Shown one piece after another: positions 1 through 64,000 of a stretch of 64,000 nucleotides of DNA; the first letter of the stretch is position 1; each line of letters opens with the position of its first letter. The DNA comes from Lachnospiraceae bacterium P6A3. GTDB taxonomy: Bacteria; Bacillota; Clostridia; Lachnospirales; Lachnospiraceae. A program made the translations under genes and the position numbers. The notes beneath the pieces were generated by a model that had not been told where the DNA came from, searched no databases, and saw only the letters and a program-made list of their open reading frames with translations. The stretch is taken from the NCBI GenBank assembly GCA_000702085.1, contig KL370861.1, forward strand, positions 808,911 through 872,910, in the 5' to 3' direction.

Positions 1-7
1 TGTAGAT

Positions 8-1105
8 ATGTCCAGGCTCACGGTGAAAACCTCTGCCAAGACTTCCTATGACATCGTTTATAAAACATCATTTGAAGCGCTTACTGCTGAAGTGGGAGAA
101 CTTTATCCCGATAAGCCTGCCATCTGTGTTATTACGGATTCTAATGTTGATCCTCTTTATTCGGGGGAAGTCATTAAGAAGCTTGAACCCGTATCCAAAT
201 CCGTAATCAAATACGTAATCCCTGCAGGGGAAGAAAATAAAAATCTTGATGAGATAAGAAAAGTCTATGCTTATCTTATCGAGAATAAAATGGACAGAAA
301 AACGGTCCTTGTTGCCCTTGGCGGCGGTGTGATCGGAGACATGACAGGCTTTGTAGCCGCAACCTTTTTGAGGGGTGTTGATTTTATTCAGATTCCCACA
401 ACACTTCTTGCGCAGGCCGATTCTTCCATCGGCGGAAAAACCGGTGTAGATTTTGACGGATATAAGAACATGGTGGGAGCATTTAAGATGCCTTCACTTG
501 TTTATACAAATCTTTCAACGCTTTCTTCGCTTTCGGGCAAGCAGTTTTGCTCCGGCTTTGCCGAGGTTATGAAATCGGCTCTTTTAAAAGATGAGAAATT
601 CTATACCTGGCTTATCGATAATTCATATGAAATAAGAGACAGGGATGTTGATACTCTTGCAGAGATGGTTTACCGCTGCGATGATATCAAGAGATATATA
701 GTTGAAAAAGACCCTTTTGAGAAAAAAGAAAGAGCACTTCTTAATTTAGGCCACACCCTGGGGCATGCAATAGAAAAGTATTATGATTTCAAATTCCTCC
801 ACGGAGAATGTGTTTCGCTCGGATGCGTTGCGGCCGCTTTCATTTCCTGGAAAAAGGAATTCCTTTCCAAGGAGGAGTTTTATGAGATAAGGGATATGTT
901 CGTATTATTCGGACTCCCCATTTCAATGGATCTTGCGGATATTCCCAAGATCATCGAGTTAACCAAAAACGATAAGAAGATGGATTCCGGACATGTGAAA
1001 TTCATTCTTCTTAAGAAAATAGGCAAAGCTTTTATCAATGAAGAAGTAACGGATGAAGAAATGTCCGCAGCTCTTGATGAACTCAACTTTGCCGAAGGAG
1101 ATTGA
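8..1105 (+). CDS. aroB: 3-dehydroquinate synthase
   Basis: Converts DAHP to 3-dehydroquinate, the second step of the shikimate pathway; cytoplasmic, NAD- and metal-dependent. The 365 residues match the family length. The glycine-rich NAD site GGGVIGDMTGF, the segment QADSSIGGKTGVD and the metal-ligand region LNLGHTLGHAIE followed by LHGE are all present. The ATG at 8 gives a normal AroB N-terminus, but the frame is open to the left edge, so an upstream start cannot be excluded. The stop overlaps the lspA start region, so the two are translationally linked. Confidence 0.96.
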   Translation: MSRLTVKTSAKTSYDIVYKTSFEALTAEVGELYPDKPAICVITDSNVDPLYSGEVIKKLEPVSKSVIKYVIPAGEENKNLDEIRKVYAYLIENKMDRKTVLVALGGGVIGDMTGFVAATFLRGVDFIQIPTTLLAQADSSIGGKTGVDFDGYKNMVGAFKMPSLVYTNLSTLSSLSGKQFCSGFAEVMKSALLKDEKFYTWLIDNSYEIRDRDVDTLAEMVYRCDDIKRYIVEKDPFEKKERALLNLGHTLGHAIEKYYDFKFLHGECVSLGCVAAAFISWKKEFLSKEEFYEIRDMFVLFGLPISMDLADIPKIIELTKNDKKMDSGHVKFILLKKIGKAFINEEVTDEEMSAALDELNFAEGD

Positions 1106-1107
1106 AA

Positions 1108-1677
1108 TTGGAATCGGAAAATAAAGAATTAGTCAGTATGCATGAGAGAAAAAAGATTGCCAAAAGCAAGATGATCTGCTTCTGCCTTCTTTTAATAGCA
1201 GCTGCAGTGTTTTTTGATCAGTACAGCAAATATCTGGCGGTTTCTCACCTCAAAGACAGAAATGCGTATGTTCTTATCGATAAAGTCCTGGAACTTTATT
1301 ATATAGTAAACACAGGCTCCAGCTGGGGTATGCTCGCAGGTCAGAAGGCACTCATTCTTTTTATCTCTGTAATTATAATTACGCTCTGCATTTTTATGAT
1401 CATTAAAAGTCCGGAGGATGTTAAATTTATTCCTTTTAATGTATCGCTTTCAATGATCATTGCGGGCGGAATCGGTAACGGTATTGACAGAATACGTTAT
1501 TCTTACGTAATTGATTTTATATATTTTAAGGCCATAAATTTCCCGGTGTTTAATGTTGCCGATATTTTTGTTACATGCGGAGCCGTTCTTTTTATCCTTC
1601 TCATTCTTTTAAAATATAAAGAGAAGGATCTGTATTTCATGAAGTTTAACCAGAAGAAATTCAGGGAGATGAACTAG
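1108..1677 (+). CDS. lspA: Lipoprotein signal peptidase (signal peptidase II)
   Basis: Membrane aspartyl protease that removes signal peptides from diacylglyceryl-modified prolipoproteins. About 189 residues with four hydrophobic segments. The FFDQYSK motif and the two catalytic-Asp regions (VIDFIYF and FNVADIF) are visible. I choose the TTG at 1108 because GAAGGAG at 1094-1100 lies 7 bases before it; a TTG at 1102 is too close to that site and the ATG at 1138 has no ribosome site. The coding sequence begins just after the aroB stop and ends on the rluD start codon, so it sits in a coupled operon. Confidence 0.93.
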   Translation: MESENKELVSMHERKKIAKSKMICFCLLLIAAAVFFDQYSKYLAVSHLKDRNAYVLIDKVLELYYIVNTGSSWGMLAGQKALILFISVIIITLCIFMIIKSPEDVKFIPFNVSLSMIIAGGIGNGIDRIRYSYVIDFIYFKAINFPVFNVADIFVTCGAVLFILLILLKYKEKDLYFMKFNQKKFREMN

Positions 1678-2600
1678 TGAAACATTATCTTTTTAATGTT
1701 GAAGAAGAGTATGAAGGGGAGAGAGTCGACAGACTTCTCCCTTCTTTACTTGAGGGCGTTTCCAGATCATATCTTCAAAAAGTGATCAAAGAGGGCGGGC
1801 TTATTGCAAACGGAAAAGCGGCAAAACCTTCTTTAAAGGTAAAAGAAGGAGATGTGCTTGAACTGGATCTGCCTGAAGCAGAGACCCCTGATATTCCCGC
1901 AGAGAATATTCCTCTGGATATACTTTATGAGGACGCCGATGTCATTATTATAAATAAACCTAAAAATATGGTCGTTCATCCTGCAGCCGGACATTATACG
2001 GGAACCGTCGTTAATGCGCTGATGTATCATTGCGGCGATTCTTTAAGCGGAATTAACGGAGTCATGCGCCCAGGAATTGTCCACAGGATTGATAAGGACA
2101 CCACAGGCTCCATTATTGCCTGCAAAAACGATCTGGCCCATATGAAGCTTTCCGAGCAGTTTAAGGAGCACTCCATTACCCGTGTTTACAAGGGTATAGC
2201 ATTGGGTGCAATAAGCGACGATGAAGGCGTTGTTGATGCTCCTATAGGCAGGCTTTCAAATGACAGGAAAAAGATGGGTATTGTACCGGGTGGCAAGAGA
2301 GCGGTAACTCATTTCAAAGTACTTGAAAGATTTAAAGATTACACATTTCTTGAATTCAGACTTGAAACCGGAAGAACACATCAGATAAGAGTTCACATGT
2401 CCCATATAGGTCATCCTCTTTTGGGAGATTCCGTTTATGGGAATCCCTCTTCAAATCTGAATAAAAGGTTTAATACGGACGGCCAGACACTTCATGCCGA
2501 AGTCCTTGGTTTTATACATCCTTCCACCGGTGATTATGTTGAAGTAAAAGCGCCTCTTCCCGAGTATTTTTCACACCTTCTCGATGTACTGAAACAGTAG
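1677..2600 (+). CDS. rluD: RluD-type 23S rRNA pseudouridine synthase
   Basis: Isomerises uridines to pseudouridine in large-subunit rRNA. 307 residues: an N-terminal S4 RNA-binding domain (roughly residues 13-60) and the RluA catalytic domain with the signature HRIDKDTTG carrying the catalytic Asp. A GTG start overlaps the lspA stop, with AGGGAG 8 bases upstream. The lspA-rluD order is common in Firmicutes. The exact target uridines cannot be read from sequence; a second RluA-family paralogue is at 36254-37219. Confidence 0.9.
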   Translation: MKHYLFNVEEEYEGERVDRLLPSLLEGVSRSYLQKVIKEGGLIANGKAAKPSLKVKEGDVLELDLPEAETPDIPAENIPLDILYEDADVIIINKPKNMVVHPAAGHYTGTVVNALMYHCGDSLSGINGVMRPGIVHRIDKDTTGSIIACKNDLAHMKLSEQFKEHSITRVYKGIALGAISDDEGVVDAPIGRLSNDRKKMGIVPGGKRAVTHFKVLERFKDYTFLEFRLETGRTHQIRVHMSHIGHPLLGDSVYGNPSSNLNKRFNTDGQTLHAEVLGFIHPSTGDYVEVKAPLPEYFSHLLDVLKQ

Positions 2601-2608
2601 GATTTGTT

Positions 2609-2637
2609 TTGTTTTTTCTTAGAAAACGGTTTATAAT
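2609..2637 (+). promoter_or_regulatory. Sigma-A promoter of the cytidylate-kinase-like gene
   Basis: A -35 TTGTTT (2609-2614) and a consensus -10 TATAAT (2632-2637) are 17 bases apart. Transcription should start near 2644. Confidence 0.75.
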
Positions 2638-2643
2638 TTAGAT

Positions 2644-2657
2644 AGTACAAATGTACT
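2644..2657 (+). promoter_or_regulatory. Inverted repeat at the predicted +1 (possible operator)
   Basis: AGTACA-AA-TGTACT is a perfect 6-base dyad lying exactly where transcription from the promoter just upstream should begin. This is a typical repressor-operator position, though it could be a short hairpin at the RNA 5' end. No regulator is identified. Confidence 0.45.
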
Positions 2658-2695
2658 GATTTTCTGAGAAAAATGTATTGGGAAAGGTGGTGCCT

Positions 2696-3319
2696 ATGAA
2701 AACCGTAATTACTATCGGAAGACAATTCGGATCCGGAGGAAGAGAGATCGGAGAAAAGCTTTCACAGGCTTACGGAATCCGTTATTATGACAGGGAACTG
2801 CTGACAAGAGCTGCGAAAGAGAGCGGATTTTGTGAAGAGATCCTTCAGAATCATGATGAGCGTCCCACCAATTCATTCCTTTATAATCTTGTAATCGATA
2901 CCTACAGTTTCGGTTATAATTCGTCTTCATTTGTGGACATGCCCATTTCTCAGAAAGTGTTTCTGGCCCAGTTTGATACCATTAAGAAAGTAGCGGATGA
3001 AGGACCCTGTGTTATTGTAGGAAGATGCGCCGATTATGCATTGGACGGACGCGATAATGTCATTAATCTGTTTATCTATGCAGACGAAGACTTTAAGATC
3101 AGAAGGGTTATGGACATTTATAACCTCGATGAAAATAAAGCTCATGACATGATCGTTAAGAAAGACAAGCAGAGACAGAGCTATTATAATTACTATACCA
3201 ACAGAAAGTGGGGAAAAGCAGATACCTATGATCTGTGCATCAATTCTTCGGTTCTCGGCATAGACGGTTCTGTTAAGCTTATAAAACAGTTTGTAGAGGA
3301 TTTTGAAACAAAATCTTAA
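2696..3319 (+). CDS. Cytidylate kinase-like family protein
   Basis: P-loop kinase of the cytidylate_kin_2 type (about 207 residues), related to Cmk but of unproven substrate. The P-loop region GRQFGSGGREIG is near the N-terminus, followed by the family segment YYDRELLTRAAKESG and a mid-protein CVIVGRCADY. The ATG at 2696 is chosen because AAAGGTGG lies 5 bases before it; an in-frame TTG at 2678 would overlap that site. It has its own promoter with a dyad at the start site. True CMP kinase is normally fused or adjacent to other genes in this group, so the role here is uncertain. Confidence 0.8.
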   Translation: MKTVITIGRQFGSGGREIGEKLSQAYGIRYYDRELLTRAAKESGFCEEILQNHDERPTNSFLYNLVIDTYSFGYNSSSFVDMPISQKVFLAQFDTIKKVADEGPCVIVGRCADYALDGRDNVINLFIYADEDFKIRRVMDIYNLDENKAHDMIVKKDKQRQSYYNYYTNRKWGKADTYDLCINSSVLGIDGSVKLIKQFVEDFETKS

Positions 3320-3350
3320 GTAATTGTTTTAATGATAGGGGAGAAAACCA

Positions 3351-3590
3351 ATGGAGAATGAGAACGAAGTTTTAGGAACCGTAAAAGAGGACATCCGAAC
3401 CGTATCGGATAAGACTCAGGCAATTATTTATGTTATAGCAGGTGTGATTGCCATGATTGCCGGCCCTCTTTTAATACCCGGTCTTTTCGGATGGGTACTT
3501 GCACTTACAGGACTGATATTTGTTTTTCTCGGCATATGCGGATTTTTATATATTGCAGCAGATGCCAAGAAAGCTTCTAAGAAAAATTAA
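3351..3590 (+). CDS. Small two-helix membrane protein, unknown function
   Basis: 79 residues: a short charged N-terminus, two hydrophobic segments (about residues 24-44 and 47-68) joined by a Pro/Gly turn, and a Lys-rich C-terminus (KKASKKN). AGGGGAG precedes the ATG by 7 bases, so it is likely translated. It lies between the kinase-like gene and the L21 leader with no terminator visible on either side. I recognise no family. Confidence 0.7.
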   Translation: MENENEVLGTVKEDIRTVSDKTQAIIYVIAGVIAMIAGPLLIPGLFGWVLALTGLIFVFLGICGFLYIAADAKKASKKN

Positions 3591-3620
3591 CCGTCCGTAT
3601 TATCTTATGAAAATTATATA

Positions 3621-3649
3621 TTGACTTTTTAGGCACTTCCTATTAATAT
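3621..3649 (+). promoter_or_regulatory. Promoter of the rplU-prp-rpmA operon
   Basis: -35 TTGACT (3621-3626) and -10 TAATAT (3644-3649) with a 17-base spacer. The predicted start near 3656 gives a leader of about 118 bases before rplU. Confidence 0.8.
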
Positions 3650-3655
3650 TATGGA

Positions 3656-3772
3656 GTATGCCGCTTGAATAGGCTTTAAGTTTGTGTGCAATAACGCATA
3701 CGACGCCGAATCAGCGTTGAAAAGGACCATGACGCATACTTCATGATGGTTCATGAAAAGGAGGTGCCTATT
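3656..3772 (+). ncRNA. L21 leader (ribosomal protein operon leader RNA)
   Basis: The untranslated leader between the promoter and rplU carries features typical of the Firmicutes L21 leader: a central segment ACGCATACGACGCCGAATC, then GCGTTGAAAAGGACC, a hairpin built from paired CATGATG/CATCATG-like stretches near 3736-3755, and the AAAGGAGGTG ribosome site at its 3' end. Such leaders are thought to mediate feedback by a protein of the operon. Assignment is by pattern recognition, not a covariance search. Confidence 0.75.
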
Positions 3773-3773
3773 T

Positions 3774-4076
3774 ATGTACGCAATTATCGCAACCGGAGGA
3801 AAGCAGTATAAAGTTTCCGAGGGAGATGAGATCAGAGTCGAGAAGCTTGATGCTGCTGAAGGTGATAAAGTTACTTTCGACGTCATTGCTGTTAACGACG
3901 GTTCTCTTAAGGCAGGTAAAGATGTAGCTTCTGCAAAGGTTACAGGTACTGTTGTAAAGCAGGATCGTGCCAAGAAGGTCATCGTATATCGCTACAAGAG
4001 AAAGTCCGGATATCACAAGAAGAACGGACACAGACAGCCCTTTACGGCTGTTAAGATTGATTCCATCGAAGGCTGA
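3774..4076 (+). CDS. rplU: 50S ribosomal protein L21
   Basis: Large-subunit ribosomal protein of 100 residues beginning [14 protein letters not shown], the standard L21 start, and keeping the C-terminal [10 protein letters not shown] region that contacts rRNA. The ATG at 3774 is preceded at 9 bases by GGAGG in the leader; an upstream in-frame ATG at 3753 lies inside the leader and before the ribosome site. First gene of the classic rplU-prp-rpmA-obgE block. Confidence 0.97.
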
Positions 4077-4078
4077 TC

Positions 4079-4423
4079 ATGACTACTATCGTGATCGAAA
4101 AGTCTCATGAAGGAGCATATAAAGGCTTTACTTGTATGGGACACGCAGGTTTCGCCAAGAAAGGCAAACCCGATATTTTATGTTCAGCTGTTTCTGCACT
4201 TTCTATCCATACAATAAACGGATTAGAGAAAGTCGCAGGGCAGGATATCTCGGTCAGCACCGATGAATCCACCGGATTTATGAGATGCATTATCAACGGA
4301 ACACCGCTTGCGGCAACCGATACGCTTATGGATGCATTTGTTAATTCGGTAAAGGATCTTTCGGATGAATACGGAGAGAAATTCCTGCAGGTAAAAATTC
4401 AGGAGGTTAACGACAATGCTTAG
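4079..4423 (+). CDS. prp: Ribosomal-processing cysteine protease Prp
   Basis: Cleaves the N-terminal extension of L27 in Firmicutes and related bacteria. 114 residues; the catalytic pair is visible as His22 in GHAG and Cys35 in [10 protein letters not shown], with the normal spacing. It starts two bases after rplU and overlaps the start of rpmA, its substrate. The L27 next door carries the extension this protease removes, so function is well supported by context. Confidence 0.93.
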
Positions 4424-4703
4424 AATGAATCTTCAGTTCTTTGCTCATAAAAAGGGTGTCGGTTCTACCAAGAACGGCAGAGATTCCGAATCCAAGAGAC
4501 TTGGCGCAAAGCGTGCAGACGGTCAGTTTGTTACTGCCGGAAACATTCTTTACAGACAGCGCGGAACCAAGATCCACCCAGGTAATAATGTAGGTATCGG
4601 CGGAGATGATACTCTTTATGCGCTGGTTGACGGCGTTCTCAGATTCGAGAGAAAGGGTAAAGACAGAACTCAGGCTTCTGTTTATCCCAGAGAAGAGCAG
4701 TAA
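4416..4703 (+). CDS. rpmA: 50S ribosomal protein L27 with Prp-cleaved extension
   Basis: 95 residues. The N-terminus [14 protein letters not shown] matches the Firmicutes form in which Prp cuts after the FF pair to expose the AHKKG end that reaches the peptidyl-transferase centre. The rest ([31 protein letters not shown]) is standard L27. AGGAGG lies 9 bases before the ATG, inside the end of prp. A terminator follows directly. Confidence 0.97.
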
Positions 4704-4708
4704 TTTTC

Positions 4709-4743
4709 AGGACTCTGACCTACCGGCCAGAGTCCTTTCTTTT
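4709..4743 (+). terminator. Intrinsic terminator after rpmA
   Basis: AGGACTCTG (4709-4717) pairs with CAGAGTCCT (4728-4736) around a 10-base loop, followed by TTCTTTT. It should end the rplU-prp-rpmA transcript, probably partially since obgE follows on the same strand. Confidence 0.85.
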
Positions 4744-4776
4744 AATAACGGTCATGCATGGCTCTCCGTTATTAAA
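4741..4776 (+). repeat. 11-bp inverted repeat ahead of obgE
   Basis: TTTAATAACGG (4741-4751) and CCGTTATTAAA (4766-4776) form a perfect 11-base stem with a 14-base loop that itself contains ATGCAT. It starts within the rpmA terminator T-tract and is not followed by an immediate T-run, so it looks like a leader hairpin of obgE or a DNA operator rather than a second terminator. Confidence 0.6.
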
Positions 4777-4808
4777 GGAATGTTGTTTTAAAGTATAGAG
4801 GAATAATT

Positions 4809-6101
4809 ATGTATTGCGATAAAGCCCGCGTCATACTGAAGAGCGGAAAAGGAGGAGACGGACACGTTTCCTTCAGAAGAGAAAAATACGTAACCAACGG
4901 TGGCCCCGACGGCGGTGACGGCGGCAGAGGAGGAGACGTCATACTCAAAGTTGACGAGGGGTTGAATACTCTCATCGATTTCCGAAACGTTCGTAAATAC
5001 GCTGCAGGCAACGGCGAGAACGGCGGCAAGAAAAACTGCCGCGGCAAGGACGGAAATGATATCATCCTTAAGGTACCTGTGGGAACCGTTGTAAGGGAAG
5101 CCGAATCCGGAAAAGTCATTATCGATATGTCCGGAGATTGCAAAGAATACACCATTCTTAAAGGCGGAAAAGGCGGACTGGGAAACCAGCATTTTGCCAC
5201 CTCGACAATGCAGGCCCCCAAGTATGCACAGCCCGGTCAGCCCGCACTTGAGCTTGAGACTATATTTGAACTTAAAGTGGTTGCGGATGTGGGACTTGTA
5301 GGATTTCCCAATGCAGGTAAATCCTCACTCCTTGCTGCATGCACCAATGCAAAGCCCAAGATTGCCGGCTATCAGTTCACAACCCTTATGCCAAATCTCG
5401 GTGTAGTGGATCTCGGAGGTGACGGCTTTGTTATATCCGATATACCCGGTCTTATTGAAGGAGCTTCCGATGGTCTTGGACTCGGACATGAGTTCTTAAG
5501 ACATGTAGAAAGAACTAAGGTTCTCATTCATGTTGTTGATGCTGCAGGGACCGAAGGCAGGAATCCTCTCGATGATGTAAAGCAGATAAATCTTGAACTA
5601 GAAAAGTATGATCCCGAGCTTCTTAAAAAGCCTCAGATTATTGCTGCGAATAAATCCGACCTGTTTTCTTCTTATGAAGAGGCAGAAGGGTATGTAAAGG
5701 CTCTTAAAGACGAGTTTGAGCCCAAGGGAATAAATGTATATACTATTTCCGCAGCTACCGGTGACGGTGTCAAAGAGCTCCTCAGGGCAGCATCCGATCT
5801 CATCATAACGCTTCCTGATGAGATCAAGACTTTTGAACAGGAGTATGATCCCGAAATCAGCCTTAAGAACAGCGAAGATCCCTATACAGTATACTTTGAT
5901 GACGAGGAAGATGAATATGTCATCGAAGGACCCAGGATTGAAAAAATGCTCGGTTATACCAATCTTGATTCCGAAAAGGGATTTGCATTCTTCCAGAAAT
6001 TTCTTAAAGATAACGGAATGCTTGAACAGCTTGAGGAACTCGGTATTAAAGACGGTGATACGGTCAGATTGTACGGACATTCATTTGAATATTATAAATA
6101 G
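4809..6101 (+). CDS. obgE: Obg-family GTPase
   Basis: Ribosome-associated GTPase needed for 50S assembly and stress control. 430 residues in three parts: the glycine-rich Obg fold (about 1-158, with repeated GGxGG turns), the G domain (G1 GFPNAGKSS near 163, switch and G3 DIPGLIEGA, G4 ANKSD), and the C-terminal OCT domain found in Firmicutes (about 345-430). Starts after the hairpin; yhbY follows 7 bases downstream. Confidence 0.97.
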   Translation: MYCDKARVILKSGKGGDGHVSFRREKYVTNGGPDGGDGGRGGDVILKVDEGLNTLIDFRNVRKYAAGNGENGGKKNCRGKDGNDIILKVPVGTVVREAESGKVIIDMSGDCKEYTILKGGKGGLGNQHFATSTMQAPKYAQPGQPALELETIFELKVVADVGLVGFPNAGKSSLLAACTNAKPKIAGYQFTTLMPNLGVVDLGGDGFVISDIPGLIEGASDGLGLGHEFLRHVERTKVLIHVVDAAGTEGRNPLDDVKQINLELEKYDPELLKKPQIIAANKSDLFSSYEEAEGYVKALKDEFEPKGINVYTISAATGDGVKELLRAASDLIITLPDEIKTFEQEYDPEISLKNSEDPYTVYFDDEEDEYVIEGPRIEKMLGYTNLDSEKGFAFFQKFLKDNGMLEQLEELGIKDGDTVRLYGHSFEYYK

Positions 6102-6108
6102 GTGAAAT

Positions 6109-6417
6109 ATGGAATTAACCAGCAAACAAAGAGCATATTTAAAAGGACTCGCAATGGATATCGATGCGGCATTCAATCTCGGCAAGTCATCCGTTACTCC
6201 CGAGACCATAGCTGCACTTGATGAATTCTTTGCAAAGAACGAGCTTCTCAAGATATCCGTTCTTAAGAATTGTGAAGATGATGCAAAATCCCTTGCCGAG
6301 ATAATCGCGGGAAGAACCAGATCCACTGTAGTTCAGGTTATAGGCCGCAAGATTGTCCTCTATAAGCCCAATAAGGATAATCCTAAAATCGAACTTCCCA
6401 AGGCTTCAAAGAAATAA
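6109..6417 (+). CDS. yhbY: CRM-domain RNA-binding protein YhbY
   Basis: 102 residues; a single CRM (YhbY-like) domain associated with pre-50S particles. The N-terminal LTSKQRAYLKGLA and the GKSSVTPE segment correspond to the family's GxxG RNA-binding loop region, here with S in place of the usual G. The obgE-yhbY-yqeK-rsfS order supports a ribosome-assembly role. Its stop overlaps the yqeK start (TAATG). Confidence 0.9.
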   Translation: MELTSKQRAYLKGLAMDIDAAFNLGKSSVTPETIAALDEFFAKNELLKISVLKNCEDDAKSLAEIIAGRTRSTVVQVIGRKIVLYKPNKDNPKIELPKASKK

Positions 6418-7022
6418 TGAACAAGGATATCATCGAATACAGAAAAACACTGGAGAAAGATCTTGATCAGAACAGGTTTGAACATTCTCTCGGAGTCGAG
6501 TATACTTCAGCCTGTCTTGCTTTCATACACGGTTGTAATGTAACCGATGCCAGAATAGCAGGACTTTTACATGACTGCGCCAAGTGCATTCCTCACAGTG
6601 AACAGATTAAGATAATGGAGAAAGCCGGGCAGCCGCCTCTTAAAGAAGAACTTGATAATCAATCGCTTCTTCATTCAAAATGCGGAGCCATTATCGCTCA
6701 TGATAAGTATGAGATTGATGATCCGGATATATTAAACGCCATAAGGTTTCATACCGTGGGCAGACCCAATATGAGCCTTCTTGAAAAGATAGTTTATGTT
6801 GCGGATTTTATTGAACCCACCAGAAAAGAACTTCAAATAATGGAACGTGTCAGGAAGGCAGCATTTATTGACATTGATCAGGCTCTTTTATGGATAATGG
6901 AAAGTGTTCGTGACTATGTTTCCGGTAAAGGATATGCTCCTGCACCTTCATCCATAGCCGCACATGATTTTTACAAGAACCAGATCAAGGTAAACGAAGA
7001 CCTTAGAAACGGGAGGATTTAG
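6417..7022 (+). CDS. yqeK: HD-domain Ap4A hydrolase YqeK
   Basis: Symmetrical diadenosine tetraphosphate hydrolase of the YqeK family. 201 residues with the HD metal ligands visible: RFEHSLG (His22), GLLHDCAK, LLHSKCG and RFHTVGRP, then VADFIEPTR. In Bacillus the gene follows nadD; here nadD is absent and yqeK follows yhbY directly, overlapping by one base. Confidence 0.92.
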   Translation: MNKDIIEYRKTLEKDLDQNRFEHSLGVEYTSACLAFIHGCNVTDARIAGLLHDCAKCIPHSEQIKIMEKAGQPPLKEELDNQSLLHSKCGAIIAHDKYEIDDPDILNAIRFHTVGRPNMSLLEKIVYVADFIEPTRKELQIMERVRKAAFIDIDQALLWIMESVRDYVSGKGYAPAPSSIAAHDFYKNQIKVNEDLRNGRI

Positions 7023-7025
7023 TTT

Positions 7026-7370
7026 TTGACTGAGAATTTAACCAAAGAGATTCGTACTGTTGTTGATTCGCTTGAAGATAAAAAAGGAACTGATATTTCG
7101 GTTCTTGATCTTAGCAAAGTATCCGATATTACCGATTGTTTTGTTATCTGCTCCGGTTCCAACCGTTCACAGATTCAGGCTCTTGCGGATGGAGTTGAAG
7201 AAGCTCTCGGCCGTAAAGGCCTTCTTCATAAAGGTATAGAAGGTTATGATACCGCAAACTGGATACTTATTGATTACGGTGAATTTGTTGTTCATATTTT
7301 TGATAAGGATTCCAGAGATATGTATGATCTCGAGAGAATCTGGAGCGATGCAGGTAAAGTTGAGATTTGA
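7026..7370 (+). CDS. rsfS: Ribosome silencing factor RsfS
   Basis: Binds L14 and blocks subunit joining during starvation. 114 residues with the family core DISVLDLSKVSDITDCFVICSG, the GYDTANWILIDYGEFVVHIF segment and the YDLERIWSDA end. Translation starts at a TTG (7026), with GGAGG at 7012-7016, 9 bases upstream in the end of yqeK. Last gene of the ribosome block; a terminator follows. Confidence 0.94.
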   Translation: MTENLTKEIRTVVDSLEDKKGTDISVLDLSKVSDITDCFVICSGSNRSQIQALADGVEEALGRKGLLHKGIEGYDTANWILIDYGEFVVHIFDKDSRDMYDLERIWSDAGKVEI

Positions 7371-7376
7371 TCATTA

Positions 7377-7408
7377 CAGGAACCGTTAATTCGGTTCCTG
7401 ATATTTTT
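7377..7408 (+). terminator. Intrinsic terminator after rsfS
   Basis: CAGGAACCG (7377-7385) and CGGTTCCTG (7392-7400) form a perfect 9-base stem with a 6-base loop, followed by ATATTTTT. The next ATG is only 5 bases past the T-run. Confidence 0.85.
7399..7407 (+). promoter_or_regulatory. Possible extended -10 for a leaderless HAD-gene mRNA
   Basis: TGA-TATTTT sits 6 bases before the ATG at 7414, the spacing expected if RNA starts at the A of the start codon. It overlaps the terminator end. No -35 match is seen, so this is suggestive only. Confidence 0.35.
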
Positions 7409-7413
7409 GTGCT

Positions 7414-8067
7414 ATGAAAAAAGGGATTATTTTTGATATGGACGGAACCGTGTGGGATTCTTCGGAAAATGTTGCGAAATCCTGGACGGTTAAGGTACAT
7501 GAAGCGGGGTATACAGACAGGATAATTAACCGTGACGACATAAAAAATGTCATGGGTAAAACCATGGATGTGATTGCCGATACTTTGTTTACATTTACAA
7601 AAAAAGGTCCGGAACGTGATAATCTCAGGTATTCATGTCAGGAATATGAGATAGAGTATCTGCGGGAACATGGCGGACTGTTATATGAAGGTATTACGGA
7701 TACCTGGAAAGCTCTTAAGGATATGGGTTATCATAACTATATCGTAAGCAATTGCCAGGCAGGTTATATTGAATGCTTCCTGGATCATTACAGTATCTCT
7801 TACGGTCATGAAGATGAACTTATAGAAGATATAGAATGTTTCGGCAATAACGGCTTTCAAAAGGCTGAAAATATCAAACTTCTGGCTACTCGTAACAAAC
7901 TGACAGATGCCTGCTATGTCGGAGATATCCAGGGAGACTACGAAGCAACCGTAAAAGCGGGATATAAGTTTATCCATGCAAAATACGGCTTCGGAAGTAT
8001 TGATACCGAGGTTCCTTATATAGGTTCTTTCCCTGAACTTACGGATATTGTTCCGGTCATTTTATAA
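7414..8067 (+). CDS. HAD-superfamily phosphatase (phosphoglycolate-phosphatase-like)
   Basis: 217 residues with all four HAD motifs: the nucleophile DMDGTVWDS (residues 8-16), the Ser of YIVSN, the Lys of FQKAEN and the acidic pair in VGDIQGDYEA. A helical cap lies between motifs 1 and 2, as in the PGP/Gph group; substrate unknown. The ATG has no ribosome site and follows a terminator closely, which fits a leaderless message or read-through. A downstream start would remove the nucleophile, so 7414 is secure. Confidence 0.85.
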   Translation: MKKGIIFDMDGTVWDSSENVAKSWTVKVHEAGYTDRIINRDDIKNVMGKTMDVIADTLFTFTKKGPERDNLRYSCQEYEIEYLREHGGLLYEGITDTWKALKDMGYHNYIVSNCQAGYIECFLDHYSISYGHEDELIEDIECFGNNGFQKAENIKLLATRNKLTDACYVGDIQGDYEATVKAGYKFIHAKYGFGSIDTEVPYIGSFPELTDIVPVIL

Positions 8068-8095
8068 CCATATAGATTTATAAAGGAGAATCAAA

Positions 8096-9178
8096 TTGTC
8101 GGAAGAAAATATAACAGCTATTCCTAATATGCCGAAAAAACGTGTTGATTGGATTGATGTCGCAAAGGGGATAACTATTATTCTTACCATTATTGGTCAT
8201 ACCGTTAGTGATGGAAAAACAGAAAGTATTACCAGAGGACTTATATATTCTTTTCATATGCCTTTGTTTTTCATTTTAAGCCTTGTTACATTCAGGCTTT
8301 CAAATGATGCTTCTGATTTAAAAAGAAATATTATAAGGGGATTCAGACATTTGATCATCCCTACGATTGTAATTGTTATCATCAGAACAATTTTACAATG
8401 TTCGATGATAAACGGATTGTTTTTAAGTAAAAAGTTTTGGTTGGATAAAATATATACATGGATATTTTGCAGTGGCGTGAATTTTGAGTTTAATCGCTCA
8501 ACAGTTTATGGTATCGGAGCAGTTTGGTTTTTTGTAGTATTATTCATTGGACGCATTGTTTTTGATTATTGTCATTTATGCTTAGAAAATGACAATAAAC
8601 TGTTAATTATTTCTGTTATTTTAGGAATGATAGGTGTTTTTTGGGGCCAATACCAATGGATGCCTTTTTCTTTAGATCTAGTATTTGCAATTCAACCGTT
8701 TTTTTATTGGGGATATCACCTAAAAAATTATTGTATAGATAATAAGCTTATATTGGGAACAATTATATATGGAGCGATTTGGCTATGTACACTTTATTTA
8801 TCATATCCCAATTATCAGAATTGGACCTATTTAGAATTGGCAGTTCGTAGGTATAATTTTTTTCCTATTTGCTATATTACTGCAATTACAGGTACAATGT
8901 TCATTTCCAAAATCAGCTTTGCGTTATCCAAATTTAGAATTTTAACCAAACCAATTATTTTTATTGGTAAGAATTCTTTATTTTTACTTAGTATACATAT
9001 CTTCGATGATATATATTCGGGTTTTTGGAATATAGAAAACCATCAGTTTTATAGCGCATTTAGACGTACAATAGCCGATCTTGTTATGTTTTTGGCGTTT
9101 ATGTATATAAGGTATGTAGTTTTAAAATTTTTTTTAAGTAGAAAAAATAGTCAAAAAAACATCGCCTCCGGGACATGA
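8096..9178 (+). CDS. Membrane acyltransferase 3 family protein
   Basis: 360 residues, about ten hydrophobic segments, N-terminal cytoplasmic RVDWIDVAKGITIILTIIGH with the conserved His of the acyltransferase_3 fold, so it probably O-acetylates a glycan or lipid at the membrane. A TTG start is backed by AAAGGAGAA about 7 bases upstream. Base composition is markedly AT-richer than both neighbours, which suggests acquisition by transfer. The last codons (NIASGT) and the stop lie inside the hairpin that terminates the convergent lexA transcript, so the natural C-terminus may have been replaced. Confidence 0.8.
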   Translation: MSEENITAIPNMPKKRVDWIDVAKGITIILTIIGHTVSDGKTESITRGLIYSFHMPLFFILSLVTFRLSNDASDLKRNIIRGFRHLIIPTIVIVIIRTILQCSMINGLFLSKKFWLDKIYTWIFCSGVNFEFNRSTVYGIGAVWFFVVLFIGRIVFDYCHLCLENDNKLLIISVILGMIGVFWGQYQWMPFSLDLVFAIQPFFYWGYHLKNYCIDNKLILGTIIYGAIWLCTLYLSYPNYQNWTYLELAVRRYNFFPICYITAITGTMFISKISFALSKFRILTKPIIFIGKNSLFLLSIHIFDDIYSGFWNIENHQFYSAFRRTIADLVMFLAFMYIRYVVLKFFLSRKNSQKNIASGT

Positions 9179-9193
9179 TAGCCGAAGACGATG
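9153..9193 (-). terminator. lexA terminator, inside the acyltransferase 3' end
   Basis: On the minus strand a 12-base stem (9182-9193 with 9160-9171, two G-U pairs that are C-A mismatches on the plus strand) is followed by seven T. The strand asymmetry shows it serves lexA. The acyltransferase stop codon is in its loop. Confidence 0.8.
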
Positions 9194-9216
9194 ATTATCT
9201 TTTAGGTAGAATTTTT

Positions 9217-9837
9217 TTATCTGAAAATTCTGATAACTCCGTAAACCTTGCCCAGAATCTGGCAATTATCAACGATTATGGGATCCATGGTATCGTTCTC
9301 GGGCTGGAGACGGATATGGTCATTTTCCTTATAATAGGTCTTGACGGTTGCGGAATCATCGATAAGAGCAACAACCATTTCGCCGTTCTCCGCAGTACTT
9401 TGCTGGCGGACGATAATCCTGTCGCCGCTGAAGATGCCGGCATTTATCATTGAATCTCCCTTGACGTTGAGCATAAAGGTGTTTCCCTTAGTGAGCTCGG
9501 ATGCAGGAAGAGGGAAGTACTCAATAATATTGTCATTAGCGAGGAGAGGCTGGCCTGCAGCTACATTTCCGTAAACGGGAATGCTCGTCATCTCGGTCCT
9601 GACCATCTGGAAGGAATCATCGCAGATTTCGATAGCTCTGGGCTTGGAGGGATCTCTTTTGATATATCCCTTGCGTTCAAGCGCCTCAAGGTGTGAGAAA
9701 ACCGAAGAAGTTGATTTCAGGGAAACCTTCTCACCTATCTCTCTGACAGTGGGAGGATAGCCTTTGGCAAGTATATTCTCTTTAAGATACTCAAGTATCT
9801 GTTCCTGTTTGGGTGTAAGCTGGCTGAAATCGCGCAT
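9217..9837 (-). CDS. lexA: SOS repressor LexA
   Basis: 206 residues. N-terminal winged helix (about 1-68) and C-terminal peptidase domain: the autocleavage pair Ala94-Gly95 in NVAAGQP, catalytic Ser129 in GDSM and Lys166 in ATVK. The ATG at 9837 follows AAAGGAG; the frame extends upstream but through the operator region. Three LexA-box-like sites precede it, so it is autoregulated. Confidence 0.97.
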   Translation of the reverse strand: MRDFSQLTPKQEQILEYLKENILAKGYPPTVREIGEKVSLKSTSSVFSHLEALERKGYIKRDPSKPRAIEICDDSFQMVRTEMTSIPVYGNVAAGQPLLANDNIIEYFPLPASELTKGNTFMLNVKGDSMINAGIFSGDRIIVRQQSTAENGEMVVALIDDSATVKTYYKENDHIRLQPENDTMDPIIVDNCQILGKVYGVIRIFR

Positions 9838-9849
9838 GTGCACTCCTTT

Positions 9850-9907
9850 CAAACATCTGTTTGTATATAATATAGCACATTTGTTCTGAAAAGCAAACAT
9901 ATTTTCG
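9850..9907 (-). promoter_or_regulatory. lexA promoter with three LexA-box-like operators
   Basis: Three 14-base sites resembling the Firmicutes box CGAAC-N4-GTTCG lie upstream of lexA: CAAACAGATGTTTG (9850-9863), AGAACAAATGTGCT (9874-9887) and CGAAAATATGTTTG (9894-9907), all read on the minus strand. A TATATT -10 lies between the first two. Each has mismatches to the consensus. Confidence 0.75.
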
Positions 9908-9911
9908 AATC

Positions 9912-9943
9912 AAAAAAAGACCCGGAAATCAATCCGGGTCTTT
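9912..9943 (-). terminator. Intrinsic terminator of the DUF3048 gene
   Basis: AAAGACCCGG and CCGGGTCTTT form a 10-base stem around an 8-base loop; on the minus strand it runs into seven T. It separates the DUF3048 gene from lexA. Confidence 0.9.
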
Positions 9944-9962
9944 AATAATATAGGTTTTAATA

Positions 9963-10964
9963 TCAGCAGAATGTTACAAGAGCCCATGAATCCTCGGGAA
10001 TAAGGCCGATATAGGTTTTTCCGGGATTAACGGTAAGAACGGTTCCGTCGGTATTGAAGTAAACGGTATGTCCGACAGCGTCTTTAGCCCAGGTAATGGC
10101 TACAGCTTTGCCGTTTGTAAGATAATAACCTACGCCTGTTCCGATGACACCGTAGATCATATATCCGTTTCCGTCATACTCCTGGATGGGAGCACACTGG
10201 ATGATAACGTTTTTGAAGGTAACCTGTGCAAAATCATCAGCATCCTTAACGGGAGCTCCGATTTCATACCAGTCATAAGTAGCGGTTACGGCATTGTACT
10301 TAAGAATGGTGTTATTGTGAGGGAAGGGAAGGCTGCAGGTTCCTGCGGGAACGCCTGCGGGAAGGTCATTAATACCGAAGTTGAATCTGTTCTGTGCACA
10401 GGTAACATTCTGATAGAAAGGAGTATAGCCTGCTGCTGCGATTCTGCGGGATGCTTCACCGGCAAGACAGTATTCGGTGTACCAGCTGGGTTTTCCGTTG
10501 GGAATTCTGCTGAATCCGCCGGAAAGATGAGGTGATCCGTAAAGTGCAAGGAAAGGATTGATATAAACGGGACCGCCGTCATGAATCAGAATAGCATCAT
10601 ATTCGTTGGCAAGAATGATGTTGGTGGGACGTGCGGAACGGATATTTCCGATACGGGGAATAGTGTTGTAATCTTTGTAGATTGCCATGAGTCTGGTAAC
10701 TCTGTTGTTTCTGGTAGAGTTGATCATCTCATAGACAATGTCAGCTTCGGAGAGTCCGTAATGAGGAGATGCGATCTTGTCGTTATCGATCATAACGGCA
10801 ATAGGACGCTGAAGCTCGGGAGCAGCGGTAGGAAGTCCGGTAAGCTCATTAACACCTGCGATTGCCTGAGCGGGAATAACGGGTGTAAGAAGAAGCGCTG
10901 CTGCGGTCATTGCTGCAAGAACACCTGAAGTGACCTTTTTTAATAGTTTTTTTCCGAATAACAT
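9963..10964 (-). CDS. Secreted DUF3048 (YerB-like) protein
   Basis: 333 residues. A Sec signal peptide (about 1-36, ending PAQA) has no lipobox Cys, unlike the YerB lipoprotein of Bacillus. The mature part begins NELTGLP and continues with the DUF3048 core RPIAVMIDND, YGLSEADIVYEM, RVTRLMAIYKD, IGNIRSARP. Function is unknown; the protein should be extracellular or wall-associated. AGGAGG precedes the ATG. A LexA-box-like site lies at its promoter and SOS genes flank it on both sides, hinting at damage control. Confidence 0.85.
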   Translation of the reverse strand: MLFGKKLLKKVTSGVLAAMTAAALLLTPVIPAQAIAGVNELTGLPTAAPELQRPIAVMIDNDKIASPHYGLSEADIVYEMINSTRNNRVTRLMAIYKDYNTIPRIGNIRSARPTNIILANEYDAILIHDGGPVYINPFLALYGSPHLSGGFSRIPNGKPSWYTEYCLAGEASRRIAAAGYTPFYQNVTCAQNRFNFGINDLPAGVPAGTCSLPFPHNNTILKYNAVTATYDWYEIGAPVKDADDFAQVTFKNVIIQCAPIQEYDGNGYMIYGVIGTGVGYYLTNGKAVAITWAKDAVGHTVYFNTDGTVLTVNPGKTYIGLIPEDSWALVTFC

Positions 10965-11007
10965 AAAATCCTCCTGAATATATTATTCCGAACATGGTTA
11001 ATTGGTT

Positions 11008-11026
11008 AGAACATAAGTTGATTATA
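11008..11026 (-). promoter_or_regulatory. DUF3048 promoter -10 with adjacent LexA-box-like site
   Basis: On the minus strand a TATAAT (11021-11026) is followed directly by TCAACTTATGTTCT (11008-11021), which keeps seven of eight positions of the GAAC-N4-GTTC core. A repressor there would cover the start site. The -35 match is poor. Confidence 0.5.
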
Positions 11027-11074
11027 TAGCAAGAATCGGCAAGATTCCATATAAAAAAATTTTGAAAAAACATA

Positions 11075-11136
11075 TTGACGTTCGAAAATATGTTCGATAT
11101 AATGCAAGCAGAACAGATGTTCTGAACATACATTCG
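11075..11136 (+). promoter_or_regulatory. SOS promoter of the YneA-like gene with LexA boxes
   Basis: -35 TTGACG (11075-11080) and -10 TATAAT (11098-11103), 17 bases apart. A box CGAAAATATGTTCG (11083-11096) fills the spacer and a second, AGAACAGATGTTCT (11110-11123), a perfect palindromic core, covers the start region. A weaker third (11123-11136) follows. Confidence 0.85.
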
Positions 11137-11145
11137 GAGGCATAT

Positions 11146-11487
11146 ATGAGAACACTCACAGGTATGAATAGAAGACAGTTGATGATAGGAGCGGTAGTCC
11201 TTGCAGCGGTAATGGTATTATTTATCGGAGCGTTCGCCATCAGATCAAAAGCCGGTTCTCCCGCGGAATATGACGACACCGTATATTATAAGTACATAAC
11301 CATGTACAGAGTCTGTTCGGGAGATACTCTTACGTCAATAGCAGAGCAGTATATGGATGAAATCCACTATTCATCGGTATCCGAGTATGTTTCCGAAGTA
11401 CGCCAGATGAATCAGATGTACTTTTCCGATGAGATAAAAGCTGGCGAACTTATCAGTATTTGCTATTATTCAACAGAGTATAAATGA
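11146..11487 (+). CDS. YneA-like LysM cell-division inhibitor
   Basis: 113 residues: a short N-terminus, one membrane segment (about 11-31) and an extracytoplasmic LysM domain (about 53-107, YRVCSGDTLTSIAEQY). This is the layout of YneA, the SOS-induced division blocker encoded beside lexA in Bacillus. The ATG at 11146 follows CGGAGG by 5 bases; an upstream in-frame start would lie before the promoter. Expression should be off until LexA is cleaved. The functional assignment rests on architecture, locus and LexA boxes. Confidence 0.82.
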   Translation: MRTLTGMNRRQLMIGAVVLAAVMVLFIGAFAIRSKAGSPAEYDDTVYYKYITMYRVCSGDTLTSIAEQYMDEIHYSSVSEYVSEVRQMNQMYFSDEIKAGELISICYYSTEYK

Positions 11488-11570
11488 TAGGTATGCATAA
11501 CAAAATGGTGTATATTTATAACTTTTCGGAATGATTATCTCACATTTCGGTATATAATTATAACATTGAT

Positions 11571-11604
11571 AAACGGATCCCCTTAAATAGAGGATCCGTT
11601 TTGA
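11571..11604 (+). terminator. Terminator between yneA-like gene and recombinase
   Basis: AAACGGATCC (11571-11580) pairs with GGATCCGTTT (11592-11601), then TTGATTT. The two flanking genes converge, so it may act in both directions. The 80 bases before it hold no other feature I can support. Confidence 0.75.
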
Positions 11605-11605
11605 T

Positions 11606-12703
11606 TTATTTATCGTCTTTGGGGTTGTTTTGTTCCTTTTCAGGGATTTTTTCACGTAGAGTAACAGCGTTTGCGGCATGTTTTCTGCTGTCTTCGAACT
11701 GGGCCGCGTAATGTTTTCTGGTAGTATTAACATCTTTATGTCCGAGAACATCGGCTACCAAATAGATATCACCGGTTTCTCTGTAAAGAGCGGTACCATA
11801 AGTACTTCTCAGTTTATGAGGAGTTATTTTCTTAAGAGAGGTAAGTCGGGAAGAGTATTTTTTTACCAGCTTTTCAACGGCCCTTACGCTTATCCTTTTA
11901 TTCTGCAACGAAAGAAATAAAGCATTCTCGGATCCGCTTTCCGCATTGATCCTTTCTCTTTCTTCAAGATAATCATGAAGAGCGGCTTCGACTTCATCTC
12001 CGAAATATACAACGGCTTCATTTCCGCCTTTTCGGGTTACCTTAATCCCGCCGTTATTAAAATCCACATCATTGAGATTGATACCTACACATTCTGAAAC
12101 ACGGATTCCGGTTCCTAATAGAAGAGTAAGGATAGCTATATCTCTGGTCTTGGTTCTTGAATGATATATAAGTTCCTTATCGGTAAGGTTCTCACCTGAT
12201 TCAACCATGTCCAGAAGTTTAGCAACTTCATCGGTATCAAGCCTGATGATTTCTTTTTCGTGTATTTTGGGAGGCATGACAAGCTCTGCCGTATTTTTTG
12301 AAACACGTTCGGTTTCGAAAAAATACTTATACATACTTCTCAGTGCCGACAGCTTTCTGGCTTTACCTCGTTCACCGTTGATCACGGTACGGCCGTCTTT
12401 TTCGTAAAGGGAGATATTTTCCAGATATTCCTCAATATCAATCCTTGTAATGCTTTCCAGGATAGAAATGTTAAATTCCTTAATCTCTTTATTCTTCAAC
12501 GAAGGATTGTTTTCTTTAAGGAATTCAAAAAACATCCTTATGTCATAAGCATAAGCAAGTCTTGTTCTGGCTGAAGTGTTGGATTCCAGGGATCTGAAAT
12601 ACTCCCTCAGCCAGCCGGGAAGGGTATCTAGAACAAGACGCATTTTACGTATATTGTCCCTTACCTGAGCTTCATGATAATTTTCGTCATTAAGTACTGC
12701 CAT
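11606..12703 (-). CDS. Tyrosine recombinase (XerC/XerD-like)
   Basis: 365 residues with an N-terminal SAM-like domain (about 30-135) and a complete catalytic set: Arg201 (GIRVSE), Lys225 (TRKGG), His296 and Arg299 (HKLRS), His322 (GHKDV) and Tyr332. It is a lone chromosomal gene without excisionase, phage genes or visible att sites, which favours a Xer-like or domesticated role over a mobile integrase. The ATG lacks a ribosome site. Confidence 0.85.
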   Translation of the reverse strand: MAVLNDENYHEAQVRDNIRKMRLVLDTLPGWLREYFRSLESNTSARTRLAYAYDIRMFFEFLKENNPSLKNKEIKEFNISILESITRIDIEEYLENISLYEKDGRTVINGERGKARKLSALRSMYKYFFETERVSKNTAELVMPPKIHEKEIIRLDTDEVAKLLDMVESGENLTDKELIYHSRTKTRDIAILTLLLGTGIRVSECVGINLNDVDFNNGGIKVTRKGGNEAVVYFGDEVEAALHDYLEERERINAESGSENALFLSLQNKRISVRAVEKLVKKYSSRLTSLKKITPHKLRSTYGTALYRETGDIYLVADVLGHKDVNTTRKHYAAQFEDSRKHAANAVTLREKIPEKEQNNPKDDK

Positions 12704-12709
12704 GGTTTG

Positions 12710-12718
12710 ATTTTATCA
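12710..12718 (-). promoter_or_regulatory. Extended -10 six bases before the recombinase ATG
   Basis: TGA-TAAAAT on the minus strand, then six bases, then ATG with no ribosome site. This geometry predicts transcription starting at the start codon. Confidence 0.45.
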
Positions 12719-12758
12719 CAATTCTTTAAGCTAAAGTGATGAAATTTGGCTTCTTAAA

Positions 12759-12767
12759 TGTTATAAT
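12759..12767 (+). promoter_or_regulatory. Extended -10 promoter of the AI-2E-family gene
   Basis: TGT-TATAAT at 12759-12767, with the ATG 27 bases downstream and AAGGGG between. No convincing -35, as is usual for extended -10 promoters. Confidence 0.6.
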
Positions 12768-12793
12768 CGGAGAGGTTCTTAAGGGGTGCGAAA

Positions 12794-14215
12794 ATGAAGA
12801 ATTATAACGAAAAAGAAGAAGAGAAAGATATAATAACCGTCAATTCGGAAGGAAGGATCCGTACAAAAAACAAGAATCCTAAATTTGACAATCATTATTT
12901 CAAGTGGGGATTAACTTTCTTCATTACTTTCTTGTGTTGTATCATTTCGATCTATATTGTTTTCTATCACGACGAATTCAAAGCAACCATCAAACATATC
13001 AATAAAATTCTTTCCCCCGTATATGTAGGATTTATAATTGCCTACTTGTTCAGTCCGCTTCTGAATATGCTTGAGACAAAGGTAATGTATCCTTTGTATA
13101 AGAAAATCAAGTTTATAAAAGATGAAAACAAGATGCCTCTGGCAAGGGCTACATCTATTATCGTCATTATCATATTAACCATATTCCTGATCTATGCCAT
13201 CGTTCAGATAGCTATCAAACAGGTTATACCTTCACTTATCAGCATCGTATCCAACATAAACATTTACCTTGATAATATTACCGCTTGGTTTGACAGATTC
13301 CTGGAAGACAATCCTTCGCTTAAAGCGTTTGTAATGGATGATCTGAACAGATTCTCGGACGATATATCAACCTGGGTAACAGAAAACTTCAAGACTCTTA
13401 CCGGTAATGTAATCAAATCACTTTCACAGGGATTCCTGGCATTTGTAAAAAAGCTTTGGAATTTCATGATCGGATTTATCATTTCGATCTATGTTCTCTG
13501 GAGCAAAGAGCGTCATGTTGCCAGATGTAAAAAGATAGTCTATGCGGTATTTTCACGAGAAACAGCAAATGCTTTTGTTGAAGCAATGAGATATACCCAC
13601 AGAACCTTCATCGGTTTCTTTTTCGGAAAGATCATTGATTCCATCATCATCGGTCTGATCTGTTTTATCGGATGTACTCTGATGCAGATTCCTTATGCGA
13701 TACTTATCAGTATTATCGTCGGTGTAACGAATATAATTCCTTTCTTCGGACCTTATTTCGGAGCGATACCTTCAACAATCCTGATATTTGCATTCGACCC
13801 TTTGCATCCCGGTAAAGCACTTGCTTTTGTTTTGTTTATCCTGGCACTTCAGCAGTTTGACGGCAACGTTCTAGGCCCAAGGATTCTTTCCACATCAACC
13901 GGACTTACCGGATTCTGGATCATTTTCTCCATAACATTATTCGGCGGACTGTTCGGTGTTATAGGTATGGTCATAGGTGTCCCTGTATTTGCGGTTATAT
14001 ATGCAGGACTTAAGCAGCTTGGCAGAAACAGGCTGAAAAAGAAGGGATTCCCCTACAAGACTTCAGACTATATAGAATTAGGTACGATTAACGAAGACGG
14101 TTCCGTAAATCCTATTCCTCCCATCGAAAAGAAACCGGAAAAGAAAGGATTTATTTCTACCGTAATCGATAATTTCAAAACAAATAAGAATAACAGAAAA
14201 GACAAGAAGAAATAA
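12794..14215 (+). CDS. AI-2E family transporter (permease)
   Basis: 473 residues with about eight membrane segments and charged ends. The pattern (PVYVGFIIAYLFSPLLNMLE early, IPYAILISIIVGVTNIIPFFGPYFGA and GVIGMVIGVPVFAVIY late) is that of the AI-2E transporter superfamily, whose members export AI-2 or exchange ions; substrate unknown. It has a Lys-rich cytoplasmic tail. The deacylase fusion starts 6 bases after its stop, so they are likely cotranscribed. Confidence 0.88.
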   Translation: MKNYNEKEEEKDIITVNSEGRIRTKNKNPKFDNHYFKWGLTFFITFLCCIISIYIVFYHDEFKATIKHINKILSPVYVGFIIAYLFSPLLNMLETKVMYPLYKKIKFIKDENKMPLARATSIIVIIILTIFLIYAIVQIAIKQVIPSLISIVSNINIYLDNITAWFDRFLEDNPSLKAFVMDDLNRFSDDISTWVTENFKTLTGNVIKSLSQGFLAFVKKLWNFMIGFIISIYVLWSKERHVARCKKIVYAVFSRETANAFVEAMRYTHRTFIGFFFGKIIDSIIIGLICFIGCTLMQIPYAILISIIVGVTNIIPFFGPYFGAIPSTILIFAFDPLHPGKALAFVLFILALQQFDGNVLGPRILSTSTGLTGFWIIFSITLFGGLFGVIGMVIGVPVFAVIYAGLKQLGRNRLKKKGFPYKTSDYIELGTINEDGSVNPIPPIEKKPEKKGFISTVIDNFKTNKNNRKDKKK

Positions 14216-14221
14216 AGAGTA

Positions 14222-15742
14222 ATGAAGTTAGTAATACAAAGAGTTTTAAATGCATCGGTATCGATCATTGAAACTTCGGAAAATAAAACAACGAGTGAAA
14301 GAATATCCGGATTCATCGGAAAAGGATTCCTGGTTCTGTGCGGTATCGAAGAAAAAGATACTTTCGAAATCGCCGATAAAATGATCAAGAAACTTCTTGG
14401 TCTCAGGATATTTGAAGACGAAAACGGTAAGACTAATCTTGACCTAAAATCCGTTAACGGAGAACTTTTGATTGTTTCGCAGTTTACACTCTGTGCAGAT
14501 TGCAGTCATGGTAACAGACCTTCATTTATTAAAGCTGCAAAGCCGGATAAGGCTATACCTATATATGAATATATAGTAGAAGAGTGCCGCAAAGCCGGTT
14601 TTATGACCGAAACAGGAGAGTTCGGCGCCGATATGAGAGTGGACCTGACCAATGACGGTCCCTTTACCATTGTTCTTGATTCCGAAGATATTAAAACAGG
14701 TTCCGAGGACTCCGGCAATAAGATCATGGAACATCTGTCCAAAGAAACCGCTGCGGATGTTTTAAAAACCTGTTTCAAACTTCAGGGTGCAGATGATTTC
14801 GGTGAAGCGATAAATGAAGTTATTGTAGATATCCGAAGAATATGCGATGCAAAGCATGTATGTCTCCTTCTTGTAGATAAGGCTAATCGTAAATGTTCAA
14901 TGCTCGCCCATTCTTTTATGGACGATGTCATTGAAGATCCGATCAATTGGCATGAAGAAGATCAATTCAGACTTGTTGAAAGCTGGAATGAAATCGTTTC
15001 AGATAAAACTCTGATAATAAACAATGTAGCCGAACTTCAAAGTATCAACGCAAAGAATCCCGCATGGTATAAATCACTTACAAAAGCCCGTGTCTATAAT
15101 CTTGTGCTTTGTCCCCTCAGTTTTGATGGAGAGCTTATAGGATATATATGGGCAACTAATTTTGAAGTTGATAATACAAACCGTATTAAAGATACACTTG
15201 AGCTTACAACCTTTTTCCTTTCTTCGGAAATATCCAGATTCAGATTGTTGAACAGACTGCATATGCTCAGCACTGTGGATCTTCTTACCGGAGCATTTAA
15301 TCGTAATGCCATGAATTCCAGAATTGATTCCATGGCAAATGATAAAGATCCGACAATTCATCCGCTTGGGGTTATATTCGCAGATCTTAACGGTCTTAAG
15401 AGAGTAAATGATACCAAGGGACATGAAGCAGGAGATATTCTGCTAAAGAATGCGGCTCTTTTGCTTCAGGAAGTATTTGTCGGTTACGAAATATACAGAG
15501 CAGGCGGAGATGAATTTTTTATTCTACTCAAAGATGCCGGTGAAAAAGAAGTGCTTGATAAAGAAGCTGAACTAAGAAAAGCTATATCTGCTAATGGCAA
15601 GATTAGCTTTGCAATAGGTCACAGCCATGTTGCAAGTACCAAAGAAGTATTGAAAGCTTTTCATATGGCAGATGAGTCTATGTATGCCGATAAGAGAAAA
15701 TTCTACATGGAGCATAAAGAGTTAGACCAAAGACGCGGATAA
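14222..15742 (+). CDS. dtd: D-aminoacyl-tRNA deacylase / GAF / GGDEF fusion
   Basis: One uninterrupted frame of 506 residues. Residues 1-153 are a full Dtd, which removes D-amino acids from t[23 protein letters not shown] (86-93) and the Gly-Pro motif NDGPFT (144-149; most homologues read GPVT). Residues about 178-340 look like a GAF sensor. Residues about 348-500 are a diguanylate cyclase domain with the metal Asp in FADLN (388) and an intact GGDEF (428-432); the upstream RxxD inhibitory site is absent. No internal start has a good ribosome site. It follows the AI-2E gene by 6 bases and is probably coupled to it. Confidence 0.9.
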
Positions 15743-15763
15743 CTCTGTTAATTAATTAACAAG

Positions 15764-16306
15764 ATGAGAGAGTATAAGAATATAGTTCTGATCGGAATGC
15801 CGGGAGTCGGTAAAAGTACAGCCGGAGTAATTGCTGCCAAGACTCTCGGCCTTAAATTTGAAGATACCGATCTGATGATACAGTCCAAAGAACACAGATT
15901 GCTCAGACAGATAATCGCTGATGACGGTGTCGAAGGATTCCTCAGAATTGAAGAAAATGTCCTTAAAAACATAGATCAGAAGGGATATCTGATAGCTACA
16001 GGCGGTAGCGCCGTATATGGCTTCGAAGGCATGGAACACCTGCGTGAGAATTCACTCATAATTTACCTGCATTTAGGCCTTGATGAACTTACTCACAGAC
16101 TTGGTAATCTGCAAAACCGAGGCGTCGTTTTAAAGCCGGGACAAACCCTTGCGAATATCTACGAGGAACGTTTACCGCTTTACAGACGGTTTGCCGATAT
16201 TGAAATAGATGAAACCGATTTAGACTTAGAGGCTACAGTTGCACAAATATGCGGTAGGGTGTCTATATATAACTATTCGCAAAATGCGGATTTAACGAAT
16301 AGTTAG
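15764..16306 (+). CDS. Shikimate kinase-like protein
   Basis: 180-residue P-loop protein of the AroK fold. Walker A GMPGVGKST, the DTD pair that contacts shikimate, an FLRIEE version of the FRxxE motif and the late ERLPLY are visible. The usual GGG after the central strand is GGSAV and the lid RPLL is replaced by NRGVVLKPG. Phosphorylation of shikimate is plausible, given aroB in the window, but a related small substrate is possible. There is no clear ribosome site. Confidence 0.7.
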   Translation: MREYKNIVLIGMPGVGKSTAGVIAAKTLGLKFEDTDLMIQSKEHRLLRQIIADDGVEGFLRIEENVLKNIDQKGYLIATGGSAVYGFEGMEHLRENSLIIYLHLGLDELTHRLGNLQNRGVVLKPGQTLANIYEERLPLYRRFADIEIDETDLDLEATVAQICGRVSIYNYSQNADLTNS

Positions 16307-16387
16307 TAGCACAGAATCATATGCTTGAGGATCCGAATCAATATATGCACTATTGATATATTAATAAGAAATACAGAGGTTTAAAAA

Positions 16388-17554
16388 ATGAAATTTGCAA
16401 ACAGACTTGATAATTTTGGTGCAGAGATTTTTGCGGCTCTGAACGAAAAGAAAATCGCATGTGAAGCCAAAGGTCAAAAGATCTATAACTTCTCTGTAGG
16501 TACACCTGATTTTCCCGTACCGGATCATATTAAGAATGCTTTGATCGTAGCTGCTCAGGATCCTGCAAACTGGAAATATTCACTCAGAGACATGCCTGAA
16601 ATGCTTGAGGCTGTTTGTGCATACTTTAAAAAGCGTTATGACGTAGACGGAATTACTCCGGATATGGTTATGAGCTGTTACGGAACTCAGGAGGGCTGCG
16701 GACATCTTGCTCTGGCTCTTCTTAACAAAGGTGACACGATTCTTCTTCCGGATCCTTGTTATCCCGTATTTCAGGCAGGAACATTCCTTGCTGAAGCAAC
16801 TCCTTACTACTACCCTCTTGTAGCCGAAAATAACTTCCTTCCGGATGTAAATTCCATTCCTGAGGATGTTGCTAAGAAGGCTAAGGTGATGATCGTATCA
16901 CTTCCCGCAAATCCCGTAGGAAGTGTTGCTCGTGAAGGTATTTATGATGAAATAATCGCTTGGGCGAAAAAGAATGATGTCATCATCGTTCATGACAACG
17001 CTTATAGCGACATTATCTACGACGGAAATGTTGGAAATTCATTCCTTAAGTATGATGGCGCTCTTGATGTAGGTGTTGAATTCTTCTCATTATCCAAGTC
17101 ATATGACGTTACAGGAGCCAGAATAAGCTTCCTTGTAGGCCGTAAAGACATCGTAGCAGCCGTTAAGAAGCTCAGAAGTCAGATTGACTTCGGTATGTTT
17201 ATTCCCATCCAAAAAGCCGCTATTGCAGCTCTTACGGGTCCTATGGACTCTGTTAAAGAACAGAATAAAGAATATCAGAGAAGACGTGATGCTCTTTGCG
17301 GAGGAGCAAGAAAGATCGGCTGGAATATTCCCGATGCTAAGGGTTCAATGTTCGTATGGGCACCTGTTCCCGAAGGACACGGAAATTCAATGGAGTTTTG
17401 TATGGAACTTCTTGAGAAAACCGGAGTTCTGTGCACACCAGGTTCATCATTCGGACCTTCAGGTGAAGGCTATGTAAGAATGGCTCTTGTTGCAACCGTT
17501 CCCGTTATCGAAGAAGCTCTTAAAGCGGTTGATAACAGCGGAATACTTAAGTAA
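16388..17554 (+). CDS. Class I/II PLP-dependent aminotransferase
   Basis: 388 residues, fold-type I. The PLP lysine is in SLSKSYDVTGAR, with the cofactor-contact segment HDNAYSDI and the substrate Arg region GEGYVRMAL near the end. It resembles LL-diaminopimelate and aspartate aminotransferases of Clostridia, but the substrate cannot be fixed from sequence. AGAGG lies 9 bases before the ATG. The 81-base gap upstream contains an imperfect TCAATA/TATTGA dyad (about 16339-16357). A bidirectional terminator follows. Confidence 0.85.
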   Translation: MKFANRLDNFGAEIFAALNEKKIACEAKGQKIYNFSVGTPDFPVPDHIKNALIVAAQDPANWKYSLRDMPEMLEAVCAYFKKRYDVDGITPDMVMSCYGTQEGCGHLALALLNKGDTILLPDPCYPVFQAGTFLAEATPYYYPLVAENNFLPDVNSIPEDVAKKAKVMIVSLPANPVGSVAREGIYDEIIAWAKKNDVIIVHDNAYSDIIYDGNVGNSFLKYDGALDVGVEFFSLSKSYDVTGARISFLVGRKDIVAAVKKLRSQIDFGMFIPIQKAAIAALTGPMDSVKEQNKEYQRRRDALCGGARKIGWNIPDAKGSMFVWAPVPEGHGNSMEFCMELLEKTGVLCTPGSSFGPSGEGYVRMALVATVPVIEEALKAVDNSGILK

Positions 17555-17584
17555 TAAATAACAGAAGAGTAACGAATATAAAAA

Positions 17585-17610
17585 AGAGACATCCGGCCTT
17601 GGATGTCTCT
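17585..17610. terminator. Bidirectional terminator between convergent genes
   Basis: AGAGACATCC and GGATGTCTCT form a perfect 10-base stem with a 6-base loop. The plus side runs into CTTCTGTTT, the minus side into six T, so it can serve both converging genes. Confidence 0.88.
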
Positions 17611-17630
17611 CTTCTGTTTCAGTTTTCTTA

Positions 17631-18992
17631 TTATCTGCTTCCTCTTCTGTCCTGACCGGATTTTACATAGAAATTACGCTTATCTTCGTACATTCTCTGA
17701 TCTGCAGTTTTTGCAAGTTCTGTGATACTTAGATCAGGAAATTCGTAATGAGGAGCGTAACCTTTTGACATGGACAGAGATATATTCAATTCTCCTTTCC
17801 ATTTGTTAATGGATCTGTCCAGAGTATTCTTACACTTCTCAAGTGTTTTTTCGTCGCAGCATATAATGGATACAAATTCATCGCCGCCTGTTCTGAATAC
17901 ATTTCCGTATTCCCTGAAACAGTTCATCAGACAGGTTGCCGCACCTTTGATAAGTTCGTCACCGGCTTCATGCCCAAGTGTATCGTTTGCTTTCTTCAGG
18001 CCGTTAATGTCGACAGCTACATATACCAAATTGCCGCACATTTTATCTTCTTTTCCGATGTCTTTCAGTTTCTCTTCATAGGCTCTTCTGTTATAACAGC
18101 CCGTAAGTTTATCCAAATTGGATATCTTCCATAATTCGTGATTTGTTTCACGGATTTTAAGAAGCATATTCGCAAACAGAGATATAAGCCCCGAAATACA
18201 TAAGAAAATTATTACAACAACAAGGAAATTTTTATATGAATACCAGCCTTCATCGGGACAGAGGGATAATTCCCAGGTGAGGTTATACATATTGAATTGA
18301 TATACTATTTCATCTTTAACGGGAGTTTCGCTCTCGGTTATCAGATGTTTTGTATTATGGGAATCGATATAACTGAGTCTGTAATTCATTCCCATATCTG
18401 TAAAAGCATCAAATTTCAGTGCTTCAATTAGGCTTTCAGGGTTACAGCTTAATGAAACAATACCCCAGAAATTTGAACCGTTAACATTATTAATATACAG
18501 AGGGTTTGCCGCGGTCATACCGATACCATTATTTTTTATATCGTAGTAATTGGTAAGAACTGTATCACCGCTTTCAAAAGCATCTTTTGACTGGACATTG
18601 CCGGGCTTTGTAACATCAAGAAGATCAAAACCAATCAAGTCTTCATGACCGCTGTAAGGATATATATCGGTTATGACTCCATCGGGAGCTACTGCGATAT
18701 ACTCAAGCTTTATTCCGGTCTGATTATATACATCATCATAAATGACACCTGCCATTGCACCAAAGAACTCGGTGCCCCCGTTATGATCCTGAATAAGAGC
18801 ATTCATAACTTCGGCCCGGAGAATGACGTTATTTACCGTAGTTGCAATGTGATCCGCTTTATCTTTGGCAATATACTGATAGATGTTTCTTGAATCAAGG
18901 ATCTCGCTTCGGACATACAAAGAATATGCTCCCATGAGCAATGCGAATGTGATGAAATATATTAAACTTAAGATTAATATTTTCTTTTTCAC
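17631..18992 (-). CDS. Diguanylate cyclase with CHASE-type sensor
   Basis: 453 residues: membrane segment at about 7-27, an extracytoplasmic sensor with the CHASE-like stretch IYPYSGHEDLIGFDLL, a second membrane segment near 258-280, then a GGDEF domain with the intact motif TGGDEF and metal Asp in VAVDING. The RxxD feedback site is missing. It should synthesise cyclic di-GMP in response to an external ligand. The C-terminus (DKRNFY then DRRG) resembles that of the deacylase fusion, suggesting a shared GGDEF ancestry. It forms the promoter-distal end of the minus-strand block. Confidence 0.9.
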   Translation of the reverse strand: MKKKILILSLIYFITFALLMGAYSLYVRSEILDSRNIYQYIAKDKADHIATTVNNVILRAEVMNALIQDHNGGTEFFGAMAGVIYDDVYNQTGIKLEYIAVAPDGVITDIYPYSGHEDLIGFDLLDVTKPGNVQSKDAFESGDTVLTNYYDIKNNGIGMTAANPLYINNVNGSNFWGIVSLSCNPESLIEALKFDAFTDMGMNYRLSYIDSHNTKHLITESETPVKDEIVYQFNMYNLTWELSLCPDEGWYSYKNFLVVVIIFLCISGLISLFANMLLKIRETNHELWKISNLDKLTGCYNRRAYEEKLKDIGKEDKMCGNLVYVAVDINGLKKANDTLGHEAGDELIKGAATCLMNCFREYGNVFRTGGDEFVSIICCDEKTLEKCKNTLDRSINKWKGELNISLSMSKGYAPHYEFPDLSITELAKTADQRMYEDKRNFYVKSGQDRRGSR

Positions 18993-19026
18993 AGATATAT
19001 CTGACCCCTCGCATGGATATAAAGAT

Positions 19027-20067
19027 CTATTTTAGTTGTTCATACAGAGGCGGAAACTGTTTCTTACGTGTGATTTCCACAAGTCCGAGCTTAGTTATGT
19101 CAATTATCATTACCTTCTCGGTATCATTAACCGATTTCGTTCGTAATACTTCCATCAGTTCTTCTCTGTCATCCTCGGAAGTAAGATTAATAAAATCGAT
19201 TATTATGATGCCGGATATATTTCTGAGACGAAGCTGTCTGCAAATTTCAACAGCAGCTTCGGTATTAACTGTTTTATAAGCAAATTCTTTATCGGTTCCT
19301 TTAGCAGGTGTATATTTCCCGCTGTTTACATCTATGACCGTCATGGCTTCGGTTTTATCAAATACAAGATAACCGCCGCATTTAAGCCATACATTACGTT
19401 CCAGAGCTCCATCAAGAGCGGTTCTTAAACTGTAGAGTTTATCCAAGCCGAAGGATGTATCTTCATATAAGCGGACATTCAAAAATTCAGTTTTTAATAC
19501 ATCGAATACTTCCGGATCATCCGTAACGATCTCATCGTATTCATCCGGTTTAAATACCTTATTTATTCTGTCTTTATAAGAAGTCCCTGATCTGTATAAA
19601 AAAGAATATCTGGTAAGATGCTGGGCTTTTTCGGAAAGTTCTTTTCCGTTTTCCAATTTGGATAAATCAATCTTAGCCGTAAAGGATGCTCTTTTTCCTT
19701 TTTGTGCCTGAGACGACAGTTTTACGGGAATAAGATCCCCCTGTTTAACGCTTATGCCTTTCGGAAGCCTGTTTATAGGCAGATATCCGTCACATCCCGG
19801 GGCATATTCTATAAAGCAGGCACCTATGTCGGGTTTAACATCTTTGACATAAGCAATTACTATATCACCTGTTGAAATATTTTCATCTGTACCTTTCGAT
19901 TTATTTCCTATGACCGTAATACATGTCATTTTGCCGGAAACAGTCAAAAAGGCTACAATCTTATTGTTAACGGAAGTAATTACAATTTTACCCTTATCGG
20001 ATGTGCGAAGCTTTTCAAGATCGCGGGCTTTTTCTTTATCGGTTGATTGCAAAACAGATCTGCTCAT
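19027..20067 (-). CDS. rng: Ribonuclease E/G family protein
   Basis: Endoribonuclease of the RNase E/G family, 346 residues, shorter than E. coli RNase G (about 490). An S1-like domain (about 35-105, GDIVIAYVKDV and GCDGYLP) precedes the DNase I-like catalytic part with both metal Asp regions (MTVIDVNSGKY and IIIIDFINL). The C-terminal zinc-link Cys pair is absent. It starts 5 bases after the DUF2344 gene, its normal partner. In many Clostridia this pair continues into rplU-prp-rpmA, which here lies 15 kb away. Confidence 0.88.
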   Translation of the reverse strand: MSRSVLQSTDKEKARDLEKLRTSDKGKIVITSVNNKIVAFLTVSGKMTCITVIGNKSKGTDENISTGDIVIAYVKDVKPDIGACFIEYAPGCDGYLPINRLPKGISVKQGDLIPVKLSSQAQKGKRASFTAKIDLSKLENGKELSEKAQHLTRYSFLYRSGTSYKDRINKVFKPDEYDEIVTDDPEVFDVLKTEFLNVRLYEDTSFGLDKLYSLRTALDGALERNVWLKCGGYLVFDKTEAMTVIDVNSGKYTPAKGTDKEFAYKTVNTEAAVEICRQLRLRNISGIIIIDFINLTSEDDREELMEVLRTKSVNDTEKVMIIDITKLGLVEITRKKQFPPLYEQLK

Positions 20068-20072
20068 AAAGC

Positions 20073-20789
20073 TTAAATTCCAACCTCTTCAAGCGATATC
20101 AAATTTCCGTTTTCGTTTTGTGTAAACATATCAAGACGGGTTATCTTAAGTGCATTATCGGGAAGAATGATATTATCAAGTCCGCATAAAAATTCCATTA
20201 CAAAAGTAGGTTTAATGGAATCGGCACTTGAAGAATTAATAGTCATATATATAATGGGAACATCCGATGATTCGGAAATTTTCAGTTCGTATATAAACTC
20301 TTTAAGATCTATATCTCTGGATGTTTTTTTAGTTTCTTTATGATAAATGCAACGGTCCATTACGTTCATTTGACCGATGAGTTCACGCATTTTACCTACT
20401 CCGGGACATATATCTTTTTTATCATCATAAAAAGTAATTTCATATGATGAAGCAAATACGGAAGCCATGGCATTTCCGGCATCTTCGGGAAGTAATCTGA
20501 CTGACTTTATTCTGATTCCGGGAACGCTGGATTCATTCAATGCATTTTTGATGGCTTCACAATCGGGATTTTCATCTTCAACTCCAAGGTCCATATATTC
20601 GCCTTCACTTTCAAGTCCTACACCGAGAGGTGCGGCGAAGGTCATGATCTGATGAGGTGAATAACCTGCGGAGTACGAAACATTAACCTTGGCTCTTCTG
20701 ATGCATTTCTGGAAATATCTCATAACATCCAGATGTCCGATATAACGGACCGCACCATGTTTGGTAAATCTGACACGAATCTTTTTCAT
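20073..20789 (-). CDS. DUF2344 (TIGR03936) radical-SAM-associated protein
   Basis: 238 residues beginning KKIRVRFTKHGAVRYIGHLDVMR, the signature start of DUF2344. This family nearly always sits next to a TIGR03960 radical SAM protein, often fused to it, and may cooperate in an RNA modification. Here the partner is at 25251-27137, and the two are separated by a three-gene signalling cassette. The gene begins 4 bases after the LacI-like gene. Confidence 0.9.
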   Translation of the reverse strand: MKKIRVRFTKHGAVRYIGHLDVMRYFQKCIRRAKVNVSYSAGYSPHQIMTFAAPLGVGLESEGEYMDLGVEDENPDCEAIKNALNESSVPGIRIKSVRLLPEDAGNAMASVFASSYEITFYDDKKDICPGVGKMRELIGQMNVMDRCIYHKETKKTSRDIDLKEFIYELKISESSDVPIIYMTINSSSADSIKPTFVMEFLCGLDNIILPDNALKITRLDMFTQNENGNLISLEEVGI

Positions 20790-20793
20790 TACT

Positions 20794-21654
20794 TTACTTC
20801 CACAACATTTGTTTTATGGTATGGCCTTCCACAAGTTTTGTTTCAATCATCACATCACTGAAATCAGTAATTTTATCAGGGGCTTCAATAAGTGTGATAA
20901 GCTTCTCTGCAGCCACCTTGCCCATGCCTTCCATATCCTGTTTTACTGTAGTGATCTGAGGATCATATCTGGAGGGAATATCTATTCCGTCATATGCGGC
21001 AACGGAAATATCATCCGGGATAACAAGGCCATAGGCTTTTATTATATTTATTCCTCCGATTGCCGCATAATCATCGGGAAAAATTATACAGGTGGGAGGT
21101 TCAGGCAATCTCATAAGAGCTTCCGTTTCATAAGCAGTCTTATTGATATCTCTGAAATACGACTGTCTTATATACTCATCGGGTACCTGAATCCTAAGCT
21201 TTTCACATGCTTCCTTAAAATTCTGAAGTCTTATCTGAGTAACACTGTTCATATTACCATGAATATAGGCAATTTTGGTATGTCCCATCCCGGCTATATG
21301 ATATACAAGATTTTTGATTCCCTGGGCATTATCCGATAAAACAGAAATAACGCCCTCCAAAGGTTCATCAATTGTAACAACGGGAACATCGCTTCCTACA
21401 ACCTCAAGAACCTCGGGATCTTTTATATCGGTACATATAATTCCCACACCTTCGATCTGTCTTTCCTGAATTCTTTGAAGATATGTTTTTCTGTGAGGTG
21501 CATCCTTATGAGTATTAATAAAAGTAATCTCATATCCGCATCTTTCGGCTTCTTTCTTAAAGCCGTTAAGAACCGCAGCAAAAAAGTCATGAGTCAGACC
21601 GTTGCTCGCTTCATCCTCAAACAATATTCCCAAAGAATATGATTTATCTGACAT
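20794..21654 (-). CDS. LacI-type ligand-binding domain without HTH
   Basis: 286 residues forming only the periplasmic-binding-protein-like sensor half of a LacI/GalR regulator (segments GIICTDIKDPEVLEVV, PDDYAAIGGINIIKAYG, VAAYDGIDIP, TTVKQDMEGMGKVAAEKL). The N-terminal helix-turn-helix is absent; the preceding bases hold AGGAGG and the kinase stop, so no HTH exon is hidden upstream. There is no signal peptide, so it is cytoplasmic. Directly following a soluble hybrid kinase, it may present a sugar-type ligand signal to it. Confidence 0.85.
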   Translation of the reverse strand: MSDKSYSLGILFEDEASNGLTHDFFAAVLNGFKKEAERCGYEITFINTHKDAPHRKTYLQRIQERQIEGVGIICTDIKDPEVLEVVGSDVPVVTIDEPLEGVISVLSDNAQGIKNLVYHIAGMGHTKIAYIHGNMNSVTQIRLQNFKEACEKLRIQVPDEYIRQSYFRDINKTAYETEALMRLPEPPTCIIFPDDYAAIGGINIIKAYGLVIPDDISVAAYDGIDIPSRYDPQITTVKQDMEGMGKVAAEKLITLIEAPDKITDFSDVMIETKLVEGHTIKQMLWK

Positions 21655-21663
21655 GGAATCCTC

Positions 21664-24360
21664 CTAGATTAATTCTTTCCATTCCGCAATTGTTTTATCA
21701 CAGGCATCTATATCGATATTGGCAACATCTTCCCTGAGTTTTTCAAACAGCTTTTCCTGCTGCAGGTCATAATTGAACTTATCAAGTCCGGATATTACTT
21801 CTTCCATCATATCAATATCAAGATTATCAAGAGCTATGGACATCATATCGAAAAGTTCGGTCAAAACTTTATGAGAAGCTATCGATTTCTTTTTGGTCTT
21901 CTTCTCTTCTTTCTTTTCATCAAAAAGAATACCGATCAGAGGTTCATAACCGAGATATTTATGAAGCATGGGCTCGGTATATTTCTGAATGAATTCGATA
22001 TTTCTGTCATTGCCCGCTTTTTCCAGTTCGGCAGCCATGTCTGCAAGTTCAAGAGCTCCGGCCTGTCTGGAAAGTGACTTGAGTGCATGAACTTCAACCG
22101 TATAATTCGGCCAATCCTGATTTTCAAGATGCTGCCTTATAACGGCTGCTTTACCCGGAATTGCTTTGTGGTATTCCTTCAGCAGGTTGTAATACATTTT
22201 TTCGCTGCCAAGAAGTCTGATGGCTGCTTCGGCATTAAGGTCGGCTATATTATACAGGTCTTCATAGGTTACATCTTCATTCTTGTCTTCGGAGATTTCG
22301 GATATAACTATATCTTTTTTAACCTTTTCGACAGGAAGCCATTTGCGTACGGTATTAACCAGCTTCATCACTTCAATGGGCTTTGCAATAAAGTCGTTCA
22401 TTCCTTCGTTAAGGAACATGTCCTTACTGCCCTCCATTGCATTTGCCGTTAATGCAATAATGGGAACTTCATCGTATTCTTTATGAAGTCTTCTTATGAT
22501 CCTGGTGGTCTCAATTCCGTCAATTTCAGGCATCATATGATCCATAAGTATAAGATCGAATTTCTGCTTGCTTATAAGATCAATTGCTTCCTTGCCTCCG
22601 GTTGCCCTTGTTATCTGCATTTTCAAAGGCTCGAGAAGTCCTTCCGCAATATTCAGATTGACTTCATTATCATCTACGATAAGAACCTTTGCATCGGGGG
22701 CAGAGTAATCAAACTGAGCTGCTCTGTCGTTTCTGGAAACCTTTAATTCCTCATTATTAAGAGCCATCGCAATTGTAAGCGAAGAAATAGGTTTTTTGAT
22801 GATCCTGAAATTCGGCTTCTTAGTGGAATAATCGGAAGTCAGATCGGTTATCTCAACAAAATTAATCTCCGGATTTCTGCTTACTATCCTTTCAAGAGCT
22901 GTTACAAACATCTCTTCATCAAAGAAAACAAAGAGTTTTTTGTTCTTCAGCTCCTCTGAATAGTTGGATAAAAGATCATTGAATGAATCGGTATTTTGCA
23001 AAGCGGCATGGAATATTCCGAGATTTTTTGCATCTCTGTAAAACTGTCTGGCCAGATATCTGTTGGAAAACAGACCGCTTATCATGAATGAATCGGTATC
23101 GCGGACAAATATGGAAGGCGAATGATCTACAACCTTCTGGGGAACAATAATAGTAAATTTGGTACCCTTTTCATAAACGGACTCAACGGAAACACTGCCA
23201 TGCATGAGTTCCACAAGACGCTTGGTGATTGCAAGGCCCAGTCCGGTTCCTTCCACATTACGGTTTCTTTTGGAATCAACCTGAGAGAAGGATTCAAAAA
23301 TCTTCTGAAGATCTGCTTTCTTGATACCTATACCGGTATCGGAAACACTGATCCTCATATTGATGGTATCTTCCGATATATCCTCATAATCAAGGCTGAC
23401 TTTTACACGTCCTTTATTTGTAAACTTGATGGCATTATTGGTCAGATTAATAAGGACCTGCTTTATCCTCTGACTGTCGCCAATAAGCTTACAGGGGAAA
23501 GAAGGATTGATATTCAGCAAAAGCTCAAGCTTCTTGGAGCCAATTCTTGTAGTAATGATATTGGAAGTATCGTTAAAGATTGATAAAGGAGTATACTCCT
23601 CCTCGACGATATCCATTTTCCCGGAATCAATCTTTGAGAAATCAAGAATATCGTTGATTATATTGAGAAGGGACATACCGCTGGTTTTGATCTGAGTAAT
23701 ATACTCTCTTGCAGCGGGAGGAAGATCTTCCCTGAGAGACATCTCCGCCATTCCCAGAACAGCATTCATGGGAGTTCTGATCTCATGGCTCATATTAGCC
23801 AGGAAATCGGACCTCATATCCGCATTCTTTTTAATTGTTTCGGCTGATTGCTGGATTTCCTCTGCCGATATATATGACTTGATCTCAGCTTCGATAGCTT
23901 TCAGTCTTCCGTTAGCAATCTTGGAAATTATATCGATATTGGATGTAAGATATTTGGATGCAAGATCGATATGATCTTTAGTGAAAAAATGAACAGCATC
24001 AACATCTTCATTTTCCGGTGTCCTTACGGCACCTGTACCCATCACGCATCCCAGTACCTCTTCATCGCATTTAATGGGGACTGCAAAAATGCTGATTCCG
24101 GCATGATAATCATATAAAATGAAATTTCCGTTTTTAATTGTGTTATATCCCAAAGTGGATACATATTCCCTGACGGCATCATCATCTACGGTTCCGTTAG
24201 ACGCAACCGATATATATTGAAAAAAATATGTGCTGTCCGTTACAGGAACACCTTCGGCATCCATCACATAATTAGACAGACCCGAATACAGATAGAAATT
24301 GGCACATATGCTTTCCAGCATATCGTAAGATATCAGATCTGTGAGTGTTGTATTTGCCAT
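21664..24360 (-). CDS. Cytosolic hybrid histidine kinase with PocR-like sensor
   Basis: 898 residues, no membrane segment. In order: a PocR-like ligand domain (about 5-165), HisKA with His192 in MSHEIRTP, HATPase (about 295-410; N box NLTNNAIKF, GTGLGLAI), a degenerate receiver (about 415-545), a true receiver (about 557-675; IVDDN, Asp607 in LMDHMMP, Lys660), an Hpt domain with His758 in VHALKS, and a helical tail. It should run an internal phosphorelay. The receiver gene lies 4 bases upstream, and the HTH-less LacI protein 9 bases downstream. Confidence 0.9.
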   Translation of the reverse strand: MANTTLTDLISYDMLESICANFYLYSGLSNYVMDAEGVPVTDSTYFFQYISVASNGTVDDDAVREYVSTLGYNTIKNGNFILYDYHAGISIFAVPIKCDEEVLGCVMGTGAVRTPENEDVDAVHFFTKDHIDLASKYLTSNIDIISKIANGRLKAIEAEIKSYISAEEIQQSAETIKKNADMRSDFLANMSHEIRTPMNAVLGMAEMSLREDLPPAAREYITQIKTSGMSLLNIINDILDFSKIDSGKMDIVEEEYTPLSIFNDTSNIITTRIGSKKLELLLNINPSFPCKLIGDSQRIKQVLINLTNNAIKFTNKGRVKVSLDYEDISEDTINMRISVSDTGIGIKKADLQKIFESFSQVDSKRNRNVEGTGLGLAITKRLVELMHGSVSVESVYEKGTKFTIIVPQKVVDHSPSIFVRDTDSFMISGLFSNRYLARQFYRDAKNLGIFHAALQNTDSFNDLLSNYSEELKNKKLFVFFDEEMFVTALERIVSRNPEINFVEITDLTSDYSTKKPNFRIIKKPISSLTIAMALNNEELKVSRNDRAAQFDYSAPDAKVLIVDDNEVNLNIAEGLLEPLKMQITRATGGKEAIDLISKQKFDLILMDHMMPEIDGIETTRIIRRLHKEYDEVPIIALTANAMEGSKDMFLNEGMNDFIAKPIEVMKLVNTVRKWLPVEKVKKDIVISEISEDKNEDVTYEDLYNIADLNAEAAIRLLGSEKMYYNLLKEYHKAIPGKAAVIRQHLENQDWPNYTVEVHALKSLSRQAGALELADMAAELEKAGNDRNIEFIQKYTEPMLHKYLGYEPLIGILFDEKKEEKKTKKKSIASHKVLTELFDMMSIALDNLDIDMMEEVISGLDKFNYDLQQEKLFEKLREDVANIDIDACDKTIAEWKELI

Positions 24361-24364
24361 AAGC

Positions 24365-25162
24365 TTATCCTACAAATTTTTCGATAGTTCCTATGAGCTT
24401 ATCCTTATCTATGGGCTTTAATAAATAACCCTGAGGTTTAAGGGAAAGCGCTGCATTGATCTTGGCTTTTTCCGTAACACCGGTTAAAAATACTATGGGT
24501 ATGTTTGCAAGTTCGGGACGTCTCCTTAAAGCCATCAAAACATCAGGTCCATCTTCACCGGGCATTTCATAATCAAGAAGAATAATATCGGTCTTCTTGG
24601 TCTCAAGGAATTTATAAGCTATCTTTCCGCTTATAGCGGTTGCAACATCATAGTTTTCGTGAAGATGCTCTTTTACAACCTTAAGCATTATAGGGTCATC
24701 ATCAATTACAAGAACATGCTTGCGTCTTTCTTCTTCTTTAACCTTTTCAAGCTGAGCATTAAGCTTGGCTTCATCTATGGCTACTTTTTTCTTTTCTTCC
24801 ATATATTCGTTGATACGGTTTCTGATGTTTGCAACGGATATAGGTTTTTCAAAAGATTCTTCCGCCATATATACGACCGTGTTTCTGAAGAAATCACAAT
24901 CATCATGAGAGCCTGCGATAAATACGATAATGCTCTCTCTTGTAAATATTCTCTTTAACTCAATCATAACGTTGAGATCGTCTTTGGTCTCACCGTTAAG
25001 GCAGAGTATAAAAACATCGGGATGAAATAAATTGACATGCTTGACGATATCTTCATACCTGAACGAAGTGGTAAGAAGATCGAAATCATCGGATAGATGA
25101 TGGAAGAAATCATCGATTATGATGTTTTGTTTGCCGCAAATAAGAATCTTATACTTATCCAT
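24365..25162 (-). CDS. Dual-receiver response regulator
   Basis: 265 residues with no DNA-binding or enzymatic output. Residues 1-120 are a receiver-like fold lacking the acidic pocket: the phospho-acceptor position is Cys54 in FILCLNG, though the EKP lysine (106) remains. A charged coiled linker (120-147) joins it to a normal receiver (148-263) with IDDD, Asp197 in LLDYEMP and Lys249. ATG at 25162 follows GGGGGAT; the longer frame upstream crosses the neighbouring gene end. It likely acts by protein contact. Confidence 0.85.
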   Translation of the reverse strand: MDKYKILICGKQNIIIDDFFHHLSDDFDLLTTSFRYEDIVKHVNLFHPDVFILCLNGETKDDLNVMIELKRIFTRESIIVFIAGSHDDCDFFRNTVVYMAEESFEKPISVANIRNRINEYMEEKKKVAIDEAKLNAQLEKVKEEERRKHVLVIDDDPIMLKVVKEHLHENYDVATAISGKIAYKFLETKKTDIILLDYEMPGEDGPDVLMALRRRPELANIPIVFLTGVTEKAKINAALSLKPQGYLLKPIDKDKLIGTIEKFVG

Positions 25163-25168
25163 TTTGAT

Positions 25169-25250
25169 CCCCCGAGTAAAAACAGATATAAAAAGATAAC
25201 GACATCTATATTTTACCGAAAAAACGGAAAAAAATACAGTTTTTCGGGGG
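25169..25250 (-). other. Complementary pair that could mask a ribosome site
   Basis: On the minus strand CCCCCGA just after the radical SAM stop (25244-25250) is complementary to TCGGGGG (25169-25175), the ribosome site of the response regulator. Between them lie a second stem (CCGAAAAA/TTTTTCGG) and a TAAAAT. Read-through RNA, but not RNA starting locally, could fold to hide the site. Confidence 0.35.
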
Positions 25251-27137
25251 TTAATTACCATTCTTGACAACACCGGGGCAAATGCCTGCACCGAATGATG
25301 CGGCACCGCACCCGCTGCACCTTGAACGGCAATTAAAAGTAATCTCTCCGCGGGAAGCTTTTTTATATTCTTTAAGCAGAAATGCTTTGCTTACGCCGAT
25401 ATCGATAAAATCCCAGGGGAAGAGCTCATTCTTTCCTCTTTCCCTGAATGCATAGAAATCAAGTGACAGACCGCATTCATCTATTGCCTCAATCCATCTG
25501 TCATGTTTATAGTAATCGGACCAGGCATCATAAATGCCGCCTTTTTCATATACTTTCCTGATTACAGCGGAAACCTTTCTGTCTCCGCGGGCAAGAAGTG
25601 CCTCAATTACACTTGTATCCGCATCGTGCCAGTTATAATGGATTCTCTTCTGGTTAAGCTGGTTTGCTATGCCTCTGCGGCATACATAGGCTTTTCTTAT
25701 AAACTCATCCTGGGTACACTGAGGTGCCCACTGAAAAGCGGTAAAAGGCTTGGGAACAAAAAAGGATGTACTTACAGTGATGGATATGGGACCGTTGGTC
25801 CTCTTATCCTTGGGAACCATTTCAAAAAACTCTGCAGCTACTTTATTTGCAAGGTCTCCGATTCCTTCAATATCCTCATCGGTTTCAAAAGGATGACCCA
25901 GCATAAAATAGAACTTAAACTTAGTCCATCCTCCCTGAATTGCCTGGCCCGCACCGGATAAAATGTCCTCCTCCGTAAGACCTTTATTTATAACATTCCT
26001 GAGTCTCTGCGAACCTGCCTCGGGGGCGAAGGTAACGGAAGATTTCTTGATATCTTCAACTTTGTTCATGACATCAAGAGAAAAAGCATCTATACGGAGT
26101 GAAGGAAGAGTTATATTAACTTTTCTTTTGCTGCACTCTTCTATCAGATTATCCAGCAGTTCGGGAAGATGAGTATAATCGGAGGAAGAAAGGGAACTGA
26201 GTGAAACTTCTTCGTAACCGGTTGAATCAAGCATGGCGTATACGGTTTCAAGAAGCTTTTCAACGCTCCTCTCACGAACAGGGCGATATAGTTCTCCCGC
26301 CTGACAGAATCTGCACCCTCTTATACATCCTCTCATAATCTCCAGAACAACTCTGTCCTGAATACATCTGATATAAGGAACTACAGGCTTTTTTGGGTAA
26401 TATGTATCATCAAGATTCTTAACCACTTCCTTACGTACTTTTGAGGGAACACCTTCCATTGATGGTTCAAAGGATTTAAGCGTTCCGTCGTCGTTATAAG
26501 TAACATTATAGAATCTTGGAACATAAAGTCCGGGAATGGATGCTGCCTTTACCAGAAAATCGTCACGTGAATAACCCTCATCCTTACACTTCTCATACAG
26601 ATCAAGAAGTTCACGATATCTGGTTTCGCCTTCACCTATATAAAAGATATCGAAAAAATCGGCAATAGGCTCCGGATTATATGTGCAGGGACCACCGCCT
26701 ATAACAATGGGATCGTCGTTAGTACGGTCTTTTGATTCCAGAGGAATTCCGGACAGATCCAACACCTGTAATATATTTGTGTAACACATCTCATACTGAA
26801 TCGTAATACCCAGAAAATCAGCATTTTTAACAGGTTCCTGAGATTCCAGCATAAAAAGAGGTATATTCTTTTCACGCATGATCTTATCAAGATCCACCCA
26901 TGGCGAATAAACTCTTTCGCACCATACATCATCAAAAGAGTTAAACATATCGTAGAGTATCTGGATCCCCAGATGGCTCATTCCTATCTCATATACATCG
27001 GGAAAGCACATCGCAAAACGGACCCTGACGGAATCAGGGTCCTTTATGCATGAATTGACTTCGTGCCCGATATAACGTTCAGGTTTTTCCACTGACATTA
27101 ATATGTCATTCGATAAAAACAGATTATCCTGACTCAT
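25251..27137 (-). CDS. TIGR03960 family B12-binding/radical SAM protein
   Basis: 628 residues. An N-terminal B12-binding-like domain (MSHLGIQILYDMFN, VIGGGPCTYNPEPIADFFD) is followed by a radical SAM core with the cluster motif GCIRGCRFCQAG. The C-terminus has another Cys-rich patch (CRSRCSGCGAASFGAGICPG), probably an additional Fe-S site. Its exact substrate is not established. It starts 3 bases after the hisIE stop, so it sits at the end of the histidine operon, and its usual DUF2344 partner is displaced. Confidence 0.92.
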   Translation of the reverse strand: MSQDNLFLSNDILMSVEKPERYIGHEVNSCIKDPDSVRVRFAMCFPDVYEIGMSHLGIQILYDMFNSFDDVWCERVYSPWVDLDKIMREKNIPLFMLESQEPVKNADFLGITIQYEMCYTNILQVLDLSGIPLESKDRTNDDPIVIGGGPCTYNPEPIADFFDIFYIGEGETRYRELLDLYEKCKDEGYSRDDFLVKAASIPGLYVPRFYNVTYNDDGTLKSFEPSMEGVPSKVRKEVVKNLDDTYYPKKPVVPYIRCIQDRVVLEIMRGCIRGCRFCQAGELYRPVRERSVEKLLETVYAMLDSTGYEEVSLSSLSSSDYTHLPELLDNLIEECSKRKVNITLPSLRIDAFSLDVMNKVEDIKKSSVTFAPEAGSQRLRNVINKGLTEEDILSGAGQAIQGGWTKFKFYFMLGHPFETDEDIEGIGDLANKVAAEFFEMVPKDKRTNGPISITVSTSFFVPKPFTAFQWAPQCTQDEFIRKAYVCRRGIANQLNQKRIHYNWHDADTSVIEALLARGDRKVSAVIRKVYEKGGIYDAWSDYYKHDRWIEAIDECGLSLDFYAFRERGKNELFPWDFIDIGVSKAFLLKEYKKASRGEITFNCRSRCSGCGAASFGAGICPGVVKNGN

Positions 27138-27140
27138 ATA

Positions 27141-28514
27141 TTATCTTCCGGCTAATTCTTTGGTTACTTCTTCCCAGGAAATATCTTTCTCTGCCATAAG
27201 TACCATTAAATGATACAACAGATCACTGATCTCATAAACAGTTTCCTGATTGGAATGATTCTTTGCTGCTATGATGGTCTCCGTAGCTTCCTCTCCGACT
27301 TTCTTGAGGATCTTATCAATTCCTTTATCAAGCAGATAATTGGTATATGATCCTTCCTTGGGGTGTACTTTTCTGTCTTTAATTACATCATAAACTTTTT
27401 CAAATACAAGCAAAGGATTGGATTCGTCAACTTCATCGCTTCCGGTTATCTCATTAAAGAAACAGGATCTTGCACCTGTATGGCATGCGACACCGACCTG
27501 AGAAACCTTGGCAAGGATTGTATCTTTATCGCAGTCTGCGGTAAGCGACTTTACATACTGATAATGACCGCTGGTCTCACCCTTAACCCACTGCTCTTCG
27601 CGGCTTCTTGAATAATACGTCATAAGTCCGGTTGAGATGGTATTAAGGAATGCTTCCTCGTTCATATAAGCAAGCATCAGTACTTCGTTATTCTTATAAT
27701 CCTGCACAATGACGGGAATAAGATCGTTGGGGCCTTTCTTAAGATCTGCCCATTTGATCTTGCTCTCAAGACGTCTTACGATAATGCCGTTTTCGGTACA
27801 GATATCCTTGATTGATGAAATCTCGCCCGAGTTAATAGAAATAACATTACCTGTTACGCCTGCAACGGAATCCTTCTTAAGGAACTCTATGATCTTGTTA
27901 AATGCAAGATCCTTGGCACTGATGATAATCGGAAGATTTATATCTCCTTCAATGACATCAAGCGCATGTATATTCTTAAGAAGTACACCGGAGCAATACT
28001 TTACGGCGTATTCGGCAACGCTTCCCGTATCTTTATCATCTCCGGAATGATAGTTGGTATCAGTACCGATAAGAAGACTCCTGTCGAGAGTTTCAACCTG
28101 AGTAGTAAGTGTCTGGGGGAAAGATACCGCAGCATACACTTTATCCCTTCCGAATCTTCCGCTTGCTGCGGATGTAAGAAGGATATTTACTTCTTTATCG
28201 TAATCGAGAATAACCTTGGAGCATCCTGCATAAATCAGCTTCTTAACATCTTCAAGACGTTTGATGTTTCCGGTAGCATATACGGGAACTTCGCTGTCTC
28301 CGCATATTGCACGGATTACTTTAAGAGCTTCATCATGTGCTTCGTCTCCCATGCCTTCGGAAAGATCATAAATGATGATGCCGTCTGCAAGATCCCTGCA
28401 GAATTTCATGGCAAGGGAATAGGCATCAGCCTCAATAATGGAATCATCCTCATCAGATACCACAGCACTTCCGTTCTTCAGATAAATGCAGGGCAGAAAT
28501 TTTTTTACGTACAT
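27141..28514 (-). CDS. hisIE: HisIE with an N-terminal degenerate HisA/HisF-like barrel
   Basis: 457 residues in three parts. Residues about 252-355 are HisI (phosphoribosyl-AMP cyclohydrolase; [25 protein letters not shown]) and about 365-457 HisE (phosphoribosyl-ATP pyrophosphatase; [15 protein letters not shown]). Residues 1-245 follow the HisA/HisF half-barrel pattern but lack both catalytic Asp: the first position is Tyr11 in CIYLKNG and the second is His183 in LLKNIH. So the barrel is probably not an enzyme. Typical HisIE is about 200-230 residues. It overlaps hisB by one base. Confidence 0.9.
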
Positions 28515-29113
28515 TACAGAGCTCCTTTCGTTGAGAGAACTCCTGTGATTCTGGGATCGTTTGTTGTAGCCATATCAAGTGCTTTTGCAAAAGCCTTAAA
28601 CATAGCCTCGGTTACGTGATGCGCATTTCCGTCGGATAAAACCTTAAAGTGCAGGTTCATGCCTGCGGAATAGCTTATGGCATAGAAAAACTCTTTAATA
28701 AGCTCGGTATCAAGGTCGCCTATCATGGGGACTTTGTAATCATACTCAAAACCGAGATAAGGTCTGTCGCAAAGATCTATACTGCAAAGTACCAATACTT
28801 CGTCCATGGGAAGAACAAAGTATCCGTATCTGTTGATACCCTTTTTATCTCCGATAGCTTTTTTTATAGCATTTCCGAGAACAATTCCGGTATCTTCAAC
28901 ACTGTGATGACCGTCCACATATAGATCACCGTTTACGGTACATTTAATATCAAACAATCCGTGCTTTGCAAATGCGGAGAGCATGTGATCAAAGAAACCG
29001 ATTCCGGTGTTTATTGAATTTTTTCCGGTTCCGTCAATATTAAGGCTTATTTTGATATCGGTTTCTCCGGTCTTTCTGGAAACATCTGCTTTTCTTATTT
29101 TCTTTGCAGGCAT
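28514..29113 (-). CDS. hisB: Imidazoleglycerol-phosphate dehydratase
   Basis: 199 residues, monofunctional HisB, sixth step of histidine synthesis. The two metal-binding His-rich motifs are present ([14 protein letters not shown] and [15 protein letters not shown]), as is the N-terminal GFFDHML. AAAGGAGAC precedes the ATG. The stop overlaps the hisIE start. Confidence 0.96.
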
Positions 29114-29127
29114 ATATAGTCTCCTTT

Positions 29128-30420
29128 TCAGTCCTCAAAACGGACCTTTATACTGTTGGCGTGAGCCGTAAGTCCTTCATTATTGGCAAAGAGCTGAATC
29201 TTCTTGGAATCACGCTCAAGTGCTTCCTTTGAATAGTATATAACGGAACTCTTTTTAATGAAATCATCAACATTAACGGGGCTGAAAAATCTTGCGGTTC
29301 CGTTTGTGGGAAGTATGTGATTGGGGCCGGCAAAATAATCTCCGAGAGGTTCGGATGAATATTCACCAAGGAAAATTGCACCGGCATTTCTGATCTTTGT
29401 CATTACCTCAAAAGGATTTGCGGTAAGAATTTCCAGGTGCTCGCTTGCAACGGTATTTACGGTATCGATTGCTTCATCCATATTGTTTGCAATAAGGATA
29501 TATCCGTAATTGTCGAGGGATTTTCTGATAATATCGGCTCTGGAAAGAGTCTTGAGATATTCTTCTATTTCCCCGTTGACTTTATCCGCAAGAGTTTTGT
29601 CGGTAGTTACAAGTATAGCGCTTGCAAGCTCATCGTGCTCTGCCTGACTGAGAAGATCTGCGGCAACGTAGTGTGCATTTGCGGTTTCGTCCGCAAGAAC
29701 CATAACTTCGGAAGGACCTGCTATGGAATCGATACTTACGAATCCATAAACTGCTTTCTTGGCAAGAGCTACAAAGATATTACCGGGTCCTGTGATCTTA
29801 TAAACCTTGGGGATGGATTCCGTGCCGAAAGCCATGGCTCCGATGGCCTGAGCACCGCCTGCTCTGTAGATTTCATCAGCACCTGCTATATCAGCGGCAA
29901 CAAGAGTTCCGGGATCGATCACTCCGGTCTTTCCGGGAGGGGTGCACATGATAATCCTGTCCACTCCGGCAACTTTTGCGGGAACAATATTCATAAGAAC
30001 GGATGAAGGATAAGCTGCTTTGCCGCCGGGCACATATACACCAAGTCTTTCGATGGCGGTAATCTTCATGCCGAGCATGGTACCGTCAGCCTTTGTCTCA
30101 AACCAGCTGTTTCGAAGCTGCTTTTCGTGGAACTCTCTGATATTTGCTGCGGCTTCTTTAAGAACTTCAATATACTCTTTATCAAGCTTGGTATAAGCTT
30201 CTTCTATCTCTGCTCTGGTTACTTTTATATTCTCCGGAGTTAAAGTGAATCCGTCAAACTTGGAAGTGTAGTCAAAAAGAGCCTTGTCTCCGTTTTCACG
30301 GATGTTTGCAAGTATTTCATTTACTGTTGATTCATATTCCGTATACTGCGCCGGTGAACGTTTTAAAAGTGCACTCTGTATCTCGGCTATTGAATCCGGA
30401 GTTAAATTTACTATTTTCAT
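29128..30420 (-). CDS. hisD: Histidinol dehydrogenase
   Basis: 430 residues; oxidises histidinol to histidine with NAD in two steps. Conserved segments seen: YVPGGKAAYPSSVLMN, GAQAIGAMAFGT, KITGPGNIFVALAKK, DSIAGPSEVMVLAD, SQAEHDELASAIL and the late GPNHILPT. Length is typical. It is in line with hisG upstream and hisB downstream, spaced 14-15 bases. Confidence 0.97.
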   Translation of the reverse strand: MKIVNLTPDSIAEIQSALLKRSPAQYTEYESTVNEILANIRENGDKALFDYTSKFDGFTLTPENIKVTRAEIEEAYTKLDKEYIEVLKEAAANIREFHEKQLRNSWFETKADGTMLGMKITAIERLGVYVPGGKAAYPSSVLMNIVPAKVAGVDRIIMCTPPGKTGVIDPGTLVAADIAGADEIYRAGGAQAIGAMAFGTESIPKVYKITGPGNIFVALAKKAVYGFVSIDSIAGPSEVMVLADETANAHYVAADLLSQAEHDELASAILVTTDKTLADKVNGEIEEYLKTLSRADIIRKSLDNYGYILIANNMDEAIDTVNTVASEHLEILTANPFEVMTKIRNAGAIFLGEYSSEPLGDYFAGPNHILPTNGTARFFSPVNVDDFIKKSSVIYYSKEALERDSKKIQLFANNEGLTAHANSIKVRFED

Positions 30421-30435
30421 ATATGCCTCCCGATC

Positions 30436-31083
30436 TTATAACTGTTCCTTAAGTTTAAGTACAAGTTCCTTGATCCTGTCTCCTTTAAGCTGCATGCTTA
30501 CAGGGTTTACGATCATTCTTGCGGAAAGCGGACATATCTCTTCAAGAACTTCAAGTCCGTTTTCTTTCAGGGTGGAACCTGTTTCCACGATATCGACGAT
30601 AACATCGGCAAGTCCTACTATGGGACCCAGTTCAACACTTCCGTTAAGCTTGATGATATCGACTGTCTGGTTCTTTTTATTATTAAAATACTCCTTGGCT
30701 ATAACGGGGTATTTGCTGGCAACTCGGATTCTCTCATGATGGAGAAGCTTATCTGCGGCAGAATGCGGACCACATACACACATTCTGCATTTTCCGAAAC
30801 CGAGATCCAATATTTCATATACATTGCGGTTTTCTTCGAGGATCGTATCTCTTCCAACCACTCCGATGTCAGCGGAACCGTATTCGACATAAGTGGGAAC
30901 ATCGGGACCCTTGGAGAGGAAAAACCTTGTCTTGGTCTCTTCACTGGTGAAAATAAGCTTTCTCGAAGAAGGATCCTTCATCTCTTCACACGTAATACCG
31001 ATCTTCTCGAAAAGCTCCATCGTTTTATTTGATAAACGGCCCTTGCCGAGGGCAAATGTAAGATAATCGTCGTAGCTGTTCAT
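30436..31083 (-). CDS. hisG: ATP phosphoribosyltransferase, short form
   Basis: 215 residues, the catalytic-only HisG that needs HisZ for activity and histidine inhibition. Visible: FALGKGRLSNKTMELF, YGSADIGVVGRDTILE and the PRPP-loop region DIVETGSTLKENGL. The C-terminal regulatory domain of long HisG is absent, consistent with hisZ directly upstream. Confidence 0.96.
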   Translation of the reverse strand: MNSYDDYLTFALGKGRLSNKTMELFEKIGITCEEMKDPSSRKLIFTSEETKTRFFLSKGPDVPTYVEYGSADIGVVGRDTILEENRNVYEILDLGFGKCRMCVCGPHSAADKLLHHERIRVASKYPVIAKEYFNNKKNQTVDIIKLNGSVELGPIVGLADVIVDIVETGSTLKENGLEVLEEICPLSARMIVNPVSMQLKGDRIKELVLKLKEQL

Positions 31084-31090
31084 AATATCC

Positions 31091-32221
31091 TCACTTCTGT
31101 GCGCAAACAGCGGCTCTTCCGCCTTTTGTTCTTATATCTGCTGCTTTTTTTACCGCTTCTTCATAGGAATGGTTATCACCTTCCTTATAGAAGATTTCTT
31201 CAACGGCAGTTGCATCAGGGAATGAAAAGCCCTGTCTTTCAAGAAGCTTTTCAACTTCATCCGGCAAAATAACAAATCCTACGGCTGCCGCGTTTTTTCC
31301 GAAATACGATAACAGAGAGTCGTATCTGCCACCCATTGCAATCGGTGAACCTGCACCCAAAGCAAAGGCTTTAAAAACAATACCGGTATAATACTGATAC
31401 TTTGAAAGCATACCCAGATCGAATGAAACATATTTTTCATAACCGCGTATCTTCAGAAGTTCAAAGAGTTTGCGCAGTCTTTCGATGGCATTTTTTGAGA
31501 TTTCGTTTCCGGCGGATGAAGAAAGCTCGGCAAGCATAGAATGGTCTGCAAATGTATCCGTGATGCGGAGAAGTTTATCTCTCATCTCATCGCTTATATC
31601 ACATCTGCCCAGAAGATCCGATGCGGCAATGGGATTTTTGGATGAGATCAGATCCCTCAGATCGGTTTCTTCTTCGTAAGAAAGCTTAGCTTCCCTGCAA
31701 AGACCTTTAAAATAATCAACTTCCCCGATGGAAACCCTGAAGTTTTCAAGTCCCGTCCTGAGAAGACTTTCAATCAGAAGGGATACCATTTCGGCATCGG
31801 CCTGAACGCTGCCGTCTCCGATAAGCTCGGCTCCTTCCTGTGTTATCTCGGAATACTTGCCCTGCAATGAGGAAATATTCTGGAATGTGGAGCCGATGTA
31901 TGAAAATCTCAAAGCTCTGTCTTCATCCATGAAATATTTTGCGGCGCATCTTGCTATAGATGGAGTAAAATCCGGGCGAAGTGCCAGGGTTTCGTTTTCC
32001 TTATCGAAGAACTTATAAAGCTCTCTGGAAGGTATGGTTCCCACCTCCTTGGAGAAAACATCAAAATATTCAAAAGAGGGAGTCTGGATATCGGTATATC
32101 CGTATGAAGAAATGACATCGGAAATAGTCTTTCTTACAAACTTGATATTGTCATATTCTTTGCCGTAGATGTCCCTGACTCCGTCGGGCGTATGAAGCAG
32201 ATTATTCTTGAAATTACTCAT
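31091..32221 (-). CDS. hisZ: ATP phosphoribosyltransferase regulatory subunit
   Basis: 376 residues, a catalytically inactive HisRS-like protein that assembles with short HisG. Class II synthetase motifs are recognisable (TPSFEYFDVFSKE, LRPDFTPSIAR, FDLGMLSKYQYYTGIVF, MGGRYDSLL). First gene of the histidine operon; it starts 192 bases from a divergent gene, and the gap holds an array of TGCTAA repeats likely to be its operator. Confidence 0.93.
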   Translation of the reverse strand: MSNFKNNLLHTPDGVRDIYGKEYDNIKFVRKTISDVISSYGYTDIQTPSFEYFDVFSKEVGTIPSRELYKFFDKENETLALRPDFTPSIARCAAKYFMDEDRALRFSYIGSTFQNISSLQGKYSEITQEGAELIGDGSVQADAEMVSLLIESLLRTGLENFRVSIGEVDYFKGLCREAKLSYEEETDLRDLISSKNPIAASDLLGRCDISDEMRDKLLRITDTFADHSMLAELSSSAGNEISKNAIERLRKLFELLKIRGYEKYVSFDLGMLSKYQYYTGIVFKAFALGAGSPIAMGGRYDSLLSYFGKNAAAVGFVILPDEVEKLLERQGFSFPDATAVEEIFYKEGDNHSYEEAVKKAADIRTKGGRAAVCAQK

Positions 32222-32260
32222 ATATATCTCACTTTATCCTTTGTTCATGATACAATACAA

Positions 32261-32320
32261 ATGTTTCACGGTTTATATGTTTCACACTTTACTATGCTAA
32301 TGTGCTAACATGCTAATATA
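32261..32320 (-). promoter_or_regulatory. Repeat array in the his operon promoter region
   Basis: Three TGCTAA copies at exact 8-base pitch (32295, 32303, 32311) are flanked by ACTAT and ATAGT, and two ATGTTTCAC copies lie 16 bases apart (32261, 32277) closer to hisZ. An 8-base pitch is what TrpR-type repressors use for tandem binding, and TrpR-family YerC-like proteins have been proposed as histidine regulators. No his leader peptide or T-box is visible. Confidence 0.5.
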
Positions 32321-32413
32321 GTGAATTATACAGACCGTTTTATAATGTGTCAACAACAAAAAACATAGTAATTATACCGCATTTTACACATTAAAGGTAT
32401 CGAAAGGATACAT

Positions 32414-33622
32414 ATGGAATCAGTATATTTCGGAAAAGAAACCTCAATAAACCTAAGTTCGGAATTTGTTCAGAAACCTCAGGATAATACTCCCAAAAGG
32501 CCCAGGGAGTACTATTTCCCCAATGAGAATACGAAAAAACTTGATTTAATTGCGTTTATATCTGCTCTTCTTGCATCAGCTGTATTGGACGGTTTTATAT
32601 TCGGCTTTGCATACCCGGCTATCATTTTCACTTTAAGAAAATCATATCCGGTTTTTAAGCTTATTACAGTTAACGAATTTCTTCTCGCAGATATCTTTGT
32701 TCTGTATGCAATTTTATTTTTAATTATATATTTTCTGATCCATAATACCGGGCGTAAAAAAGTCTATGTAAATGACAACGGAACATTCTATTTTCTTAAA
32801 ATGAATATCAGGGTAAAGACCGGAAGATCAAACAGTTCCATACATGCCAAATACGCAAGATATATTAAAAAAATAAATAAGCAGATAGAAAAAAGGGGAT
32901 TAAGGATCTTCAAGGTTCTGACAGATTGTAAAGAATCGGATAATATCCATGATGACGGGATATACTTTGCCGGATTTAACGAAAAGTCGGTAAGCGATGA
33001 AGAGTTTAAGATACCCGGCTGGTACATAAAATACGAACCAAATGCCGATTACCATAAGAATAAAATAGGCTTTGCTCTTCTGTTTTGGGTGATAAAGCTG
33101 TCATATTACGGAATTATAATGTGTTGGCTTATCAGTATCGGAAAGAGCAGACTTAATACTTTTAATGAATGCTTCGAAACTTACAGAGATGAGAGAATTG
33201 CAGCGCTTGAACCTATCGGGTACAAATACTTGGAAAGCAGCGGATATCTCGATCATACTTATGAATATCTGGAGTTTATTGATAAAACGGATAATCTGAA
33301 TAATATTGTGAGAATATATTTTGATATAACAAAAGATGGTGAAATCATAGATGATTCATATAGCTTTTTCTATGACCTGAATTACGATGAAGATATTGAT
33401 ACCATTAAAACTGCCATAAGGACTTTGTATGACGGAGATATTCCGGAACTTGACGACATAGATGAAATGATTCAAAAATACAAACTTGAGGGAACACGGC
33501 AAAGTATTAATATCTCAAACGATCACATATTTATGGGCGGAAGTATAAATGACTCATACTACGCAGATTACAGTTTATATATTAACTTCTCGGAAAAGAA
33601 TAAACTGGTTTATATCTTTTAA
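32414..33622 (+). CDS. Membrane protein of unknown function
   Basis: 402 residues, unrecognised. A polar N-terminus, two hydrophobic segments (about 46-72 and 90-112), a charged cytoplasmic region (about 115-215), a third segment (about 218-242), then an acidic C-terminal region rich in Asp, Tyr and Ile. AAAGGAT precedes the ATG. It stands alone, divergent from the histidine operon, with a terminator downstream; base composition is somewhat AT-rich. No catalytic motif is apparent. Confidence 0.75.
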   Translation: MESVYFGKETSINLSSEFVQKPQDNTPKRPREYYFPNENTKKLDLIAFISALLASAVLDGFIFGFAYPAIIFTLRKSYPVFKLITVNEFLLADIFVLYAILFLIIYFLIHNTGRKKVYVNDNGTFYFLKMNIRVKTGRSNSSIHAKYARYIKKINKQIEKRGLRIFKVLTDCKESDNIHDDGIYFAGFNEKSVSDEEFKIPGWYIKYEPNADYHKNKIGFALLFWVIKLSYYGIIMCWLISIGKSRLNTFNECFETYRDERIAALEPIGYKYLESSGYLDHTYEYLEFIDKTDNLNNIVRIYFDITKDGEIIDDSYSFFYDLNYDEDIDTIKTAIRTLYDGDIPELDDIDEMIQKYKLEGTRQSINISNDHIFMGGSINDSYYADYSLYINFSEKNKLVYIF

Positions 33623-33625
33623 TAA

Positions 33626-33656
33626 AATACTCCCCGTTCATTGAACGGGGAGTATT
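33626..33656. terminator. Strong hairpin between convergent genes
   Basis: A perfect 14-base stem (AATACTCCCCGTTC with its complement) around a 3-base loop. On the minus strand it runs into TTATT, on the plus strand into ATTATC, so it likely ends both transcripts. Confidence 0.85.
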
Positions 33657-33669
33657 ATTATCGTCATTA

Positions 33670-35604
33670 TTAAAAAGAATCAAGAAGCTGTTTTAAGGAA
33701 TCTTCTACATCCTCGGTAACCGAAGTCATCATGTTAATGGATGTAGCGGTTTCTTCGGAAGAAGCAACAAGGTTCTCTGCTCTTGAATTAACCTTTTTAA
33801 CGATATCTGCAAGTCTCTGAGACTCTTCTATCAGCTTCGTAATGGTTTCTTTGATATCCTGATTGTTCTTGTTTGAGTCATTGGCCGTTACATTTGAATT
33901 CTCGGCAAGATTCTTGATCTCATCCGCAACAACTGCAAATCCTCTGCCGGCTTCTCCTGCACGTGCTGCTTCAATAGAAGCATTAAGAGCAAGGAGGTTA
34001 GTCTGGTTGGATATTGCTATAACGTCAGCATTATTTGATTCGAGCTTATCAAGATATCCTTCGATGGTTGAAAGAACGTTACGAAGGTTTTCGGCAAACT
34101 GATCAACCTCAGCCATGTATTCGGAAATCTTACTGGTCTGCTGAGCGTTGTCATCACTGATCTTCTGGATCTGATTGATGGAATTGAGCAGATTGTTAAA
34201 GTTATCGTTTATTCCGGAACCGAGACTTTCTTTCTTTTCTACCAGTTCCTCATGTGCCTTCTGAACTTCTTCATTAAGGGCAACTGCTTTATCTTTCTCT
34301 TCATAAGCTCTGTCCTTGATATAGTGAACACAGTTACGGCGATGGCTGAATCCGTTGGCAATAGCTATAGCCATATCACGGCAGGTTTCATAACCGCAGC
34401 AGTTACAATCAATATGACGCTTTTCTTCAGTGTCTTTACGCATCTTGGCAAAGATCTGATTGATCTCGGACTCAGAAGGAATCCTAAATGCACAATCCTT
34501 GCTTCTGTCGGTATATTTTCTGATGAAATCATTAAGATTAAGATTTGCAAACTGTTTATTTAACGCCGCAAGTCTCTTTTCGGGAGTAAGCTTTCTGCCC
34601 CACGCAGACTTCTTTGATTCATTCTTGCTGTCCGCTTTGACCTTCTGGATTGTTTCAAAAACCTCCTCATCCATGGTCTTGCGGTTATCTACGCCGGTTC
34701 CGTAGAGACAGCCGTTGGTGCAGTTAAGAGCATCAATAAAAAGATACTTTGTCTTTCCGCCTTTAATTCGGTCCTTATTTCTGCGAAGATATTCATACAT
34801 ATGGTGCTCGCCTTCCATCTGACGGACCAATGCATCTTCACCGAGAAGCCAGTATACATTCTCTTTAAGACCGCCGGGCATGGGATAAATGGATCCGAGT
34901 CCGTATTCGATCTCGTCGGTATAAGGCTGTGCTCCGCTTACGGGATGAGCCTTAAGATAAGCTACGAGTTTGGAGAAAGTAAGATTATAAGATATATATC
35001 CCTGATTGTTCGGATCATCGATCTCATTCTTTTTAGCTATGCAGGGACTTATAAATGCAAACTTATCAGAAATATTAAGATATTTCCTGGCATAAACAGC
35101 AGTACACATCATAGGACTGTGAACAGGCATAAGCTTGGGAAGAAGTTCGGGAAGATATCTTTCAATATATCCCACCACGGCGGGACAAGGCTGTGATATA
35201 CCACCATAGAATTTATTCTCGGTAATGTACTTGATATAAGCCCAGGTTGTGATATCCGCACCGTAAGAAACGCTGATAAAGCGGTTAACGCCCAGCTTTT
35301 TAAGCATTCCGAGATATTTTTCGTAATCCCTGGGATAATTTGCAAGAAATGCGGGTGCGATAATAACGGAAATCTTCTGACCTCTGGTAAGATCATTAAA
35401 GAATGTTTCTACATCATCCTCGTATTCTCTCGCATCATGCTCACAGGCATCAATGCACGCACCGCACGCAATACACTTTTTAGGATCTACTTCAATTATG
35501 TTGCCTCTTTCAATTTCTTTGGCAACATTGGCTCCGGTACAGCTGCAGGCTCTGATACATTTGTTACATCCGATACATTTATCGTTTGTCTTGATCAACC
35601 CCAT
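33670..35604 (-). CDS. [FeFe]-hydrogenase-like protein with chemoreceptor signalling domain
   Basis: 644 residues, soluble. Order: two 4Fe-4S ferredoxin motifs (Cys10-20 and Cys44-54), an H-cluster-type domain (about 75-310) keeping the four ligand Cys (140 in QPCP, 188 in SPCIAKK, 295 and 299 in NCTNGC), a further Fe-S motif (Cys400-408, CNCCGYETC), a coiled coil, and a methyl-accepting signalling hairpin (about 465-640 with [19 protein letters not shown]). The proton-relay Cys before the first ligand is Pro139, pointing to sensing rather than turnover. ATG at 35604 follows GGAGG by 9 bases. Confidence 0.9.
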
Positions 35605-35645
35605 ACTATTTTCCTCCAAAATTGAAAATAGAACAACATAACGAT

Positions 35646-35674
35646 ATTATACGAAAATTATGCAATTTATACAA
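35646..35674 (-). promoter_or_regulatory. Promoter of the hydrogenase-like sensor gene
   Basis: On the minus strand, -35 TTGTAT (35669-35674) and -10 TATAAT (35646-35651), 17 bases apart. The predicted start near 35639 leaves a 35-base leader. Confidence 0.75.
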
Positions 35675-35717
35675 TTTTAATATTTTGTGAAATGTGACTG
35701 AAATGGAAACAATCGGG

Positions 35718-36257
35718 TCATTCTTCCGGTCTGTCGGCAAGATCCTGATTTACTTTATCCAGATAAGGAACAGGAATTCCGGGATTTTCATGAATTATAT
35801 AATCGGGATTAAGTTCGTCGTGTCTGAAGGATTTGCGTCCGCCCTTTTCTGCCCTTTCCCAGAAAAACTCAAGCATCTGGAGAGGCAGATAATAAAGCTC
35901 TTCTCTTCCGGTAAAATAGATAAGAAAGAATGCGATACCGCCCTGCTTTTCGAATTTCCTCATAAATTCCACCTGATGGGCGTGAATATTGTTAAGAGCA
36001 AAAGTATCTGATGCGCACTCTTTTGCATCAAAGCAAATGGGGATTCCCTGTACGGCACCGATATAGTCAACGGTACTCTTCTGGTCAAAATAAGCCAGGG
36101 TAATGTGCCTGGTTGCTTTATCAATATTTATGGGAGTTATGGGGGTGGGAATTTTCTGAACAAGAGCCAATCCCGCCTCATCATATTTTTCATTGCTTCT
36201 GTTTATAAGGTCTTCAAGAGTGGAACCTCTGAGACCTCTGGATTTCCATGTTGTCAT
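35718..36257 (-). CDS. recU: Holliday junction resolvase RecU
   Basis: 179 residues. Conserved: RGLRGSTLEDLINRSNEKY at the N-terminus and the nuclease core STVDYIGAVQGIPICFDAKE with the catalytic Asp and D-x-K motif. Resolves recombination junctions in Firmicutes in place of RuvC, together with RuvAB, which are also in this window. Overlaps the end of the upstream pseudouridine synthase gene by 4 bases. Confidence 0.94.
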   Translation of the reverse strand: MTTWKSRGLRGSTLEDLINRSNEKYDEAGLALVQKIPTPITPINIDKATRHITLAYFDQKSTVDYIGAVQGIPICFDAKECASDTFALNNIHAHQVEFMRKFEKQGGIAFFLIYFTGREELYYLPLQMLEFFWERAEKGGRKSFRHDELNPDYIIHENPGIPVPYLDKVNQDLADRPEE

Positions 36258-37219
36258 AAGATTATATCCTCAAAGGGTCCAAGTTTTGATTCGTACAATC
36301 TTTTCATATCGACCGGAACAGGCGCTTTAGGAGCGATATCCGTTTCAAGTATAGTCTTATATGAATGAAGCATCTGTCTTCTTGCCATGGATGCGGATTT
36401 TTCGTTACCGTATTTTCTGTCTCCCAATATCGGAAAACCGAGCTTGCTTAAATGAGCTCTTATCTGATGGGATTTACCCGTATATAGTCTTACTTTAACA
36501 AGTGATATCTCATCACCGCATTTTATGGGTTCAAATCCCGTCTTTATCATCATTGCTCCCGGGGTCTGCTCGCTTACGAATTCAAGTTTGTTTTGTTTTT
36601 CATCTTTAACAACATACTTGATATCTGTAGCAGGTCCTTTAAAATTTCCCAAAACCAATGCCAGATAATACTTCTCAAGTTCCTTTTCTTTGATCTTGGC
36701 AGACAGATATCTGGAGCCTTCCAAAGTCTTTGAACATAAGATCAGACCTGAAGTATTGCGGTCAAGTCTGTTACAGACGGAGGGTCTGAAGTTCTGAAGC
36801 GATGATTTTGTGATCAGGCCTTTATCAAGCAGATATCCTACAAGATATTCGTTAACGGATAAATCTTTATTATCCGCAGATTGAGACAAAATACCTGCAG
36901 GTTTATTGAAAACAATCATCTTATCGTCTTCATAAACAGCTTCTATACCCTTAAGTACGTGAAATGCTCTTTCAAATGGAGAAATATTAATCTCTACTCC
37001 CGATGCAAATTTCTCATATGTTTCATCGGAAAAGAAAACACTGATTACATCTCCCGGTTTGATAATCTCACTGCCGGTAGCTTTGGATGCGTTCAGTGTA
37101 ATATTCTTCTTGCGAAGCTGTTTATAGAGAAGGCTTTTTGGACATGCGGGAAGAAGCCTTTGAAGATACTTATCAAGACGCTGGGATGCCATATCGTTTG
37201 TGACGGTGATTTGTTTCAT
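36254..37219 (-). CDS. RluA-family pseudouridine synthase (RluC-like)
   Basis: 321 residues: N-terminal S4 domain (about 12-60, SQRLDKYLQRLLP) and catalytic domain with the signature NRLDRNTSGL. Modifies rRNA uridines; target site unknown. Cotranscribed with recU, which it overlaps, and with the membrane protein gene immediately upstream. Confidence 0.9.
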   Translation of the reverse strand: MKQITVTNDMASQRLDKYLQRLLPACPKSLLYKQLRKKNITLNASKATGSEIIKPGDVISVFFSDETYEKFASGVEINISPFERAFHVLKGIEAVYEDDKMIVFNKPAGILSQSADNKDLSVNEYLVGYLLDKGLITKSSLQNFRPSVCNRLDRNTSGLILCSKTLEGSRYLSAKIKEKELEKYYLALVLGNFKGPATDIKYVVKDEKQNKLEFVSEQTPGAMMIKTGFEPIKCGDEISLVKVRLYTGKSHQIRAHLSKLGFPILGDRKYGNEKSASMARRQMLHSYKTILETDIAPKAPVPVDMKRLYESKLGPFEDIIL

Positions 37220-37220
37220 A

Positions 37221-37778
37221 TTATAAAACGATCTGTTTTAATACTTTCATGCATGCAGCGTCGGTCTTACCTGACGGAGCAAGTGAACCTATGCGGTTCA
37301 AGTAGGCTTTTTTGTCCGTAAAGACCTTAATGGTAACATCGGTGATTCTCTCAGCGTTTAAATACAGCTGAACATGATCTTTGAATGCATTTTCGTTAAA
37401 CTTACTGCTTTCGGTATATCCGATAATGCAATTGCCCGATACACACAGATGTGATACATAATAGTTTACTTTTTCGGAAGTAAAGACCATGTCATATGCG
37501 CTTAATACTTCATCTGTTTCAAGCTTTTCTTTAAAGCTTTTAAACCGGCAAAACATTATCACGGAAACAAGACTCTTTGATGCGGGAAGCATACCCAGTA
37601 CCGCAACTACCGTAAGGAGATTTTTTCTGGTTCCCGTAGTAAGCAGTCCCGCAAAAAACAGTCCGAAAGAAATCGCAAAATAAATTATTGTTCTGGCAAT
37701 CTCATATTTCCTCTGTGTATCTAGATAAAGGTAAGTTCCCTTATAAGATTCACCGGAAAAAAGTCTTTTAAAAAACAT
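37221..37778 (-). CDS. Membrane protein of unknown function
   Basis: 185 residues; N-terminal GTYLYLDTQRKYEIARTIIYF, two adjacent hydrophobic segments (about 30-46 and 54-76), and a soluble C-terminal half with no known motif. The pattern TGTRKNLLTVVAVLGMLPASK between and within the helices looks conserved-family-like. It abuts the pseudouridine synthase start within a base or two, so it shares that operon. Confidence 0.75.
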   Translation of the reverse strand: MFFKRLFSGESYKGTYLYLDTQRKYEIARTIIYFAISFGLFFAGLLTTGTRKNLLTVVAVLGMLPASKSLVSVIMFCRFKSFKEKLETDEVLSAYDMVFTSEKVNYYVSHLCVSGNCIIGYTESSKFNENAFKDHVQLYLNAERITDVTIKVFTDKKAYLNRIGSLAPSGKTDAACMKVLKQIVL

Positions 37779-37792
37779 CTGTTAAACTCCGG

Positions 37793-38563
37793 TCATTTGT
37801 ATAAACTGCTGGTCATGGCAATAATAATCCTGTGGGGAACTATCTTACACATGATCCTGAAAAGCTTCATCATCGTCGTGGGCACGGAAACTTCCTTTTT
37901 GGCAAAAGAATCCTTAAGAGCTTCTTTTACTACAACGGAAGGTGTAGTCATGGCAAATTTCTTAAGTGATAGTGTTCTGGTTCCGTATTTTTCTGCAACA
38001 TCAAAAAACTCGGTTTTAACGGGACCGGGACAAACGGCCGTAACATAAATCTGCCTGTCTTTTAATTCCGCATTTAAAGCTCTTGAAAAGCTGAGAACAT
38101 ATGACTTCGAAGCTGCATAAACGGCAAACGAAGGCTGGGGGACAAACGAAGCACTTGAAGCAAGATTTATAATTCTGGAGTTCTTGCCCATAAAAGGAAG
38201 ACAGACATGTGTCAGTTCGGTAAGTGCTCTGATATTAAGATCGCACATTCCGCTCTCTTCCTTTCGATCTCCCTTTTCGAAATCGCCCAGAACACCATAG
38301 CCGGCTGCATTGATCAGGAATCTGATCTTATACTTATCGGCATTAAGAAGCTGGGATATTCTGTTAACGGTATTTCTGTTTGACAGATCTCCGCATACTA
38401 TACGAGCGTGATGCTTCAGCTTTCCGGAGATTTCCTCAAGACGTTCTTTTCTTCTGGCAACGATCCAGATCTCATCAATACCGTTCATGCTCTGATCGAT
38501 TGCATAAACAAATTCACGTCCTATTCCGGATGATGCTCCGGTAACAATAGCGATATATTTCAA
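37793..38563 (-). CDS. Short-chain dehydrogenase/reductase
   Basis: About 256 residues. Classical SDR signs: nucleotide site TGASSGIGREF, NAAGYG, catalytic Ser in NLASSASF and YAASK (Tyr-x-x-x-Lys). Substrate unknown. I favour the TTG at 38563 because AAGGAGG lies 8 bases upstream; the ATG at 38569 is only 2 bases from that site. The ribosome site overlaps the end of the amidase gene, so expression is coupled. Confidence 0.85.
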   Translation of the reverse strand: MKYIAIVTGASSGIGREFVYAIDQSMNGIDEIWIVARRKERLEEISGKLKHHARIVCGDLSNRNTVNRISQLLNADKYKIRFLINAAGYGVLGDFEKGDRKEESGMCDLNIRALTELTHVCLPFMGKNSRIINLASSASFVPQPSFAVYAASKSYVLSFSRALNAELKDRQIYVTAVCPGPVKTEFFDVAEKYGTRTLSLKKFAMTTPSVVVKEALKDSFAKKEVSVPTTMMKLFRIMCKIVPHRIIIAMTSSLYK

Positions 38564-38582
38564 AATCATATCCTCCTTAAAC

Positions 38583-39716
38583 TTAAGCCTCTCTGTACAT
38601 AGGCTTATCAAGAGAGTTAAATCTGTCTATAAAAGTGATCTGATTTGACTTGGTATATGCATCATATCTGTTGAAGCCTTTAATAACAATATCAGGTCTG
38701 TATCCGTCTTCAAAAGATAAGGTCAGTTCAAAAGAACTGTCAAATGTACCGTTATAAGTATTTGCACCGGGCCATGGTTTCGACTCTTCCCAGGTCCAGC
38801 CGCCGTCCGTTGACAAAGCATAGAACATCATCATCCCGTCAGCTTCTTCCGCTTCAACGGTAACGGTTACGGTATTCGAAACAGGATCGATGTTTGTTAC
38901 TGTAACGCTCACTAAGTCCGGGGCTGTTCTGTCTTCATAAGTGGCATCATTGAAATTATTTATATCCGCAGCGATAAGATTATCGGAATATCCGGAATAA
39001 TCAATTCCAAGAATGGAACTTTTAAGTCCGAAGTATTCAGCAATCGCATCCGCATCGGTTTCACCGTAGCTGACAAACAGATCGTTACTGGCGGTATGAA
39101 CGGCATCAACGGTTCCATCCGCAAAACAATGCTCAATGATAACCGCAGGAATCTCTCTGTAAATATTGGCTGAGATTATCGTATAATAATCGCCTTCCGT
39201 TCTGAGTCCCTTTCTGGTCTTGACTCCTCTGGGGAAAATACCGTACTGCTCCTCAAATTTTTGCATCAGCAGATTACCGAATTGATATCCGTAGGCATTA
39301 TAAGGAGCAACACGGGATGTATAAACTTCAATACCGAACCTGTCATGAGCATAGCATGCGTTGTAATGAACACTGAATACGAAATCCGCATCCACGGATT
39401 CTGCGTATTTAGCTCTGTCGGTCAGACTGAGTGTTGTATCGTTATCCGAGCGGGTCATATAAACCGTTACACCTTCGTACATACTAAGCCTGGATGCAAG
39501 TGCAGAGGCGGTGATCAGATTCATAAATCTTTCCTGGATTCTGCCTCCCTGTGTCCCGGTATCGTTACCGCCGTGTCCGGGATCGATAACTATAACAAGA
39601 TTATCATCATGAGGAAACACTCTCTCTGCTGCCGAAACGTCCGAATAAGGAACCAGAGAAATCATAACAGCGGTAAGGAGAATACATATAAATTTTTTGA
39701 ATCTGCTCAGAAACAA
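38583..39716 (-). CDS. Secreted N-acetylmuramoyl-L-alanine amidase
   Basis: 377 residues. A signal peptide (about 1-30, ending VSAAE) is followed by an amidase_3 domain (about 38-235) with zinc ligands in IDPGHGG, the Glu of RIQER and SVHYNA, and catalytic Glu in VIIEH. The C-terminal 120 residues form a beta-rich, Ig-like tail. It cuts the stem peptide from muramic acid in the wall. TTG start with GGAG 7 bases upstream. Confidence 0.9.
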   Translation of the reverse strand: MFLSRFKKFICILLTAVMISLVPYSDVSAAERVFPHDDNLVIVIDPGHGGNDTGTQGGRIQERFMNLITASALASRLSMYEGVTVYMTRSDNDTTLSLTDRAKYAESVDADFVFSVHYNACYAHDRFGIEVYTSRVAPYNAYGYQFGNLLMQKFEEQYGIFPRGVKTRKGLRTEGDYYTIISANIYREIPAVIIEHCFADGTVDAVHTASNDLFVSYGETDADAIAEYFGLKSSILGIDYSGYSDNLIAADINNFNDATYEDRTAPDLVSVTVTNIDPVSNTVTVTVEAEEADGMMMFYALSTDGGWTWEESKPWPGANTYNGTFDSSFELTLSFEDGYRPDIVIKGFNRYDAYTKSNQITFIDRFNSLDKPMYREA

Positions 39717-39745
39717 TCCTGCTCTCCGTTATAATTCATAATATT

Positions 39746-39775
39746 AAGAAAACCGGCTTATTTAAAAGCCGGTTT
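39746..39775 (-). terminator. Terminator after the coiled-coil gene
   Basis: AAACCGGCTT (39750-39759) and AAGCCGGTTT (39766-39775) form a 10-base stem; on the minus strand it runs into TTCTT. It ends the rsmD-coaD-coiled-coil transcript. Confidence 0.8.
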
Positions 39776-39785
39776 ATCATTACTT

Positions 39786-40409
39786 TCATTCATTATCGGT
39801 ATCGGGATAAACCGTACTGACATTGGGCCCCGTACTTTCGGGTTCTTCTTTTCCGTTTCTGGATGCTCTCAGTGAATCATGATCGTTCTTAACTGCCTGA
39901 AGTTTGGAATTAAGAGCATTAAGAAGATCGTCGTACTGATCGGATACGGTTCTGGAAGAAGCGGTAAGAAGTCCCTCAACATAGTTCATGACATCTTCCA
40001 TATATCCCATGGCAGCTTCTCTGCATGCATTTGCTTCATTGGTAGCATTGTCGAGAATATTCTGAGCCTCGGCCATGGTCTGCTGGGTAACTGCATCAGC
40101 CTGCTCATAAGCTTTCTTTAGAATCTCATTCTGAGAAAGCATTTCATCGGTCTGAGCTGTTGCCTTTTCAATAAGTCCGTCAGCCATCTTTCTTGCATTA
40201 TCAAGAATGCTGTCCTGATTGCTGATAATCTTCTGATATCTTGCTATCTCTTCGGGAGCTTTTCTTCTGAGATCGTCTATAAATCCCTGAATGACATCTT
40301 TTTCAACATAGATCTCGGTGCTGGAGAGAAGCTTGGGCTTACATTCGGAAATATACTGCTCAAGTTCATCTATTACTCCGAAGATCTGACTTTCCATTTT
40401 TCTTTCCAT
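39786..40409 (-). CDS. Coiled-coil protein, DivIVA/ATP-synthase-b-like
   Basis: About 207 residues, mostly alpha-helical and coiled coil from about 50 to 185 (IISNQDSILDNARKMADGLIEKA and following), with a disordered acidic tail. No signal peptide. It resembles DivIVA-type or scaffolding coiled coils seen beside coaD/rsmD in Lachnospiraceae, but I cannot assign a function. ATG at 40409 is favoured, with GGTGAGG from the end of coaD as ribosome site; a GTG at 40424 has none. Confidence 0.7.
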   Translation of the reverse strand: MERKMESQIFGVIDELEQYISECKPKLLSSTEIYVEKDVIQGFIDDLRRKAPEEIARYQKIISNQDSILDNARKMADGLIEKATAQTDEMLSQNEILKKAYEQADAVTQQTMAEAQNILDNATNEANACREAAMGYMEDVMNYVEGLLTASSRTVSDQYDDLLNALNSKLQAVKNDHDSLRASRNGKEEPESTGPNVSTVYPDTDNE

Positions 40410-40420
40410 TATCCGGTTCC

Positions 40421-40912
40421 TCACCTTTTGATAACTTTGAATTTTTCCTTAAGTGCACTTTCAACATAAGGAGGAACGGAATGACTTACATCGCCACCGT
40501 ACATGGCAATCTCCTTGACGGTTGAAGAGCTTAGATATGAATATTGAAGATCGGTGGTCAGGAAGACGGTATCAACCTTGTTATCCGATATCTTTCTGTT
40601 GGTCTGGGCAATCTGCAGTTCATACTCAAAATCAGTAACTGCACGGAGTCCCCTGACCATGGTATGAAGGTTGTTATTAATACAATAATCAACGGTCAGT
40701 CCCCTGAAAGAATCGACTCTGACATTAGGCATATCTTTAGTCGCTTCGCACAATATTTTAACACGTTCATCCGTTGAAAACAACGGAGTCTTTTGGGTGT
40801 TATCAAGCACTGCGACTATGAGTTCATCGAACATAAGTGAAGCTCTTCTTATGATATCAAGGTGTCCCAAAGTCATGGGATCAAAGCTTCCGGGATATAA
40901 TGCTCTGTTCAT
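40421..40912 (-). CDS. coaD: Phosphopantetheine adenylyltransferase
   Basis: 163 residues; fourth step of coenzyme A synthesis. The nucleotidyltransferase signature YPGSFDPMTLGHLDIIRR with the catalytic His pair, VVRGLRA-type MVRGLRAVTDFEYE and SSSTVKEIA are all present. Begins one base after rsmD ends; rsmD-coaD is a standard Firmicutes pair. Confidence 0.97.
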   Translation of the reverse strand: MNRALYPGSFDPMTLGHLDIIRRASLMFDELIVAVLDNTQKTPLFSTDERVKILCEATKDMPNVRVDSFRGLTVDYCINNNLHTMVRGLRAVTDFEYELQIAQTNRKISDNKVDTVFLTTDLQYSYLSSSTVKEIAMYGGDVSHSVPPYVESALKEKFKVIKR

Positions 40913-41476
40913 TTACTCTCCCTTTTCGATCTTGCGAAGGAACAAATGCATATTGCCTTTGTATTCTTTCCTTCTGACTATTTCAAATCCGACGCTTTCA
41001 GTATAGCTGAAATCGCTTTTTTTGTCAGCCTCAATTATGATAAGGGTATCGCGGTCAACGTACTTCATGAAGGAGAGCTGTTTAAGAACATTCTTCTCAT
41101 AATCCTTCATATAAGGTGCATCCATATGGATGATATCTATATGTTTTTCATATACTGACTGAAGACCCGCAACGGCATCCTGTTTAAGGATTACGGACTT
41201 ATCGGTCATCTTGGTAAATGCTACATTCTCCGTAATGCACTTAATGGGCTCTTTACCGTTATCGATAAAGTAAACCTTGGAAGCACCGCGGCTTAATGCC
41301 TCAATACCGATCTGGCCGCTTCCTGCAAAGAGGTCGATCCATACTGAACCCGGGACATCGCCCTGTATGATATTGAACAATGTCTCTTTAATAATGTCCT
41401 GAGTCGGTCTTGTTATATCTTCTCCTGCCGGAGTTTTCAGAGGCATTGAACGACATTCACCCGCAATTACTCTCAT
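40913..41476 (-). CDS. rsmD: 16S rRNA (guanine966-N2)-methyltransferase
   Basis: 187 residues, SAM-dependent. SAM site DLFAGSGQIGIEALSRGA and N-terminal RVIAGECRSMPL with PTQDIIKETLFN are typical. The catalytic tetrapeptide, usually DPPY/F, reads DAPY here, an unusual swap in a conserved motif. AAAGGAC precedes the ATG. Confidence 0.94.
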   Translation of the reverse strand: MRVIAGECRSMPLKTPAGEDITRPTQDIIKETLFNIIQGDVPGSVWIDLFAGSGQIGIEALSRGASKVYFIDNGKEPIKCITENVAFTKMTDKSVILKQDAVAGLQSVYEKHIDIIHMDAPYMKDYEKNVLKQLSFMKYVDRDTLIIIEADKKSDFSYTESVGFEIVRRKEYKGNMHLFLRKIEKGE

Positions 41477-41498
41477 AGGTTAGTCCTTTCCAAGTCAC

Positions 41499-41690
41499 GA
41501 TGCCTTGAGTCTGTTATGGATTTTTTTCTCATGCACCGTCTTCACTAAGCTCGCCTGCGTCGTTCAAAGGCTGATTGCTTCTGCGGAACTCGCTTCGCTC
41601 AAACAAGTCCTCGAAGCAATCATGAACGACTTGTCTTGCTAAGTGAGACGGTAAATGTCGAAAAAAATCCATAACAGCACTCAAGTCATC
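41499..41690. repeat. 192-bp imperfect palindrome (MITE-like or structured RNA)
   Basis: The stretch reads as an inverted repeat from GATG at 41499 to CATC at 41690. Paired arms include CTGTTATGGATTTTTTTC with its complement at 41660-41679, CACCGTCT with AGACGGT, GTCGTTCA with TGAACGAC, and GATTGCTTC with GAAGCAATC; the centre holds CTCGCTTCGCTC. It is noncoding and fills the gap between parC and rsmD. No transposase or target-site duplication is seen. Confidence 0.85.
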
Positions 41691-41702
41691 TGATTTAAAG
41701 AA

Positions 41703-43943
41703 TTAAGCTTTAACTTTAGTACCCTTAGCACCACGTCCCAGAAGTTTAATCGAATTCAAAGATATGGTTCTTGTACCGTATTCTATCATGTTTTCGGAAA
41801 CAATGTCGGTGATGTAGGCGTTTTCCACTTTGTCGGTATCGCTGAGTTTCATGCCCTTTACACCGGCTGCGGTCTTCTTCATCTCGGGGATCTCGGAGAT
41901 GTTGAAGCGGATGAAATAGCCATCTGCTGACTGAAGGATTACGTTCTCTTCGGTTCTGACTTTACGGATTGCAACGATCTTATCACCATCATTAAGCTTG
42001 GTTGCAGTGACCGTACGTCTGGAGCTTACATCGAATTCGGGACCGCCTGTAAGTTTACACATGGATGCAGCGGTAACGAAGAGATACTTTCCGAGAAGAA
42101 CCGTTGAAAGATCTTCGGCATAGATGATCATATCATCCGAAGAATCAAAGTTTGTGATGTTATCTACCGGAACGCCCTTGTCACGGAATTTGGACATGGG
42201 AAGATCAAGCATCTTGATGGTGTGCATCTGACCGTTTTCGGTGAATACCGCGATTCTTCCGTTATTACGAACAGGAAGACAGAACTTGATTTCTTCCGCG
42301 ATAGCCTCTTTGTTTCTTTCGAAGGTTGCGGTATCTATCATCTTGCAGTAACCGAATCTGTCCATGAGGAAATATACATCCATCTCCTCGAATTCCTTTT
42401 CCTTGTAAACAGCTTCTTCTGCATTCTCGATGGCAGTCTTACGCTTGCTTGTGAATTCCTTCTTAAGCGCCTCGAGATCGGTTATGATAACCTGAGTCAT
42501 TGACTCTTTTCTGTCGAGGATATCTTCATAACGGTAAATGTTGGCAAGAGTATTCTCATGATCCTTGTTGAGAGCATCAATTTCAAGTCCGATCAGACGA
42601 TACAGTCTCATATCGAGAATAGCCTTGGCCTGACGCTCGGTGAACAGAAGCTGGGATGCCATGATCGAAGATTCTTTGGTTTTGAACTTAATGCCGTCGG
42701 TGATACCGCGAACAAGACAGTCTTCTGCCATCTTACGGTCGCGGGATCCTCTGATGATCTCGATGATGAGGTCGATCAGGTTGCAGGCCTTGATAAGACC
42801 TTCCTGAATCTCCTTCTTGTCCATCTCCTTGGAAAGGAGATTGTTATATTTTCTGGTGTTGATCTCGTACTGGAAATCGGCGATTGCACCAAGAACGGAT
42901 GTAAGAGACATGGTCTCCGGTCTTCCGTCTTTGATGGCAAGCATATTTACACCGAAAGTATCCTCAAGGTGAGTCTTCTTGTAGAGAAGGTTAATGAAGT
43001 TTTCTGCATCCGCATCTTTCTTGAGCTCAATGACAATACGGATTCCCTCTTTGGAAGACTGGTTGGAAATATCAACAATATCCTGAGTCTTCTTTGACTC
43101 GGAAAGGTTAGCAACTTCCTGAAGGAACTTTCCGATACCTGCTCCGACCATAGTATAAGGAATCTCGGATATAACAACATTCTGGTGGCCGTTCTTAAGC
43201 TTTTCAACGGATGCAACACCACGGATCCTTACTTTACCCTGGCCGGTCTCGTAGATATTCTTAAGTTCATCTTTATTGATGATGATTCCGCCTGTAGGGA
43301 AATCGGGCCCCTTGATATATCTCATGAGTTCTCTCGTAGAGATCTCGGGATTCATAATATATGCTTTGAGAGCATCAATGGTTTCACCGAAATTGTGAGG
43401 AGGAATATTTGTCGCCATACCGACGGCAATACCCTCGGATCCGTTAATAAGAAGATTGGGAATACGGCAGGGAAGAACTTCGGGTTCCTTTTCGGTTTCA
43501 TCGAAATTGGGAACGAAATTTACCGTATCATTACCAAGCTCATCCAGAAAAGCCATCTGGGTAATCTTCTTAAGACGGGCTTCCGTATATCTCATTGCAG
43601 CCGCACCGTCACCTTCAATGGTACCGAAGTTGCCGTGACCGTCTACAAGAGGAAGTCCCTTTTTGAAATCCTGGCTCATTACAACCAGCGCTTCATATAT
43701 GGATGAATCACCGTGAGGGTGATATTTACCCATGGTATCACCGACGATTCTCGCACTCTTTCTGTATGGCTTATCGTAAGTGATTCCCAGTTCTCTCATA
43801 TCATAAAGAGTACGTCTCTGAACCGGCTTAAGACCGTCTCTTACATCCGGAAGAGCTCTGGATACGATAACGCTCATGGCATAGTCCACATAGGACCTTT
43901 GCATCTCTTCCGAGTATTCTGTTTTGATTATCTTTTCTTCCAT
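41703..43943 (-). CDS. parC: Type IIA topoisomerase subunit A (ParC-like)
   Basis: 746 residues; DNA-cleaving subunit. The quinolone region KYHPHGDSSIYEAL and the catalytic Tyr region AAMRYTEARL are intact. Length and lack of a QRRGGKG gyrase box in the C-terminal beta-propeller favour topoisomerase IV over gyrase; a second gyrA is expected near oriC outside the window. parE lies 29 bases upstream. Confidence 0.85.
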   Translation of the reverse strand: MEEKIIKTEYSEEMQRSYVDYAMSVIVSRALPDVRDGLKPVQRRTLYDMRELGITYDKPYRKSARIVGDTMGKYHPHGDSSIYEALVVMSQDFKKGLPLVDGHGNFGTIEGDGAAAMRYTEARLKKITQMAFLDELGNDTVNFVPNFDETEKEPEVLPCRIPNLLINGSEGIAVGMATNIPPHNFGETIDALKAYIMNPEISTRELMRYIKGPDFPTGGIIINKDELKNIYETGQGKVRIRGVASVEKLKNGHQNVVISEIPYTMVGAGIGKFLQEVANLSESKKTQDIVDISNQSSKEGIRIVIELKKDADAENFINLLYKKTHLEDTFGVNMLAIKDGRPETMSLTSVLGAIADFQYEINTRKYNNLLSKEMDKKEIQEGLIKACNLIDLIIEIIRGSRDRKMAEDCLVRGITDGIKFKTKESSIMASQLLFTERQAKAILDMRLYRLIGLEIDALNKDHENTLANIYRYEDILDRKESMTQVIITDLEALKKEFTSKRKTAIENAEEAVYKEKEFEEMDVYFLMDRFGYCKMIDTATFERNKEAIAEEIKFCLPVRNNGRIAVFTENGQMHTIKMLDLPMSKFRDKGVPVDNITNFDSSDDMIIYAEDLSTVLLGKYLFVTAASMCKLTGGPEFDVSSRRTVTATKLNDGDKIVAIRKVRTEENVILQSADGYFIRFNISEIPEMKKTAAGVKGMKLSDTDKVENAYITDIVSENMIEYGTRTISLNSIKLLGRGAKGTKVKA

Positions 43944-43972
43944 AACAATACCTGTATGCTTTTGTTTATAGA

Positions 43973-45898
43973 TCAGATATCAAGATTTGCGGCAGTTGCA
44001 TGCTCGTAAATGAATGTCTTTCTGGGAGGTACGTCCGTACCCATCAGAAGCTCCGTCGTCTCAGATGCCATTCTGGCATCTTCGATCTCTACAAGCTTAA
44101 GTCTTCTGGTCTTGGGATCAAGCGTGGTTTCCCAGAGCTGGTCGGGATCCATCTCACCCAGACCTTTATATCTCTGGAGAGTGAAGGGACCTTTATGCTT
44201 AGCCCTGTATTTCTCAAGAGCCTTGTCATCATATAAGTATTCTTCCTCTCCCTTTGAAGGCATTGCCTTATAAAGAGGAGGCATAGCGATATAGATATGA
44301 CCTTCAAATATCAGCTCCGGCATAAATCTGTAGAAAAGAGTAAGGAGAAGCGTTGAGATATGAGCTCCGTCCACATCCGCATCGGCCATGATTATGATCT
44401 TGTCATAACGAAGCTTGCTGATATCAAAGTCATTTCCGTATCCTTCCGAAAAACCGCATCCGAAAGCATTGATCATTGTTTTGATCTCGGCATTTTCAAG
44501 TATCTTATTGATGGAAGCCTTCTCCACATTGAGGATCTTACCTCTGATCGGAAGGATTGCCTGGAACATACGGTCACGCGCCGTCTTGGCCGAGCCGCCT
44601 GCGGAATCTCCCTCTACGATAAAGATCTCGCACTTATCGGCTTCCTTGGATACACAGTTTGCCAGCTTACCGTTTGAATCAAAAGAAAACTTCTGCTTAG
44701 TAAGCAGATTTGTTTTGGCCTTCTCTTCGGCTTTTCTGATCTTGGCAGCCTTATCGGCACTCTCTATAACCGCTTTTAGGACATCCAGATGTCTGTCAAA
44801 ATATCTGACAACCTCATCTCCGGTAACCTTGGCAACCGCTTTGGATGCATCCTGGTTATCGAGCTTGGTCTTGGTCTGACCTTCGAAAGTGGGTGCGGGA
44901 TGCTTGATGGAAACGACTGCGGTCATACCGTTTCTTACTTCGGTACCGGAATAGTTCGCATCCTTATCCTTAAGATTACCCAGCTGTCTTGCATAGGAAT
45001 TTATGACGGTTGTGAACTGGGTCTTAAAACCGGTCAGATGAGTTCCGCCCTCGGAGTTATATATGTTGTTGCAGAAACCGAGTACATTTTCATGAAACTC
45101 ATTTACATATTGGAATGCAATCTCAACCTGGATGCCTTCAGACTCTCCCGAAATGGAAATGATCTCGGTAACGGGATCCTTTAATTTATTGAGATCCTTA
45201 AGGAAACCCACAATGCCTTCAGGCTCATGGAAAGTAACAGTATCGGGTTCGTCCCCTCTTACATCCTTATACTCGATGGTAAGGCCGGGATTAAGATATG
45301 CGGTCTCGTGAAGTCTGCTCTTAACCTCATCCTCTTTGAATCTGGTTCTGTCAAAGATGGTGTCATCGGGAAGGAAATTAATTGTTGTTCCGTGATCTCT
45401 GGTCTTACCCTGTGAAGGCAGAAGTCCGTCTACAAGTTCAACTGTAGGCTCGCCTTTCTGATAACTGTCCTTGTAAATGTTACCGTCTCTTTTGATCGTG
45501 ATATCAAATCTCGAAGAAAGAGCGTTAACAACCGAAGAACCTACACCATGAAGTCCTCCGCTGGTCTTGTAAGCATTATTATCAAACTTACCGCCGGCAT
45601 GAAGGGTGGTAAGTACGAGTCTTTCTGCGGAAATCCCCTTCTCATGACGTCCTACGGGAATGCCTCTTCCGTTATCGGATACGGTACATGATCCGTCTTT
45701 TTCCAAAGTAACTTTGATGGTATCGCAAAATCCCGCAAGATGTTCATCCACGGAATTATCTACTATTTCGTATATAAGATGATTCAAACCCTTTGTAGAC
45801 ACCGAACCGATGTACATACCGGGACGGACTCTTACGGCTTCAAGACCTTCGAGTACCGTGATACTTCGTTCATCATAATTATCTTTTTTAGGTGCCAT
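43973..45898 (-). CDS. parE: Type IIA topoisomerase subunit B (ParE-like)
   Basis: 641 residues: GHKL ATPase (IYEIVDNSVDEHLAG, DNGRGIPV, GGLHGVGSSVVNALS), transducer, and TOPRIM with EGDSAGGSA and DADVDGAHI. Pairs with the ParC-like subunit downstream. The gyrase/topo IV distinction rests mainly on the partner, so gyrB cannot be fully excluded. Confidence 0.85.
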   Translation of the reverse strand: MAPKKDNYDERSITVLEGLEAVRVRPGMYIGSVSTKGLNHLIYEIVDNSVDEHLAGFCDTIKVTLEKDGSCTVSDNGRGIPVGRHEKGISAERLVLTTLHAGGKFDNNAYKTSGGLHGVGSSVVNALSSRFDITIKRDGNIYKDSYQKGEPTVELVDGLLPSQGKTRDHGTTINFLPDDTIFDRTRFKEDEVKSRLHETAYLNPGLTIEYKDVRGDEPDTVTFHEPEGIVGFLKDLNKLKDPVTEIISISGESEGIQVEIAFQYVNEFHENVLGFCNNIYNSEGGTHLTGFKTQFTTVINSYARQLGNLKDKDANYSGTEVRNGMTAVVSIKHPAPTFEGQTKTKLDNQDASKAVAKVTGDEVVRYFDRHLDVLKAVIESADKAAKIRKAEEKAKTNLLTKQKFSFDSNGKLANCVSKEADKCEIFIVEGDSAGGSAKTARDRMFQAILPIRGKILNVEKASINKILENAEIKTMINAFGCGFSEGYGNDFDISKLRYDKIIIMADADVDGAHISTLLLTLFYRFMPELIFEGHIYIAMPPLYKAMPSKGEEEYLYDDKALEKYRAKHKGPFTLQRYKGLGEMDPDQLWETTLDPKTRRLKLVEIEDARMASETTELLMGTDVPPRKTFIYEHATAANLDI

Positions 45899-45979
45899 AA
45901 AAACTCCTTGTGAAATCAGACTTGCAGATAAACACTGTGTTTTACGTGAAACCCCCGAACAATCGTTTGCAACTTCTAA

Positions 45980-46008
45980 ATTCTATCATAGATTTTGAAA
46001 AGTGACAA
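45980..46008 (-). promoter_or_regulatory. Promoter of parE-parC
   Basis: On the minus strand, -35 TTGTCA (46003-46008) and -10 TAGAAT (45980-45985) with a 17-base spacer. The -35 abuts the degV terminator. Leader of about 75 bases. Confidence 0.75.
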
Positions 46009-46036
46009 CAAAAAATCCACTACATGTAGTGGATTT
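46008..46036 (-). terminator. Terminator after degV
   Basis: A perfect 24-base palindrome (46013-46036, AAATCCACTACA and its complement) followed on the minus strand by a T-run. Its T-tract touches the parE -35. Confidence 0.85.
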
Positions 46037-46117
46037 AATGCCGCTAAAAATATGAATTTTTTTATTCAATAACAATTGTTTTGAGTGAAATATTTTGGCT
46101 TTTCTACGAATTTTCGA

Positions 46118-46984
46118 TCAAATCTTTTTTGAAACAGCAACAGCAAGAGCTCCCGGACCGATATGACAGGAAATTGAAAGGGACAAAGGTCTCTTTACAA
46201 TCTCATAACCGGGAAATGCTTCAAGTACTTCCTTTTCAAACTGCTCCGCTGCTTCAAGAGAATCGGTATATGCAATCTCAAGATGAACATTATGGCATTT
46301 ATCGGTACATCCGAATCTGGTCTCCATATCGTTCTTGATTGCTTTTATCATAATGTCCTTACCGCCCTGTACGGTACGGGTCTTACTGAAGGAATCAAGC
46401 TTTTCTCCCTGAATCTGGAGAATCGGTTTGATCCTGAGAAGGGTACCGATGGCAGCCGCAGCAGGGGTAAGCCTTCCGCCCTTCTTAAGATACTCGAGCG
46501 TATCGATCATAATGTAGATACTGCTCTCGAACTTTACTCTCTCAAGTTCATCCTTTACCTGTCTTGCATTCATTCCTCTACCTATCAGTTCAAGAGCATC
46601 AATGCAGGACTGTCTGAGAGTCACAGAAATTCTCTGATTGTCGACAACCTGTACTTTATCATCGTAATGCTGAGCAAGAAGGTATGCCGATCCGCATGAT
46701 CCTGAAAGTCCGCTTGACATAGGGATATGAACTATCTCATCGTACTCTTCAAGAAGTTTGTCCCAGGTCTTCATGACCTCCTCGGGAGAAGGCTGGCTGG
46801 TATGAATCTCTTCACCGCCCTTTAATCTCTCATAAAACTCTTCCTGTGTCAGAGTAACTCCGTCAAGATACTCTTTGCCGCCGATAAAAAACGGCATGGG
46901 AATAACTGTTATACCGAGTTCTTTTCCTTCCTCAACAGACATGGAGCTGTTGGTATCGGTAACAACTGCTATTTTTGAACTCAT
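46118..46984 (-). CDS. DegV family fatty-acid-binding protein
   Basis: 288 residues; binds a fatty acid and presents it to the kinase FakA. The N-terminal VVTDTNSSMS, the HTSQPSPEE segment, the SSGLSGSCGSA loop and the late SISCHIGPGALAVA are family hallmarks. fakA and recG lie just upstream on the same strand. Confidence 0.93.
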   Translation of the reverse strand: MSSKIAVVTDTNSSMSVEEGKELGITVIPMPFFIGGKEYLDGVTLTQEEFYERLKGGEEIHTSQPSPEEVMKTWDKLLEEYDEIVHIPMSSGLSGSCGSAYLLAQHYDDKVQVVDNQRISVTLRQSCIDALELIGRGMNARQVKDELERVKFESSIYIMIDTLEYLKKGGRLTPAAAAIGTLLRIKPILQIQGEKLDSFSKTRTVQGGKDIMIKAIKNDMETRFGCTDKCHNVHLEIAYTDSLEAAEQFEKEVLEAFPGYEIVKRPLSLSISCHIGPGALAVAVSKKI

Positions 46985-47014
46985 CGAAAATCTCCCTCCA
47001 AAAAACGTGCGTTA

Positions 47015-49093
47015 TTATATAGTCCTGAAATCCAGGAAATTTCTTCCGTAGAATTCAGCTTCTTCTCTTATCAATGCATTTTCGGGCGAGTGCAGATTTC
47101 TGTCTTTTGCGAGAATTTCATCACATAAATCAGATGCCTCGGAAAGCAGATCCGCGTCCGCAAAAACATCAGCGATCTTAAAAGCAAAATCACCGCTCTG
47201 TCTGACTCCGAACAATTCACCCGGCCCTCTGGTCTTAAGATCATATGACGCAATTTCAAATCCGTCAGTGGTTTTGGCTAAGATACCAAGTCTCTCGGTG
47301 GTTTTTTCATCGGACTTGGATGTCATAAAGATTGCATATCCCTGATCCTTTCCTCTTCCCACTCTTCCTCTCAGCTGGTGAAGCTGTGAAAGGCCGAATC
47401 TTTCCGAATTTTCGATCATCATGACCGTTGCATTCGGAACATTTATTCCGACTTCGATAACCGTAGTCGATATCAGAATATCGATATCTCCGGAAGAAAA
47501 TCTGTCGAGAATGTTTTCTTTTTCCGAAGGTTTCATCTTACCGTGAAGATATGAAATTCTGTATTTTTCACCCAGGACTTCTTTCAGATCATCCGCATAG
47601 TCGACTACATTTCTGAGTTCGGAATCCGATTCCTCGTCATCCGAAGCTTCGACCATGGGACATATGATGTATACCTGATGACCTTTTGCAATCTCATCCC
47701 GGATAAAATTATTAGCGGAGTTTCTGTAGGATTCTCCTACAACGCAGCTCTTTATGGGGCTTCTGCCTTCAGGCATGTCTTTTATGGCAGATATGCTCAG
47801 GTCACCGTATAAAACAATGGCCAGGGTTCTCGGGATAGGTGTAGCACTCATTACAAGGATATGAGGACCGATTCCTTTGCCAGCCAGAGTCTCTCTTTGT
47901 CTTACACCGAATCTGTGCTGTTCATCGGTAACAACAAGTCCGAGATTCTTATATATAACCTTGTCCTGAATAAGTGCATGTGTTCCTATAACAAGGTTGG
48001 CCTCGCCGCTTTCTATTTCTTCATAGATCTTACGCTTTCCGGCTGCCGTAACCGATCCCGTCAGAAGCACAGGCTTAAACGGCAGATTATACTTTATCGT
48101 AAGATCGGAAATCGTCTTATAATGCTGCGTAGCAAGAACTTCGGTGGGAGCCATGAAAGCACCCTGATAACCGTTTGCGACAGTATTAAGGAGTCCGGCA
48201 ATCGCAACAATAGTCTTACCGCTTCCAACGTCTCCCTGAACAAGCCTGTTCATTACGGTATCGCCGGAAAGATCCTCAAGAATTTCCTTTACCGCTTTGG
48301 TCTGCCCTTTGGTCAGCTTATAGGGAAGCTGCTCAATAAAGTGCTTAACTTCGGCGGATTCAACCATGGGGCATGTATTTGGTGCGCCTTTGAGAAGATC
48401 TTTATTTTTCCGAAGATACAGGATAAAAAAGAACAATTCATCAAACGAAAGCCTTCTTCTGCCGATCAGACTTTCTTTCTCATCAGCAGGGGAATGGATC
48501 ATTCTGTAAGCATCCTTTGAGGATACAAGACCAAGCTTATCCCTGAAATCACTCTTCAGGTAATCATCCGTAAAATCTGCTTTTTTCAGTGCCGACTCTT
48601 CCGCTTTTATAACGGAGGAATTTTTCAGCCCCTTGGTCAGCGGATACATGCACTGGAATTTTCCGGACAGCTCGGTGTATTCGTCATATGCAAATTTCCT
48701 TGGCTGAACCATGGAAAACTCTTTGCCGGACTTTTTTACCCTTCCGCGGAATACGTAATATCCGCCTTTGCTGACCGCTTTTGCCATAAAGGGCATATTA
48801 AAATATTTGATAACCATATTTCCGGAATCATCACTGACTTCAATGGGAAGTATAGACATCTTGTTTTTAACGCGTCTTAAGTTGCCGACAAGATCAACCC
48901 TTACTCTGACCGCGGCAACCTCATCATTTTGCAATTCGGAGATTTTTTTCAGACCTCCGAACACAAGATATGTCCTCGGAAAATGATTCAACAGTTCATA
49001 AATATTGGTAATACCGAGGTTATGAAAATATTCTGCTGTCTTAGGTCCGACGCCTTTAAGCTCGGAAACCGGAGTGTTCCAATTATTCAGCAT
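47015..49093 (-). CDS. recG: ATP-dependent DNA helicase RecG
   Basis: 692 residues; remodels stalled forks. Wedge/OB domain (about 1-200), then helicase motifs I GDVGSGKT, III SATPIPRT, DEQHRFGVRQR and VI QLRGRVGRGKDQGYA. The ATG lacks a ribosome site; TATAAA lies 8 bases before it on the minus strand, right after the fakA terminator, so the message may be nearly leaderless. Confidence 0.95.
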   Translation of the reverse strand: MLNNWNTPVSELKGVGPKTAEYFHNLGITNIYELLNHFPRTYLVFGGLKKISELQNDEVAAVRVRVDLVGNLRRVKNKMSILPIEVSDDSGNMVIKYFNMPFMAKAVSKGGYYVFRGRVKKSGKEFSMVQPRKFAYDEYTELSGKFQCMYPLTKGLKNSSVIKAEESALKKADFTDDYLKSDFRDKLGLVSSKDAYRMIHSPADEKESLIGRRRLSFDELFFFILYLRKNKDLLKGAPNTCPMVESAEVKHFIEQLPYKLTKGQTKAVKEILEDLSGDTVMNRLVQGDVGSGKTIVAIAGLLNTVANGYQGAFMAPTEVLATQHYKTISDLTIKYNLPFKPVLLTGSVTAAGKRKIYEEIESGEANLVIGTHALIQDKVIYKNLGLVVTDEQHRFGVRQRETLAGKGIGPHILVMSATPIPRTLAIVLYGDLSISAIKDMPEGRSPIKSCVVGESYRNSANNFIRDEIAKGHQVYIICPMVEASDDEESDSELRNVVDYADDLKEVLGEKYRISYLHGKMKPSEKENILDRFSSGDIDILISTTVIEVGINVPNATVMMIENSERFGLSQLHQLRGRVGRGKDQGYAIFMTSKSDEKTTERLGILAKTTDGFEIASYDLKTRGPGELFGVRQSGDFAFKIADVFADADLLSEASDLCDEILAKDRNLHSPENALIREEAEFYGRNFLDFRTI

Positions 49094-49101
49094 TTTCGAT
49101 A

Positions 49102-49107
49102 TTTATA
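49102..49107 (-). promoter_or_regulatory. -10 element close to the recG ATG
   Basis: TATAAA 8 bases before ATG on the minus strand; no ribosome site between them. Confidence 0.35.
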
Positions 49108-49112
49108 CAAAT

Positions 49113-49142
49113 TAAAAGAAGGTTCATAATCGAACCTTCTTT
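49113..49142 (-). terminator. Terminator after fakA
   Basis: AAAGAAGGTTC and GAACCTTCTTT pair around a 6-base loop; on the minus strand it runs into TTAATTT. Confidence 0.85.
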
Positions 49143-49210
49143 CCTATAATATATATGCCTATATAGTTAAACAAACCACTTAATGAAACAATTACATGTC
49201 AAGACAGGGT

Positions 49211-50872
49211 TTATTCTACGGAAACGATGTAATAATAAACAGGCTGTCCGCCATTCTGAATATCTACATCAAGAGTAGAGAACTTCTCGGCGATCTGATC
49301 CTTGAGCGCATTGGCATCATCTTCGGTAACATCCGATCCGAAGTAAAGGCTGATAAGCTCAGATGAATCATCTACCATCTCACTTATCATCTCGATCACA
49401 ACCTGATTCATATCCGTTCCTACGGAAAGAATCTTCTTATCGCCGATACCCATGTAATCACCTTTTCTGATCTCGTGATCATCAATAGAGGTATCTCTTA
49501 CCGCATAGGTGATCTCACCGGTCTTAACAAGACCGATTGCTTCGATCATAGCCTGCTCATTCTCGTCCGCACTGCTGCCTGCGCTGAAATTGATGGCAGC
49601 GGTGATTCCCTGGGGAATGGTCTTGGTGGGGATTACCAGTACAACCTTGTCGGTTGTAAGATCCCTTGCCTGGTTTGCAGCCATGATAATGTTCTTATTA
49701 TTGGGAAGAACGAATACGGTCTTTGCATTAACCTTCTCAACGGCATCAAGAATATCTGCTGTTGAAGGGTTCATGGTCTGGCCGCCTTCAATGACATAAT
49801 CAACTCCGAGACTTCTGAAGATCTCGGCAAGTCCATCGCCTGCACTTACCGCAACAAATCCGAATTCGGAAGGCTCACCCTTGGGTTCGGGAACGGGAGC
49901 GTTTTCTGCGGTCTCGGCAGCTGCTGCCTTAACTTTAGCAGCTTCGAGTCTGCAGGTAACCTTAACGTCTGTAAGAATACCGAATTTGATTGCCTTCTGA
50001 AGCACAAGACCGGGATCGTCGGTATTGATATCGATAACAACTTCCGATCCGCTTACCTTAAAGCTCTTAAGTTCTCCGATATCGGAAAGATAAGACTTAA
50101 CATCGCTTTCAAGCTTGCTGTTAACATTCTTGGAAAGCATAACCTTCATTTCGGTATGATAGATATTCTTCTGAGTATCCTCGATCTTGCCGGGTCTTGA
50201 ATCATCAACCTTGGCAATGGGATCGTCGGAAATGGTAAGGTCGATCTCTTTGCCGGAGAACATATCAACGGCGCCCTGAACAACCTTCATAAGTCCGGCT
50301 CCGCCTGAGTCTACAACTCCTGCCTGTTTAAGAACGGGAAGAAGTTCGGGAGTCTGATCAAGTACTTTATATCCGTGCTCCAAAACAGCGGGAAGGATAA
50401 CTTCAAGATCATCCTCGCCGTTTTCAATGAGCTCGGCAACCTTCTCACCCATACCTCTTGCTACGGTAAGAATGGTTCCCTCGGTAGGTTTCATAACAGC
50501 TTTATATGCAGTTTCAACAGCTTTGGTACATGCTGTGCCGAGAAGAGGTACAGTAATAACCTGCTCATCCCTGACAGCCTTGGTAAGACCTCTGAGAAGC
50601 TGGGATAAGATAACTCCGGAGTTTCCTCTGGCACCTCTGAGCGAACCTCCGCTCATAGCCTTGCAAAGTGACTTCATATCAGGCTCTTCGCCAAGATCTC
50701 TGACTTCCTTGGCTGCAGACATGATTGTCATAGTCATATTGGTTCCGGTATCACCGTCCGGAACAGGGAATACATTCAGCTCATTGATCTCCTCTTTGCT
50801 GTTGTTGAGGTAGATTGCTCCTGCAAGGAACATTTTGGAAAAGAGCTTAACGTCTATCTCTTTGATTGCCAC
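49211..50872 (-). CDS. fakA: DAK2-domain fatty acid kinase FakA (YloV)
   Basis: 553 residues: N-terminal DAK2 ATP-binding domain (about 8-200, NVFPVPDGDTGTNM, GGSLRGARGNSGVILSQLL), a linker, and a C-terminal DegV-like EDD-type domain. Phosphorylates DegV-bound fatty acid to acyl-phosphate for phospholipid synthesis. The degV gene is two genes downstream; the Gls24 gene precedes it by 13 bases as in Bacillus yloU-yloV. Confidence 0.93.
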   Translation of the reverse strand: MAIKEIDVKLFSKMFLAGAIYLNNSKEEINELNVFPVPDGDTGTNMTMTIMSAAKEVRDLGEEPDMKSLCKAMSGGSLRGARGNSGVILSQLLRGLTKAVRDEQVITVPLLGTACTKAVETAYKAVMKPTEGTILTVARGMGEKVAELIENGEDDLEVILPAVLEHGYKVLDQTPELLPVLKQAGVVDSGGAGLMKVVQGAVDMFSGKEIDLTISDDPIAKVDDSRPGKIEDTQKNIYHTEMKVMLSKNVNSKLESDVKSYLSDIGELKSFKVSGSEVVIDINTDDPGLVLQKAIKFGILTDVKVTCRLEAAKVKAAAAETAENAPVPEPKGEPSEFGFVAVSAGDGLAEIFRSLGVDYVIEGGQTMNPSTADILDAVEKVNAKTVFVLPNNKNIIMAANQARDLTTDKVVLVIPTKTIPQGITAAINFSAGSSADENEQAMIEAIGLVKTGEITYAVRDTSIDDHEIRKGDYMGIGDKKILSVGTDMNQVVIEMISEMVDDSSELISLYFGSDVTEDDANALKDQIAEKFSTLDVDIQNGGQPVYYYIVSVE

Positions 50873-50885
50873 GAATAGGTCCTCC

Positions 50886-51248
50886 TTAGTCGATCACTCT
50901 GACGCCTTCAACGAAGATATTGATCTTCTCAACGTCGAGTCCTGTAAATTCTTCAACCTTATATTTAACGCTCTCGATAAGATTGTCAGATACCGTCAAA
51001 ATGCTTACTCCGTATGCAACAATGACATGGAAATCAAGTATAAGCTTACGCTCGGGCGAAAGTCTTACATTGATACCTCTGGAAAGATTCTCTGTGCGCA
51101 GTATCTTGGCGATGCCGTCTCTCATGCTAATTCCGGCCATACCGACTATACCTATGCATTCAATGGCAACACTGCCGGCATATTGAGCGATTACATCGTT
51201 GTCTACGACAATGTTTCCCATATGTGTATTCATGGAAGAGCTCTTCAT
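50886..51248 (-). CDS. Asp23/Gls24 family protein (YloU)
   Basis: 120 residues; the family starts with NTHMGNIVVDNDVIAQYAGSVAIE and contains GVRVID at the end. Associated with envelope stress; paired with FakA across Firmicutes. AAAGGAGG precedes the ATG. Divergent from rpmB, a conserved arrangement. Confidence 0.92.
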   Translation of the reverse strand: MKSSSMNTHMGNIVVDNDVIAQYAGSVAIECIGIVGMAGISMRDGIAKILRTENLSRGINVRLSPERKLILDFHVIVAYGVSILTVSDNLIESVKYKVEEFTGLDVEKINIFVEGVRVID

Positions 51249-51281
51249 ATAAAATCCTCCTTTACTGCAAAACTGCGATTA

Positions 51282-51290
51282 ATTATACCA
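51282..51290 (-). promoter_or_regulatory. Extended -10 promoter of the Gls24-fakA operon
   Basis: TGG-TATAAT on the minus strand. A TTGACA is present upstream but 20 bases away, so the extended -10 is the likely driver. Confidence 0.65.
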
Positions 51291-51332
51291 TAATATCTTC
51301 AAATAAATGTCAAATATATTGAAAAATATTTC

Positions 51333-51361
51333 TTGCATTATTAAATAGGCTCTGATAATAT
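51333..51361 (+). promoter_or_regulatory. Promoter of rpmB
   Basis: -35 TTGCAT (51333-51338) and -10 TAATAT (51356-51361, with a TGA extension), spacer 17. The leader is about 58 bases. Confidence 0.75.
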
Positions 51362-51425
51362 ACATATGTTGCGTTTCAAGCGATTGATTTATGTAAATTA
51401 GATTATAACGCCGGGAGGTGAGAAT

Positions 51426-51611
51426 ATGGCAAAGTGTGATGTATGCGGAAAGGGAATCCATTTCGGGAATAATGTGAGTCACTCTCACAGAAGATCAAAT
51501 GCAATCTGGAAGTCCAACGTTCTTAGCGTAAAGTGCAAGGTTAACGGACAGTCCAAGAGAATGCATGTCTGCTCAAGATGCCTTCGCAGCGGTGCTGTAG
51601 AGCGTGCATAA
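51426..51611 (+). CDS. rpmB: 50S ribosomal protein L28
   Basis: 61 residues with CDVCGKG and CSRCLRSG, the Cys4 zinc-ribbon form of L28, and the NVSHSHRRSN signature. GGGAGGTGA precedes the ATG. Alone on its strand, flanked by its own promoter and terminator. Confidence 0.97.
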   Translation: MAKCDVCGKGIHFGNNVSHSHRRSNAIWKSNVLSVKCKVNGQSKRMHVCSRCLRSGAVERA

Positions 51612-51628
51612 TAGTTTAGACGATCTGA

Positions 51629-51657
51629 GAACAGGCTTCAGGGCCTGTTCTTTTTTT
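51629..51657 (+). terminator. Terminator after rpmB
   Basis: GAACAGGC and GCCTGTTC pair around a 6-base loop, followed by seven T. Confidence 0.93.
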
Positions 51658-51661
51658 GCGC

Positions 51662-51690
51662 AAAAAAATCCCTGCCTTTAGGGCAGGGAT
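51662..51690 (-). terminator. Terminator of the minus-strand J-domain operon
   Basis: ATCCCTGCC and GGGCAGGGAT pair around a 4-base loop; on the minus strand it runs into seven T. Confidence 0.92.
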
Positions 51691-51694
51691 ATGC

Positions 51695-52258
51695 TCACGC
51701 TTTTCTTCTGTGATATTCCTTGTTTATCGCGCGGCTAAGCCTCTCGTCTCCGCACAGATTATCGGGGTGAAAGATCTTAACCAGATCTTTATACCTTTTT
51801 CTGAGCATAGAGGGATTAGTGATGTTCGCAAACAGCACGCTTGCGATAGAGTCAAAATCATTCTCTGTAAGATGGGACAGATCCGGCGAAGAAATATCGG
51901 ACATTCCCAGTCTTCTGCTTGCCTCAAACTCTTCCTTTTCCCTTTCTAACTTACGCCTGTCTTCCTCAAGAGTTCTGAAACCGTCTTTAAGGATCTCCAT
52001 CTTCTTGTCAAAAAACATGTTTTCCTGACGGAGTCTTTGCCTCTCCTGAGTTGTGCGCCTGTTAAGCTCATTGAGTTCGTCCCTCAGGAGAACCCTGTCC
52101 TTCATAAATGATTCCTGAAGGTTTTTGAGCTCGCTCTTTTCATGATCAAGCTTCTGCTTCTCGGCATCAAGGCGCATATTTTCCTGGAAAAGAAACAATT
52201 TGAGTTTTTTTAACTCTTCCTCATTTTCAGTTTGAACTATTGTTTCCCAGTCAATCAT
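51695..52258 (-). CDS. Coiled-coil protein with a C-terminal J-domain-like segment
   Basis: 187 residues. A long charged coiled coil (about 15-115, heptads rich in Leu, Glu, Lys and Arg) is followed by YKDLVKIFHPDN and INKEYHRRK, matching the HPD-containing core of a DnaJ J-domain. A reversed order (J-domain last) is unusual for DnaJ. It may recruit DnaK to a partner bound by the coil. Last gene of the gerW cluster. Confidence 0.75.
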   Translation of the reverse strand: MIDWETIVQTENEEELKKLKLFLFQENMRLDAEKQKLDHEKSELKNLQESFMKDRVLLRDELNELNRRTTQERQRLRQENMFFDKKMEILKDGFRTLEEDRRKLEREKEEFEASRRLGMSDISSPDLSHLTENDFDSIASVLFANITNPSMLRKRYKDLVKIFHPDNLCGDERLSRAINKEYHRRKA

Positions 52259-52276
52259 GCGTATTACCTGAAATTA

Positions 52277-52669
52277 TTATTCGGGGAATGCTGCATCTCT
52301 TAATTCATCATCTTCGGGGCCGCCCTTTTTATCCTTGGAAATTCTGTGGATGACCTCGGGTACCATATCAAGAATCTTGGTGATGGAATCCTGGTTCTTA
52401 ACGGATAAAAGTCTTGTATTACCGTCTTTAATGACTATTATGGCATTGGGAGAAACCTTTCCGCCCATTCCTCCCGCAGAGGAATTCTTATTATAATTTC
52501 TGCTTTCGTTGCCGCTTCCCGCAGCAACTCCGAAAGAAACATCCACAAGCGGGATTATTGTAGTATCACCGACCACTACAGGCTGACCGACAACAGTCTT
52601 GGATGAAAGAACGGCATCCATCCCGGTCAGGAGCGAATCGATAACTTCTTTTTTATTGGAATCGGCCAT
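52277..52669 (-). CDS. GerW family sporulation protein (YtfJ)
   Basis: 130 residues: TTIIPLVDVSFGVAAGSG and SPNAIIVIKDGNTRLLSV are diagnostic of GerW. In Bacillus it is needed for spore germination and sits next to a DUF2953 gene, as here. It does not prove that this strain sporulates. Confidence 0.93.
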   Translation of the reverse strand: MADSNKKEVIDSLLTGMDAVLSSKTVVGQPVVVGDTTIIPLVDVSFGVAAGSGNESRNYNKNSSAGGMGGKVSPNAIIVIKDGNTRLLSVKNQDSITKILDMVPEVIHRISKDKKGGPEDDELRDAAFPE

Positions 52670-52686
52670 AACGGTCCCCCTTAAGA

Positions 52687-53679
52687 TCAGGCAGCTTTGT
52701 CACAAGCCCCTTCTTCGTTTTCTTTTCTCTTCGAGTGGTGCTTATAGGATCTGTAGATCTTACGGACATTCTTGTTAAGAACGATCAGCAACAGGTTCCA
52801 AATAATGCACCAAAGATTAAAATGTCCTTTGCAGAATACCGTTCCCTCAAAGGTCTTATTCTCAAAATCGGGTATAACGCATGAACTGCGGTCAAAACGG
52901 TTCGAAAATATGGTGTATATACAGTAAACCTTACCCGTAAGATCGGGTGAGTCAAAACCGAAAACAATATCGGCATGAGCTCTCCTCGGAAGCACCTTCT
53001 TCAGGATATGTTTTAATCTCTTTTTGATTATATAGATCGCATTCTTAGCAGCGTTCGAATTATACAGATTTTTGTAATAACGTATCTCCGAACGGACTCT
53101 TCTTATTTTATCACAAATCTCGTCGATTTTGGACTTAATCTTGTCAAAAGCCTTATCTTCGGGCTCATCCTGCTCTTCGGATGCTTCGGATTTATCAAGA
53201 TCTTCCGAGGATTCATTTTCTTCCGTTTCCGTAGAAATTTCTACAGGTTCGTCATCCGATTCATCAGCTTCTTCGGAAGTATCTGTATAATCAGATGAAT
53301 CCGTGTCATAAGGCTCCTGCTCATCCTTTTCTTCATCGAGCTCTTCCAGGGCCTCATCAAGCTCGCTTAAATCATATTCGGCATCCGAATCCGGACCTTC
53401 ATCGTCCTTATCGGGAATCTTAAGCTGAAATACCGTAAAAAAGAGAACCTTAACCTTCACATATAATGCATCGGTATATTCGGCCCTTGCTCTCAGGATA
53501 TGGAAAAAATAGGAAATCTTCAGAAGTGCCTCAGGCTTTTTATCATGCTCTGCAGTACAGGAAAGGCGATATCTTACGGGCAAAACAAGCGCCAGGACTA
53601 TAAGCAGCAAAACAAGCCCCAGGACAGCGAGGAGCAGGATGCCTATTACCTTTAATATTGTAAGTATCACAGCGAGCAT
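52687..53679 (-). CDS. DUF2953 membrane protein with acidic linker
   Basis: 330 residues: two close N-terminal hydrophobic segments (about 5-33), then the DUF2953 fold interrupted by a long Glu/Asp/Ser-rich linker (about 90-170), and a basic C-terminus. The C-terminal half carries the family pattern RAHADIVFGFDSPDLTGKV. Usual GerW neighbour. Begins within the end of the upstream 111-residue gene (13-base overlap). Confidence 0.85.
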   Translation of the reverse strand: MLAVILTILKVIGILLLAVLGLVLLLIVLALVLPVRYRLSCTAEHDKKPEALLKISYFFHILRARAEYTDALYVKVKVLFFTVFQLKIPDKDDEGPDSDAEYDLSELDEALEELDEEKDEQEPYDTDSSDYTDTSEEADESDDEPVEISTETEENESSEDLDKSEASEEQDEPEDKAFDKIKSKIDEICDKIRRVRSEIRYYKNLYNSNAAKNAIYIIKKRLKHILKKVLPRRAHADIVFGFDSPDLTGKVYCIYTIFSNRFDRSSCVIPDFENKTFEGTVFCKGHFNLWCIIWNLLLIVLNKNVRKIYRSYKHHSKRKENEEGACDKAA

Positions 53680-54002
53680 ATATATTCTTTAAGCTTAAGA
53701 TCTCCGCGCATCTTAAGACAGTCTTCGGTAATCCGGATAACCAGTTCAAAAGCCTCATCTTCATCCCCTGCAATCCCGCAAACTGTAGGGATTTTGTCTT
53801 CCCAGATACGTGATTTAAGATTGGAAGGTGAGACGATGTCAAAATTCTCGTCTTCTTTTTCGGATATAAGAATCAGTTTATATGAACCCTTACCCTCTGA
53901 TATCTTTTTCCGGATACCGGGAAGCTTTTTTTCGGTAATCTTATCCGATAAATAAAGCGATGATGTGAAATTGACCTGAACCGCATCTTTAAACAATTTC
54001 AT
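53667..54002 (-). CDS. Protein of unknown function (111 aa)
   Basis: 111 residues; mixed alpha/beta pattern, no motif I recognise, no membrane segment. The segment KLILISEKEDENFDIVSPSNLKSR suggests an ordered fold. Start of the cluster leading to DUF2953, gerW and the J-domain gene. The ATG has no ribosome site; TGG-TATATT lies 7 bases before it, so a leaderless mRNA is likely. Confidence 0.7.
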   Translation of the reverse strand: MKLFKDAVQVNFTSSLYLSDKITEKKLPGIRKKISEGKGSYKLILISEKEDENFDIVSPSNLKSRIWEDKIPTVCGIAGDEDEAFELVIRITEDCLKMRGDLKLKEYICSL

Positions 54003-54009
54003 ATGAATA

Positions 54010-54018
54010 AATATACCA
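54010..54018 (-). promoter_or_regulatory. Extended -10 seven bases before the 111-aa gene
   Basis: TGG-TATATT on the minus strand, then seven bases, then ATG. Fits transcription beginning at or next to the start codon. Confidence 0.45.
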
Positions 54019-54024
54019 CAGAAA

Positions 54025-54053
54025 TTGACACGGACCTTAGAAATTATTAAAAT
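54025..54053 (+). promoter_or_regulatory. Promoter of the HD-GYP-like gene
   Basis: Consensus -35 TTGACA (54025-54030) and -10 TAAAAT (54048-54053), spacer 17. The leader contains GTTCAT/ATGAAC arms that can form a hairpin (about 54071-54092). Confidence 0.8.
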
Positions 54054-54119
54054 TTATTGTGTTCGCAGTAGTTCATCAAACTATGTATGAACACATCACG
54101 GACGAACCAGAGGGGAATT

Positions 54120-55175
54120 ATGAAAACAATATCGAGAATGGAATTACAGGAAGGAATGGAACTTGCCGAACCCGTCGAAGCAGCAGGTAAGGTTATTTTT
54201 AATGCCGGTACAAAAGTAACCCAGTCCGTAATTTCCAAGCTTTCCCACTATGACGTCATCGCAGTTACAATTATGGAAGATGTGGATTATGCGACGACCC
54301 ATAACGAAAGAATCCAGTTCAACGAGGACTTCAGGAATTTCAGATCAAAATACAATGACTGTCTCACCAGATACAAGGGTGTTATGCTCTCATATCTGGG
54401 AACAAAATTCTCCATTCCCTCTCAGAATCTTATAGATATTTTTGAAGACTGCTATTCCACCGTTACAAGCGAAAAGCAGCTTCTTGATTTCATGTATAAT
54501 CTGGCGCCCAATGAAGATGAGCTTACTTATACCCAGTCCTTTAACGCTGCTCTTCTATGCGGTGCATTCGCAAACTGGCTCACTCTTCCCGAAGAAAAAA
54601 AGAGAATGCTCATTCTCTGCGGCTTTTATTACGATATCGGAAAATGGAAAATCCCTTCGGAAATACTTTGGAAGCCCGGAAAGCTCAGCGACCAGGAATA
54701 TGCGCTTGTTAAGCAGCATACTCTTCTCGGATTCCAGATTGTTAAACACGATACCGCTCTTCCCGAAGATATCAAAATGTGCATCCTCATGCACCACGAG
54801 AAAATGGATGGATCGGGTTATCCCTGTAATGTAAAAGGTGACAAGATAAATGAATACGCAAGATACCTGGCGATAGTCGACACTTACATTGCAATGGCGT
54901 CAGCCAGAACTTTCAGACTTGCTTTTACTCCTCTTCAGATCATCGGCGCATTCGAAAAGGATATGCAGAAATACGACACAGCCATTCTCATGCCCCTGAT
55001 AGAAAGAATCTCCGAAGCACAGATCGGTACAACGGTTCAGTTAAATGACGGAACCGAATGGGAAGTAATGCTGATCAATAAAAACAATTATTCAAGACCC
55101 ATGCTAAGAAATGCGGGAAATATGATCGTAAATCTGGCAGAAAGACCGGAACTAGAAATAGTAAAGCTTATTTAA
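54120..55175 (+). CDS. Degenerate HD-GYP domain protein
   Basis: 351 residues. The HD-GYP core is recognisable (HHEKMDGSGYP at 225-235, KQH at 200, VDTYIA at 252-257), but two metal ligands are lost: the first His is Gln139 (TQSFNAAL) and the His of the HD pair is Tyr171 (YYDIGKW). Cyclic di-GMP hydrolysis is therefore doubtful; binding is possible. The ATG at 54120 follows AGGGG by 5 bases. A terminator follows. Confidence 0.85.
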   Translation: MKTISRMELQEGMELAEPVEAAGKVIFNAGTKVTQSVISKLSHYDVIAVTIMEDVDYATTHNERIQFNEDFRNFRSKYNDCLTRYKGVMLSYLGTKFSIPSQNLIDIFEDCYSTVTSEKQLLDFMYNLAPNEDELTYTQSFNAALLCGAFANWLTLPEEKKRMLILCGFYYDIGKWKIPSEILWKPGKLSDQEYALVKQHTLLGFQIVKHDTALPEDIKMCILMHHEKMDGSGYPCNVKGDKINEYARYLAIVDTYIAMASARTFRLAFTPLQIIGAFEKDMQKYDTAILMPLIERISEAQIGTTVQLNDGTEWEVMLINKNNYSRPMLRNAGNMIVNLAERPELEIVKLI

Positions 55176-55181
55176 TCACAA

Positions 55182-55206
55182 AGGGGACCGTAAAAGACGG
55201 TCCCCT
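55182..55206. terminator. Bidirectional terminator, HD-GYP gene and pbp
   Basis: AGGGGACCGT and ACGGTCCCCT pair perfectly around a 5-base loop between convergent genes. Confidence 0.85.
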
Positions 55207-55215
55207 ATTTCAATC

Positions 55216-56673
55216 TTAAACGCCGAAATATGCGTCAAATATTCTTCTTGCAAGCGGAACCGCGTACTCAACACCGGTTCCGGCTTTTTCTATTATGATG
55301 GTTACGCAAATCTCGGGATCTTCCGCAGGAGCGAAGGCGGTAAACCATGCATGTGATTCGTTTATATCATTTGCAAACTCTGCGGTTCCCGTCTTACCCG
55401 CTACGGTATAATTGTCATTAAGAAGTACTCTTGCGGTTCCGTATTCGCAAACCGCAGTCATTAGCTGTGTAAGATATTCGGACTCTTCCGCGGTCATTAC
55501 CATACCGGCGCTTTCGGGATCAAAGCTTCTGATAACGTTACCGTTTTCATCAACTATCTCATCTATAAGATAGGGCCTCATCATCTCACCGCCGTTTGCG
55601 ATTGCCTGAGTGATCATATTTAAATGAAGAGGCGTGAGTGTTGTTTTGCCCTGGCCTATGGAAGTCTGCATGATATCGTAATCCGTTGATGCGGCTCCCA
55701 CATATGCTCTTCCGTAGTTGGCAAGAAGATCTGTCGGAAGACGTCTGTTAAAATACAGATCATCCATTGTATGACTCCACATATCCCTGTCCAGCGAAAG
55801 TCCTATATTTACAAAAGAGGAATTACAGGATTTCGCAAAAGAAGACGTAAGATCAAGTTCTCCGTGAACCGTACCGTAGATACAGCTTATGCGGTAATCG
55901 TCATGCATTATGTTTCCGGTACAGGTATATGTATAATCATCCCATGTATCGGGATTCTGTCTGTAATATGCCAGTGCGGTGATGATCTTAAAAGTAGATC
56001 CGGGAGGGTAAAGACCCTGGGTGGCTCTGTTAAGAAGCTGAGATCCTTTAGGATCAGAAGTAATGGCTTCCCAGTCTTCTTTAATGGATCCGGGATTAAA
56101 ATTCGGATGTGAAACCATTACAAGAATCCTGCCTGTTTTTACTTCGGTAACGATAACGGCTCCGTTATAAAGCCCCAGATAATCATCGGCAACCTGCTGG
56201 AGATCCGCATCCAGAGTACTCATTACATTATATCCGGGATCCTTTACATTCTCGAGGTCGTTATTGACTCTCTCTGACAGAGTTGCACCGGAATGCATCA
56301 GATAATAGTTGGCATAATCCTCTATGCCCATACGTCCGTTTACGGAATAACCGACAGCATGCGCAAACACGGAGCCGTAAGGGTAATATCTTCTTTCCAC
56401 ACCGTTTTCATCAATTCTCGATTCAGCAAGGATTTCTCCGCCGGACGCATATATAGTGCCTCTTAAAACATTCTGTGCCTGCAGCTCCTGACGGTTGTTA
56501 TAGCTGTTGTCATAAAGCTCCATCGTGGATGTGGAAACAAAGATCCCCAGATACAAAAACATGCAAATAAACAGCACGCAGAAAATGACCAGCGTAACGT
56601 TTATAAGAACCATAGATTTTACTCTCGGTGATGCGTCAATGTACTTTTGTATCAGATTTTTTATTTTTTTCAT
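55216..56673 (-). CDS. Penicillin-binding protein 2 (FtsI/PbpA-type transpeptidase)
   Basis: About 485 residues: one N-terminal membrane anchor (about 20-45), a dimerisation region, and a transpeptidase domain with the three active-site motifs GSTFK (Ser-x-x-Lys), SCNSSF (SxN) and KTGTAEF (KTG). Pairs with the FtsW/RodA gene it overlaps, making a glycan polymerase/transpeptidase unit. None of the possible starts has a clear ribosome site; the ATG at 56673 gives the normal N-terminus and fits coupling. Confidence 0.88.
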   Translation of the reverse strand: MKKIKNLIQKYIDASPRVKSMVLINVTLVIFCVLFICMFLYLGIFVSTSTMELYDNSYNNRQELQAQNVLRGTIYASGGEILAESRIDENGVERRYYPYGSVFAHAVGYSVNGRMGIEDYANYYLMHSGATLSERVNNDLENVKDPGYNVMSTLDADLQQVADDYLGLYNGAVIVTEVKTGRILVMVSHPNFNPGSIKEDWEAITSDPKGSQLLNRATQGLYPPGSTFKIITALAYYRQNPDTWDDYTYTCTGNIMHDDYRISCIYGTVHGELDLTSSFAKSCNSSFVNIGLSLDRDMWSHTMDDLYFNRRLPTDLLANYGRAYVGAASTDYDIMQTSIGQGKTTLTPLHLNMITQAIANGGEMMRPYLIDEIVDENGNVIRSFDPESAGMVMTAEESEYLTQLMTAVCEYGTARVLLNDNYTVAGKTGTAEFANDINESHAWFTAFAPAEDPEICVTIIIEKAGTGVEYAVPLARRIFDAYFGV

Positions 56674-57997
56674 CGGATGAAAGTTCATAGTTTCTGGATT
56701 TAATAAATATACCCTGAACAATGAAAAACATTATATAAGTGGTCATCACGGAGCTTCCGCCGTAGCTGATGAAAGGAAGCGTAACTCCGGTAAGAGGAAT
56801 GAATTTGATTCCGCCGCCTACGGTCAGAAACACCTGGAATATATACATGACTCCGATACCGTAAACAACAATCTGATAAAATTTGTCGCTTATCTGAGCG
56901 CTCATGATCATCATCCTGTAAAAACAGCACAGGCAGATAATAAGAACACATATTGCAAAAAGCAAACCGAATTCCTCACATAAAGCCGAGAAAACAAGAT
57001 CCTGATCGACATACGGAATATCCCAGGGTCTTCCCTGCATCAGACCGTTTCCGAACCAGCCGCCGGATGATATTGCAAACAGTGACTGAGTGATCTGATA
57101 TGCCTGATCATCGATATATGTCCAGGGATTCATAAAAGCCACAACTCTGACCTTAACATGATCGAATATGTTATATGCGACAATGCAGGCAATCGCCCCT
57201 CCTCCCAGGCCCGTAAGCAGATACCAGTAATTGTGAGTAGACATTACAAGTATCATAAAATATGCGACAAAGAAGATCAGAGCACTTCCGAGGTCCTTGG
57301 AAAGAACGAGAACCAAAACAAAAATGCCGGATATCACCGCAGAAACAAATATCCATTTAACATCGTTGTATTTATATAAAAGCGCAGCAAGGAAAAACAG
57401 AAAAAGTATCTTAACGAATTCGGAAGGCTGGAATGTAAAACCATGAATCGTGTAAGAAATCTTGGCTCCGTTGGTTTTACTGCCTGTAATAAGAACAATG
57501 GAAAGCGTAATAATTCCCGCTATGGCATAAACCCAGAGAAGCTGCCTGAAATACCTGAATCTGTCAACAAAAAACGGAATCGCAAGGCAGATAGCAAAAG
57601 AAACCAGCGTAATAATATATTGCCTGAAGGCTTTGGCAAAAGAAAGTCTTGATACGATACATAGTCCGAGCCCGGACAAAAAGCACATATTGTTCAAAAG
57701 AACGCGGTCGGATTTTTCATAGATGATCGACACTATGGTGATCATAAAGAATAAAAAAAGCGTAATAAACGCAAACAGATACAGATACTCTTCTTTTCCC
57801 GATACAAAAGTCATATCAAGAAAGCACAAAAACATAAGAACGAGTAAAACTCCGCTCTGAAGAGAACAGCATATCGATACGGCCTTTTTATTTTTGGAGA
57901 AATTACATACCAGAGCCAGCCCGGTATATAAGAGCATAATAAAGGCAATAAGATATTTGGATAATTCAATTACGTAAAATTTCAGAGTGAGCTGCAC
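56636..57997 (-). CDS. FtsW/RodA/SpoVE family glycosyltransferase
   Basis: 453 residues with about ten membrane segments. The SEDS signatures are present (KTNGAKISYTIHGFTFQPSEF, ILVMSTHNYW, GLMQGRPWDIPYVDQDLVFS, LPFISYGGSSVM). Polymerises lipid II. The start is a GTG with GAGG 8 bases upstream. Whether it serves division or elongation is not readable. Confidence 0.92.
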   Translation of the reverse strand: MQLTLKFYVIELSKYLIAFIMLLYTGLALVCNFSKNKKAVSICCSLQSGVLLVLMFLCFLDMTFVSGKEEYLYLFAFITLFLFFMITIVSIIYEKSDRVLLNNMCFLSGLGLCIVSRLSFAKAFRQYIITLVSFAICLAIPFFVDRFRYFRQLLWVYAIAGIITLSIVLITGSKTNGAKISYTIHGFTFQPSEFVKILFLFFLAALLYKYNDVKWIFVSAVISGIFVLVLVLSKDLGSALIFFVAYFMILVMSTHNYWYLLTGLGGGAIACIVAYNIFDHVKVRVVAFMNPWTYIDDQAYQITQSLFAISSGGWFGNGLMQGRPWDIPYVDQDLVFSALCEEFGLLFAICVLIICLCCFYRMMIMSAQISDKFYQIVVYGIGVMYIFQVFLTVGGGIKFIPLTGVTLPFISYGGSSVMTTYIMFFIVQGIFIKSRNYELSSDEKNKKSDTKVH

Positions 57998-58022
57998 CCT
58001 AATATCCTCATCAAAAGAATGG

Positions 58023-60218
58023 CTACATTACAGGTCTGTTCTGCCATCCGGTAGTATGCGGAATATCCGGCTCCGCATTGCCGAGATTATAATATCTTAT
58101 AATATCATGGGTCATTGCCTCGTTTTCGTCGGTCAGTTCGATCCTGCAGGTTGCATCTTCTTTGCCCGCAGGGATAAAAAGAGGCACCGAATTATAAATT
58201 ACATTAAAACAATGAAGGCAATCGCATTTTACGGGAAAGGCGATTCCTTTTCTGTCTATTATAGTCTCAAATCCCGGTTTGTGCGAACAAGATTTAAGAG
58301 TCTTTCTGATACAGTTTGCCGTAATCATAAGCGGAGCTCTTCCGTATACGACTTTTTCGCTCACAGTATCGGTCTTTTTGCATAAATCCACACATTCCGC
58401 AGATGATAATTCAAGCGGATAAGTATGACCCGCGGAATATACATCCAGGAAATTCGCAGCATTTGAATTATATGTGTATAGGTTATGATCCGTAATGATC
58501 GGAGCTTCGGGATATTTTGATCTTAAAAAGGCAAGATCTTCCAAAGTCCTGACAAGGAAACCTTTTATAACCCCTTTTTCAAATAATCCGCATACCTCCG
58601 AAATATTGTCTCCCCTTCTCCTGATGTTTGCCATAGCGGCAAAAAAAGGAATGCTGATAGAGGAAAAATCCGAAAGATCGATGGCATTTTCTCCATGCAG
58701 CAGCGCCTCTTCTATGTAAATCCTGCATGTTTTGGCAAGTTCTCCGTCATCATATAACTTGTGGATTACGTAAACCTGTGAAGGGGCATTTACCAATATG
58801 CTGTACATGCCGGATTTATCATCAATCGACTCAAATGCTGAATCCAAGCCTTTTTCTGCTGTTTTGCAAGAAAAACATCCGTTATTATCAGGTTCCGTCC
58901 TGAGATTTGAAACAAGGTCCGAAAGACATGCTCTTCTCAGCTCGTTAATACCCTTTAACGAGTAGAAAACATCGTCTTCTATATCAACTGTTATTAAATC
59001 ATCATCTGTTGAAAATACCGTGTTTCCCAGCTTTTTCAGAGATTTTATAATATCTTCTCTGCCGATTGCGGTACGCTGTGCCTGCTGAACAACTTCTCCT
59101 TCGGCATAACCGTAAGCTGTCCTTCCGTCTGCAGTTTCACAAAATGCATTAAGAGTTGCGGGCTGACCGATTTTGAAAAATGCCGAGAAATTGGTTTTAA
59201 TGCCGGGAATACAGTCAAGGCTTTTAAATCTGCCACTTTCCAAAGTTGAAACGTCACCCCGGTCAGACATGTAACCGTGGCTTGATACCGTGACCATATC
59301 TTTGGAGTTATGTCTGTCAAAATATCCGTGTGAAAGATTTCCGCGAACATATAAACCCGCAAGGGTATCCAGGTCTTTTTTATCTATTCTGTATTCTTTA
59401 CCCGATTCGATAAGATCCAGATACTTTCTGTATACGGAAATTACACCGTACACATACTCTGCCGGTTTCATCCTTCCTTCTACTTTAAGACTGCAAACAC
59501 CGGAATTTATTATCTCGGGAAGAATCTCAAGAGTACACATATCCTTAAGGCTTAAAGGATACTTCTCTGCTCCCGATCTGTCGGAAGCAAGTCTGTAAGG
59601 CAGCCTGCAGGGCTGGGCACATCTTCCGCGGTTTCCGCTTCGTCCTCCGAGTATTGAAGAAAACAGGCACTGCCCCGAATAGGAATAACACATAGCTCCG
59701 TGAATGAAGCATTCTATTTCCATTCCGGTTTTATCATAAATATCCCTGATCTCCTCAAAAGAAATTTCTCTGGCGGGAACAACTCTGGAAAAACCGTTCT
59801 CTTTTAACAAAGAGGCTGAATAAGGCCCGGTAACGGACATCTGGGTGCTGGCGTGAATGGGAATTCCGGGTTTATTTTCCCTGAAAAAAGAAGCCACGCC
59901 CAGATCCTGGATAATAAGCCCGTCACATACGTCACATACTCCGCTTTCAGCAAATGCATGAAGGTCATCAAGCTCTTTTTCCTTTACAAGTGTATTTACG
60001 GTAAGGTAGATTTTCTTACCGTATATATGTGCTATGTCGGCGCATTCGAAAATTTCCTCATCAGAAAAGTTCCCGGCATATGCTCTTGCACCGAATTTCC
60101 GGGCAGCCATATAAACGGCATCCGCTCCTGCACTCATGGCAGCATAAAAAGACTCCTTGCTGCCTGCAGGCGCAAGGAGCTCAGTCTTTTTATTGTATTT
60201 GATAAATTCAGATGCCAT
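58023..60218 (-). CDS. Peptidase U32 family protein (RlhA-like)
   Basis: 731 residues, the long U32 form. N-terminal ELLAPAGSKESFYAAMSAGADAVYM, the signature EIECFIHGAMCYSYSGQCLFSS and CAQPCRLPY match U32 (Cys residues likely bind an Fe-S cluster). In E. coli the RlhA member hydroxylates 23S rRNA; that role here is inference. It starts 3 bases after the ZapA gene. Confidence 0.88.
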   Translation of the reverse strand: MASEFIKYNKKTELLAPAGSKESFYAAMSAGADAVYMAARKFGARAYAGNFSDEEIFECADIAHIYGKKIYLTVNTLVKEKELDDLHAFAESGVCDVCDGLIIQDLGVASFFRENKPGIPIHASTQMSVTGPYSASLLKENGFSRVVPAREISFEEIRDIYDKTGMEIECFIHGAMCYSYSGQCLFSSILGGRSGNRGRCAQPCRLPYRLASDRSGAEKYPLSLKDMCTLEILPEIINSGVCSLKVEGRMKPAEYVYGVISVYRKYLDLIESGKEYRIDKKDLDTLAGLYVRGNLSHGYFDRHNSKDMVTVSSHGYMSDRGDVSTLESGRFKSLDCIPGIKTNFSAFFKIGQPATLNAFCETADGRTAYGYAEGEVVQQAQRTAIGREDIIKSLKKLGNTVFSTDDDLITVDIEDDVFYSLKGINELRRACLSDLVSNLRTEPDNNGCFSCKTAEKGLDSAFESIDDKSGMYSILVNAPSQVYVIHKLYDDGELAKTCRIYIEEALLHGENAIDLSDFSSISIPFFAAMANIRRRGDNISEVCGLFEKGVIKGFLVRTLEDLAFLRSKYPEAPIITDHNLYTYNSNAANFLDVYSAGHTYPLELSSAECVDLCKKTDTVSEKVVYGRAPLMITANCIRKTLKSCSHKPGFETIIDRKGIAFPVKCDCLHCFNVIYNSVPLFIPAGKEDATCRIELTDENEAMTHDIIRYYNLGNAEPDIPHTTGWQNRPVM

Positions 60219-60221
60219 GTC

Positions 60222-61025
60222 TCAATGTTTATTCAAAGGGAACGGAGCAATATCTTTGTCTTTAACAAGTCTGGGCTCCGAAACTTTGGAAGGTCCGCGG
60301 AATCCGACTGTATCATTTTCCTGTGAATCCATTCTGGCTGAACCCGGCTTGGGCTCCTCTTTCTTTTCATCAGGCTTGGCAGGTTCGGGCTTTTCTTCTG
60401 CCTTGGGAGCCTCGGGTTTAGGAGCTTCCTTAACAGGCTCGGGTTTTACTTCGGACTTGGGTTCCGGTTTAGGCTCGGGTTTGGTTTCAGGTTTAGGTTC
60501 GGTCTTAGGCTCGGGCTTAGGCTCCGGCTTTGCTTCAGCCTTAGGTTCAGGCCTTACTTCAGCCTTGGATTCTGCCTTATCCTCTTTATCTTCTTTATCG
60601 GACTTATCGGATTTACCTGCTTTATCCCTGGTTCTTAGTTTAGCATCAAGCTGGATAAGTTTTTTTGAGCTTTCAGCCATCTTATCCTGAAGTGTTCTTA
60701 CCTGCTCATCCGCTTTATCAAGTCTGCTCTGGGTGGTAACAATATCATGCTTAAGATTGTATATCTCTTTATCTTTATCTTTGATAAGCTGCTCATTTTC
60801 GGCAAGCTTTTCATTGATCTTCATATAGTCATCCGCAATATTAAGAGCAACAAGGAGCATCTGGGTTTCCTTGTTCTGGGATCTGAATGATACCGCATTC
60901 CTGCACTCATCCATCTTCTTATTGATATAATTTGCAACCTTCTGAGTGTACTCGGCAGTTTCATAACCGGTCAGGGTAAGAACCTTGCCCGCGATTATTA
61001 CTTGAGTCTCATTCATGTCAGCCAT
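60222..61025 (-). CDS. ZapA-like cell division protein with long KPEP-repeat tail
   Basis: 267 residues. Residues about 5-90 are a ZapA domain that promotes FtsZ bundling, followed by a coiled coil (about 75-130) and then some 100 residues of near-tandem K-P-E-P repeats (about 135-235), a disordered charged tail. ZapA alone is about 90-110 residues. GGAGG lies 6 bases before the ATG. Confidence 0.85.
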   Translation of the reverse strand: MADMNETQVIIAGKVLTLTGYETAEYTQKVANYINKKMDECRNAVSFRSQNKETQMLLVALNIADDYMKINEKLAENEQLIKDKDKEIYNLKHDIVTTQSRLDKADEQVRTLQDKMAESSKKLIQLDAKLRTRDKAGKSDKSDKEDKEDKAESKAEVRPEPKAEAKPEPKPEPKTEPKPETKPEPKPEPKSEVKPEPVKEAPKPEAPKAEEKPEPAKPDEKKEEPKPGSARMDSQENDTVGFRGPSKVSEPRLVKDKDIAPFPLNKH

Positions 61026-61086
61026 AAGAAACCTCCGAAACTAAATATCACAGAATCAGTATATAAAAATCAAAAACATTAATCAA

Positions 61087-62085
61087 TCATGTGAGCCACA
61101 TATCAAGATGCTCTCTTGCAAGGTCTGTAATTACCCTTCCCTTTGGAGTACGCATAATAAATCCGTTTTTGAGAAGATAAGGCTCATATACATCTTCGAT
61201 GGTTCCCGCATCCTCTCCCGTTGCTGCGGCAAGGGTGTCAAGGCCTACGGGGCCACCGTCAAATTTCCTTATAATGGTTTCAAGGATCTTCCTGTCGGTA
61301 TTATCAAGTCCGACTTTATCTATTGACATCATATCCATCGCTTCGACGGCGATATCTTTGGTGATTATACCGTCATATCTGACAAGAGCATAATCCCTGA
61401 CTCTTTTGAGCATCCTGTTTGCTATACGGGGGGTTCCGCGGCTTCTTCTTGCAAGTTCAAGTGCAGCGTCTTTTTTGATTTCAACACTGAGCTTACCCGA
61501 AGAGAACATCAAAACCTCAGCAAGCTCTTCCGGAGTATAGAATTCCATGTGGAACTGCTCTCCGAATCTGTCCCTCAAGGGCGCCGTAAGCATATCCGCT
61601 CTGGTAGTTGCACCGATCAGAGTAAAATGAGGCAAAGGAAGTCTGACACTCCTTGCGGAGGATGAAGAATCCTTGCCGATCATTACATCGATTGCAAAAT
61701 CTTCCATAGCAGGATAAAGTACTTCTTCAACCTGCCTGTTAAGCCTGTGAATCTCGTCGATAAAAAGCATATCCCTTTCCTGAAGAGAATTAAGGATAGC
61801 AGCCATCTCGGAGGGCTTCTCTATCGCAGGCCCCGAGGTAATCCTTATATGAGTTCCCATCTCATTGGATATTATTCCTGCAAGGGTAGTTTTTCCCAGA
61901 CCGGGAGGTCCGTACAACAGGATATGGTCAAGAGCCTCTCCTCTTGCCTTGGCGGCCTCTATCTGGATGATAAGTCTTTCCTTGATGGCTTCCTGACCGA
62001 TGTATTCTTTTAACCTTGTAGGTCTCAAAGAATGCTCTACGGGCTTATCTTCATTTGTGATATTAGTTTCAATACTTCTGGGCAT
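61087..62085 (-). CDS. ruvB: Holliday junction helicase RuvB
   Basis: 332 residues, AAA+ motor for branch migration. Walker [10 protein letters not shown], Walker B FIDEIHRL, sensor GATTRADM, and the winged-helix end [15 protein letters not shown]. Follows ruvA by 7 bases; RecU in this window supplies the resolvase. Confidence 0.97.
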
Positions 62086-62092
62086 AAACGTA

Positions 62093-62710
62093 TTATTTTC
62101 CGTATAAAGTCTTTAATGCAAGCGAAAGAAGCGAACCCGAATCAAGAGTCTCATGACCTTCTACGGACATAATAGCCTTGGAACTTTCGAATTCGGAATA
62201 ACCCAGGGAAACGAGTGCCGCAAGCGCGTCAGACTCTTCTCTTCCCATATCGGCTTTTTGAAAGGCAGTAGAGGTCCCTGCATATTTTCTGGCAAGGGAA
62301 TCATCGGACAGATCCACTTTTCCTTTAAGTTCGATAATAATCTTTCCTGCGGTCTTGGCGGAAATACCCTTAGCTTTGGATAAAGCTTTGATATCATCAC
62401 TTATAACCGCGTATCTTACGGAATCGGCATCCATGACGGATAAAAGAGAAAGTGCGCTCTTGGGACCGACACCGGATACGGATATAAGCTTTTTAAACAT
62501 ATCAAGCTCATCTCTGTCCGAAAAACCGTACAACTGGAAAGCATCTTCCGCAACCTGTGTATAGGTATATAGTTTTACATGATCTCCGACCGATCCGATC
62601 TCCGATGAACACCTTGAAGTGATGTTTACGTTGATACCGAGACCGCCGATGTCAATAACACACATATCGGTTTCAAGAAGATCAAGAATTCCTTCTACAA
62701 ATGCAAACAC
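62093..62710 (-). CDS. ruvA: Holliday junction protein RuvA
   Basis: 205 residues: OB fold (about 1-62), helix-hairpin-helix pair ([29 protein letters not shown]) and the C-terminal domain III. GTG start with GGAG 6 bases upstream. Confidence 0.96.
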
Positions 62711-62734
62711 TTATAACTCCAATCGGATTAAGAT

Positions 62735-63226
62735 TTATTTGCCTTCATTGATGAAGTTTACGAGACCGCCTGCAGCAATAAGCTTCTGCATGAATTCGGG
62801 AAATGCCTGTCCCTGATAAGAAGTTCCCTTAGTGATATCGGTAATGATTCCGGTGTTGAAATCAATCTCTACCTCATCCCCGGCTTCGATATTTTTGGAT
62901 GCTTCGGGGCATTCGATAATGGGAAGTCCGATATTAATGGCATTGCGGTAAAAGATTCTGGCGAATGTCTCAGCTATGACGCAGGATACACCTGAAGCCT
63001 TAATGGAAATGGGTGCATGCTCTCTTGAAGATCCGCATCCGAAATTCTTGGCGGCAACGATAATGTCTCCTTTGTTAACCTTCTTGGTAAATTCTTTATC
63101 GATATCTTCCATGCAGTGAGTGGCAAGCTCAGCGGGATCGGAAGAATTAAGATATCTTGCGGGAATTATAACGTCGGTGTCAACATTGTCACCGTATTTA
63201 AATACTCTGCCTTTAGCGTTATCCAT
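62735..63226 (-). CDS. leuD: 3-isopropylmalate dehydratase small subunit
   Basis: 163 residues; [15 protein letters not shown] and [12 protein letters not shown] are diagnostic. Works with LeuC in leucine synthesis. The short form typical of archaea and Clostridia. 18 bases separate it from leuC. Confidence 0.95.
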
Positions 63227-63244
63227 TGTATATATCTCCTTTAA

Positions 63245-64000
63245 TTACAGATCTTCGGGGCAAGCGATGCATCCCTTGATCGCACTTGCTGCAGCAACTG
63301 CGGGGCTTGCAAGGTATACTTCCGAATCAACATGTCCCATACGGCCTACAAAGTTTCTGTTGGTGGTAGATACGCATCTTTCACCTGCAGCCATTACACC
63401 CATATATCCGCCGAGGCAGGGGCCGCATGTAGGAGTGGAAACAACGCATCCGGATTCAATAAAGATCTTAAGAAGACCTTCTTCAAGACACTGCATATAA
63501 ACAGCCTGAGTTGCAGGAAGTACGATTGCTCTCATTCCCTTGGCAATATGTCTGCCCTTGAGAATCTCGGCTGCGATTCTCATATCGGAGATACGGCCGT
63601 TGGTGCAGGAACCGATAACAACCTGATCGATCTTAACATCTCCCTCTTTATGAACCTGATCGATGGTATGTGTATTTTCGGGAAGATGAGGGAAAGAAAT
63701 GGTAGGGCGAAGATCACCGAGGTTAATCTCATAAACCTCATCATATTCTGCGTCTTCATCCGCTTCGAATACTTTATATTCCCTCTTTGTATGCTCTTTC
63801 AGATACTCAATGGTCTTATCGTCTACAGGGAAGATACCGTTCTTTCCGCCGGCTTCGATAGCCATGTTAGCTACGGTAAATCTGTCATCCATCGAAAGGG
63901 ATGCAACGCCGGGTCCTACAAATTCCATTGATTTGTAAAGAGCGCCGTCCACACCGATCATTCCGATGATATGAAGAATCAGATCCTTGCCGCTGACATC
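63245..64000 (-). CDS. leuC: 3-isopropylmalate dehydratase large subunit (5' end outside window)
   Basis: The last 251 codons; the frame is open to the window edge (reading [13 protein letters not shown] at the border). The Fe-S ligands are in GSCTNGR and CGPCLGG. Aconitase-family large subunit; the N-terminal part of a protein of about 420 residues lies beyond the edge. Confidence 0.95.

Follow-up and report, generated by a model that had tools for sequence, protein, structure and literature searches.

D-aminoacyl-tRNA deacylase (Dtd) acts on D-aminoacyl-tRNAs and also on Gly-tRNA(Ala) (PMC5409826). The enzyme has been described as a symmetric dimer whose interface harbours the active sites, each built from the SQFTL motif of one subunit and the NxGP(V/F)T motif of the other, with a cross-subunit Gly-cisPro, and these two motifs characterise Dtd (PMC3845328). 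Diguanylate cyclase activity requires two GGDEF domains together (PMC4937426), and Hypr enzymes carry Ser at the base-recognising position of the domain (PMC6456294). A search of the open-access literature by title and start of abstract found no protein joining tRNA proofreading to c-di-GMP, although databases may list the architecture; PMC5424206, in the passages considered, does not concern a Dtd-GGDEF fusion. The window analysed here, the whole stretch of 64,000 nucleotides, contains one gene in which the two activities are predicted to be combined. Neither half is unusual in itself; what is unusual is that the two are joined. The gene is a single open reading frame on the plus strand (14222-15742, ATG to TAA) that encodes 506 amino acids without internal stops. 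The features of the locus are as follows.

12794-14215, plus strand: AI-2E family transporter, the upstream neighbour, ending 6 bases 5′ of the fusion gene (PF01594, E 2.3e-45; neighbour conserved)
14222-15742, plus strand: whole fusion gene, 506 amino acids, in the order Dtd, linker, GAF-like domain, helix, GGDEF (open reading frame and translation; full-length matches in six other genomes of the genus)
14222-14680, plus strand: Dtd (D-aminoacyl-tRNA deacylase) domain, residues 1-153 (PF02580, TIGR00256, fold match to 1jke)
14477-14500, plus strand: SQFTLCAD active-site motif, residues 86-93 (translation)
14657-14662, plus strand: Gly-Pro of the NxGP(V/F)T motif, residues 146-147 (translation; retained in all seven fusions)
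14681-14725, plus strand: variable linker, residues 154-168, modelled with low confidence (alignment, dN, pLDDT, spacing)
14726-15241, plus strand: GAF-like domain, residues 169-340, its start placed where the PAS-GAF-GGDEF parents continue past their PAS-like domain (weak profile, model, spacing)
15167-15274, plus strand: long predicted helix linking the GAF-like and GGDEF domains, residues 316-351 (model secondary structure)
15272-15700, plus strand: GGDEF domain, residues 351-493 (PF00990)
15503-15517, plus strand: GGDEF motif, residues 428-432 (translation, position)
15764-16306, plus strand: shikimate-kinase-family protein, the downstream neighbour (PF01202, E 2.4e-30; neighbour in most loci reaching that far)
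16388-17554, plus strand: PLP-dependent aminotransferase, the second downstream neighbour (NCBIfam LL-diaminopimelate aminotransferase-like, below cut-off; locus comparison)

Among NCBIfam models, the product of 15764-16306 scores best with the homoserine kinase model NF040667 (147.5 bits, cut-off 197); the shikimate kinase models rank behind it, and all are below cut-off. Beyond the aminotransferase gene, on the minus strand (17631-18992), lies the gene for another GGDEF protein, whose N-terminal part is long; relatives with and without the fusion have a counterpart at a similar location.

A full-length open fusion was found in 7 of the 31 genomes of the genus (G000, from which the window comes, G017, G026, G014, G015, G013 and G001), at 58-100% identity, and four of the seven are in differently named public records, all of them Lachnospiraceae metagenome assemblies. 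Seventeen other genomes have a stand-alone Dtd; two of these copies (G012, G020) are cut by contig ends, and the partial Dtds were not used. In the other 7 of the 31 there was no Dtd among the matches listed (to E 7e-16), reflecting either absence or incomplete assembly. The initial annotation had read Dtd as running without a stop into a GAF-like domain and a GGDEF domain, and this was borne out by one open frame, by profile matches at both ends and by the seven genomes. A frameshift or assembly error was looked for at the joint and none was found, all seven genomes being open across it, and a split gene pair was looked for in relatives, with the result that 0 of 16 stand-alone dtd loci contained a GAF-GGDEF match of at least 90 bits in the stretches fetched. 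The initial annotation had also stated that there is no credible internal start. In fact an in-frame ATG exists at codon 169, but it is common only to the window gene and G026 among the seven fusions, the codon being CTT in G014, G015 and G017, and in G014 and G015 no ATG, GTG or TTG occurs between the GPFT motif of Dtd and the ETA of the GAF part. A start at codon 169 was therefore ruled out as a conserved feature by the absence of the ATG in G014, G015 and G017, so that the statement holds for a conserved start and fails as to the presence of an ATG. A scan for a set of ribosome-binding motifs found none of them 5′ of codon 169; since none was found 5′ of codon 1 in any of the seven fusions either, the scan is uninformative and only the non-conservation of the ATG counts. 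One possible restart with a ribosome-binding motif, a GTG at codon 213, was seen in G017 alone. An artefact (a frameshift, a misassembly or two genes wrongly joined) has the in-frame ATG in its favour, but this explanation was rejected as extremely improbable because seven genomes, four of them in differently named records, share the architecture and the ATG is not conserved. G015 also has, beside its own fusion, a 4.2-kb contig (G015:C125, L078) with a stand-alone dtd locus very like that of G016; this copy is probably contamination of the assembly and was left out of the conservation count but kept in the Dtd and neighbour-gene trees.

The Dtd domain is complete. Residues 2-153 match the whole Pfam Tyr_Deacylase profile PF02580 (positions 1-144 of 144; E 2.4e-52, 177.6 bits against a cut-off of 25), the NCBIfam D-aminoacyl-tRNA deacylase model TIGR00256 scores 166.2 against a cut-off of 101.5, and the fold matches E. 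coli 1jke with a TMt of 0.88. SQFTLCAD and the Gly-Pro lie at residues 86-93 and 146-147, as had been proposed. SQFTL (residues 86-90) and NDGPFT (residues 144-149) are identical in all seven fusions, which also retain S86-L90, A92 and D93, invariant in 15 stand-alone Dtd rows.

The catalytic C-terminal part is equally clear by profile: PF00990 covers residues 351-493 (E 8.5e-21, 74.8 bits against a cut-off of 23.8), NCBIfam TIGR00254 scores 76.6 against 37.4, and the intact GGDEF motif that had been claimed stands at residues 428-432. Residues 419-422, which we take from spacing to be the position of the inhibitory RxxD site, read FVGY, in agreement with the earlier reading that this site is absent. 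N396 and D405 are nine residues apart, like the base-recognising pair 339/348 of GacA (mapping by spacing); as D405 is Asp and not Ser, c-di-GMP rather than cGAMP is the expected product of the GGDEF half, judging from these residues. The genome of 2.98 Mb (G000) gave 28 matches to the fusion protein including itself, mostly to the GGDEF part only, and 19 EAL matches. The assignment of the middle domain is less firm. Its Pfam matches fall below the curated cut-offs (GAF_2, E 0.0014, 19.3 bits against 28.6; GAF, E 0.0025, 18.8 against 22.4), and the domain is called GAF-like here because the Pfam GAF cut-off was missed. The structure model of the fusion protein (a monomer, mean pLDDT 82, pTM 0.49) has a mixed alpha/beta region at residues 174-340, and the structural matches of the model include the GAF-GGDEF protein Dcsbis. 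The proposed GAF-like domain is thus supported by the modelled fold and the Dcsbis match, but not by a Pfam score above cut-off. The pLDDT is below 50 at residues 159-169 (the linker) and at residues 65-70, 92-94 and 96-102 inside the Dtd half.

With the fusion protein as query (E 1e-95), matches were found in 2 of 397 genomes of the family and 1 of 334 genera, both genomes belonging to this genus. A Dtd query matched 128 of 150 genomes in the family sample, 126 of them in frames of at most 223 codons, the exceptions being G000 (508) and G001 (526). The class sample agreed, with matches in 123 of 148 genomes and only G000 above 266 codons, a frame of 266 belonging to G870. In the phylum sample (368 of 398 genomes matching), the longest three frames among the matches listed were of 681, 304 and 258 codons, with the surplus length 5′ of Dtd, as if an upstream gene had been read out of frame. 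The statement that Dtd is normally a stand-alone protein was thus upheld, and a general habit of Dtd fusions was not seen in the family and class samples or, among the matches listed, in the phylum sample. The fusion itself is confirmed; its architecture is unusual, maintained and, in the samples searched, confined to one Lachnospiraceae genus. No PF02580 Dtd was found in 22 of the 150 family genomes, including 12 of the 126 with a completeness of 90% or more and a contamination of 5% or less.

Pairwise dN/dS, calculated for 6 of the 21 fusion pairs, was low throughout (Dtd 0.05-0.12, GAF 0.05-0.17, GGDEF 0.05-0.13); the values are rough, as several dS are near or above 1, and the GAF value of G001-G013 was not computable. 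By these estimates both halves are under purifying selection. In the 15-residue linker dN was higher in five of the six pairs (0.16-0.45), with 0.03 in G014-G015. Forty-six of the 50 Dtd positions that are invariant in the 15 stand-alone Dtds are identical in all seven fusions, as are 51 of the 55 GAF-GGDEF positions invariant in 17 PAS-type rows (described below). The exceptions all fall outside SQFTL, NDGPFT, the ND-GD pair and GGDEF.

Other members of the family to which the GAF-GGDEF part of the fusion belongs carry, ahead of this stretch, an N-terminal domain of another kind, about 120 residues long. A model of this parental domain (19 sequences, pLDDT 79.6, pTM 0.73) weakly matched the fold of PAS/LOV proteins (best E 1.9e-4, TMq at most 0.55 among the matches listed), and all 50 rows among the matches listed in the fold search were PAS, LOV or blue-light sensor proteins by title. 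There was no Pfam PAS match in the domain, which is PAS-like by fold only. The fusions have Dtd where the parents have this domain, with homology setting in at one and the same point, immediately ahead of the LSxETAxxVLxTC stretch. In the GAF-GGDEF tree the fusion is nested in the PAS-type rows, the seven fusions grouping with four PAS-type rows at 96/90; a smaller tree supports a set of 12 rows at 98/95 (the trees do not include L044, which is the same record as the gene of G029). A PAS-GAF-GGDEF protein appears to have had its PAS-like domain swapped for Dtd. The PAS-GAF-GGDEF starts at L093:415 onward (G003) and in L094 (G022) lie within far longer frames, of 1334 and 1233 codons, and the printed part of the G003 frame contains, by eye, a further GGDEF-like plus EAL-like stretch.

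Comparison of the loci gave a matching picture. The gene order is transporter, dtd, shikimate-kinase-family gene, aminotransferase, and dtd has the same neighbours with or without the cassette. In G006, G016 and G029 a stop codon closes dtd, and 32, 74 and 99 bases further on, respectively, comes the start of the shikimate-kinase-family gene, whereas in the fusion genomes a 1-kb GAF-GGDEF piece lies between the two genes. The bases directly 5′ of the downstream gene are similar in several genomes, fusion and non-fusion alike, and in G022, G023 and G027 other sequence lies directly behind a stand-alone dtd. Among the matches listed, a second PAS-type copy of at least 50% identity was found in none of the fusion genomes and once each in G023 and G029, which have stand-alone Dtd; possibly the GAF-GGDEF cassette was moved rather than copied. 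As read from the alignments, a whole Dtd gene is shown to be joined in frame to a GAF-GGDEF part, replacing the PAS-like domain, with both sets of motifs intact.

The trees disagree on the number of such events. In the GAF-GGDEF tree the seven fusions lie on one side (90/82 with 33 rows; 77/82 with 22 of those rows), although placing either fusion group with near PAS-type rows was not rejected (p 0.166 and 0.15). In the Dtd tree, by contrast, the fusions fall in two separate groups and a single clade of the seven was rejected (p 0.003), while for a clade that also took in G006, G016 and the second copy of G015 the p was 0.048. The tree of the neighbouring gene likewise rejected the seven as one clade (p 1.4e-9). 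In the rpoB tree, which contained six fusion genomes and 15 of 16 rows (G007, whose branch of 10 most likely reflects a misread frame, was dropped, and the clade test on the tree that had included this row, p 0.0005, was disregarded), G001, G013 and the stand-alone G006 grouped at 100/99 and joined the group of the window at 85/87. This topology fits one gain and one loss, but a grouping of G001, G013 and G006 together with G023 and G029 was not rejected (p 0.172). There may have been one gain, with a loss in the line of G006 and G016, or two.

The spacing of the domains bears on whether the halves are coupled. In the parents, 27 residues separate the last PAS strand motif from the GAF motif in 24 of 24 distinct rows with both motifs (19 parent rows and five further distinct ones, some near copies; the distant L002, L095 and L096 gave no motif pair). 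In the fusions, the distance from the GPFT motif of Dtd to the GAF motif is 34 residues in five and 50 in two. The difference between 27 and 34 means little, as the landmarks differ; the point is that the parents are invariant and the fusions differ by 16. This difference, together with a linker pLDDT below 50, suggests on alignment and model that Dtd was joined by a loose, flexible tether rather than as a wired sensor. Functional coupling of the halves is slightly disfavoured by the spacing data. The initial annotation had proposed that clearance of D-aminoacyl-tRNA is coupled to cyclic dinucleotide synthesis; this was no more than partly supported, as the fixed parental spacing is lost and the linker is variable and of low confidence.

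The reading we somewhat favour, at a little better than even, is a bifunctional protein in which a Dtd dimer carries a GAF-controlled diguanylate cyclase. As the fusion is the only Dtd found by genome search in its own genome, the Dtd half would still do the Dtd work of the cell, clearing D-aminoacyl-tRNAs and Gly-tRNA(Ala). The symmetric Dtd dimer would hold two GAF-GGDEF arms together and so provide a permanent partner for the two GGDEF domains, which have to face each other; this role was presumably filled by the lost PAS-like domain. In this reading, c-di-GMP synthesis would be controlled by the GAF-like domain through the long helix at residues 316-351. Dtd would then be a loose, flexible anchor; it may also bring the synthesis of c-di-GMP close to tRNA and the ribosome, and the fusion would tie the amounts of both enzymes one to one. 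Several points count against this reading: the model is a monomer with a pTM of 0.49 and does not predict the dimer arrangement, the GAF match is under the Pfam cut-off, and the sister lineage (G006, G016) has a stand-alone Dtd and no cassette, so that the joint is dispensable. Moreover, the idea of a dimer platform predicts nothing that this sequence could have contradicted.

A different explanation gives the role of sensor to Dtd itself: on binding or turning over D-aminoacyl-tRNA or Gly-tRNA(Ala), the dimer would shift and switch the cyclase, so that c-di-GMP would report translation errors. Dtd does occupy the place of the sensor domain of the parents, the motif residues are intact in both enzymes, the joint is retained in seven genomes, and D-amino acids and dtd have been linked with biofilm phenotypes of Bacillus subtilis (PMC4238804). 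However, the fixed PAS-GAF register has been lost, with two lengths among the fusions, the linker is variable and of low confidence, and between Dtd and GGDEF there is already another domain, the GAF-like one. Ligand-bound Dtd also superimposes on the apo form (PMC3845328), so that little movement seems available to transmit, and we consider a sensing Dtd unlikely. Influence in the opposite direction, with the GAF-like domain or c-di-GMP acting on Dtd so that ligand or messenger level tunes proofreading, is very unlikely: the parts share one polypeptide and the GAF-like domain adjoins Dtd, but linker and spacing vary and the Dtd motifs have no fusion-specific change. Finally, the joint may have arisen by chance and bring no benefit, a lost stop codon letting a truncated GAF-GGDEF gene be read through while the halves work alone. 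Such an origin would agree with its absence from the near relatives G006 and G016, the unconserved linkers and the lack of any sign of coupling; it is nevertheless unlikely, as the frame is open in seven genomes forming two separate groups on the Dtd tree, dN/dS is low in both halves, and neither a stop nor a conserved restart lies between them.

That a translation quality-control enzyme has been installed as the input domain of an enzyme making a second messenger, the load of D-aminoacyl-tRNA or Gly-tRNA(Ala) being read out as c-di-GMP, is distinctly unlikely, but if true it would be a direct link from misacylation to lifestyle control, and if the two fusion groups arose separately, as the Dtd tree has it, selection would have favoured such a link on two occasions. 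Communication between the halves would mean that bacteria can sense mischarged tRNA; without it, the case would illustrate how a metabolic enzyme that forms homodimers can take over from a sensor domain in bringing a diguanylate cyclase together as a dimer.

In archaeal threonyl-tRNA synthetase the DTD-like domain edits the product of its own enzyme, whereas in the fusion the partner is a signalling enzyme instead. Both are cases of a Dtd-fold domain within a larger protein (PMC5424206, a reference title). The whole domain, the SQFTL and NDGPFT motifs and the fold are shared with the Dtds of E. coli (1jke) and P. falciparum (3knf/4nbi). Compared to the E. coli enzyme, the Dtd of the fusion is longer by about nine residues close to the first strand, as is the stand-alone Dtd of G006, and compared to the stand-alone Dtds of the family and class samples it is followed by 350 further residues. 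With the GAF-GGDEF diguanylate cyclases Dcsbis, PA2771 and 4zmu the fusion has in common a GAF-like domain, a connecting helix and a catalytic GGDEF domain; it differs from them in its N-terminal Dtd, its weakly detectable GAF and the absence of the RxxD of the I-site, at the position presumed above. In the PAS-GAF-GGDEF proteins found in Lachnospiraceae and further Clostridia (L042, L043 and L092 among them), the GAF-GGDEF part is 52-56% identical to that of the fusion in the nearest; those proteins have a PAS-like N-terminal domain at fixed spacing, and the fusion has Dtd instead.
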